A model generated the notes under the pieces. The model was not told the origin of the DNA. It saw nothing but the letters and a program-made list of their open reading frames with translations, and did no database searches. The position numbers and the translations under genes are program-made. From Kordia sp. (lineage in GTDB: Bacteria; Bacteroidota; Bacteroidia; Flavobacteriales; Flavobacteriaceae): a stretch of 40,682 bases of DNA. The stretch covers positions 1 to 40,682 of the forward strand of contig NZ_JAKVBC010000042.1 of the NCBI RefSeq assembly GCF_022447245.1, written 5' to 3'. Positions 1 to 40,682 of the stretch are shown here, piece after piece (the first letter of the stretch is position 1; each line of letters opens with the position of its first letter).

Positions 1-22
1 TATTATATTATACTATATTATG
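1..22 (+). promoter_or_regulatory. AT-rich start-proximal box
   Basis: The sequence ttatattatactatattATG abuts the start codon of the first gene. An identical 22-base copy stands before the next gene (593-614) and a 17-base core recurs before the gene at 36397. TATACT lies five bases before the ATG, which is where a -10 element for a leaderless transcript would lie. No Shine-Dalgarno sequence is present. It could alternatively be an AT-rich translation enhancer. Confidence 0.5.
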
Positions 23-75
23 AAATTCAAAAAAGAACGAAATCAGATGAATTATGAAGAAAAGTTGTGTTGTAT
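1..75. repeat. Terminal direct repeat, left copy (circular closure)
   Basis: Bases 1-75 are identical to bases 40608-40682. The repeat begins in the AT-rich box before the first gene and ends inside that gene, so it is the overlap of a circular assembly or the end of a circularly permuted genome. It does not look like a genuine terminal repeat with its own boundaries. The unique length is 40,607 bases. Confidence 0.95.
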
Positions 76-526
76 AAAGTACTTTCCTGAAGAAGCACTA
101 AAAGATGAAGATCGAAGTGTTAGATTGCGAGCATATAGATTATTGTGATGGACTAAAGAAGCATTTAATGATAAAGATGAAGATGTTAGATTAGAAGCAT
201 ATAGAGCATTGGGATTTACTAAAGAAGCACTAAAAGATCAACATTATCGTGTTAGACTAGAAGCATATAGAGCGTTGTGATGGACTAAAGAAGCATTTAA
301 TGATAAAGATGAAGATGTTAGATTAGAAGCATATAAAGCATTGTGATGGACTAAAGAAGCATTGAAAGACGAAGATAGAGATATTAGATTAGAAGCATAT
401 AGGGCATTGTGATGGACTGAAGAAGCACTAAAAGATGAGGACGAAGTTATAAGAGAACAAGCACAAATGTTTTTTGACCTCATAGATGATGACGATAACA
501 TTACCGTAGTAGTTTACTTTTTCTAA
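20..526 (+). CDS. HEAT-like 22-residue repeat protein
   Basis: 168 residues with about six tandem 22-residue repeats following the pattern A-Y-R-A-L-G-W/F-T-K-E-A-L/F-x-D-x-D-x-D-V-R-L-E. This resembles HEAT-type alpha-solenoid units, which act as protein- or nucleic-acid-binding scaffolds; the specific role is unknown. The glycine of each repeat is TGA in most copies and GGA in one (about base 210), which is direct internal evidence that TGA means glycine. The C-terminus is acidic and then hydrophobic. The start is the ATG right after the AT-rich box. The gene is early, at the head of a run of small rightward genes, and its 5' end recurs at 40627 because of circular closure. Confidence 0.85.
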
Positions 527-592
527 GCAAAGACATATATAATGATTACATTACTTTAAATTGAGTACAATACAAACGTGTAGACTAAGTTT

Positions 593-614
593 TATTATAT
601 TATACTATATTATG
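593..614 (+). promoter_or_regulatory. AT-rich start-proximal box, second copy
   Basis: Identical over 22 bases to the box at 1-22, ending in the ATG of the next gene. Related shorter forms precede the starts at 851, 2708, 36158, 36764 and 38248. Confidence 0.5.
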
Positions 615-824
615 TTTCAAAAAATTATTTGTTACAATGAAAAAGGTGATGCTTTTTATGAACATCCTACTACTGCATTAGTATCAGAACAGCAAAAAAG
701 CTCTTATGAATTAGCTATTAATATATCAAAGGCTGATATCATAGACATATCGGAGACAGAATATTTGCAATTGATTAATAAAAACAGTTGAGAAGATATA
801 TTTAAAAACTTAAATAAAAGTTAG
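612..824 (+). CDS. Small hypothetical protein
   Basis: 70 residues (M-F-Q-K-I-I-C-Y-N-E-K-G...). I do not recognise the family. It has one TGA glycine near the C-terminus and reads on to TAG at 822. I chose the ATG at 612 over an upstream TTG at 561 because the AT-rich box (593-614) ends in this ATG. It is soluble and slightly acidic, with no membrane segment. Confidence 0.75.
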
Positions 825-850
825 TTAATTTTATATATTATTATTATATT

Positions 851-1456
851 ATGTGAGGTATTAAAGAAAATTTAGAAAGTAAAAGACAAACAAGATTTGT
901 AAAGTTATTGTGAATGAGACAGTGAGAAGAAGCTAAGTTTTGTATAATATCTTGAGAAGAAAAGTCTACATACGAAGGTATTGAATGATATTTTGTTTGA
1001 GCAAAACGTAGTGAATATGAACGACAATGACAAAAAATAGACACTTTTATCATTACTTTGAAAGATGAAGAATGACTTATGGAACGATCAGCAAGCATGA
1101 ATAATGTTACAAGATCAATAATTAATTCTATTTTGTGACTTTCTTTAGAAGATTTATGAAAAAAGTTAACCTTTAAAGTACGTGAAAACAAAATAGACAA
1201 AAACATTTATAAGAACTGATATTTATATTGTGAATGAGATAAAACACAACGAAAATATAGCAAGGAAGAAGAGAAATCAATGATTACATATGATGATTTT
1301 AAAGGTCAGAAAATAGCTAATAAAACAAAATTTGACGAAACTTTATTTGAATGATTGCTTAAAATTAGTGAGTTATTTGAAAAAAGCAAAGAGGAAACAT
1401 CAGAAAAAGACATTTTGGGATTCTTGGAAGAAGAAAAAGATGATTTTCTTTTTTAA
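851..1456 (+). CDS. Putative ssDNA-binding protein (SSB-like)
   Basis: 201 residues with about fourteen TGA glycines. The first 130 residues are rich in beta-prone alternating segments, consistent with an OB fold but not proven. The last 30 residues are strongly acidic and end D-D-F-L-F, like the acidic tail with a terminal phenylalanine by which SSB and phage gp2.5-type proteins recruit partners. It lies directly upstream of a RecB/Cas4-type nuclease, a common phage recombination or replication pairing. Assignment rests on tail and context, not on a recognised SSB signature; a recombinase mediator is the alternative. Confidence 0.5.
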
Positions 1457-1483
1457 TTAAAAATTTTATTATTAACCTAGAAA

Positions 1484-2491
1484 ATGAGATTATCCTATTC
1501 ACAAATAGAAAAATTTATAAATTTTAAATGAGAATGGTATTGGAAGTATGTTCTTTGAAATAAAGAAGATAATTATAGCTCAGCAAAAGTCATAGGTAAA
1601 GCTTGTCACCTTGCTGTCGAGCATATAAATAGATATGGAGAAATTGATCGAGAAATTGTAAATAAATTTGTATTATGAGAATGTATGCAAAAGATAGATG
1701 ACTCTAACTTGTGTTATGAAACAAATATTAATGATTCTTTAGTTGTAGAAAGAGCAATAAATAACTTTGTAAATCACTATTATAAAAATTGAATAAAAAA
1801 ATCATCATGACAAGTAGAATGACTTGTAAAATGAGAATTATTATGAAATGAAATAATATGATATGTTGATCTATTAACTGAAGATTGCATCATTGATTAT
1901 AAGTTTGTTGCAAGTCATACAAAAATGTGATCTTGATTTAAAAGTCCATTTAGTCCAAACCTTACAAACGAACAAAAATATAAAATACAATGATATATTT
2001 ACATGAAGTTATCATGAGTTAAAAAGGTTGTCTTTATAGAAACATTAAAAAAAGATCTTACTATTTCACCATCATGATCTTGATACAGGAAATCAGATTT
2101 AATTTCTTTATGTAAAGATTTCGATCCAAAAGACGTTAAACTGACTATGCCTAAAATTGTAGAAAAATATAAACCAAAAAAGATATGAGTTAAAGAGATA
2201 GTTATAGAAATGTCAGAAGAGTTAGAGAAAGAAGTATTAGGTATAATAGAACCAGCAATAGAAGAAATGAAAGAATATACTGACAATGCAGAAAAGAGAG
2301 TATTGAATACTATCGATAGTTATTTTGATAAAATAAAAAAGATACAAGATAAAGTTATGGATGAGAAAGATAGCACAAATATGGCAAAATATATATCAGA
2401 TGTAGCAGATTTAATATTCCAAATGGAACTTAAACACTCTGAAATGAAAAGTAAATATAAATCTGAGTATATAAAAAAAAAAGAGAATTAG
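1484..2491 (+). CDS. PD-(D/E)XK superfamily nuclease (RecB/Cas4-like)
   Basis: 335 residues. Features seen: an N-terminal S-Y-S-Q-I-E-K-F and W-x-W-K-Y motif, a G-K-A-C-H-x-A-V-E segment near residue 38, G-Y-V-D-L-L...I-I-D-Y-K-F (the catalytic D...D-Y-K core, about residues 125-140) and Q-K-Y-K-I-Q-G-Y-I-Y (the QhxxY-type motif) about 25 residues later. This order is that of the PDDEXK_1 / Cas4 / AddB-type nucleases. The C-terminal third is charged and probably coiled coil. The likely role is DNA end resection in phage recombination, with the upstream SSB-like protein. A standard-code annotation would call only the last 93 residues. Confidence 0.8.
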
Positions 2492-2502
2492 GAGAATCGA
2501 TG
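2491..2502 (+). promoter_or_regulatory. Shine-Dalgarno site of the 2500 gene
   Basis: The sequence taggagaatcgATG contains AGGAG about six bases before the start. It overlaps the TAG stop of the nuclease gene. It is one of the few clear SD sequences in the early region, so the phage can use SD-led initiation even though most of its starts lack it. Confidence 0.6.
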
Positions 2503-2685
2503 TCTCAAGCTAGAGCAGAAACAGAAGCAAAGGCTTATTGCGAAGAAATGTGACTATCATCATATGAAAAGATAAAAGATATATATATGTCTCTTAAAGA
2601 CAGACTTCTTACTAAAAAAGAAGTTATACAAGCTGTTAGGCATGAGCAAAAAATGAAAAATATATATATAGATTACAAATCTTAG
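2500..2685 (+). CDS. Small hypothetical helical protein
   Basis: 61 residues, charged and predominantly helical, with one TGA glycine. The start follows an AGGAG motif that overlaps the stop of the nuclease gene, so the two are translationally linked. No family recognised; a small accessory factor of the recombination module is possible from position alone. Confidence 0.75.
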
Positions 2686-2707
2686 TTTTTATTACTTATA
2701 TATTATT

Positions 2708-3210
2708 ATGAGAAATTATATTAACGCATTTATTATTTTTTTTGAGTTTTGTTTTGTTTAGGAAGTTATGCAAATAAAACTTATGATGAAAATACTGTTA
2801 TAGTTTATAATTCTGTTGTTCATTTGTGACTTGATTTAGAACTAGCATTGCATGTTGTTGGTGAATGTAATTGATCTTGAGATCGGCAACATTGTTATAA
2901 ATTTACTGTATGAATAATGAAAGCAGAGAGCTCGCTGTGTCAAAAGGCTAGCAGCAAGAATAACTGTTTTGGGATAATGCACCGACCAGATCGAAACTGA
3001 AATAAAAGAACTGTGAAAGGATATGATAGCCACAAAGAAAGCATAACTGATTTTGTGAGAAGGTATAAAAAGTATCGGCAATATAGACAAGACACTTCTT
3101 ACTGGGTCTTACCAAAATGAAACTACTGTACAGACCACTGTCAAGATCGAGAATGAAATGTACAATATGCAATAAATATAATGAATAAACCTTTAGATAT
3201 TAATAAATAA
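2708..3210 (+). pseudogene. Secreted lysozyme/glucosaminidase-like protein, frameshifted at a T8 run
   Basis: The ATG at 2708 opens M-R-N-Y-I-N-A-F-I-I-F-F and then hits TAG at 2759. A -1 shift in the eight-T run (2736-2743) continues G-V-L-F-C-L-G-S-Y-A, completing a typical signal peptide, and then reads about 150 more residues to TAA at 3208. The downstream part has K-A-E-S-S-L-C followed by K-N-N-C-F-G-I-M and later Y-D-S-H-K-E-S-I-T-D-F. This is the arrangement of glucosaminidase / lysozyme-like muramidases, with E of A-E-S-S as likely catalytic acid. Seven or more cysteines fit an exported protein. The shift may be an assembly indel, slippage at the homopolymer, or true inactivation. 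Confidence 0.6.
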
Positions 3211-3211
3211 A

Positions 3212-3454
3212 ATGACTTGAACAATACTAGCAATAACATTGTATGTTATATGAGCATCACACACTGGTAGTTTAGAGCCAGTTAGAGAAGTAATACCTTA
3301 CTATGATATGAAACATGAGTGCGATATAAGAGAATGATGACGAGTTAGTGATAAAGAATATATAGCTGATTGTGATGGTTTTTATTTAGTTTTTGATACA
3401 GATAATATTTTACGGTGGAGAGTACGAAAAACAGAGAATAAAATATGTTTTTAG
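3212..3454 (+). CDS. Small exported or membrane-anchored protein
   Basis: 80 residues. The first 16 (M-T-G-T-I-L-A-I-T-L-Y-V-I-G-A-S) are hydrophobic and resemble a short signal peptide or anchor. The rest is polar with three cysteines. It begins one base after the stop of the lysozyme-like gene, so the two may act together at the envelope (inference). Family not recognised. Confidence 0.7.
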
Positions 3455-3499
3455 GTAATTAGTTATTAATTAAATATTTTATAAATTTATTATTACAAA

Positions 3500-3751
3500 A
3501 TGATTGATAAAGAAAAAAACTTAGTATTTGGAGTTACTCCTCCAAAAAATTGAGAAAGAGATTACTTTGTTGGCACTCCTTGATTTGCAGAGGAAATATG
3601 AATGGTTTTTGATTGTTTCAGGCATTACACCTGTGAATCAGAAAAAGAGAAATTCGAGATATTAAAATATTATAAATCTATTGAAGATACTGTACTTTTT
3701 TCAGAAAAAATTGTTGAGGTTATAGAAAACTGATGATCATTGCCTAATTAA
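3500..3751 (+). CDS. Small hypothetical protein
   Basis: 83 residues, soluble, acidic, with five TGA glycines including a double TGA near the C-terminus. No family recognised. It is preceded by an AT-rich spacer without an SD sequence. Confidence 0.75.
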
Positions 3752-3771
3752 TTTTTACATATGAAAATAAA

Positions 3772-3987
3772 ATGTACATACGAGATAAAGGGTTATATTA
3801 CGAATTTATGACACCAGAAAAAATCAATCGATCAAAAGCAGATGCTCTATGAATTGAGTATGTAGGCGAAGAGATAAGCCATGAATGCTATGCAGTATTG
3901 CATGTAAAGAAAGATTGTTTGCCTTACGAACCTGCAACAGAAAAGTTAGCGAATGAGTTAATACAAAACCTTATAGTCAAAAAATAA
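3772..3987 (+). CDS. Small hypothetical protein
   Basis: 71 residues. I chose the ATG at 3772 because the ATG at 3761 opens a different frame that ends after 33 codons. One TGA glycine. No recognisable domain. The next gene starts 21 bases downstream. Confidence 0.7.
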
Positions 3988-4007
3988 TTTTATAATTTAT
4001 ACAACAA

Positions 4008-4193
4008 ATGAACAAAGCTAAAGAAATGCAAAGATTACAAGGATATTGCAATAAGATAAAAGAAAACTCTAAAATAGAAGATATATGCGATAAATATGAA
4101 GAAAAAATAAATAACATTTTTAACATGACAGAACTAGAAATAAACCAGTTAAGAAGAGATCTAGAAAAAGTTATTAGTCACAGATTTTACTAA
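4008..4193 (+). CDS. Small coiled-coil hypothetical protein
   Basis: 61 residues with no TGA codon, highly charged and probably entirely helical (M-N-K-A-K-E-M-Q-R-L...). Heptad-like spacing of L/I/M suggests a short coiled coil. Function unknown. Confidence 0.75.
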   Translation: MNKAKEMQRLQGYCNKIKENSKIEDICDKYEEKINNIFNMTELEINQLRRDLEKVISHRFY

Positions 4194-4203
4194 AAACAAA
4201 AAA

Positions 4204-4737
4204 ATGATAGATAAATATATGTGAAATGAATATGCAAAAGAATACGCTGTAAAATTAAGAGACTTTATAAAAAAAGCAAATAAACATATATTCGACAATC
4301 ATCATATGACACCAGTATCAATACATTGACACGACAAAGAATACAATAGGATATATTTACGAAGACCTATGCACGATCATATACATAGCGTCTTGAATAT
4401 ACCTAAAAAAAGGTATCACCAAATAAAAAGAAAATACAGAGAGAAGACAAACCACCTTATAATCAAAAGTCCTCAGATGGTAAAAGAAATACATGAAATG
4501 CAAACATTCTACTTTAAAAATTATTATAAACTGTTAGATGTAGAAAAACAAATGCACAATACAAAAATGCGACAGACCGTCAAACATTGGGAATCTGTAG
4601 CAGATACATACATAGAGTATGACTCTATGGATTACATGTGACATTTTCAAGATATGCTGTTCCACAAAAACATGATACATTTAAGAATATCAGAAGAGAT
4701 ACAAGACACATTATCAAAAAAGTTTTATAACAAATAA
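4204..4737 (+). CDS. HNH-like protein, function uncertain
   Basis: 177 residues, basic, histidine-rich. Residues about 36-70 read H-H-M-T-P-V-S-I-H-G-H-D-K...N-R-I-Y-L...H-D-H-I-H-S-V-L. This matches the H-H ... N ... H-xxx-H layout of HNH/McrA-type beta-beta-alpha-metal nucleases but lacks the zinc-binding cysteines many of them carry. The C-terminal half is helical and unrecognised. It could be a homing-type nuclease or a structural derivative; the fold call is moderate. Confidence 0.5.
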
Positions 4738-4742
4738 TAGGT

Positions 4743-4907
4743 ATGCAGGGTATAACCATATACAAAGGTAAAAAAGTTAGTGTTGTAAAAGCAGATGGCA
4801 AAATAGACGTATGGCACAATTGAAAAAAGCTAAAAATATCCTTGCAAGTAAAGCATGATTTATATAGATCTATGCTAGATGATATATACAAAAACAGTAG
4901 AATATAA
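4743..4907 (+). CDS. Small basic hypothetical protein
   Basis: 54 residues (M-Q-G-I-T-I-Y-K-G-K-K-V...), basic, beta-rich at the start, one TGA glycine. Last gene of the early rightward operon before the terminator at 4977. Family not recognised. Confidence 0.7.
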
Positions 4908-4976
4908 TAAGTGTTTACAATATGTTAAATTACAAAAGAAACAGTTTACAATAAGTTTTAATATGAATAGGAAAGA

Positions 4977-5007
4977 AAGCCTAGTGGTATAAAATACTAC
5001 TAGGCTT
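4977..5007. terminator. Strong bidirectional intrinsic terminator
   Basis: A 14-bp stem (AAGCCTAGTGGTAT with ATACTACTAGGCTT, one G-U pair) around an AAA loop. It is followed by CTTTTGTGTTT on the + strand and TCTTTCC on the - strand. It lies exactly between the convergent early operon (ending 4907) and late operon (ending 5053), so it serves both. Confidence 0.9.
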
Positions 5008-5052
5008 CTTTTGTGTTTATTAAACAAATATTTTCAAAGTAAATAAGCGAAA

Positions 5053-5265
5053 CTACTTGTTTTTCTTTGTTTGGTAATACTTTTTTGTCTCATATGACGC
5101 CGCTCAAAAGAATATAGTTGATAGTGATCATATAAGTATAACATCATTTTGTGTTATAGTTCATTCAGCTGCAAGATATGCAGTGACAACTCAAACAATA
5201 CTAGCAATTACTCCTTTTTTACCACTGAGGAATTTTACTAATTTTTCAGAACTTTTATCAAACAT
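5053..5265 (-). CDS. Putative holin
   Basis: 70 residues with two hydrophobic segments (about residues 18-34 and 41-56) separated by a short acidic loop, and a lysine-rich C-terminus (K-K-Y-Y-Q-T-K-K-N-K). The size, two membrane helices and charged tail are typical of small class II holins. It lies one base downstream of the amidase, the usual lysis-cassette neighbour. Three TGA glycines fall in or next to the membrane helices. It is the last gene of the leftward operon. Confidence 0.75.
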
Positions 5266-5266
5266 A

Positions 5267-5947
5267 TTATTTATTAGAATGTAAATCATCTATCTTTCTG
5301 CTAATCCTTTCTATCAATACTCACATCAGATACATAGTCTCGCTGATCTGTTCCGCAGGCTTTAGATTACTAATCCTTTCTACTGCTCATTGTGGGTCTT
5401 GAAATACTCTTTCTTCTTTTTCCGTGTTGCCGTTTTCATCATTTCGTATTTTCTCATAGAATTGCATTGTTCATGCTAAGTAAGATAAAAACTTTGTGTA
5501 TTCTTTCCATCATCAGTATCTAGGTTCGTAGAACTCTGGGGCTATGTCTCGTTTCCTGTCTGGGGCTATGTGCCAGTGCCTAAGAACATTGCTGTCACTT
5601 ATCTGATGATCTTGCATCAACTGTATAATCAACTGTTGACAAGCTATATGCTGTTCCTCTGTAAATCATGGTCATATAACTTCTACCCCTATACTATACC
5701 TATTCATGTCCTCTTTTCAATCTCGTTCACTTACTCAACAATGTCGTAATATATCATTGTCCTTGTTTATTTTGGTGATGCCTCAATGTTCATCTACAAG
5801 ATAGTGGTAAGAAGCGGGGTAATTGGGGTCTTGCAAAGCATTAAGAAGTCACTCCTTAGATCATAGTCAGGTTGCCGTATGATGAAGTATTATATACTCA
5901 CATGTGTTTACTCATGGGTGTTTTTTATCCGTCCGTACTTGATCCAT
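5267..5947 (-). CDS. Endolysin, N-acetylmuramoyl-L-alanine amidase (Amidase_2)
   Basis: 226 residues. It hydrolyses the bond between N-acetylmuramic acid and the stem peptide to release progeny. Seen: H-H-T-A-T at residues 22-26 (zinc ligand), Y-H-Y-L-V-D-E-H-G-G, R-H-C-G, N-R-Y-S-I-G-V-E, and R-H-W-H-I-A-P-D-R-K-R-D-I-A-P at about residues 125-140 with the second and third metal ligands. These are the conserved blocks of the PGRP/Amidase_2 fold. The C-terminal 70 residues are helical, probably a wall-binding or oligomerisation part. No signal peptide is seen, so release would need the holin. Confidence 0.92.
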
Positions 5948-5966
5948 TTTTTTTGTATATATAAAT

Positions 5967-6173
5967 TTAGTTATCACCTACAAATTGTAAACATTCTTGT
6001 ATGGTGTAAAACTCTTTATAATGTTGTTTATTCATTGTTCATTTTATCCAACATACTTTCCCTGTTTTACTAGCAACAATCATAGGTCAACTCGACTCAA
6101 TAGATTTGTAAGACAAAAAAGAACTTACAAAAAATCACAATATAAAAAAAATCAAAAAGTATCCTACTTTCAT
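5967..6173 (-). CDS. Small single-pass membrane or exported protein
   Basis: 68 residues with an N-terminal hydrophobic helix (about residues 4-20) followed by a polar domain with two cysteines. It lies just upstream of the endolysin, so it may be a lysis accessory such as a spanin-like protein, but no lipobox is visible. Its start overlaps the stop of the upstream gene by 10 bases. Confidence 0.7.
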
Positions 6174-6862
6174 ATAATCTGTCATTTATATTGTAAATCA
6201 CTGAGTTCTCCATTTATGCTAGAAATTGTATGTTGAGCATCAGTTATTACTGAACCAAAAACAAAAACCAATGCATCTAGTATACGCATTAAAGTTATTA
6301 GGTTAGTGTCAAAATTATCACTGTCACAATAATCTTTTATCCTTTCTATAGTAACATATGCAAGATCTTCCCTTTTTTTATTATACTTCTCTATAAATAG
6401 TCAAGGGACTCACTCTTTTAATGATATACTATCATATCTAGTCCAAGTATCATGTATTGAATCTATTATCAATTTTTTAAAAGATTTTTTGTCCATAGAT
6501 TCTACATCTGTTTCAAAACAAATAACCTCAAAAGTCTTTATATATTCACTTATTTTTATTTTTATAAAGTCTATAACCATTTTATTCCTAACCTCGTTTG
6601 TTTTATGAAAAACCATACGGTCAATCATAAAACCTTTATATTCTTTCAAACGAGTGAAAAACAAGTGTTCTTTCAAATATTTTTTAGCTTTTTCTGTAGG
6701 TGTATTTTTATTATTTCAAAACTTTCTTTTTACAAAATCTAGTATTAGTTCTTTTGGAACTCAAGAAAGCAAACGAAAGGAAAACACAACTACACATGTA
6801 AGCATAATTGCATGTATTTTCCCATCATTTACTAGTGCATATATAATACCAAACTCCTCCAT
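6164..6862 (-). CDS. Hypothetical protein with N-terminal membrane segment
   Basis: 232 residues. Residues about 15-32 are hydrophobic (A-I-M-L-T-C-V-V-V-F-S-F). The rest is a charged helical domain, and a second weakly hydrophobic stretch lies near the C-terminus. Family not recognised. It sits between a small soluble gene and the lysis cassette. A standard-code caller would see only an 88-residue fragment. Confidence 0.7.
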
Positions 6863-6863
6863 A

Positions 6864-7064
6864 CTATTTTTTTGCTAATTTCTCAGTTGATTTTTTATTA
6901 ACTGATTTTGTTTTATCTTCTGTATTTTCATCTAATCACTTTATAACCTCTTCTACAGCAGAGCAAAACATTTTTTGTTCTTGGTATGATAAAGGCATAA
7001 TTTTTGTGTTTGGACTAGTTACAACATTAACTAAAGTTCTTACTGAATTTTTAAAGTTATCCAT
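6864..7064 (-). CDS. Small hypothetical protein
   Basis: 66 residues, soluble, with a lysine-rich C-terminal third. One TGA glycine. It stops two bases before the start of the next gene, so it is probably co-translated. Function unknown. Confidence 0.7.
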
Positions 7065-7106
7065 ATTATTTATATAATAATAAAACAATAATTAAATTCT
7101 TCAAAT

Positions 7107-8663
7107 TTAATTTCACATTGGAACGTCACTAACTATATCTCATATAGTCATGTTATACATAATAAAATGACAATTTCAAGAAATTCAGCTATCTTGAAGT
7201 AAAGGGTATGTATCGTTATCTCCCATTCTTCGTCGGTGATCTGGTTGATCGTTTAAGTCATTAAGATCAAAAGGCAATCAGTTATTGTATATATCAGATA
7301 CTATTGAACTCTTATCTCATTGCCGTATAGCTACCTCATCTATTTTAGCTCAATTTCTTAGATAGTTTCAAGAAGAGTAACGTCACATTCTAAAATTAAA
7401 TCAAGAAAAACTTCATGAATATCAATAGTTGTCATTAGAATTAGTTGTTGATTGCTGCACACCATCAATAAATATCTTAAACCTTCCGTAATAGTCATCA
7501 ACGTCATCACTTCATGATCAAGTTGTTCCTCCGTCGTATGTAACAACTATATGATGCCATTGGTTTTCTTGTAAAGTATCATCATCTGTTCTTAATTCTA
7601 GATTATTAAAGAGCGTACCATAAAAAAAGCTAATTGATTTATTATTACCTCTATACCTTATATTTAAATTACCAGTGCTTGTGTTTGTTGACTGTCACCC
7701 AAAGTAAATTATTTTTTGGTTTCATATTCCACTATTACCTGGTTTAAAATATAAGGAAATAGTCCAAGCATCATCTGATCAAGATCAATTTCAATCTCTT
7801 CACAAAATATCATCTAACAAAGCAGCATTTGCTCAAAGATATTGGTTGTTATTAAATTGTATAGATTTAGTGTTTGCAAAATCAGGCTGTTCTACATTCA
7901 AGGTCAAAGTCTGTGTATCTTGTCAGTAATAGTTTATAGCTTTCATTTCTATATTATATGTTCATACAGAAAGATTAGATCATCACACTAGCTTTCTAAT
8001 ATTTCAGTCTACTGTTATTATTCATGAAGGCAAACCGCTTCGTTCATATCACACACCATAATCTGCAGACAATTCATAATTCAAAACCTCTCATTGTACA
8101 AGATTTACTGACAAAGGTGAGTTAATAACTGGACTATTTCAGTTAGATGTTCATGTATTAGAAAATACTGTATTTAATTGATTTATTGTAGTTTGCAAGT
8201 CTCAATATGATTCTCATTGTATAGTTATAGAATCAAAAGGTATTTGATCGTATTGTATCTTATTAGAATGTTTAAATATAACACGAACCTTTCATTCTAT
8301 TTCTATGGCTTGTAAATCATCTATATGATAAGTATCTATTACATCACCACCTGCAAAATTTCTAATCGTTATTTTAGTAACTGCATCGTCTTTTGTTACA
8401 TCAAGAGAACCAGGAAAGTTCTTTTGACTACTAAAAGGAAGCTCATAAATATATGATTCTTTTATTTCTTTTTCAGCTAAATATTCTGATAAATCCAAAC
8501 TGTATAAATTTTGAAAAATAGCATTATAATCAAAATCATAGTATTGCTCATTTCATGATTGGAAAACATAATCTCAATCGCAAAAAAACGTAAAGGACAC
8601 ACCTTGAGGAAACTCTGCATTTATAGAATCAGACTCGTTTTGTGGAATAATGTATAAAAGCAT
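7107..8663 (-). CDS. Tail fibre / adhesin with LamG-type lectin domain
   Basis: 518 residues. The N-terminal 150 residues are beta-rich. The middle resembles an Ig-like/cadherin-type segment (S-P-L-S-V-N...G-E-V-L-N-Y...G-L-P-S-G-I). The C-terminal 250 residues have concanavalin/LamG features: W-T-I-S-L-Y-F-K-P-G, a K-I-I-Y-F-G strand, L-R-T-D-D...N-Q-W-H-H-I-V-V-T-Y-D-G, and F-K-I-F-I-D-G-V-Q. These domains usually bind sugars, so this is a candidate host-receptor protein. It is split by dozens of TGA codons under the standard code. Its start overlaps the upstream gene's stop by one base (TAATG). Confidence 0.85.
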
Positions 8664-9787
8664 TATCAAACTTTTGTAATAGATAAAGAAGTTGAGGCTC
8701 ACAGCATTTGTACAGTTCATGGCGTAAACCCTGCTGGATCGTGAGTAATTCACAAAACTTGTCCAGCATTTATCTGAATTAACTCAGACAATGTGTTGCT
8801 AGACGTGTTGTGAGAAGATGAAGCTCTTATATAAGCAGAAGCAGATCTGTTTATCTGTGCGACTCAATCTACCGTAAAGAAAGCAGAGGGATTAACTCTT
8901 GCAACAGTAGAGGTATACAATGCACTAAAAGTACACTCATAAACTCATGTTTGGCTTATCGTTACTCATCAAGAAATTACTGTTGTTAATCACACTGTAG
9001 ACTCAAAAATAGTAGAATCAAAAGTGTTTAAAACTGTTCATGCTCAATCATTAACAGTATTTGAGTTCGTGAAAGATACTTTTGCATACTCAACTTGTGT
9101 ACCAGATCAGGTAGCCCCTAAAACATTACCCAAAAATGTCCAAGTAGAAACTCAATCCGTTATGTATTCGTCTTGATCAGCACCTGTTTTTGTTCATAAA
9201 TCAATTCTTAAAATTGTTCATGCAACGTAAGTATTTGCAGGAGGCAATGTTGCAGTGTTTTGTGAAACTGTTATTCAAGCATTTTGTCATTGCTCTCATT
9301 TTTCTCATCTTATTCCTTGAGTTATTGCTTCAAGTGTTATACTTCATACTCTAGCACCTCACGTTCAAGAAGCAGTACAAGCAAATTGTATAGTTTGTCA
9401 TGCAGTAACATCAATATCAATGTCGTTTGTTACAATAGGTAGTCATCAAGATCAAAAAGAAAAAACAGGTGCAGAATCTACTCTTAATTCATAACTTCAT
9501 GTAGGAGTCGCTCATTCATCTGTTAATCAAACATTTATTATTTTACAATCGAAAGGTATTACAGGTCATAGTGCAGATGATGCACCATTTCATCGAGCAT
9601 ATGTTCATGTAGCTGGATTATTTCTTTCACATGTCAAAACTATCTTATTAGTTCATACTGCTAGATTTGTATCAAAATAATTTTTATTGATTGCATCATT
9701 TGGATTTGTAGGATCTCATAAATTTTCTATTTTATTCCCTCCAAGGTCAACTGTTCAATTAAACATAGCTGATCAATTAATTCTCAT
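8663..9787 (-). CDS. Tail fibre / receptor-binding protein with collagen-like segment
   Basis: 374 residues. The N-terminus carries the usual fibre opening (N-K-I-E-N-L-G-D-P-T-N-P-N-D-A). A short G-X-Y stretch (G-I-R-G-E-K-G-E-Q-G-Q-N-A-G), whose glycines are mostly TGA, marks a collagen-like triple-helix segment. The C-terminal 150 residues are beta-rich and resemble a TNF/C1q-like jelly roll (inference). A trimeric fibre is expected. The gene overlaps the LamG gene by one base. Confidence 0.85.
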
Positions 9788-9840
9788 AACATATTTTTAT
9801 AAATAAAGCTCTAATCCAGTAACTACCTGGGTTTTGAACA

Positions 9841-9862
9841 TAAAGGGAGGAAACCTCCCTAT
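9841..9862 (-). terminator. Hairpin downstream of the 9867 fibre gene
   Basis: AGGGAGG-TTT-CCTCCCT followed by TTAT on the - strand, a 7-bp GC-rich stem just past the stop of the fibre gene. It is probably a partial terminator or 3' end stabiliser that separates the abundant fibre transcript from downstream fibre genes. Confidence 0.7.
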
Positions 9863-9866
9863 GTAA

Positions 9867-11126
9867 TTATGATTTTACAAGAACGTTGTATGTACCAACT
9901 AATGCACCATAACTTGATAAGTCAATAGTACATTCTGTAGTAGAATCAAGAGTAATTCCGTCTGGAGTAACTTGTTCGTTGTTACCGTCGTAAACTGTAA
10001 CGTCTACAATTTGTTCTCCAAGACTGTGAGTAACTGTAATCACACCAGCAGTAAGATCACCATCAACGAATGATTGTCTGAAAGAAGTATCTCCAATCAA
10101 ACTATTTACAAAAGCAACATCTGGGATTGCTCTGTCAATGTTACCAGAGTTTGTAGAGTAGTCGTTTACATACTCCATTCGTCTTGAACCATTTGGGTTT
10201 TCAATTGTAGTTACATTGTCTGTAACGTTTATTGCGTTTCTAGTATCTCAAAATGAGTCTCTTCTAGCAATATTTGCAGATGATGCACCAGCTTCAATAG
10301 CAGTAACTCATCATGAGAACGAGTGCTCCATGTTAATAACACCGTTTGCAAAGATATTCAAAGATGAAGTCGTTGCAGCAGAAGTTTTAGAAAAGATAAC
10401 AGACTCAGTAGCACCAATAGTTAGCGTAGTGTTTTGAGTGATTGTTCCTCATAGATCAATAGCTGAACCGTTTACAGTAGTACCGTTACCATCAATTGCA
10501 TTTAATGGAGTCAAAGCACTATCTAAAACTAAGTTACCAGAACCATCTTGTCCAATTGCCAAGTTTGTTCCTGTAGGACTTGAGTAGTCAGCTAGTCACT
10601 TAACTTGTAATTGTCATGCATTGAACTCTAATCCAGAAATAGTAGGAACTAGGTCAATTGCGATAACATCACCAGGTCAGAAACTGATACCATCTCCTCC
10701 TGAGATTGTCATGTTTCTTTGTAGCCCATAGAACTGGTCGTTGTCTGTTGCGTCGTTTACCAATGCAACAAGTTCATCACCAGCTTCAACTGTGATAGCA
10801 GTTCCAGAACCATTGTTCAGTGTACCACCAACTGTAATGTAGTAACGATCTCAAGCAATGATTGCTCCAGCGTTACCAGAACCTGTAGTAGGATACGAAC
10901 CACTACTTGCGTCAAATGGTCATACAAAGTCAGAACCACCAGCAATAGCAGATTGCATTGTCTGTAGGTTTACAGCATCTAATGCTCATGTAGGATCAGC
11001 AAGGTTAACAATTTTCTTACTGTCCACGTCAACATTTTGTCCAGCTGGTGCGATAATTTGCACATCTTGTCCAGCTTTCCCAATAATTTGTCCATTCAAT
11101 AGAATGTCTCACGTAGGTCTTGCCAT
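9867..11126 (-). CDS. Tail fibre protein, TGA-poor
   Basis: 419 residues. It begins M-A-R-P-T-G-D-I-L-L-N-G and contains K-K-I-V-N-L-A-D-P-T-G-A-L-D-A-V-N, the standard phage-fibre head-proximal motif. The body is repetitive beta structure. The last 55 residues (V-T-H-S-L-G-E-Q...G-T-Y-N-V-L-V-K-S) resemble the C-terminus of the next fibre gene (11175). About three quarters of its glycines are GGT/GGA and few are TGA, unlike adjacent fibres. With the hairpin after it this suggests high expression, so it is probably a major virion or appendage protein. Confidence 0.8.
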
Positions 11127-11174
11127 AGCAGAATTTCAATATAAATTAGTTTTATGACTTTTCGGTCTTTATAA

Positions 11175-11732
11175 TTATCACTTCAATATTAGTTCGTAAA
11201 TTCATACAAGAGGAGTAAATCACGAAACATCAATAACTGTTTCGTTTGGACTAATCTCTTGTACACTCATAGTAACATAAGATCATAAACCATCTTTTAC
11301 ATCGTCTCATAATCATGTTTCGTTTAGGTTATGTGTTATAGTTACACTATTACCTACAACATCTGATTGATCAAAAGGAAATATATATTTTTCGATACTT
11401 CCAGTTATAGAAACTTTTGTTCGGTTTAAATTATTGTTTATATCATTATCTACTCATCATAGGTTTGTATTAGATAACTGATAATATCAGTTGTCTGATG
11501 TTATAGGATCACCATAAACAGAAACTATCATTCAAAAACTACGTCTTTGTTGAGTTATAGAATCTCTGTCAGAGATAGTTAAAAAACATTGTAATCAACC
11601 TTTTCATAAAATATCTATTTGTTGTGGGTCAGGATTGCTATAATCTGTTGGTGCAACAAATCAAGAAAGAGGAACTCATCAATCAAATATTGGTGATCAG
11701 CTTACAGGTATTTGTCAATCTTTTATAGACAT
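11175..11732 (-). CDS. Small tail-fibre-like protein
   Basis: 185 residues, beta-rich, many TGA glycines. The final 55 residues (V-T-I-T-H-N-L-N-E...G-I-Y-E-L-I-L-K-G) match the C-terminal module of the 9867 fibre in pattern. It may be a fibre tip or a fibre lacking the shaft. No enzymatic motif seen. Confidence 0.75.
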
Positions 11733-11747
11733 AGTATTTTTAATATT

Positions 11748-12455
11748 TTAAATAACTGTCCAAGTAGCAATTCATCAAAGTATATTTGATGGTCTATAAA
11801 CATTGTATTCTATACTAGCACCAAAAGCATTAGTTAATGTTACGTTAGTTTGTTTTATTACTGGTATAGGAAATCATCAAGAATCTTTTATTGCATAGTT
11901 TGGTCAAGGAGTTAGATCCAAATCTCATAAGGCTGTTGGATAACATATATATTTGTAATGAGACAAGATATTATCTGTAAACTCATATGTTCCAGGATAA
12001 TTGTTTTGCAAAACAGTGTAATTTAATCACTCTATTTCTGCTTCTCCTATTGATGTAGCAGAATTAAATCATCGATATATCCTGTTCTGGTATCTAATTG
12101 TAACACTGTTACTTGTTCATGTTCAGCTTCAAGAAGTAACAGTTGCAGTAAAAGTAGCATTAGATGTATATATTGTTGGATCAATATACTGTTCGTTTCA
12201 ACCGTTTGGCTGAGGAGATGGAACACTATTTATGGGGAATCATCATTGAGAAAACGTTACATCTGTTATAGGTGCTCATGTTCATGCAGTTGTCACTGCA
12301 TTTAGTGTCACAGGTCAAACATTCTGCCCAGGTTCATATATTCAAGACTGTGGACTAGATAATGTTATTGTAGGTGGAGTTGTCACTGGTGGTATTCCAT
12401 CATCAACAAATAAATCAGGATCTATAAGTTGTCAAATATTAACTCTTATTCACAT
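11748..12455 (-). CDS. Putative tail/baseplate structural protein
   Basis: 235 residues with beta-sandwich character. Residues about 24-105 look Ig-like (T-I-T-L-S-S-P...G-P-V-T-L-N-A-V...F-T-A-T-V-T-S-G-S-G). The second half is a separate domain. Family not recognised; its role is inferred from position among fibre genes. Confidence 0.7.
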
Positions 12456-12475
12456 TCTATTTATTTTAAATAAAA

Positions 12476-12751
12476 TTAATTATAAGTATAACTTGCTCTA
12501 TCATTCCAAACTTGAGATTCCCTGAAATGTACTCCTGTATCAGGATCTACTGGTTTAAGTATTCTAGTTTCTGTTCAAGTAACAAATATCTGTTCTATTC
12601 GCCATCAAGAACCAGATGGATCAATAGGATTATCTCATACTGAGTATCTTCATACATAAGTAACACCTCATCCAGCCTCGTCTACCCATGTAACGATCTC
12701 TTTGTTAAGTTTAATAGCATCAATAGTAGCATAGTAACCTCATAATTGCAT
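12476..12751 (-). CDS. Small hypothetical virion-cluster protein
   Basis: 91 residues with several tryptophans and tyrosines and TGA glycines. It is probably a small structural or chaperone protein of the fibre module, by position only. Confidence 0.7.
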
Positions 12752-12776
12752 TTTATATTATTTATTATTTAAATTA

Positions 12777-14840
12777 TTATTGAGCAATAATATACGCTCG
12801 TTGTAAGCTCAAAGAACTTCATGAAGCATCTCTACATTCTATTGTTAGAGTAGTACTTGTAGCAGACAAAACTCTAATAAAATATTGGGCAGCTCATCAT
12901 TCTAAATCTATATCAAAAGAATTAACCAATACACCAGTTGTAGCATTTAACCCAGTGGCAGCAGCAAACTGAAAAACTGACGATGCACCATGTAAACGAA
13001 CTCGCAACTGAGCTACTGTAGGTATTCTTCATAATCAATGATTTACTAGAACAGTTGATCATGTAGTAGATAAAGTACCTACTGGATATGTAGAACCAAA
13101 GGTATCAATAGAATTAACAACTTCACCTCATACTCAAGGAGCTCATGGTCAAGATATTGGGTTATTAACTGTAAGATTTTCTACTGTAAGGTTTTCATGT
13201 GTGGTATTGCTAGTAGCATCATAGTTTTCTGTAACACCAACATTTGTTATAGTGTTATTAGTATTGTTTATTGCATTACCATTATTGTTAACTACGCTAG
13301 TAGCATCATATTCTTCCGTAACACCAACATTTGTTATAGTGTTATTAGTATTGTTTATATCACCACTATTATTCTGTGTTCAATCGTGATTAGTCACACT
13401 AGTCACATCATAATCCTCTGTTACTCATGTGTTTGTCTCAGTAGTACCTGTATTATTAATATCACCACCATTGTTGTTTATTACAGAAGTTGCTTCGTTA
13501 TTAACAATACCAGAATTATTTTGAGTAGTAGCACCATCATAATTTATATTAGATCATTCGTAATTAGCAGTGTATCAACTATCAAATGTAGTAGTTCAAG
13601 TTTGAGTAGTTCAATTCCAGTCTATAGTTCATGTAACATCATCGTAACTAATAGCAGACTCGTTTATAGTATCAGCACTAACTCATTGAGAGAAAACTAT
13701 TCTATCTCATACTGTAACAGGAGAAGTTGCATAATTAACTCATCCAGAAACTCATGAAGGAGCAACCTGAACTCGAGCAGATCAATTCCATACATAAATA
13801 GCTTCAGAACCTGGCGTATTATCTGTATAAATATCGCCTGCAGTAACTCATGGAGTAACTGGAGCTCATGTTCATGTAAAGACAACAACATCTCATGTAT
13901 AACCTCCAGTTGATCCAGCGGGCTGCCAAGCAGAACCATCTCGGTAGAATAATTCTCAACTTACCAAATCTACATATACATCTCATGCGTTAACACCAGG
14001 AGTAGTTGGTGAACCATTACCTGAAGTTAGTATATTACCTCCTCAAGTTCCTCATCAAGTTACTTGTTGCCAGAAACCATTAGCTAGATCAGCAGCGAAA
14101 CTACCACTTGATTGGTGTTGCAATAAACATCTATAAAGGTTTCATCCTATATATACATAACTTCTAATATCGTAATCTGTACTACCAGTAAAATTAAATA
14201 CATAATAGTTAACAGAAGGATTCCAATCTTGTATTAATGATGCTTTCCATATAAGATCTGTTTGTTGGTCTATAGATTTTATTATATTAGCATCAGAGCT
14301 ATCTTGGATAACATATTTGTCACCAAGGTGTAATTGCACATCTGGCTTCTGAGGAAGTTTATCAAAGTCACCAGCAGTTGTAGATAGCTGTTCCTCATCT
14401 ATTACATTTCACAATCACACTTGTGCTTTAGTAACGTTATGTGGATTATTTGTATCTACTCTGTGATTATTATTTAAGTTAATATTATTATTTTTATTTG
14501 TATCAAAAGCTACATCTCATGCAACTCTCGTTACACCATTTGGTATTTCATCTAATGTTAGAGTAATATTTCATTGTTCTCACTGTACAGAATTAACTTG
14601 GTTAACTTGAGCTCATGTCTCTATACTTTGAAGCTTAACCCTCTCAGTTGGCTGCAAGTACAAATTATTGTTACCTTCTGGAAGTTCATCAGAATCATTA
14701 GAATTTAATCATGCTTTAGTGATTTCTGTTATTCTACCAGCCTTTGATATATTTCAATCTGAGTCATCAGAAAACCTTACAAGATCAACACCTTGTGGAA
14801 TCTCAACATCATAATCTGTTGGAAAAGTTCTTCATGTCAT
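12777..14840 (-). CDS. Large tail fibre protein with asparagine-rich repeats
   Basis: 687 residues. The N-terminal part has the classic fibre motif N-P-H-N-V-T-K-A-Q-V-G-L-G-N-V (about residues 135-150), whose glycines are TGA. The middle has beta domains with W-N-G pairs. Residues about 490-590 consist of 29-residue repeats rich in N, T and G (I-N-N-T-N-N-T-I-T-N-V-G-V-T-E). The DNA shows a near-exact direct repeat with an 87-base period (13231-13270 and 13318-13357). The C-terminal 110 residues form a separate beta-rich tip. Probably the main adsorption fibre. Confidence 0.85.
13196..13500 (-). repeat. Tandem 87-base repeats inside the large fibre gene
   Basis: A 40-base identical segment recurs at 13231-13270 and 13318-13357, with more degenerate copies to about 13500. 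They encode 29-residue N/T-rich fibre repeats. Such repeats can expand or contract by slippage or recombination and change fibre length. Confidence 0.75.
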
Positions 14841-15004
14841 TAAGCTGGAGTTCGTGGATTAAAGATTACAGGAGTGGCAGGTCATATATCGTAAACAGCT
14901 ACAACATTATTATCTCAATCTATATCAAAATCATCATATCATCAAATAATAAGACATTTATATAGATCAGTCATAGGTGTCGTATAATCACTTCGTGTTG
15001 TCAT
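14840..15004 (-). CDS. Small hypothetical virion-cluster protein
   Basis: 54 residues, acidic, proline-rich at the end (N-P-R-T-P-A). It overlaps the large fibre start by one base (TAATG), so the two are translationally coupled. It could be a fibre assembly chaperone or adaptor; this is not recognisable from sequence. Confidence 0.65.
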
Positions 15005-15042
15005 ATTACTATAATATTTATTTTCTTTTTTTTTGCAAGAAT

Positions 15043-15282
15043 CTACCAGTTCTTACAGCTTCGATACCTAGGTGAAAACTTGTCTTTAGAGGAAGAACAT
15101 TTATGTCTAGATCTAAAGTTCGATCTTCTTTCAGGGTTAGATTTTTTAATCCTCATATTAGGATCTCCATAATGTACAGTTTTTTTTCTCACGACTTTTC
15201 AGTCCCTATATTCTTTTACCACCCTCATATATTTTTTGTCTTTACGAGTACTTTTTTTTTGTGCAGATGCTCTTATAACCAT
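15043..15282 (-). CDS. Small basic virion-type protein with R-S-R-H...Y-R-S-C-K-N-W end
   Basis: 79 residues, pI clearly basic. The C-terminal half reads H-Y-G-D-P-N-M-R-I-K-K, then R-S-N-F-R-S-R-H-K-C...D-K-F-S-P-R-Y-R-S-C-K-N-W. This compact block is familiar from small proteins in the structural regions of many unrelated phages, but their function is not established. It overlaps the upstream basic gene by one base. Confidence 0.8.
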
Positions 15283-15467
15283 TATTTCTTTTTCTTACGA
15301 GATGAAGCTTTTATTTTTTTTTCTTGCTTTAACATAGCTTTAGTTGGCTTTTTAGGTTTAGCTCAAGTCTTTTTATTTTTTTTAGCTTTAGCTCTAATAT
15401 TATCCCATAGTCATCTTTTTGAATATGAACCATCTTTTCTTTTAATCATTTTGTTTTTAGTAGGCAT
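15282..15467 (-). CDS. Small lysine-rich protein (G-S-Y-S-K-R-G-L-W type)
   Basis: 61 residues, over one third lysine or arginine. It has the motif K-D-G-S-Y-S-K-R-G-L-W-D-N-I-R and then K-K-P-T-K-A-M-L-K-Q-E-K-K-I. Proteins of this type occur near head and internal-protein genes in many phages, and their role is unknown; DNA condensation in the head is an inference from charge. The gene is coupled to the following basic gene (TAATG). Confidence 0.8.
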
Positions 15468-15486
15468 TTTATTTGTTATAAATAAA

Positions 15487-17829
15487 TTATTGTAGTGTAG
15501 CTAATATATCTTTAGCTGTTTTCTCATCTATTAAAGACATAATAGATCAAATTACTTCTTCTCATTGTCAAGAATCGTCTTTTATTGCTTTTTTAAAAGC
15601 ATTTTCTACGTCTGATTGACTTATTTTATCTGGAGATTTTTTCCCTTCCTCACCAATATACCTTAATATTGTAAGAGCTGTTCATGGACTGTTTACCAAT
15701 CATCCTATAATAGCACCAGATATTAATGCAGGAACGCTAGATACTCAATATTCCAATGCACCTCAAGAAGCTATAGCTGTTATAAGTTGTCATAAAAACA
15801 ACCTATTTGATGACACCTTTCTTGCTATAAGTCCTTTAATTTGTCATGGTATATCTTTATTTACAGTTTCTACGAATTTAAATGCATTATCTTTTCACGG
15901 ACTTTTTATAGAATTTTCAATTGCAGAATATTTTATATCTCATGTTTTTTTATTCACAAAGTTATCTTCAAAGTTTTGTAAATCTTTTCTTAATGGAGAA
16001 AATTCTTTATCTGCTCTACTTATTTCTGGTACTTGTTCTTTTAGAATGTCTCAAACGACATTTCTCATAGCATCTATAGAACCTTTTTTGTTAAATTTAT
16101 CAGATAGTTTATTATATTCTCATCATATAGTCGATCTAAGATTCATCATATCAGAAACATCCGTAGTTCATTTATCTGCCAGTTTGTTAATAAGACCTAC
16201 CTCACTAGGAGTTAAATCGTAGTTCTTGTTAAATGTAGCTGAGACAACATTTCCATCATCTCAAATAACAAGATCAAATCATTTATCTACTAGACGGTTA
16301 TTAACATTCTGTGGGTCTACCTTAACTTCATTTCATCATAACCTTTTATAAACTCCTCAAAGATCAGATACCTCTTTCTGTAAGCTTTCGTAAGATTTCT
16401 TAATATCATCGATTACAGTATCTTGTGTAATTTCTCATGCTACAATTTTCTTATCTATATCTGGATTTTCTACAACTTGTTTTATTTGTTCTTCTTTTAT
16501 TCATCATAAAAATTTAATAGGAACTTTGGCTATCTCACCAAGTGGTATATTCTTAGCTACTCATCAAAGTTCAGTTTGTAATTTTACTGCTTCAGCAACC
16601 GTTCACGCTACTTTTCCAACTGGAGTAGTAGCAGACTTAGCAAAGTCAGACAGTCATCAACGTAAGTTCCCTATTCAAACATCTATTCAGAAATCTGCAG
16701 CAGAAGATACAGCAGCTCATTCAGCTAGTAGTTTAGGAGCAGCACTTGTTAATGCACGACCAACTTTACTAGTAGTTCATAATGCTTTTCAAGCTAATCA
16801 CGCAGCTTTTCAAACACCACTAGCTCATAGTCAGTATAAAGACATTAAGTCAGAAGCTACTCAAACTGGATCTTCTTCTACTGTTCTGCTAAAAGCATCC
16901 ATAGATCAATACCTTTGACGAATTAACTCTTGACCCTCCTCTGTTGTGGTAAGCATATAAAGAGATTCTATAGTATCATACGGATTTAGTATTGCTCTAC
17001 CCACAGAAGAAGCATTCTTTATTCAAGAAGGTATTATATTTGCTATCATCGTTGGTACTCTTATACCAGATTCTCATACACCTAACATTTTTTCTTTAAA
17101 TGTCATTTCTTGATCTTTTGCGTAGTTTTTAGCATTACCATAAAGGTTTTGCTTCCATTGAGGCAAACTGTTAAACTTTTCTATATATTGGTTAGCTTTA
17201 TCTTGATCCATAAAATCCACTCTCCTTTCTAGTTCAGCATCCATCTCTCTTAATGAGAATGTTGGTAATAATGACTGAACAACATCATCTATTTCTTCCG
17301 CTCATTTTCATATTGGATTTATCCACTCAAATGCTCATCGTCATTGATTCATTTGATTAGCTATTCCTCTCGTTCATCAAGCTTGTGGTTCAAGACTTGG
17401 ATCATAATTTATGGAATATACTGAATAGTCATCAGGATTTTTAAACATGTAATATTCTGCTAGTTCTTCCTTACTCAATCACAAATCATCTCATCAAAGG
17501 TAAGAATCAATTGTTAGCTGTGCTACATTGTCTATTTTAGACATATCAAATTGCTTCTCTTGCAATCTTTGCGAAGCTAATAGTTGTGTTGGGGTCATGT
17601 TAGTCATACTTTGTCATTGCATTGCTTGTTGTGAATTGTCTGTTTGAATTATTCTTTCCTGCAAATCTATCCTACCCTCAGGCATTTTTTTCTGCAAGAT
17701 TCATTGCATTTGAGGTGTAGACTGAGTAATTTGTGTAGGTTTCGAGAAAACAGGCTGTATCGCAGAGAATCAAGCAGTAATATCAATCTGTGGTGTTTTA
17801 TTTCATGTATTTATTATGTTTTGAGACAT
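15487..17829 (-). CDS. Large internal/ejection-type virion protein
   Basis: 780 residues. The N-terminal 100 residues are Q/T-rich and low complexity. The middle (about residues 325-420) is Gly/Ala-rich and hydrophobic with many TGA glycines (L-G-A-S-G-V-G-K-A-A-G-L-A-G-K-A). A second hydrophobic stretch near residues 675-725 (G-Q-L-I-T-A-I-A-S-G-G) could cross a membrane. This layout, the size and the location after the connector genes suggest a protein ejected with the DNA, as in podoviruses, although a tape-measure role cannot be excluded. It ends with a helical tail L-A-T-L-Q. Confidence 0.65.
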
Positions 17830-17833
17830 ATTA

Positions 17834-20587
17834 TTACAGTGTAGGTAAATTGTTTTGTAAGCGGTTTAGTATTTCTTGCCTATTAGCTTCCACATTGTTT
17901 ACTGATAATTCTTCGTCCACTGGATCATATAAGTAATTCGAGAGAGATCAGTCATAGACATAATCCATAAAATCATCACCATATCTAGCAGCGAAAGAGT
18001 TATCAACTCTATTTATCATAGAGTTCTGTAGTCAATTTATTTTAGCCATATTTAATTCAAATTCATTTGTAGTTTCTGGATAGAATCATTGTACACGATC
18101 AAATTCTTGCTCGGTAACAGCAGCTCAAGATATTAGATTCAAGTAGTTAGCAAGAGCTATTCATAGTTCAGTACCTATGGCAGCCAAAACTGGATCAGAT
18201 GTTTTTCATAATTGCTGTAGTATTTGCTCTTTAGTTCAACTAATCAATCATGTATCCCCATTCTTCTTTTTGTATTCTTCTAGTAAAAACTTAAATCTTT
18301 CTCAGGCTTGATATGCATCAGCAGAACCCTGTACTTTCGTAGCATTTTTATCTGCACTTAGAAAAGTATTGTATGATTCTATCTGCATCAAATCTTTGTC
18401 TCAATCAATGAATGCTTGTTCAAAAATATTAGAAGAAGACTCAAACTTATCCTTCGACATTTTTGAGGCTACACTTTCAAAAGCCTTCACATTTTTATAT
18501 TGAGGAGATAGTTCTAGTGCTTTTGAAGGATCAGCAGAATATCCTTTCAATATCTGATCAACCTGAGATAATGGTAGTTTGTTTCAATTCTGATCTAATA
18601 TATTAACACTAGCATGAGATCATCTTCATGCCGCCAATAAGTCTGGTCTTAAAACGTTTCATTGCTTGTCTGTAATAACTATTCAATCATGGGTCATCAC
18701 ATGACCTGTATTACCAACAAATCACATAGGCTGACCTCTCTCAACTCTTTGTCATGGAGAAAATACGTCTAAGCTAGATGGAGCAAGGTGATCAACAGTA
18801 TATGTTCTTCAATCGTCTCATTTGAATCTAACTCTTATACCAGTTCAACCACTAAGTTCTCCAATAGATTCTATCACTCAACCTATAGGAGCACTCAAGT
18901 CAGATCAAACAGGTTTTGGATAATCTGCTCAATCATTACCTTCATAATCTAAGAATTTTTGATCATACATAGGTAAAGGTCAAGAGTAGTCTCATTGTCC
19001 CATTTTAGACAATCACATTCATGAAGTTGTGTATGTATTTAGTCAAACAGGAATATCAAACCTTCATGTTTCAGTGTTAAATTGATAAGAGTTACCTTCT
19101 GCGTCTTTAGCTATCCTATCAGAAAATTCAGGTCTAGCAGAAAATCTTCCAGTAGCAACCATTGAAGATATAATTTCTTCTGGTGTCATACCTCAGTTCA
19201 AAGACGCTGTTATTGAATTTACATCATCTTGTGTTAACTGTCACATTTGTTTCAATGTGTTAATAGTTAATCACTCAGATGTTATTTTGTACACATCAGC
19301 AACTGATTGTGGAAGTTGTCACATATCAGCCATACTTTGTATTTCTTGCGAGCTCATGTTCATAAGTGCTAGTCCGTTATTAGCATTAAGAGCGTCAATA
19401 TTTCTTTGTTGTAACGTTAATTGATTTTTAAGAGCAGTTTGCTCTTCTTCTCTTATTCTTTCATATTCCATGGCTTTTGCCTGTCTTTCTCACAGCTTAG
19501 CATCAAGCTCTTGATTTAATGAAGTTACCTTATCATAGTAATATGCGTTTAATGCAGATTTACTTACACTTGTAGGAAATTCCTTTTGTATGTCAGATCT
19601 GAGTGACTCTTTTCTCTGGTTTATTTCAGATATTTCTGTATCTAATTTAGAAATCTGGTTACTTATATTTCTTAGATTATTATTTACTTTCAATCACTCT
19701 ACCTGTTCTCTGACCTCCTGAGGTGCATCTTTAGATATACCTATCTGTGATTCCACAGATTTCTTAGAAACAGATGGATTATCTTTTTTTACTTCATTAT
19801 TAACAGATGCGTTTCTATCGCTTGCTTTTTCTCTTTCTGAAAGAATAGATTGAGCCTCTGCCAATTTACCACTATCCCTCATGTATGAAATATCCTCTTG
19901 TGATATTAATCAAGACTTCAGAGATGCAGCTAACTCATCTACAGACATTCTATCAAGAAATCATTTTCTTAGTCATGAAGTTCTAACATCTTGGACTAGG
20001 TCTGAGAAAGTACCAAATCAAACTCACTGCAGTTTGTCAGATATTTGAGATTCTACTCTCTCTCTTACTTCAATAAAGTTCTGATCACCAGGCTGCAATC
20101 ATAGTTTTGCCATTGTGTCGTCGACAATTAGATCTTTGTCTTCTCATGTGATAGTTCATTCTCTTGCTTTATCTTGTATCCTTTCAAAAGACCTTTGTGT
20201 AGCAAGATCGGACATTTTTTCAGTATCTATCATAGAAACAGGTTCTCATATTTCTGTTCTAATTTTTGAAACTTGAGATATATTAGAAGGCTGTTGTTCT
20301 TTTTGACTTTTAACTTGTTCTGTCTTTTGAGTTGTAGGAAAAACCTGAGTAGTTTCTTCTATTTGAGGTTCAAGAGGTGCAGCAATTGATCATTTAGATA
20401 TATCGTTATCTTCAGGAGATAGCGGTGCGGTAATAGCTGTTGCTGCAGAAAATCTTTGAGCATCTGGGCTAATTGGTGCAGCAGGTTCATTTAACCTTCA
20501 AGATTGTGCTACTTGCATACTCTGTGTTATATCTCTATCCCTTTTAGGTTTAGATGTAACATTGTCTATTGTATTTGTTTCTTCCAT
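17834..20587 (-). CDS. Very large virion protein with degenerate M23 peptidase-like domain
   Basis: 917 residues. The N-terminal 100 residues are a Ser/Pro/Gln linker. Residues about 150-400 are coiled coil. DNA about 18640-18930 encodes a segment resembling an M23/LytM domain: S-D-L-S-A-P-I-G-G-V-I, a T-V-D-H-L-A-P strand, G-Q-R-V-E-R-G-Q-P-M-G-F-V-G-N-T-G and S-H-A-S-V-N-I. The first H of the H-xxx-D zinc motif is replaced, and the H-x-H motif keeps only one histidine. The C-terminal 250 residues are helical with G-A-A-V-T-E-Q-E-F, typical of internal virion proteins. Probably ejected or tail-associated. Confidence 0.7.
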
Positions 20588-21519
20588 TACAATCCTATTA
20601 CAGTTAAATTAGTACCATCTCAATTGTTGGTTCATATTACAGGAGATGAAGCTAAGGTAGTGTCAGAATCAACTTCTGTTAATAGTCTTATTGGTGTTGC
20701 AGACTCCATGTATCCAATATAAAGATTATTTGTATATATTCAAGTTGCGTCCTCGTAGTTTATCGTTGTTACAGTGTTTGCATTAATAGATCATCAAACA
20801 GAGTCTGTTCATGTAGTAACACTATTTGCAGTTATCTTAGTAGGACTATATGAATCTACATTACGAATATTACCGTCTATTTGTAACTTAGATGATCTAT
20901 ATATTTCAGAACTGTCTTCTCACCACTTACATGAGGCATAAACTAAAAATAATCAAGAATATGGAGTAAATACAGTATTGCTGGTGTTTAGTCATGTATA
21001 TTCTGTATCAGAAAAATCAAAATCTACAACATTTTCTCACGTTAATACATTTTTATCTCATACTGTAAAAAGCCTAACAAAATATCTTTGCTGCTCAGCC
21101 CATCAAGAGATAATTCACACTATATCCCAAAATGACTTATCAAATCATCAAGAAGGAACTATATTATTAGCTTTATAAACCTTTTTCCCACTTCATTCGT
21201 CATAATAAACTATATCTCATTTGTTGTAAGATCTATCTGGATTGTATTCATATATTCACTTATCATCAAAATTATCTGTATATCTTTCAGTAAAAAAAAT
21301 CTCTATTTTCCTAGTATTTGTATTATAGTACATATCTCAATTTTTTGGTCTATCAGGTCTTTCTGGTCTAGCTCATAACCATCTAAATCATCTTATTGAT
21401 ACTTTTTGTGTAAGAGCAGGATTCCCATATCACCATGTTCCATCCAAAGAAAATTCATCTTGCTTAGTTTCTTCTACTTTTATACTTTCTTCAGGAGCAC
21501 TAGTATTTAATTTGCTCAT
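20587..21519 (-). CDS. Putative tail/virion structural protein
   Basis: 310 residues. The N-terminus is polar. The middle is aromatic and beta-rich (Y-N-K-G-D-I-V-Y-Y) like a carbohydrate-binding or fibre domain. The C-terminus has N-S-V-T-T-G-T-D-type strands. The gene couples to the 917-residue gene (TAATG) and its first 20 bases overlap the preceding tail gene. Family not recognised; it could be a fibre anchor. Confidence 0.7.
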
Positions 21520-22942
21520 ACCTCATATTTAAAGTATAAAATATAGGAGTAACATTTGTATTTGTTGTCTCTAGTTCTATTTTAAATTGTATCTCGTAAA
21601 AATCTTTTGATGATGGTAAAGAAAACTTTCTATTTTTTTTATCAATTCAAGATATATCTGATACTAACTCGTAATTATTTGATCAGTCAACACTATGGTA
21701 AAACTTTATTTTTGTTCAAACAGGAGTTTGACAATGTATAATATATTCTATAACTCTTCATTGTTGACCTAGGTTTGGCATATACTTTCTTGTATACATG
21801 ACACCACTATTCTGATACGTTTTTGTATTTATAGTATCATATGATATAGTAGCTATTCAAACATTTGATCAATCATCGTAAGAAAATCTTATTTTATCAT
21901 ATACATTCCTAAATCAATTCCACAAACAACCTATCCTACTATAACCACTAAAATCTAACGATATTGCTTGAGGTAATCAATTTATTTTCTTACCTATAGA
22001 TTCTATTCATCACTCTTCATCATTTATCATAAAATAACTATCCTGATTATAAGCAATGTTAAAATTTCAGTAAAAATATTCCTGACCATATCAGAATTTA
22101 AACCTTTCTTGTATACCGTCTACTACCTTCTTACCTTCTCTCAAATACGTGAAATTCTGTCACTGAGATATAAAAAGCTTCGATGCTCATGGAGGTCAAA
22201 AAGGACGAGCTACTATATTGTCTAAGTTCTTAGCAGTTTGCATATATAGTATAGGCATTCATAGATCAACATATCAATCATGCTCCTCACTAAATCAATC
22301 CCAAAAATATTTTCTTCAAGTAACTAAATATACTTGATACAAAGATCAATTTCTAGACAATCAAACTACTTGTTCTTCAAGAACTATACCTACGTTAACA
22401 ACAGTAGGAAGAGAAGCTAATATATAGTATACAGTATTTCATATTGCGAAATATAAACTATCTTCACTATCATTTATAGAAGGACAATAAGGTCACTCAG
22501 TGTAACTTCATACAAAATTAGGTAGTGGGAAAGAACTAGCATCTTGTTTATAATAGTTTATGTCTACAGATCAGAAAGAGTACGGAGAAGGTCAAGGAAC
22601 TCTAGCCAATCTTATAGTAGATCATTGATTGTAAAACAACACAATATCTCACATAAACTTTATAGCGTTTAATATATCATGACCACCTGGTAGGTTCAAA
22701 AAATTATTACCATCTAAATCATATCAATCTCAGTTTTCACCAAAACAATAGAAATCATCAATATTACAAGTCATAAGAGACACACCTGTAGTAGTGATGT
22801 TTTCTACTTCTCTTTGTAATGTGAATCCCTCTGGTTTTGTTTTTACGTCCAATGAGTCAGAAAAGTTATATTGACCCTGTCATAAAGCAAAATCATCATC
22901 TCACATTCAACCGTAGAAATTATTTATGAGTAGATTTGGCAT
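21500..22942 (-). CDS. Tail nozzle / stabilisation-type protein (beta-propeller-like)
   Basis: 480 residues, beginning N-F-Y-G-G-M-G-D-D-D-F-A-L-G-Q-G-Q-Y and then D-S-L-D-V. This recalls the N-termini of podoviral tail nozzle and P22 gp10-type stabilisation proteins. The body is repeated beta strands with G-x-x-Y/W motifs, consistent with a propeller. Position directly after the adaptor gene supports a short-tail component. Assignment is by pattern and order, not by a decisive signature. It overlaps the adaptor by one base (TAATG). Confidence 0.6.
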
Positions 22943-23682
22943 TAATATCAGTTCCTATAATAATTATAATCAGGTCAGATGAATTGATCATAGTTTCTTG
23001 TAGTAGTAGTTCCTACAACAGGATTTGTTATCCTCATCTTTAAATTGGTTAACATTGTCTTTACTTTTTGTTCATATTCAGCTCTAGAGTTATTCTTTAA
23101 GTCGATTAGTTGCCTTTCTTGATATACATACTGAAACATTCATTCTCCAATAATATCATGATACTCTCTTTCTAACAATATATCTTCCTCTGACATACTA
23201 CTTGTTAGATCATATGGTCTCTTTGTACCATATAATGTGATACCTTGTGGTATACTTACATCAGGCTTAGGGAATAAGTATAATGTGAAATTACTTAAAA
23301 TATAGAAAGCTTCGTGTAAGCTCCAATTTTGCATATCTTCAAAAAACTCTGGTGATTCATATAAGTTATTCCAATCTCTCCTTTTTAAACGTATAGGATA
23401 TTGCAATCATTCAGCATATTGAACAGTAACACTGTCAATTTTATATTGTCAAAAATCTTGAGAAGGAGCTTGCATAACTGGCATTAAATCATACTGATTA
23501 AGACCCGCTACTAAGTCAGTCTTCCATATTGATTGTCCATAGTTTTTATCTATTTGAGCAACTCTTTGCCACAATTGTGTATAAACTATATTCATGTATC
23601 TGTACATAGAACTATCATCAATCTGATCTTGAGTTACAGATGTTTGATCTCTAACAAATGATATTATTTGTGATGGAGTCAT
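22942..23682 (-). CDS. Head-tail adaptor / tail tube-like connector protein
   Basis: 246 residues. It starts M-T-P-S-Q-I-I-S-F-V-R-D-Q-T, then D-S-S-M-Y-R-Y-M-N-I-V-Y-T-Q-L-W. This helical opening is seen in phage proteins placed just after capsid genes (gp11- or gp4-type connectors). The middle has L-N-Q-Y-D-L-M-P and S-V-T-V-Q-Y strands. It follows the capsid gene set and precedes the nozzle-like gene. Moderate assignment. Confidence 0.6.
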
Positions 23683-23690
23683 TATATATC

Positions 23691-23999
23691 CTAATTAGAT
23701 AATTTGTTTTTTATCCGTTCAGCATTATTGCTGAATCTTGGTCATACTTTTTTACCAAATTTTTCTTGATATTGCTTATGCAAAGATTCTAGACTTTCAG
23801 AATTTTCAGAACTTTCCTCTTTAATTTCATCTTCTGACATTTCTCTATCTTCTACAGCCTTTCTAAAAGAAGATTGTTTTACTTCCTCGTTGTTAGGCTT
23901 TTTTATAATTTGCTCTCTCTTTTTCTTCATATACTCTCTATATTGTTTAACATCCAAAACCCTGTTTCAAACTATAAACTCTTGTTTAGATTGTAGCAT
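23691..23999 (-). CDS. Small charged head-region protein
   Basis: 102 residues, very charged, probably mostly helical. It ends Y-Q-E-K-F-G-K-K-V-G-P-R-F-S-N-N-A-E-R-I-K-N-K-L. This tail (long helix, K-F-G-K-x-V, aromatic, N, I-K-K-I/L) is common in small phage proteins found between capsid and connector genes; their function is unknown. The start at ATG 23999 is preferred over an internal TTG. Confidence 0.7.
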
Positions 24000-24017
24000 A
24001 TTATTTTTTTTAAATAA

Positions 24018-24038
24018 AAGGAGGGCTTAACCCTCCTT
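24018..24038 (-). terminator. Intrinsic terminator after the major capsid gene
   Basis: An 8-bp stem AAGGAGGG / CCCTCCTT with a 5-base loop, followed by TTATTT on the - strand. It lies 10 bases past the capsid stop. This would cap the abundant capsid transcript while letting some polymerase continue to the tail genes. Confidence 0.8.
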
Positions 24039-24048
24039 ATTATAAAGA

Positions 24049-25029
24049 TTAAGCACCTTGACTTCAATACATTCCTACTGGAGTGTTAACTACACCAGTT
24101 TTGTAGTAATCAAAGAAAGGAACAGAATACAGTTGAGTTCTTTTATCGTAATCAAATTCACCGTCCATTGTTGGTCTTTGGTGGAAACCTGTATAGATAG
24201 GATTTACCATCATTTGTGAATCAAAATCAGCCATAAAGTAGTATGCAGTATCAGATTCTACATATACAGATGGTATGATTTGTCGACCGTTACCTAGTTG
24301 TTGGTTAACACCTTCATTGATAGCGTCGATTTTTGTTGGTTTATATTGTAGAGAAACATTGTCTCCTAAGATTTTTTTCCATTTTTGGTGTGCCTTACCA
24401 CCGTCTTTCACCAAAATTCTTTTTGTGTTAAATGGCATTGGTCTACCAATAGCATCTACGAAACCTCTAGATCTTTTTTCTACTTCGTCTAGTACTTCAA
24501 CAGAAGGAGCAGCAGCAGGAAGTAGGTTATCAAACTCGATAGCAGATTCTGGGCTAAGAAGATGGTTAGCAGAGAAAAGCAATTCACCATCTGGAGATAG
24601 AGTGTCAGTAAAACCTTTGTTAATAAGTTCAAATACAGTAGTATTTAACTTGTTGTATACAGCAGATAGTCTGTCTCTTACGTCTACTTGGTATTGTTTT
24701 TCTAGTTTCTGTGTGTTATCCATAACACCTTTCATATATTCTCGTGTGTAGTCCAAAGAAACAGCTTGTTTAATTGGAGATAGTTCTGTAACGAAACCTT
24801 TAGCAGATTTACCTTGTGGTATCTTAGAACCCTCAGCAACGTCTTCAGCAACAGAAAGACCAGTAATAGAAACAAATCTTTCAGTAATTTCAGTAGTATC
24901 TTCTACTCTAGAAAGAACTGCAAAGTCCGATTTACCCATAGGGTACTCTGATGTGTTATCAATAACTTGTTTAGTAGCTTTTGTATATCAATTCCAAAAA
25001 CTTAGAATATCTTGGTTAGTTCCAAACAT
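24049..25029 (-). CDS. Major capsid protein (HK97-fold)
   Basis: 326 residues. It carries features of the HK97/Mu-T-like fold: an N-terminal arm, E-D-T-T-E-I-T-E-R-F-V-S-I-T-G-L-S with a glutamate-rich E-loop-like part, a long spine-helix region (Y-M-K-G-V-M-D-N-T...K-Q-Y-Q-V-D), then L-L-F-S-A-N-H and P-F-N-T-K-R-I-L-V-K-D. Only two of about 25 glycines use TGA (near the two ends), so a standard-code caller still finds 291 residues. A hairpin terminator follows. Protomer of the icosahedral head. Confidence 0.85.
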
Positions 25030-25043
25030 ATTAGTTAACTAAT
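25030..25043. promoter_or_regulatory. Perfect 14-bp palindrome before the capsid start
   Basis: ATTAGTTAACTAAT directly abuts the capsid ATG on the - strand, in the 26-base gap after the decoration gene. It could form an RNA hairpin that occludes the start or serve as a protein site. There is no SD sequence in this gap. Confidence 0.45.
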
Positions 25044-25055
25044 TAATAAATAAAA

Positions 25056-25475
25056 TTATACAGCGATTAGCTTATTGATTCTTACAAGTACATCTGTAGT
25101 GTCACCGATTGTACCAGCTTTTTTTGTAGATAATACTTTGAATACATCCGTTGTACTTGCTCCAAGGTCAATTTCTTGAACTCCTGAATTAATAACTAGA
25201 TCTACTTCAGTATTTCTGTTTATAGCAGCAAAAGGAGCATCTGCGTTACCTTTATAGATTGCTTCTGCATCAGCGACAACTTGTATATCTTCTCCGTTAT
25301 CTGATACACAAAAACCTAGTTCTGTAGATGCAGCAGTAGCTTCAATAGCTAAACCTGTTGCAGGGTCGATAGTAATCATTTTACCGATCAAATTATCTGT
25401 AATTGCAGGATCTTTTGCGATAAGATCTGACAAATCAGGCATACTTCTACCTGGTGTGTAAAGTTGAAAGCTCAT
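25056..25475 (-). CDS. Head decoration-like protein
   Basis: 139 residues with no TGA codon, although it has ten glycines. Beta-rich after residue 25 (M-I-T-I-D-P-A-T-G-L, V-L-V-R-I-N-K-L). Size, composition and position just upstream of the capsid gene match phage head-decoration or cement proteins; no decisive motif is present. Avoidance of TGA implies very high expression like its capsid neighbour. Confidence 0.65.
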   Translation of the reverse strand: MSFQLYTPGRSMPDLSDLIAKDPAITDNLIGKMITIDPATGLAIEATAASTELGFCVSDNGEDIQVVADAEAIYKGNADAPFAAINRNTEVDLVINSGVQEIDLGASTTDVFKVLSTKKAGTIGDTTDVLVRINKLIAV

Positions 25476-25497
25476 TTAAATAAATACAAATTAAAAC

Positions 25498-25977
25498 TTA
25501 TCAAAATAGTTTTTTCTTAATATCTTCCTGTAAGCTACTATAACCATTCTCTGGCTCGTTCCTTTGTCATCTTGTATTCGGCAAAGTGAAGTCACCATAG
25601 ACATCTTTAGCTGCTTCCATAAGACTCATTTCTTTAACATCAGCGATTGTTTTGATCGCTTCAATGTTAGCATCAGGCTTCAGAGACAATATTTCCTTTT
25701 CCATCTCAATTTTTTGGAGCACTTCCTTAGTATGAGCTTCTAAGTCAATTTCTTCTCTTTCTTCATTTTCCTGCTGTCTTCTTTGAATAGCTTTGTGTTT
25801 TTTCTTTAGAAGTTTTTCATTCTTCTTTCTTAAAGAAGAGTTTTCTTCTTCCAATCTAGCTATTTTTTCTTCTTCATTTTCTTCTTTGTCGTCTTTTTGT
25901 ACGGCATCTTTTTCTTTTAATGAAGATAAATCTTGTTCGTTTTGAGGTTGAACATCCTTTTCGTCGACTTTTTCCAT
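25498..25977 (-). CDS. Scaffold-like protein
   Basis: 159 residues, extremely acidic and basic alternating (E-E-N-E-E-E-K-I-A-R-L-E-E-E-N), a long coiled coil (about residues 35-100), and a short C-terminal segment ending in K-K-K-L-F-G. Phage scaffolding proteins have exactly this character and sit between portal and capsid. The start at ATG 25977 (M-E-K-V-D-E-K) was chosen over an upstream TTG at 26004. Confidence 0.75.
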
Positions 25978-26010
25978 GTGATCACGTACTAATAATAAAT
26001 ACAATAGGTC

Positions 26011-26331
26011 TTATTGTCATTGCCCGCCCTTACGTGGCTTATGTAACTCTAATTTATCAAAAATAATTTTTTTTGCAAGTTTGTGGTATTCAGAGAGTTT
26101 TTTTTCGTCTCATCATGCTGATGAAACCAAGTCATTACCTAGAACTGACAAAAAGTCATCTAGATATAAAACGAGTAATCTTTTTAAATCTAATTCAGTA
26201 TAAATTACCTCCCTAGATTCTTTTTTTAAATTAAAAAGAATATCTGATTTAAAAACCTCCTTTTCCTTTATAATTCTATTTATAATTATATCTTGGAATT
26301 TTTTCTCATTAAACAATTGGTAAATTGTCAT
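26011..26331 (-). CDS. Small helical head-region protein
   Basis: 106 residues, helical, basic C-terminus (H-K-P-R-K-G-G-Q-G-Q). It is coupled to the portal gene (TAATG at 26331). Possibly a head protein or protease-related factor, but no catalytic motif can be seen. Three of the TGA glycines are close to the C-terminus. Confidence 0.65.
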
Positions 26332-28268
26332 TATAGTGCTGCCTTATTATCTAAAGACTCATTTGTTTTAACTATATTATTTGTCATAGCTTGACTTGCC
26401 ATACTATTAGCTATTCATGTCATTTCTAATCATTCTCAAACAGGTTTTGGCTTATCGACTCACTCCCTTATCATTAATGTGTTGAGAAATGATAATACTT
26501 CAAATTTTAATTCATTATTGATTGCAGAATTAATATATATCCAAAGAGTTTGCAAATCCAATCAAGGAATAAAAATGTTCTGTGGTTTTAATCAAGAGCT
26601 AATCATTTCTTTCATCATCAAAGAATGTCTTTCGCTGCTATCCATTGGTTCAATACTTTCTATAAAAGCATCGTCAAATCACATTTTTCTATACATTTCA
26701 CGTTTAAACATCTTAGCTGATATAGGTGACACATTAGGATCTTGTAGAACTATTGGAAGTATAGATTGCATATTAGATAGTTTCCTCATATTATCCTCTC
26801 TTCTCTTCTTACTTGAAAATACTTCTACAGTAGGATTCAAACCAGAGATAAAATCTTGCTCTGTTATTTTCAATAATTCTCAATCATCATCTAATAGCTG
26901 AGTTACTTTCTTTCATCAATTATCTCTTACATGTTTCCTCATGTATCTCATATAAATTACTTCCCAAAACATTTGCTCTCAAATCATTAGATTATCAGCA
27001 TCTACATCAAATACAACATTAGACCTTTGCAATTGCAATTCAGTGTCTCATAATGTATTTGTATCAGGACTCAGTCATCTTACTATACCAGTTAATCACG
27101 TAGTATCCTCTGCTAGTTTTTGTATGTACTGGAAAAACTGCTGAGATTGGTTTGTATTATTTAATTCTTGTACTGGCTGAGTTATTTGACCCTGCATAGA
27201 ATCTACAGGTATAAATTTAGGTCAACTCTCTGCTCTATCTAAAAGGTCATTTATGTTATTTATAGCTCTTACATCAACAAAATAATTATCAAAACCTGCT
27301 TCACGCATTTCTTTTATCTGCATAGCATTAATTAGCTTTGTCATTGTTATTTGTGTAGGATACATTAACTCTCTATATGAGATACCCCATGGGTCTTCTA
27401 TCAGTGGGAAAGAGTTAGATATAGCAACTGGGAAAGGTATAGTATCAGGATACTTTTTTTCTTGAGGTGTTAATGGTTTTATCTCTTCTCGTTTAATTAT
27501 CTTCGAGTGAGCATTAGCTAATGTACAGAAATACTTCCTACCATTAATACATACAAAACAATTTAACACATATACTGGATCATTGTAACTGTCCATCTGA
27601 GTTATTAGCCTTTGTTGTTTTTTTCTTAAATTAGATCTCTGTTCTGAAAGGGTCTGTCATGCTTGAACCTCATCTAAATCGAAATATCATCACACCACAC
27701 TCTCTTTGCTTTTTAACTCTCCAATGCTAGTTGACCGACTCATTAGATGGAAATCAAAGTTATTATCCATAACGTTACCATTAGTATCAGGATACCAACA
27801 CAATGGATCTATGTTAATAAAATCCACTACCTGCTTAGATCTGTTCCATCACAAAGGAATACGTATTCAGACACCATAATCAAAAACATCATACAACATT
27901 TCTTTATCTTTTATATGTTTCCTCATTACCTTTTGGTCAAAATCTACTATTTTATTAAGCTTTTGTGCTACATCTCTGTCATTAAAGTCTGATTCAGTAT
28001 AAACAGGAGAAATTCACTCATTCTTAAACATAGCAACAAAGGTTTTCTTCATCTGAAACAACAAATCATATGTCATCTTGCCAGATGCGTTCATGCTTTT
28101 AACTTTATCATCTATTCTTTTATATAATTCTAATTTAGCAGAAACAGCAGATTGAGACTTGTTATAGCACTTTCATAACTCCGTTACTATCTCTTCTCTT
28201 AACTTTTTATTGCTCTTTATATCTTTTTCCGAAATAGCTTGGTTTTTCTTCCAGTTTTTTATATACAT
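26331..28268 (-). CDS. Portal protein
   Basis: 645 residues. The N-terminal half is helical with W/Y-rich segments (V-V-D-F-I-N-I-D-P-L-C-W-Y-P-D, typical of portal proteins). The middle has I-P-F-P-V-A-I-S-N-S-F-P-L and Y-P-T-Q-I-T-M-T-K-L-I-N-A (wing/stem). The C-terminal part has long helices with I-T-E-Q-D-F. It forms the dodecameric ring at the packaging vertex. Location between terminase and scaffold confirms the role. P22/podovirus-type size. TGA codons are scattered throughout. Confidence 0.85.
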
Positions 28269-28338
28269 GGCTAATTCAAACGTAAATTACTGTCAATAGT
28301 ATTTATTTTTAATTATATTTCAAACATACAATATATAA

Positions 28339-29631
28339 TTAATCAATCCAATTACTTACTAACGATTTAAAATTACTTCTATTTCATTTATCTATCAACT
28401 CCATAAATACATACCTTATAGCATCAATAGCATGATTATATTCGTCTATAGGAGTTTCTAAAAAGTTACCGTTCTTATCTTGATCCCAACAGTAATTCCT
28501 AAATTCTAGTATAATATTAGTACTTCTAGATGTAATATATATTTTTTTTTGTTGCATAAATCATATTCAAGACTCAACTCAACCTTTTGTTTTTTTTACA
28601 GGTCTTATATTTAATCATAATAAATATAACTCCTCTATCGAATCTGGTCTAGAAGAATCAGCAATAAATCTCTCAGATGTATTTATACCAAAAGAAATTA
28701 TTTTTGCATATAATTTGTCGTTCAATATTCATGGAGAATAAATTAATTCGTCAACAAGTATACCATCTGACCATTTATAGACTCAAACAACTGCAGCTGG
28801 ATCGTTATATCAAAAATCTATACCGTAACCTATCAACTTACATTCTGTTTCAGGGTTAATATCGTTAACTATTTGCCACTTACTAAAAATGACACCCTCT
28901 AGCTTACCATATTTTCAAAGTCAATAAATTTCTCGCTGTCTTTTATTCTTTTCCTTTAAAGACTCAATTTCTTTTATGAGAGATTCTCATATAAAAGGAT
29001 TATCTTTATACGTACTAACTATTACCTCAACATCTCCTTCCTGCTTAGCTCTTTTTTGCTCTAGTTCTGTATTTATCCAAATGTCTTCACTATCTGGATT
29101 AAAATCTAAAAATATTTTGTCATTAGTACGGACTATCAACTGGAAAAATTCTTCTTGGAACGTTAAAGCATTAGCTTCATTACAATATAATATATCACGA
29201 CGCTTACCCTTAATTTTTTCTTGATCATCTGCTCACATAAACTCTACCATTCTTCATCTGTAGGTGTAAGTTTTATCTGTTTTGTTCCTATGTTCTTTGT
29301 TTAATAGAAAAACAGTTCATGTATCAACTATTATCTGCTCAAAATCCCTTATTACTGTTGATTTTAAGTCACTCTTAAACTTTCTAACAACAGTACATAT
29401 CCAACTAGCAGATTCCTCTTCTCATTCTGGATACTGTTTTAATTCTCATTTTTTTCAAAAAACACAATCTTCAGTGTTAACTTCTGAGTCTAGGTAACCA
29501 GTAATAAGCCATCTCCAGATTATTTGTAGTATAGAATATGTTTTGCCTGACCTAGTACCTCACCTATTAATCTTTATCTTTTTGTCAGACTCTATGTTTT
29601 TGTGGAAGACATTTCCTGTTCTAAGTTTCAT
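28339..29631 (-). CDS. terL: Terminase large subunit
   Basis: 430 residues. It translocates DNA into the prohead using ATP and cuts the concatemer. Seen: Walker A R-G-G-T-R-S-G-K-T (residues 23-31, one glycine is TGA), Walker B-like D-I-L-Y-C-N-E-A-N, coupling motif F-L-D-F-N-P, and the nuclease part with G-I-D-F-G-Y-N-D-P-A, I-A-D-S-S-R-P and C-terminal N-H-A-I-D-A-I-R-Y. This is the Terminase_3/PBSX-type arrangement. The start overlaps the small-subunit gene by 40 bases. Over half of the glycines are TGA. Confidence 0.95.
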
Positions 29632-30173
29632 TCAACGATATTATCATCTAAATCTTTTGAATTAATAACTTTTCATTCTCATATTCTTCTTACTACATGT
29701 TCTATAACTATTTTGTTACTAGATATTTTACCTCAATCAGCATCTTCATGCCTAACAACATCACTCCATCAATAATTTTTAAGAGCAAATATAGCAGCTG
29801 TAGGATTTTCATGTAGTAATTTCTCATATTCCACTTCTATAAGGGTCTTTGCTCTTTTAATTAGGTAATCAAACTCGTCAGATCTTTTTGCATACTTGTA
29901 TAAACTACTCTTGTCCCTAAATCACAAAAAAAAAGAAAGATCTCATAGAGAAGGATTAGGTACATACAATTCCTTATAAGAATCTTTTCAAACTTTTATT
30001 CTTTTTTTTCTCGAACACATTCCTCAGTTAAAATATTCTACAATTCTATTAGCAAGAGCTTCTGGAGTCTTATAAAAAGGACAAGAACCATTCATGCCTC
30101 TTGTCTTTTTTCACAAAAGAACATCTTTTGTTATTCAAGATCAACTAATTGCAATTTTTTTGTTTTTTGGCAT
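29592..30173 (-). CDS. Terminase small subunit-like DNA-binding protein
   Basis: 193 residues. The N-terminal 50 residues hold three cysteines, including C-P-F near residue 31. Then Y-V-P-N-P-S-L-G-D-L-S-F-F-L-G-F-R-D-K-S-S-L-Y-K is a helix-turn-helix of the kind used for pac/cos recognition. Next comes I-K-R-A-K-T-L-I-E-V-E-Y-E...N-P-T-A-A-I-F-A-L-K-N-Y-G-W, the conserved core of many small terminases. It is in frame throughout a nine-T run (29926-29934). It overlaps terL. Confidence 0.8.
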
Positions 30174-30357
30174 CAGTCAAATTTCTTTTATAAAGTTTTC
30201 CAGTAATCCAAGTCTGGAACGACAGTAGAGAAAAAGAAGTTACAGAAGCATCTTTTCTGAACTCATCATGTAATCTAAGAAATTCCAATATCATAGATAA
30301 ACATATTTTAGCTCTGTGCTTTTCGTCGTATCAACTTCTTCACTTACTTTTAGACAT
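30145..30357 (-). CDS. Small hypothetical protein
   Basis: 70 residues, basic and helical, with two glycines as TGA near the N-terminus. It overlaps the small-terminase start by 29 bases. No family recognised. Its position suggests a late-operon or packaging accessory. Confidence 0.65.
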
Positions 30358-30378
30358 AAAAGAATTAATAATAAACAA

Positions 30379-30675
30379 TTATCTAACTATTCTTTTTAAT
30401 GATTTTCATGGTTTAAATTTTACAACACTTACAGAATTAGTATGAACCCTTTCTCAAGTACGTAAATCTAAAGTCTCTCTACCTGTATACATAGATTTAT
30501 AAAAAGTTCAAAATCATCTCAATAGTACTTTTCACTCATCTTTTATTCAAATAGACATAACCTCAATAAATTCATCTATAACAGTTTTTGTTTTTTCTTT
30601 ACTAAAGTTTAGTCTTCTGGAAACCTCATCAATAATAGAAGAAGTATTCATTTTTCTATCATAACTATAACTCAT
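30379..30675 (-). CDS. HU/IHF-family DNA-binding protein
   Basis: 98 residues. It contains L-L-R-G-F-G-T-F (residues 51-58), then T-G-R-E-T, a T-G-E-R turn and F-K-P-G-K-S-L-K near the end. These are the conserved core and tail of HU/IHF proteins that bend DNA. Both glycines of G-F-G are TGA, which strongly supports glycine rather than tryptophan. It is first in the leftward late operon and may help pack or organise DNA or regulate the divergent promoters. Confidence 0.88.
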
Positions 30676-30804
30676 TTTTTAAAAAAGATATAAATATTAC
30701 TTATGGTATACAAAAATACCCTTCAAAAGCAACACTTTTATAAAAAGACTTGATTTTATGTAAAAAAAAAATATAAAGTTTACGTTTACAACGTAATTTT
30801 TTAT
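30676..30804. promoter_or_regulatory. Divergent control region between late and rightward clusters
   Basis: 129 bases between the HU gene and the gene at 30805. For the + strand, TTGATT (30750-30755), a 16-base spacer and TATAAA (30772-30777) form a sigma-70-like promoter. An inverted repeat TTACGT-ttaca-ACGTAA (30780-30796) sits over the predicted start site and looks like an operator. A second inverted repeat GGTAT-acaaaa-ATACC (30705-30720) lies on the side of the leftward genes. No good leftward promoter is certain. Confidence 0.65.
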
Positions 30805-31035
30805 ATGAAAACAAGAAAACAAACACTTATATTTGTTCTTTGCATGATAATAGTTTGATTATCTAACAATACAAATATTTTTTCTTCAGAAGTAAGTGAC
30901 CTACAGGACAAATGTAATATATGTCATAGGACAAGCATTGCAAAACCCTTAGGTTACACAGTAGAATCAATTATGAACGATGTTAATGAAAATTGATGCA
31001 AATTCAAAGACTACCTTGAACAAAAATGCAAATAA
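30805..31035 (+). CDS. Small exported or membrane-anchored cysteine protein
   Basis: 76 residues. Residues 8-22 are hydrophobic (signal or anchor). The rest has five cysteines with a C-N-I-C pair and C-terminal C-K. Directly downstream of the palindromic operator. Function unknown; possibly a membrane-located early protein. Confidence 0.7.
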
Positions 31036-31054
31036 ATTTATACAACTATATATT

Positions 31055-31201
31055 ATGAACAAATACAAAGTAATTAAAAAACGACCTTGATGACCTGATG
31101 TGGCTTGTGTATGAGAGTTAGAGAAAAGTACATATTGAGATACATATGCCTTTCATTGGTTTTGTGGTTTCCATTGATGTGATTATGGTGAATATCTGTA
31201 A
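31055..31201 (+). CDS. Small Cys/Gly/Trp-rich hypothetical protein
   Basis: 48 residues with three cysteines and a glycine-rich segment coded by several TGAs (R-P-G-G-P-D-V-A-C). No family recognised. The short, odd composition makes the gene call moderate. Confidence 0.55.
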
Positions 31202-31234
31202 ATTAAGTAAGCTGTTTTATAACTAATTATAAAG

Positions 31235-31897
31235 ATGACAAAGTGAATATGATACATAAAAGATTGATCAGTTACTGAAGATACTTTTATTTGAGAGGTA
31301 GAGATATCTAAATACAAAACTGAAGAATATGAAATGGTACACTGAATTTGATATGTTGACAAGATTTTGTTAAAAAAAATTGATGAAATACAAAGAGAAA
31401 GATTCAACAAGAAAGTATGTAAAAACGTAGAACAAAAAAAAATATCAAAATCATCTAATAAAATATGAATGACAAAAATGTCAGACGTACATGAATGATT
31501 TAAGTGAACTTTTTTGGAACACACACCTTTGCGAAAGGTTTTTGTATATCACGATTTTTCTTTTGATTTTATTGGTTCAATACTTCGAAAAACAAAGATT
31601 TTCGAAAAGTATCATTGAAAGATTAATATTTATTATCCTTGATGATGAAGCAAACGATCAGAAGATAAGTACGACTATATACAGTTCCAACCTAACGATT
31701 GGTCAGACTCAGACTTATACAGAAAAGATGGTGTTTATGCGTTTTGTTGCGATGGTTATATAGATTGGCAATTTTGACAGACTTGAATTTTATCTTGCGA
31801 AGATGCAAGAAAAATGTGTGAGTTCACTGAAGAAGAAAAAGAATTCTTCAAGGAACTAAACTTATCAAAAGAGGAAATTGATGTTTTAATATCTTAA
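31235..31897 (+). CDS. Hypothetical protein, no recognised family
   Basis: 220 residues. Helical, charged middle (K-K-I-D-E-I-Q-R-E-R-F). A G-G-G run encoded by three consecutive TGAs at about 31640 (Y-Y-P-G-G-G-S). C-terminal E-E-E-K-E-F-F-K-E-L helix. It is the largest gene of this cluster. No motif identified. Standard translation would break it into pieces, so no homologue may have been deposited under the right code. Confidence 0.7.
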
Positions 31898-31907
31898 TTA
31901 TACTATT

Positions 31908-32114
31908 ATGAAATATAAAACAGTAACGGTTACACAAGAAACTATAGATATGTTAGATGGACTATGAATAGACTACGTACAGTGAGACACTTTGTACGAA
32001 GTAGACTTTTACGACGCAAGACCTTACTTGCTTTGATGAGGGATAGCCATTCTTCTTATTATTGCATGTTTAGCTATAAACTCAGACCTTTACATTTCTA
32101 ACCTATGTTGATAA
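31908..32114 (+). CDS. Small membrane protein
   Basis: 68 residues with one strongly hydrophobic helix (about residues 43-58, preceded by G-G-G coded by TGA-TGA-GGG). It couples to the next tiny gene (TAATG). Function unknown. Confidence 0.65.
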
Positions 32115-32212
32115 TGACACCTAAATACAGAGTACGAGCAGATGGAAAGATGCAAGATGAAGTTGTTGGCAACCGTTACGAACACACACATTTACTTAAT
32201 AATATAGACTAA
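32114..32212 (+). CDS. Tiny ORF ending in a start-proximal box
   Basis: 32 codons, starting at the stop of the previous gene (TAATG) and ending in the box before the next gene, so its last residues (L-L-N-N-I-D) are forced by the regulatory motif. Too short to assign. It may be a real microprotein or a coupling leader. Confidence 0.4.
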   Translation: MTPKYRVRADGKMQDEVVGNRYEHTHLLNNID

Positions 32213-32214
32213 TG
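32195..32214 (+). promoter_or_regulatory. AATATAGACTA-ATG box, first copy
   Basis: The motif AATATAGACTAATG abuts the ATG at 32212. Variants stand before the genes at 32372, 32618, 32804 and 33368. TAATAT is six bases before the ATG, fitting a -10 for leaderless mRNA. It could instead be a translation signal in a phage whose starts mostly lack SD. Confidence 0.45.
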
Positions 32215-32349
32215 AAAATAAAAGACATCGTAGCAATGGTATTGCTAATACTGTGATCTTTATACTTTGCAAGTCAATGAGATATAACAAATGCAGTAAC
32301 TATAGTTTGTAGTTCTCTTGTTATCACATATGTAATAGAAAGAAAGTAA
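32212..32349 (+). CDS. Small two-helix membrane protein
   Basis: 45 residues, two hydrophobic segments separated by a polar G-D-I-T-N turn (S-Q-G-D). Holin-like topology but not next to the lysis genes. Function unknown. Confidence 0.6.
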
Positions 32350-32371
32350 TTTTACTTGATAATATAAACTA

Positions 32372-32608
32372 ATGAATATACCAAAGTTTAAGATATGAGA
32401 CAAAGTAGCACATACTTGGGACGCCGTAAATATAACTTATTTTACAATATTCTCTATAAAAAAGAATCACATACCTAAAAACGATTGAAACTGAGTAAAA
32501 GAGACAATTTCGTATTGTTACAATTCTGACAAGAATCTTTGTAGTCGATACGGACAGGATGAAATAAGGTATTGCACCAAAGAAGAAGAACGTATTTATT
32601 TTAATTAA
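32372..32608 (+). CDS. Small hypothetical protein
   Basis: 78 residues, beta-prone N-terminus (I-P-K-F-K-I-G-D-K-V-A-H) that recalls small SH3-like or Tudor-like folds starting with a K-x-G-D-x-V motif. Three cysteines. Function unknown. Confidence 0.65.
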
Positions 32609-32617
32609 TATAGACTA

Positions 32618-32794
32618 ATGTTTGAAGTACCAATGTTTTTGATATATAGTTGCTACACAATGACATGTAGCATGTCCGAGATAACTCCTTGATGGACTAG
32701 TGTAAATATTTACGAAGATCGCTATGGGATTGATTGATGTGTATACCATACAGAAGAACAAATAAAAGACTATTTTTACTCATTTGATAAATAA
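32618..32794 (+). CDS. Small hypothetical protein, possibly exported
   Basis: 58 residues with four cysteines and a weakly hydrophobic N-terminus. It starts at the third copy of the start-proximal box. No family recognised. Confidence 0.6.
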
Positions 32795-32803
32795 TATAGA
32801 ATA

Positions 32804-32962
32804 ATGTGTATTAATCGAGCAGAACTAACTAAACCAGAAAAACCAAGACAAAAAAGAATATTAGACATACTATACCATAGGTTTTGATGAAAAGAACGAT
32901 ACAAAGAGAATAGAGAGTTGATAGAAAAATTAGTAGCTTTTATTTGTGAAAATGATTTATAA
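32804..32962 (+). CDS. Small basic helical protein
   Basis: 52 residues, basic, helical (K-P-R-Q-K-R-I-L-D-I-L-Y), and a G-G pair coded by TGA-TGA. It couples to the next gene (TAATG). Possibly nucleic-acid binding by charge only. Confidence 0.6.
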
Positions 32963-33321
32963 TGAACACACCATCACTAGAAAGATGTAAGAAACTAAAA
33001 GAGATAGGGTATCCTCAAAAACCTTGATATATAATGGAGGATAGGATTGGTGGCTGAATGAGAAGGAAAGTTATGATAGATTTACACCAACCAACAGTAG
33101 CAGAGATGATTTATATTATAACAAAAGACTTTATTTCTTTAGACTGATTAAGGATAATGAAAGGATGTGATTGATTTTACTTAGAAAAGTATGACATAGA
33201 TTTTAGTAACGGTGAGATTGAGTATTGTGTGACAGAAACAACAGTATGAAAATTACCAAATGCACTAGCAGATATGATAATACTACTACATGAGAAAGGT
33301 TTTAAATTGTTTGATAAATAA
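32962..33321 (+). CDS. Paralogue A of a phage T-P-S-L-E-R / P-T-V-A-E-M protein
   Basis: 119 residues. It begins M-N-T-P-S-L-E-R-C-K-K-L-K-E-I-G-Y-P-Q, contains Q-P-T-V-A-E-M-I and ends with L-P-N-A-L-A-D-M-I-I-L-L-H-E-K-G. This pattern is frequent in small proteins of phages and plasmids in many bacteria, whose function is not known. The first 57 bases match the gene at 33647 with one mismatch, and the 3' ends also match; the middle differs and is 40 residues shorter here. Confidence 0.75.
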
Positions 33322-33367
33322 TAGGGAACAAATACTAGCACCCACATTTAATTGATAATATAGACTA

Positions 33368-33634
33368 ATGGATACATTAGAAAAGATAGAAAAGATCAGT
33401 CTTAATCCAGGTGAGTATTGTGAAAAAATAGAAGCTATTATAAATGAAGATACTTACCTACATATAGTTAGTATATGAAAAGTAGATTGAAAAAATATGT
33501 ATAAATTATTCATAAACCTTTCTTATAAGATAGATTATACAGAAAAATCACGACCTATAGACTGCGTATGAACACTAGAACAATGTGTTGATTATGCATA
33601 TGATGAACTAGTAAACAGAGGATTTATTTTATAA
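33368..33634 (+). CDS. Small hypothetical protein
   Basis: 88 residues, acidic, preceded by the GATAATATAGACTAATG box. It lies between the two paralogues. No family recognised. Confidence 0.7.
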
Positions 33635-33646
33635 TATAGTTATATT

Positions 33647-34126
33647 ATGAACACACCATCACTAGAAAGATGTAAGAAACTAAAAGATATAGGGTATCCT
33701 CAAGACTATTGATATTTCTGTTTTAAAGACACCAGAAAACCACATAAGCAATACAATCAAAAAGACTGAGAATTTGTCCCTTTCCATGGGGATTATGCTT
33801 GATCTTGAATAGAACTTTTTTCTATCCCTCTAGACTTTTGACAAAAGTGAAAGATTCCTGAAAATGGATATGATGAACATTATCTTATAGCCCCAACAGT
33901 AGCAGAAATGATTGATTTGTTGCCAGAAACTTTATGATCAGACCATTATTTACGCATTGAAAGAAACCCACACCTTTTTTTCAAAAAACACAATAAAAAC
34001 TTTTGGGTGTCATACGCAATATACGATGACTATGTAGAGCAAGTACCATCAGATAGTATACCAAACGCACTAGCAGATATGATTATACTACTACATGAGC
34101 AAGGTTTTAAATTGTTTGATAAATAA
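33647..34126 (+). CDS. Paralogue B of a phage T-P-S-L-E-R / P-T-V-A-E-M protein
   Basis: 159 residues. It shares N- and C-terminal segments with the gene at 32962, with a complete middle: Y-G-Y-F-C-F-K-D, Y-L-I-A-P-T-V-A-E-M-I-D-L-L-P-E-T-L, and N-F-W-V-S-Y. This is the full-length form of the family, common near replication or small-gene regions of phages; its role is unknown. Confidence 0.8.
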
Positions 34127-34127
34127 T

Positions 34128-34412
34128 ATGGAGCATCTAAGTAAAAAAAGTTTAGAAAGTCTACACAAAGAATATACGTGATGTGATAGGCTAATTAAGA
34201 TTACTGATAGATTAAGTAAAGGAAAATATATGTTCTACAAAGAAATATTCTTTGATACAGACTTAGCAACAATGCTACCGTGCTACGGTAAAAACATAAA
34301 AGAAGCAACGGTAGACTTTATAATGAGGTATTGACTACACGAAGGCAAAAAAATAGAAGATATAATAAATCTCATATTACGGAGATACCACAATAAAAAA
34401 GAAAATCGATAA
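34128..34412 (+). CDS. Small hypothetical protein
   Basis: 94 residues, basic and helical, cysteines at two positions. Last gene of the rightward small-gene cluster; it ends two bases before a terminator stem. No family recognised. Confidence 0.7.
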
Positions 34413-34413
34413 G

Positions 34414-34434
34414 CTGGCTATATGCCAGTTTTTT
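34414..34434 (+). terminator. Intrinsic terminator of the rightward cluster
   Basis: CTGGC-tatat-GCCAG followed by TTTTTT. Directly after the last rightward gene. Confidence 0.85.
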
Positions 34435-34441
34435 ATTTAAT

Positions 34442-34465
34442 AAAAAAAAGAACCTTTCGGCTCTT
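34442..34465 (-). terminator. Intrinsic terminator for leftward transcription
   Basis: On the - strand AAGAGCC-GAAA-GGTTCTT with one G-U pair, followed by eight Ts. It has a GNRA loop. It caps transcripts coming from the HNH gene or from an RNA in 34466-34685. Confidence 0.85.
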
Positions 34466-34685
34466 CACCATCACATACGTACGCTATGCTTTGGAGTTTT
34501 TCCCAGAGGCGGGAATAAACACTTTTGCTAGTTATTATCAGACGAGCGCGCCATCGATACAACACAAGTTTGTACATTAACACTTCTAGCTAACGCCTAC
34601 CATAAGTGTGCTATTGCAATAAATCACAAGGAAGCTTTATATGGTTTCATATTTACTGTAAACATTCTACTGTAAAATATCAATA
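34466..34685 (-). ncRNA. Candidate structured RNA or 3' UTR downstream of HNH gene
   Basis: 220 bases without a convincing ORF on either strand, less AT-rich than the genome. The - strand contains several short inverted repeats (ACACTT...AAGTGT about 34590-34618, TACAA...TTGTA near 34560-34580, TCCC...GGGA near 34500-34512) and ends in a clear intrinsic terminator. It could be an independent ncRNA or a structured 3' UTR. I tested it for a tRNA cloverleaf and found none. Confidence 0.4.
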
Positions 34686-35171
34686 CTATTTATAAACAAC
34701 ACTCCTTCGATCCTCTTTATTTCCCATTATCTTACATAAAACCCCATACCTCTTTACTCAAACGTGCTTAGAGAGACGTTGCCAGTCCATAGTGGATAAT
34801 TGCTCAATAAACCACTCTAACTGATCCTCAAAAACTTGTAACTTTATAGAACCCAATGGTCTGTTCGCATTCATATCCTTCAACTCAGCATCTAACTCAG
34901 GATAATTCTCCTGAAACCATTCTCATGCCAATGTTGGATTCAAATGCCGCCAATACTTATGACACACCAAACACAACGTCTTAGCATTCTTATGATAATA
35001 CTTCATTCTTCCATTCTGTGCCCTAGAAATTATATGACTATACTGCATGTCTGGAGTCCTCATATTGCTCTTCCCACATTTCCAACATACAAAATTATCC
35101 CTAAGATACGTATAACACGCAGCTACATGATCCAGTACCTCTAGCAACCTCTTCTTAACCGTCTTACGCAT
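34686..35171 (-). CDS. HNH endonuclease-like protein
   Basis: 161 residues, basic N-terminus. C-W-K-C-G at about residues 29-33, S-H-I-I-S-R-A near 45, N-A-K-T-L-C-L-V-C-H-K-Y-W near 62-74. This gives a zinc-binding pair, the H of the HNH core, N and the final C-xx-C-H. It resembles phage HNH/NinG-type nucleases. Only two TGA glycines. The gene is isolated and leftward in a rightward neighbourhood, so a mobile homing endonuclease is possible, though a structural role in recombination or packaging is equally possible. Confidence 0.7.
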
Positions 35172-35237
35172 CTCACTTCTATAATGTAAATATTAATATA
35201 ATATACATATGTTTCTTAGAAAATCAACCTTTAGAAC

Positions 35238-35259
35238 GGTAACTTCTTAGTTACCCTTT
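35238..35259 (+). terminator. Hairpin with T-run upstream of HNH gene
   Basis: GGTAAC-ttctta-GTTACC followed by CTTTTT on the + strand. No + strand gene ends here, so it may terminate an antisense transcript over the HNH gene or be a control element. Confidence 0.45.
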
Positions 35260-35372
35260 TTAGTACTCAAAAAAAATATACAGAAAATTTACAAACAAAT
35301 TTTTATGCCTCTTTTTGTTTTTGCTGCGTGTGTGTGTAACTAATATATATATATAAATGTTGCGAGGCGACA

Positions 35373-35391
35373 CCCCCCCCATGCCCCCTAT
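35373..35391. other. C8/C5 tract in an AT-rich genome
   Basis: Eight Cs, then atg, then five Cs. The reverse strand is G-rich. It is strikingly different in base content from its surroundings and could be an R-loop or G-rich structure-forming site near the origin; no complete four-run quadruplex is seen. Confidence 0.5.
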
Positions 35392-35519
35392 ATTTTACAT
35401 AGTATCGATGACAACTACACATTTAGTTACTATAATACCAATTATCGCAACTAAATACACAACCTAGTAATATCAACTATTAGTTCGGATTGTCAATATG
35501 TTGGACTTTATACTCTACA

Positions 35520-35607
35520 TACAGTGAAACCCTATCAAACTATAGGTAGTTCCTGTAACTTGACATTTGATAAATTACGAAATACACAGCTATCTTGTGT
35601 ATTTTTT
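35520..35607 (+). ncRNA. Candidate small RNA with terminator
   Basis: A -10-like TATACT (35509-35514) precedes nested stems TACAG...CTGTA (35520-35524/35553-35557) and CCTAT...ATAGG (35531-35535/35542-35546). These are followed by a terminator hairpin AATACACA...TGTGTATT (35581-35588/35596-35603) with a T-run. The -35 is weak. There is no ORF. It may be a replication-control RNA, given the iterons downstream. Confidence 0.45.
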
Positions 35608-35727
35608 GTATATTTTTGTAAAAAATGATCCCTTTTTAGGTTTTTTTTGTGCGTGTTTTGTAAGAAATTAAGCATTAGAATTAGTACTATAATTTGGGTG
35701 TGAAATATTGAAATAATGGTAGATAGT

Positions 35728-35818
35728 AAGAATTGAGAGTAAGAATTGAGAGTAAGAGTTGAGGGTAAGAGTTGAGACTATGAATTGAGAGTAAGAGTTG
35801 AGGGTAAGAGTTGAGAGT
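35728..35818. repeat. Seven tandem 13-bp iterons
   Basis: Seven contiguous copies of AAGARTTGAGRGT (91 bases): copies 1-2 aagaattgagagt, 3 and 6 aagagttgagggt, 4 aagagttgagact, 5 atgaattgagagt, 7 aagagttgagagt. Thirteen bases is slightly over one helical turn. Non-coding. Directly repeated short motifs in an origin-like region are typical initiator-binding iterons. Confidence 0.85.
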
Positions 35819-35999
35819 ATATATTGTGTATTATGTATTGTTGTTTTGTTTATAAATGAAGCTAAATGAGAAATCCCCCTTCTTTTCTAGATTAGATATA
35901 ACATCATAATTAAGTAAAACAGTTTTTATATATATTTCAGTATTTGGAGCTACTACGTAAGCACCAAAATACAGTTCCTAACTACAATACAAGATATAA

Positions 36000-36017
36000 T
36001 TACACTTTTTAGTGTAA
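36000..36017. repeat. Perfect hairpin TTACACT-TTTT-AGTGTAA
   Basis: A 7-bp perfect stem and four-base loop in the control region between iterons and the early operon. It may be a protein site or an RNA hairpin. Confidence 0.6.
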
Positions 36018-36062
36018 AATCTATTGATTTATTAATAAATATAAATATAACGTTGTCATCGT

Positions 36063-36125
36063 GATATTGAGATGGTAGCTATTAAGCTATAGTTGCCAGT
36101 AGAGTAACCAATGCTATCTCATATC
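36063..36125 (+). promoter_or_regulatory. Long imperfect inverted repeat before early operon
   Basis: GATATTGAGATGGTAGC (36063-36079) pairs with GCTATCTCATATC (36113-36125). An inner TAGCT...AGCTA pair and GTTGCC sit in the loop. It lies 33 bases before the AT-rich box and first gene of the early operon, so it could be a structured leader, an operator or part of the origin. Confidence 0.55.
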
Positions 36126-36157
36126 CACATCTATTTTACAATATTATATATTATATT

Positions 36158-36361
36158 ATGACTTACAACTGACGAACTAACAGAGCAACTCGACTTGTGA
36201 ACTTGCATTTTAACCCTGAAACAATCGAAGACGTAGAGAACGCCAAGTATTTATTAGAAGAAATGTATGACAATATAGACAACTTATTAATTACTGATTT
36301 ATTGCCAAACATTGAAGAAATAGACCGAGAAGAGCTTAAAGAAGCAACAGAACAAAAATAA
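36158..36361 (+). CDS. Small acidic hypothetical protein
   Basis: 67 residues, basic N-terminus and acidic helical C-terminus (N-I-E-E-I-D-R-E-E-L-K-E-A). One TGA glycine. First gene of the rightward operon. Family not recognised. Confidence 0.7.
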
Positions 36362-36396
36362 TATCACACTATTTATTATATTATACTATTAATATC

Positions 36397-36732
36397 ATGA
36401 ACAACTACAAGAAACTTCAACATTTTGTTGACCTATGCCCAAAAGGTGCAACAATTGAGAGATTATCTCATAACACATGCAAACGAGAAACCGAGGATAA
36501 AGAAGGTATATTATACGAATATACACACATTGTTATCAAAGACAAAACAAACGATGATATCAAATTGAACACAGATTGACGGTATACCGAATCAACAAAA
36601 CGCAAGATGAATGAATACTTGTCTGATTACAGGATCAACGTATTTCAAAAGAATAAAAATCGATTTGTTACATTTTGAGAATACCAATGCTCGCCAATAA
36701 CAATTGATTATTACGACAACATGACAATATAA
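36397..36732 (+). CDS. Hypothetical protein
   Basis: 111 residues. Preceded by the 17-base core of the AT-rich box. The reading frame passes through TGA at 36577 (G-R-Y-T-E-S). Mixed alpha/beta. No family recognised. Confidence 0.7.
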
Positions 36733-36763
36733 AACCATTTTACACCCTTATATTATTATTATT

Positions 36764-37021
36764 ATGACATATGTTTATTGAACGAAAACAGATCCAAACA
36801 TTTATTCCAATGCAAAAAACCCTATTACAAGAGTATATGTATGCGAAACGGAAGAAGAAAGAGATTTTGCAATGTATAGCCTAATAATGACGACAAACGA
36901 AAAGTTCGATTTTTATTGAGAAACAACAAACAAAGCAAAAATACCCAAAAAATACAAAAACGTATATCATAAACTTATAAAAACAGACAAAAACAAATTT
37001 TACAGTAGAGTTATTAAATAA
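36764..37021 (+). CDS. Small basic hypothetical protein
   Basis: 85 residues, basic (P-K-K-Y-K-N-V-Y-H-K), two TGA glycines. Family not recognised. Start after TATTATTATTATTATG. Confidence 0.7.
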
Positions 37022-37042
37022 ATTTATACAAACTACAATGCT

Positions 37043-37162
37043 ATGACTAGATTTAAATATGCCATTTGATTTATAGAGTCTATACCTTTTGAGTTTTTTA
37101 TTTGTTTATTTGTTGCAATATGAATAGTGATGACTTACAAAAAACTTTATACGCAAGGTTAA
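37043..37162 (+). CDS. Small single-pass membrane protein
   Basis: 39 residues with one hydrophobic helix (about residues 13-31). Very short; the call relies on a clear start, hydrophobicity and lack of alternatives. Confidence 0.5.
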
Positions 37163-37191
37163 TAGTGAAAGCTAAATCTTATAAAAACTGA

Positions 37192-37311
37192 ATGCGACAT
37201 TATAAGACAATAAAAGACGTTGAAGACACAGCGTCTGAAATATCAATTTTATGAGTTCCTTTTATTTATAATATTATTACAAAAACGCTATGTATACTAA
37301 AGAAATGATAA
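37192..37311 (+). CDS. Small hypothetical protein
   Basis: 39 residues, helical, hydrophobic C-terminal half. It overlaps the HTH gene start by 22 bases. Weak evidence beyond the open frame. Confidence 0.4.
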
Positions 37312-37490
37312 GAACGTGCGAAATACCAGTTGCAAAAATCGCACGTAAAGCAAGGGTTAAATTGGACAGAATAAAAAACTATATGCATTGAAGAGGTAAA
37401 ATCACGCCAGAGGAAAGAAACAAAATAAAAACGTATATATGCACAGTTTGCGAAAATTGTATTGATTTAGTCAATAATCAATCTTTATAA
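37290..37490 (+). CDS. Small HTH-like transcriptional regulator
   Basis: 66 residues. C-E-I-P-V-A-K-I-A-R-K-A-R-V and K-I-T-P-E-E-R-N-K-I-K-T-Y-I resemble a minimal XRE-type helix-turn-helix. It lies two thirds of a kilobase into the early operon. It has three cysteines near the end. A role in the early-to-late switch is inference. Confidence 0.55.
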
Positions 37491-37503
37491 GATAAATATA
37501 TAA

Positions 37504-37617
37504 ATGATAACAATAAAATTTATAATTGAAAACTTTTTTTATCATTGAATGTTTTTTTTATTGTATATTACTATTTGAATAATTTTTTTTTATCTAATAA
37601 TTAGAGAACATGAATAA
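37504..37617 (+). CDS. Small membrane protein
   Basis: 37 residues with a hydrophobic helix spanning most of the sequence (F-F-L-L-Y-I-T-I-G-I-I-F-F). It overlaps the next gene by 8 bases. Confidence 0.5.
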
Positions 37618-37771
37618 AAAACAAGTAAACGTATGAATGTTTATTGCAGGCGTTATGGGATGAGTAATAGCTAATATTGCAGGGCTAAGCATTGTTTCAA
37701 TGATTATAATGTGATTATTTTTATCTATTATATTTTATACTATAACAATACCCCGACATGATGAACGATAA
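37610..37771 (+). CDS. Small two-helix membrane protein
   Basis: 53 residues with two hydrophobic helices (G-M-F-I-A-G-V-M-G-G-V-I-A and I-I-M-G-L-F-L-S-I-I-F) and a basic C-terminus R-H-D-E-R. A holin- or anti-holin-like topology, but distant from the lysis genes. Confidence 0.6.
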
Positions 37772-37850
37772 TTTTATGTTTTGAGTTATAGCGTATGCTA
37801 TACTAATGTTATTTATGATGGCTATAGTTTTATTATCTAATATTATATAA
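37758..37850 (+). CDS. Very small membrane protein
   Basis: 30 residues, almost all hydrophobic. Coupled to the next gene (TAATG) and overlapping the previous by 14 bases. Three consecutive membrane microproteins are unusual; this is the least secure one. Confidence 0.4.
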
Positions 37851-38230
37851 TGCCTAAAAGAAAAGTTACAGATTTTATTGATGAAGTGTGATCTTCAACG
37901 TACATCTATGAAGAATATGGTAACGACATACATGTCGGTAGCAGAGAACTTAAAGAATGAGATTGGTGTTATGTTAGTGACAAAAGTGAGCAAGAAGCGT
38001 TAGAAGATAAGCAAAAAGCTATTTTTATATATTCCGATAAAAATTGAACAAATTATTGTGTTGCAGGGCAACGAGAAAAAGAGTATAGAGCATGAACAAC
38101 ATATAATGTACATCCTCGAAAATATGCAGTACCAATACCAAAAGAAGCAAAGAAAAGACGCAGAACAAGACCACTTACAGATAGTCAACGAGAGAAAGCA
38201 AAAGAGAATAATTACTGATTAAATATTTAA
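37850..38230 (+). CDS. Hypothetical basic-tailed protein
   Basis: 126 residues: an acidic N-terminal half with W and Y, then K-E-A-K-K-R-R-R-T-R-P-L-T-D-S-Q-R-E-K-A-K as a strongly basic tail. Possibly DNA- or RNA-binding by charge. No family recognised. Confidence 0.7.
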
Positions 38231-38247
38231 TTTATTATTATATTATC

Positions 38248-38736
38248 ATGAAGATAGAAATAGATTTTAACGCACAAGATGTTATAGACAAGTACATAAA
38301 AGAAAACATTGAATGACACAAATCTCTTTCGTGATACTTGAGGTATTGCCTAGAAGATGATATAAACACAATAAAAAAACAAAAAATTGAAGATGAGATA
38401 AATAAAGAATTGCAGAAAATGTGAGAAGAAGTTATGTTTAATCAGTCAAAGAATTTTACTTCATCACGAATGAACGAGTTTAACTCCAATGTATCTAAGC
38501 ATCTATCCCAAAAGATTGATGAATATATTGAAAAAAAAGTAAGTGATTATGAATTAGAAAGGAAAATAGATTGATTCATAAATTGATACATTAAAAATAA
38601 AATAGAACCTTATTTGACAAAACAGATACAAAAGATGATATGTATATCCACCGATGAAATAGATGATATCCATTCATGTATAGATCATGCTTTACAAACT
38701 TGATATGAAGCATGAAGAGAACAATGTCCTTTTTAA
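38248..38736 (+). CDS. Coiled-coil hypothetical protein
   Basis: 162 residues, helical, alternating charges through the middle, C-terminus R-E-Q-C-P-F. No family recognised; it could be an assembly chaperone or replication accessory. The start follows TATTATCATG. Confidence 0.65.
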
Positions 38737-38754
38737 TTTATTACTGAAACCAAA

Positions 38755-38847
38755 ATGTTTCACAATTGAGTACAACAATTTGCATGTTTTGTAGCTATAA
38801 TATTGTTTATGCTTTTAGTGGCAGATATAGTTGCATTATTTATGTAA
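38755..38847 (+). CDS. Very small membrane protein
   Basis: 30 residues, hydrophobic from residue 9. Directly upstream of the structured RNA; it stops 18 bases before its predicted transcription start. Weak call. Confidence 0.4.
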
Positions 38848-38858
38848 ATTGTTATAGT
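38831..38858 (+). promoter_or_regulatory. Putative promoter of the structured RNA
   Basis: TTGCAT (38831-38836), a 16-base spacer and TATAGT (38853-38858), placing the start near 38865. The -35 lies within the last codons of the membrane microprotein. Confidence 0.6.
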
Positions 38859-38864
38859 GAGTGT

Positions 38865-38995
38865 ATCAAACACCGACCATCGTTTGAGTTTGAAAATGAG
38901 GGGCAGTCCTTATGAAAGTTATGCATTACGGTGTATAAACAAACGGTAAAAGCCTTATAGCTTCCTTGGTCGGTGTGCTATGAGGTTTTTATTTT
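38865..38995 (+). ncRNA. Structured non-coding RNA with own promoter and terminator
   Basis: A perfect 10-bp closing helix P1, ACACCGACCA (38870-38879) with TGGTCGGTGT (38967-38976). Inside it are P2 CGTTTG/CAAACG (38881-38886/38940-38945), P3 ATGAGG/CCTTAT (38896-38901/38908-38913) and P4 ATGCAT-tacg-GTGTAT (38921-38936, a UNCG-type loop). CCTTATAGC (38953-38961) also pairs with GCTATGAGG (38977-38985) and is followed by TTTTTATTTT. This is an intrinsic terminator whose loop contains the 3' strand of P1. A sigma-70-like promoter precedes it. No ORF. It may be an independent small RNA or a riboswitch-like attenuator of the replication gene that starts 10 bases after the T-run. I could not match it to a known RNA family by eye. 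Confidence 0.75.
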
Positions 38996-39005
38996 ATAGT
39001 AAAAA

Positions 39006-39755
39006 ATGAAAAAAAACTATCTTATACATGACGACAGTTTGGAAATATTTGATTGATTGTCTGATGAACAAATAGGCAAATTATTTAGAAAAATTAGAGA
39101 TTATCACAAACAAGAATGATACGATTCTCACGATCCAGTAGTTGACATTTGTTATATAACATTTAAGAATCAGTTTGATAGAGACGAGAAAAAATATAAG
39201 AAAAAGTGTCAAAAGAACCGTGAGAACGTCGATAAGAGACGGAATACGAAACAGTACGAACGCATACAATCGAATACGATTGAATACAAACGTATACAAT
39301 CGGATACGAACTATACCGATAAGGATAAGGATAGGGATAAGGATAGGGATAGGGATAGGGATAAGGATAAGGATAAGGATAATAATGTAACTATTGTGAA
39401 AGAAATAAAAGAAACCTCTGGCGAGGTGACAGATTTTATACCATCTGTAAAGAAATTTACAGCACAAGCATATAAAAACAAAAAGTCTATGAGGACTATT
39501 ATAGATAAAGTAGGAAGTGAGAAGTATATACAAGATCAATATGCTGAGTATAGGAAGCTGGAAAGAAAATGATATGACTGAAAGACTATTGATTATGTAT
39601 TGGAGTGGATAGAAAATGATAGCTTTTGGAAAAAAAACATTATGAGCATTAAGAAATTGAATAAAAAAAATAAGGACTGATTTTTGTATATTGATATGAT
39701 AATCGACAAAGCAAAAGAAGATCAAGAAAAATCATCTTTTTATATATTTGAATAA
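39006..39755 (+). CDS. Putative replisome organiser (DUF6291/DnaD-like architecture)
   Basis: 249 residues. The N-terminal 70 residues (G-L-S-D-E-Q-I-G-K-L-F-R-K-I-R-D-Y) match the domain seen at the front of many phage replication initiators: a winged-helix-like unit with L-F-x-x-I-x-x-Y. A low-complexity linker D-K-D-R-D-K-D-R-D follows, as the T-D-T-D/K-D-K-D linkers in such proteins. The C-terminal part (residues about 160-249) is helical with W-I-E-N-D-S-F-W and a short Y-I-D-M-I-I-D. It probably recruits host helicase to the phage origin. It starts just after the structured RNA. Confidence 0.7.
39322..39380 (+). repeat. Low-complexity GATAAGG/GATAGG run in the replication gene
   Basis: Tandem gat-aag and gat-agg codons encoding (D-K/R)n in the linker of the replisome organiser. 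Slippage-prone; the antisense frame gives a spurious hydrophobic ORF. Confidence 0.8.
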
Positions 39756-39761
39756 TATTAA

Positions 39762-40091
39762 ATGAATGCACAAGTAATATTTTACAACAACTACAACTCT
39801 GGTATAAAAAAAAAACTTGTTGTATGTATGGATGTTGTGTCACTCAATAGAATGCTTGAGGAAAAGAAAAGGTTCATGGTATGAGAAGAAACATATATGA
39901 CCCAATACGCATCAGAGACAAAACCACTAAAAAAATTCCATAAAGATGATATATCCTGATTAAGGAAAAGAATTAATGAATTAGTGAAAAAATGATTAAT
40001 CCATAAAGAGGATTTACACGACAGTATTCCGTTTAAAGATTTAGTCCCTTCTTTGCCTACTAAAAACAACCAAAATGCTTTGAATGTATAA
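39762..40091 (+). CDS. Hypothetical protein, possible DNA-binding
   Basis: 109 residues. C-terminal half with K-K-F-H-K-D-D-I-S-G-L-R-K-R-I-N-E-L-V-K-K-G-L-I looks like a winged-helix recognition part. Next to the replisome organiser; could be a second replication or regulatory protein. Overlaps the next gene by 8 bases. Confidence 0.6.
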
Positions 40092-40563
40092 AAAAGCCCA
40101 TGAGAATAGAGAAAAAATTGAAATGTTAGCTAAAGAAATAATAAATGGCAAGACATACAACTGGATGCATGAGAGATGACGCTATGGAAATTTTCTAATG
40201 CAATTAAGCATACTTTGAGGTGATTTATACAAAGAGTTCTACAATAAATTTATCAAAGATTTATCTGAAGAGAAAAAATTGTTAAAAGAAGTGAAAATGA
40301 CAGATAAATTAAAAAAAAATTGCAAAAATTCTCTTACAGATAAAAAGTTTGAACATGAAAACTTGACTTGAAACTATAAATTAGACTACAAAGTATTTAA
40401 AAAATGAAAAATATTAGGATGATCTTGTTTTGTTGTAGTAGGTATACCTTACGAGAATGAAAAATGACTGAAGTGTTGATTTTGAGAAATAATAATTGAG
40501 TCAGATTATCCAGAATTATACAATTTATTAAAAGATAATAAAATACAAACTTTTAGTTTTTAA
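40084..40563 (+). CDS. Hypothetical protein
   Basis: 159 residues. N-terminal helical part with R-G-R-Y-G-N-F-L-M-Q-L; C-terminal part beta-rich (G-G-S-C-F-V-V-V-G-I-P-Y). Family not recognised. It ends 44 bases before the circle-joining repeat. Confidence 0.7.
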
Positions 40564-40607
40564 ATAACTTGATTTTTTAGAAAATATCGTTAAGAACACT
40601 ATATATT

Positions 40608-40682
40608 TATTATATTATACTATATTATGAAATTCAAAAAAGAACGAAATCAGATGAATTATGAAGAAAAGTTGTGTTGTAT
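40608..40682. repeat. Terminal direct repeat, right copy (circular closure)
   Basis: Exact copy of bases 1-75. It contains the AT-rich box and the first 56 bases of the HEAT-like gene (its ATG at 40627), so it is not a separate gene. Confidence 0.95.

Follow-up and report, generated by a model that had tools for sequence, protein, structure and literature searches.

A putative phage leader RNA whose 5' segment is complementary to its own terminator loop, upstream of a replication gene in a genome that reads TGA as glycine

What is the highly ordered stretch of 131 nt that lies directly in front of a replication gene in a recoded phage genome, and how would it act on that gene? The window analyzed here (the whole stretch of DNA, contig NZ_JAKVBC010000042.1 of an assembly assigned to Kordia sp., 40,682 nt) is a circular phage genome (75-bp terminal repeat) that reads TGA as glycine: 11 large ORFs contain 329 in-frame TGA codons, many of which align with glycine, or with TGA, in the terminase of a relative. 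The gene downstream of the ordered stretch had been taken for a replication gene in the initial annotation, and profile searches agree, its product matching DUF6291 (E 9e-18) as well as replisome-organizer (3e-5) and O-like (2e-3) profiles, with homologs in Riemerella phage RAP44 annotated as 'phage replication protein' or 'primosomal protein'. We found no open-access PMC paper that mentions DUF6291. Searches of IMG/VR with the DUF6291 protein alone and with the exact letters of the RNA retrieved no relatives, and blastn of the leader RNA against phage and plasmid collections returned only short, apparently chance matches; locus L003, considered as a relative, was rejected as a chance 20-nt match. 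The features of the region are listed in Table 1.

Table 1. Positions, on the window, of the leader RNA elements and of the replication gene behind them
Feature	Position	Strand	Basis
Candidate promoter TTGCAT-16-TATAGT	38831-38858	+	sequence and recurrence in relatives
Leader RNA to terminator end	38865-38995	+	folds; start inferred, 7 nt past the -10 box
5' hairpin HP1, UCAAAC[ACCGACCAUC]GUUUGA, segment a in loop	38866-38887	+	MFE of full RNA
Segment a = P1 5' strand, ACACCGACCA	38870-38879	+	exact inverted repeat
P2 5' strand, partner 38940-38947	38879-38886	+	fold cut at 38980
Hairpin P2a	38896-38913	+	fold cut at 38980
Hairpin P2b, UACG loop	38919-38938	+	fold cut at 38980
P2 3' strand	38940-38947	+	fold cut at 38980
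Terminator 5' arm; overlaps P2 end and hairpin P4 (38950-38963)	38945-38961	+	both folds
Segment a' = P1 3' strand, TGGTCGGTGT, within terminator loop	38967-38976	+	fold, repeat, descriptor
Terminator 3' arm and U-rich tract	38977-38995	+	MFE of full RNA
DUF6291 replication protein gene, TGA=Gly	39006-39755	+	profile searches and annotated homologs
10-bp-period repeats in replication gene	39242-39311	+	possible origin iterons, function inferred

The structural elements proposed in the initial annotation, namely a perfect 10-bp closing helix, four further stems including a UNCG-type tetraloop and an intrinsic terminator whose 5' arm falls within the P1 domain and whose loop takes in the P1 3' strand, were all recovered by computation. 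The closing helix P1 is an exact inverted repeat (38870-38879/38967-38976), and the RNA cut at 38980 folds into P1 plus four stems, one of them UACG-looped (-35.6 kcal/mol, z -3.55, equaled by 1 of 200 shuffles). The full 131 nt instead form the 5' hairpin, inner hairpins and the terminator (-39.4, z -3.68, equaled by 0 of 200 shuffles), in which 38945-38961 pair with 38977-38993, giving 17 bp and a 15-nt loop that holds the P1 3' strand, and the terminator ends about 11 nt before the ATG of the DUF6291 gene. The unusual degree of order was likewise substantiated: in a scan of 4058 120-nt folding windows on both strands, based on regression of MFE against GC without shuffles, 38881(+) ranked fifth (residual z -3.73), and the four better-ranked ones all fall in 4901-5080, around a convergent terminator. 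Independently of the leader, the strongest structure of that scan (4961-5020) is this terminator between converging gene blocks, apparently an ordinary one.

The combination of a terminator loop and its upstream complement sets this site apart from the rest of the window. A descriptor for a terminator loop complementary to an upstream segment (complement of at least 7 nt with 3 G/C, loop of 9-26 nt) matched here alone on both strands, a looser setting adding one weak match, and among 44 hand-listed gene starts the leader has the strongest terminator-like hairpin (38.4; the runner-up scores 29.2). The complementarity between segment a and the terminator loop gave p=0.002, the minimum obtainable from 500 shuffles, and the flanking stem of HP1 taken alone is weak and not significant, 8.5% of positions equaling it. 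The generic terminator scan, with its loop limit of 8 nt, missed the terminator. The leader element with P1, its stems and its terminator is confirmed as a sequence feature. The sigma-70-like promoter noted earlier stands less firmly: the candidate matches 8 of 12 consensus positions (counted by eye) and falls below the cut-off of the generic promoter scan, from whose list it is absent. It is believable because the same TTGCNN-16-TATANT spacing precedes 4 of 4 TGA=Gly leaders compared, the window included, a recurrence to be read as a bare count with no null computed. A generic search for -10 motifs was not above chance (12 matches vs a mean of 7.0 in shuffles). Immediately 5' of the leader RNA, at 38755-38847, there is a possible 30-residue membrane peptide.

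A scan of genome contigs for the terminase located the same phage in a second bin, JAKVCV010000028.1, titled a Saprospiraceae MAG; its presence in two separate bins could reflect misbinning or could hint at bacteria living alongside the host. Over the compared pieces the two genomes differ at 21 positions, 9 of which are concentrated at 35268-35474, where no convincing gene was seen. Two of the remaining 12 fall in the leader RNA, C38904T in the P2a loop and G38923A, by which a G-U pair of P2b becomes A-U. The fold survives both changes, and two differences are too few to argue from. Elsewhere in the window, about 1 kb without a convincing gene (35172-36157) carries seven 13-bp-spaced repeats at 35714-35826 and is possibly an origin or partition region. 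The repeat-rich gene at 20-523, near the contig junction, has many more repeat copies in the near-identical genome, a copy difference that we read as variable length of the gene or collapse of the repeat in assembly. On the minus strand, 34413-34685, downstream of an HNH gene, has no ORF of 60 aa and a terminator-like end (by eye), and may be another RNA.

Further TGA=Gly phages, whose ORFs are far more open when TGA is read through, were found by scans with the DUF6291 N-terminus and terminase profiles, and three of them share the layout of a segment a followed by its complement a' in a terminator loop. In the terminase relative L056 (a 41-kb contig), AGCCGTCA is followed, before the DUF6291 gene, by TGACGGCT, which sits in the loop of a 19-bp terminator. 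The corresponding segment pairs are AGCGACCA/TGGTCGCT in L233, on the contig of another terminase relative, L130, and CAACACCT/AGGTGTTG in L076, on the contig of L069. The letters of a and a' are unrelated among these leaders and yet match within each, therefore pairing and place are kept and letters are not; this both-sided change concerns only four phages with unrelated letters and is not a formal count. P2 occurs with other letters in L056 (by fold) and L233 (by eye), and the 5' hairpin of the L076 leader is very long and carries a in the loop (by eye). The gene downstream of the L076 leader has no match in Pfam or PHROGs, and the DUF6291 gene on the same contig (L069) is not preceded by such a leader. 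The DUF6291 starts of the TGA=Gly phages L069 and L035 lack a terminator-like hairpin. The layout is absent from the TGA=Gly pieces L017, L018, L130, L132, L173 and L234, the contig of L130 yet having it in its other piece, L233, and from the phage of L035 (pieces L077 and L078); L109 gave one weak 6-nt match. Upstream of the DUF6291 gene of a TGA=Gly phage (L035:2751-2905) we also observed tRNA-like letters, for which ARAGORN reports no tRNA.

Similar leaders are also present in phages with the standard code, as seen in the 230 nt upstream of 68 further DUF6291 genes, and one set of these shares the letters CATTCGGTCAGTA. A pattern scan for the family letters returned 48 contigs, and 50 matches, two of them from genomes, were examined; 30 have the downstream arm, 27 of these have enough upstream DNA, and 22 are distinct sequences. 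The initial annotation had named covariation in homologs as a check, and covariation is present, strongest in this standard-code family. Segments a and a' pair in all 22 distinct sequences, with both-sided changes in 4 of 6 pairs; across the whole structure 99.5% of 746 cells are paired vs 89.4% in shuffles, 13 pairs have both-sided changes vs 7.1 (0 of 500 shuffles), and the covariation score of the alignment is 0.267 vs 0.087, the number of further pair types being no higher than in shuffles (18 vs 16.3; 87 of 500). The pairing signal collapses once partners are slid, and on cells paired the structure is favored over its slid versions by having been drawn on one family sequence. The scaffold carries five different a/a' letter sets, and a' forms a bulge in this family, where a:a' need not exclude the terminator.

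The surroundings of the family leaders are equally regular. The 30 copies lie on 30 contigs, one per contig fragment; in all 30, GGTTTTT ends 5-6 nt 5' of the ATG (the ORF of L205 is cut by the contig end), and in 27 of the 27 with enough upstream DNA a TAnnTTTG box, corresponding to the -7 promoter element of Bacteroidota, is found 17-19 nt 5' of the hairpin loop, compared with 0.8% of random 22-nt stretches from five family contigs. The first genes vary (DUF6291, DNA methylase, HNH nuclease, short ORFs). According to PHROGs searches on 10 contigs, the next larger gene matches replication-type profiles in six (L184, L191, L206, L216, L227 and, weakly, L192), and in L189, L196, L200 and L204 it matches profiles that DUF6291 proteins also match. 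Searches of later genes in L184, L200, L188 and L192 gave two DnaB helicases and two proteins with a BT4734-like domain, and the second gene of L188 is an O-like replication gene. Common descent of the window leader, or of the TGA=Gly leaders generally, with the large standard-code family is unproven, because the family covariance model R1 matched neither the window nor L056 at E up to 5. The same model matches L038 at 6e-9 and, in the right place, L032 at 0.18 and L081 at 0.22, values to be read beside the 0.22-0.99 reached by wrong-strand matches of family members. Searching 395 genomes of the phylum of the window assembly for the family letters gave 2 matches, both lacking the downstream arm; the family model found none in 148 genomes of the same order, and BLAST of two standard-code leaders against named phages detected no leader. 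A different type of leader is seen in L094, L095 and L096, where aaaaaagtatatttgcaaaaacaatcaaaacaatcaatcATG precedes DUF6291 with no terminator hairpin nearby.

Two further groups of observations extend the layout. In the A6 clade, L081, L082, L083, L084, L087, L089 and L090 have GGGCAG in the 5' loop, CTGCCC in the terminator loop and GGGCAG again before the ATG, and in L092 and L093 all three segments differ together (GAGCAG, CTGCTC, GAGCAG; 2 of 9 A6 sequences); these two look like one phage, so that their linked change may be a single event. A third copy of a is also apparent, by eye, in L061 and L088. The descriptor additionally brought out L148, with GGTCGCAG in the 5' loop, its complement in the terminator loop and a NUMOD4/HNH nuclease as the first gene.

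For a statistic across DUF6291 genes, the best hairpin near the ATG was picked blind to complementarity at 69 starts, and its loop was compared with shuffled 5' sides. A terminator-like hairpin is found near 24 of the 69 starts and not near the other 45. Since the 69 include the same or near-identical contigs (e.g., L026 and L091), seven near-copies were removed, leaving 17 representatives, some from related loci, for which the loop-to-5' complementarity gives a Fisher p of 1.9e-8; the value is 8.9e-6 without the window and L056, and 2.4e-5 when the CATTCGG group is also cut to one. At the 45 loci that fail the hairpin criterion the Fisher p is 0.98. Taken one at a time, most loci with long terminator loops fall short of significance, and L088 has an automatic p of 0.99, the program picking another hairpin than the reading by eye. 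An HP1-type flanking stem is not significant for most of the 24 loci, in a test where the automatic a or stem differs from the by-eye reading in L029, L038, L085 and L104. The unfiltered descriptor is unspecific (37 matches in reversed sequence) and separates only with an adjacent ORF (53 vs 11 in one block-shuffled copy; 43 vs 2 when a also has at least 4 G/C), counts that were taken after duplicate loci had been removed, that take in most of the 30-copy family among the real matches and that, for the 4 G/C cut-off, depend on a threshold chosen post hoc.

How might such a leader work? The initial annotation had left the choice between a small RNA and a riboswitch-like attenuator; the attenuator part is now favored, and a small-molecule ligand is not supported by the data. 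In our reading, the element is probably the 5' leader of the phage replication gene, acting by transcription attenuation, an arm of the choice that is favored because the terminator adjoins the start codon in the window and its relatives. Segment a, near the 5' end of the transcript, would be held in the loop of a small hairpin, and a', located just before the 3' arm of the terminator, would pair with it on leaving the polymerase, which in the window would yield the P1/P2 helix. The terminator loop would thus be occupied by a:a' pairing while the 3' arm has yet to be made, which would favor transcription onward into the replication gene; with a unavailable, the terminator would form and an RNA of about 130 nt would be released. 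The competitor for a would most simply be an RNA that contains a', for which the terminated leader is a candidate. Three points are inferred: transcription of the leader, a:a' as its ON state, and a competitor for a.

Folding of transcripts of increasing length is consistent with this order of events. In the window, a:a' belongs to the MFE structure with 3' ends up to 38988 and has gone by 38990, a position within the U-tract; in 5 of 6 leaders (window, L056, L233, L085 and L148) the terminator replaces a:a' once the 3' end is within the U-tract or slightly beyond it. The exception is L076, whose 5' hairpin is stable enough to restrict a to loop-loop pairing, and there a:a' is absent from the nested MFE structure at all lengths folded. 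The polymerase covers the last dozen or so bases of the RNA, hence the exposed RNA at the U-tract should still hold a:a', favoring read-through. When the window RNA is read to 39000 and beyond, the MFE structure reverts to P1, and therefore the two window forms are close in energy; the computed values of -39.4 and -35.6 appear as close as a switch would need. Pairing is loop-to-bulge in the large family and loop-to-loop in L076, and in both it could coexist with the terminator and need not exclude it. The third copy of a in the A6 clade suggests that a' may also cover the start region; a:a' would then free it, a further indication that a:a' pairing is the ON state.

A special case of the attenuation leader, whose likelihood overlaps with that of the general reading and which we hold to be possible but doubtful, is an immunity RNA acting in trans in the manner of phage P4. 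The a' of the terminated leader would pair with a of new leaders, so that read-through would fall as copies rise, and in some clades it would additionally bind a second a ahead of the ATG, just as seqA and seqC are both targets of CI RNA. This idea fits the A6 clade, where a, a' and a'' stand in that order upstream of DUF6291 and change together, and seemingly (by eye) L061 and L088 as well; the five a/a' letter sets on one scaffold would fit it too, as specificity groups. According to PMC4825925, CI RNA halts P4's replication genes via upstream seqA and downstream seqC. However, in the window and L056 no a'' follows the terminator (by eye), and matching partner changes are equally expected of pairing in cis.

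It is unlikely that the element is a separate trans-acting sRNA with a promoter and terminator of its own, the replication gene being expressed leaderless from another promoter that overlaps the terminator. Such a promoter might be seen in TATAGT (38995-39000), which lies 5 nt from the ATG, and -10-like letters likewise adjoin the ATG of several other window genes (by eye); the full-length MFE structure, moreover, is the closed hairpin-plus-terminator form that a stable sRNA would have. But TATAGT lacks a -35 element at the normal distance (by eye), the 5-6 nt between GGTTTTT and the ATG of several different genes in the standard-code phages leave no room for a promoter, and each contig fragment has a single copy of the leader, for the most part upstream of genes of replication type. 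More improbable still is a riboswitch, in which a metabolite or a phage or host protein would stabilize the a:a' fold. Although the large family has a compact pseudoknotted fold with conserved unpaired stretches, including (by eye) a possible AGUA/GAA internal loop, we saw no core letters common to the TGA=Gly and standard-code leaders that could serve as a binding site, and the leaders have no Rfam match. That the exact 10-bp inverted repeat, near iteron-like repeats, is a protein or recombinase site close to an origin and acts as DNA is highly improbable, given that nested stems of the related layout change on both sides, that terminator and promoter have the positions expected for a transcript, and that one SNP converts G-U to A-U.

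The Rfam search suggested earlier indicates that the element is uncatalogued there: Rfam 15, with its riboswitch, C4 and isrK families, has no match to the window at the gathering score (the best below threshold being the trpB motif, E 1.8), only three tRNA matches in 20 loci and no C4 in the window or these loci, none to the L226 leader up to E 1, and none to L233, L076 and L148. In the titles and abstract openings of the open-access PMC literature we found no such leader class. RNA control of replication genes is itself textbook for plasmids and P4. In pT181 a 5' segment pairs with the 5' arm of the terminator, the repZ pseudoknot of ColIb-P9 is made by the loop of a 5' hairpin, and in the C4 RNA system of P1 and P7 complementary leader segments bring about premature termination before phage replication genes. 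Unlike in pT181, the 5' segment here pairs with the terminator loop and not the 5' arm. Rep attenuators of the pT181/pIP501 type, according to PMC8383071, have two exclusive folds, one with a terminator, and read-through as the default, and the present element resembles them as a replication-gene leader with exclusive folds and a terminator before the start codon, whereas there an opposite-strand antisense RNA triggers termination. The same source describes translation of IncI-alpha (ColIb-P9) repZ as dependent on a leader pseudoknot (PMC8383071); the likeness lies in pseudoknot-type pairing in the leader of an initiator or replication gene, and the difference in that repZ control concerns translation, near the RBS, whereas the leaders described here place the partner in a transcription terminator, the A6 clade, L061 and L088 being possible exceptions. 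As in the P4 system of CI RNA, seqA and seqC described in PMC4825925, complementary leader segments would control premature termination before replication genes; unlike in P4, the complement lies in the terminator itself, a processed CI-like RNA is putative, and a seqC-like second target is confined to such cases as the A6 clade. For IsrK of prophage Gifsy-1, PMC4825925 describes one promoter giving a terminated short RNA and a read-through message, the short acting on the long. IsrK differs in its effect, switching on translation and, by an indirect route, an antiterminator in place of a replication gene; its relation to the leader was compared by sequence, through Rfam only.

Taken at its widest, the reading we offer tentatively is that a widespread, uncatalogued class of phage leaders gates replication operons across very different hosts, and that each leader encodes its own regulator, the a' of the terminated leader silencing leaders with the same a. 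Under this equally tentative view, some of the phages would have Bacteroidota-type promoters and others, TGA=Gly phages included, sigma-70-type ones. If true, this would amount to sequence-specific copy control or superinfection immunity without a protein or an opposite-strand RNA. A recurring leader class heading ordinary phage replication operons is new to Rfam 15, and the proposed switch lends itself to direct experiment, one scaffold coming with five natural loop sets. Should the TGA=Gly and standard-code leaders share descent, they would tie together phages of recoded and ordinary bacteria.
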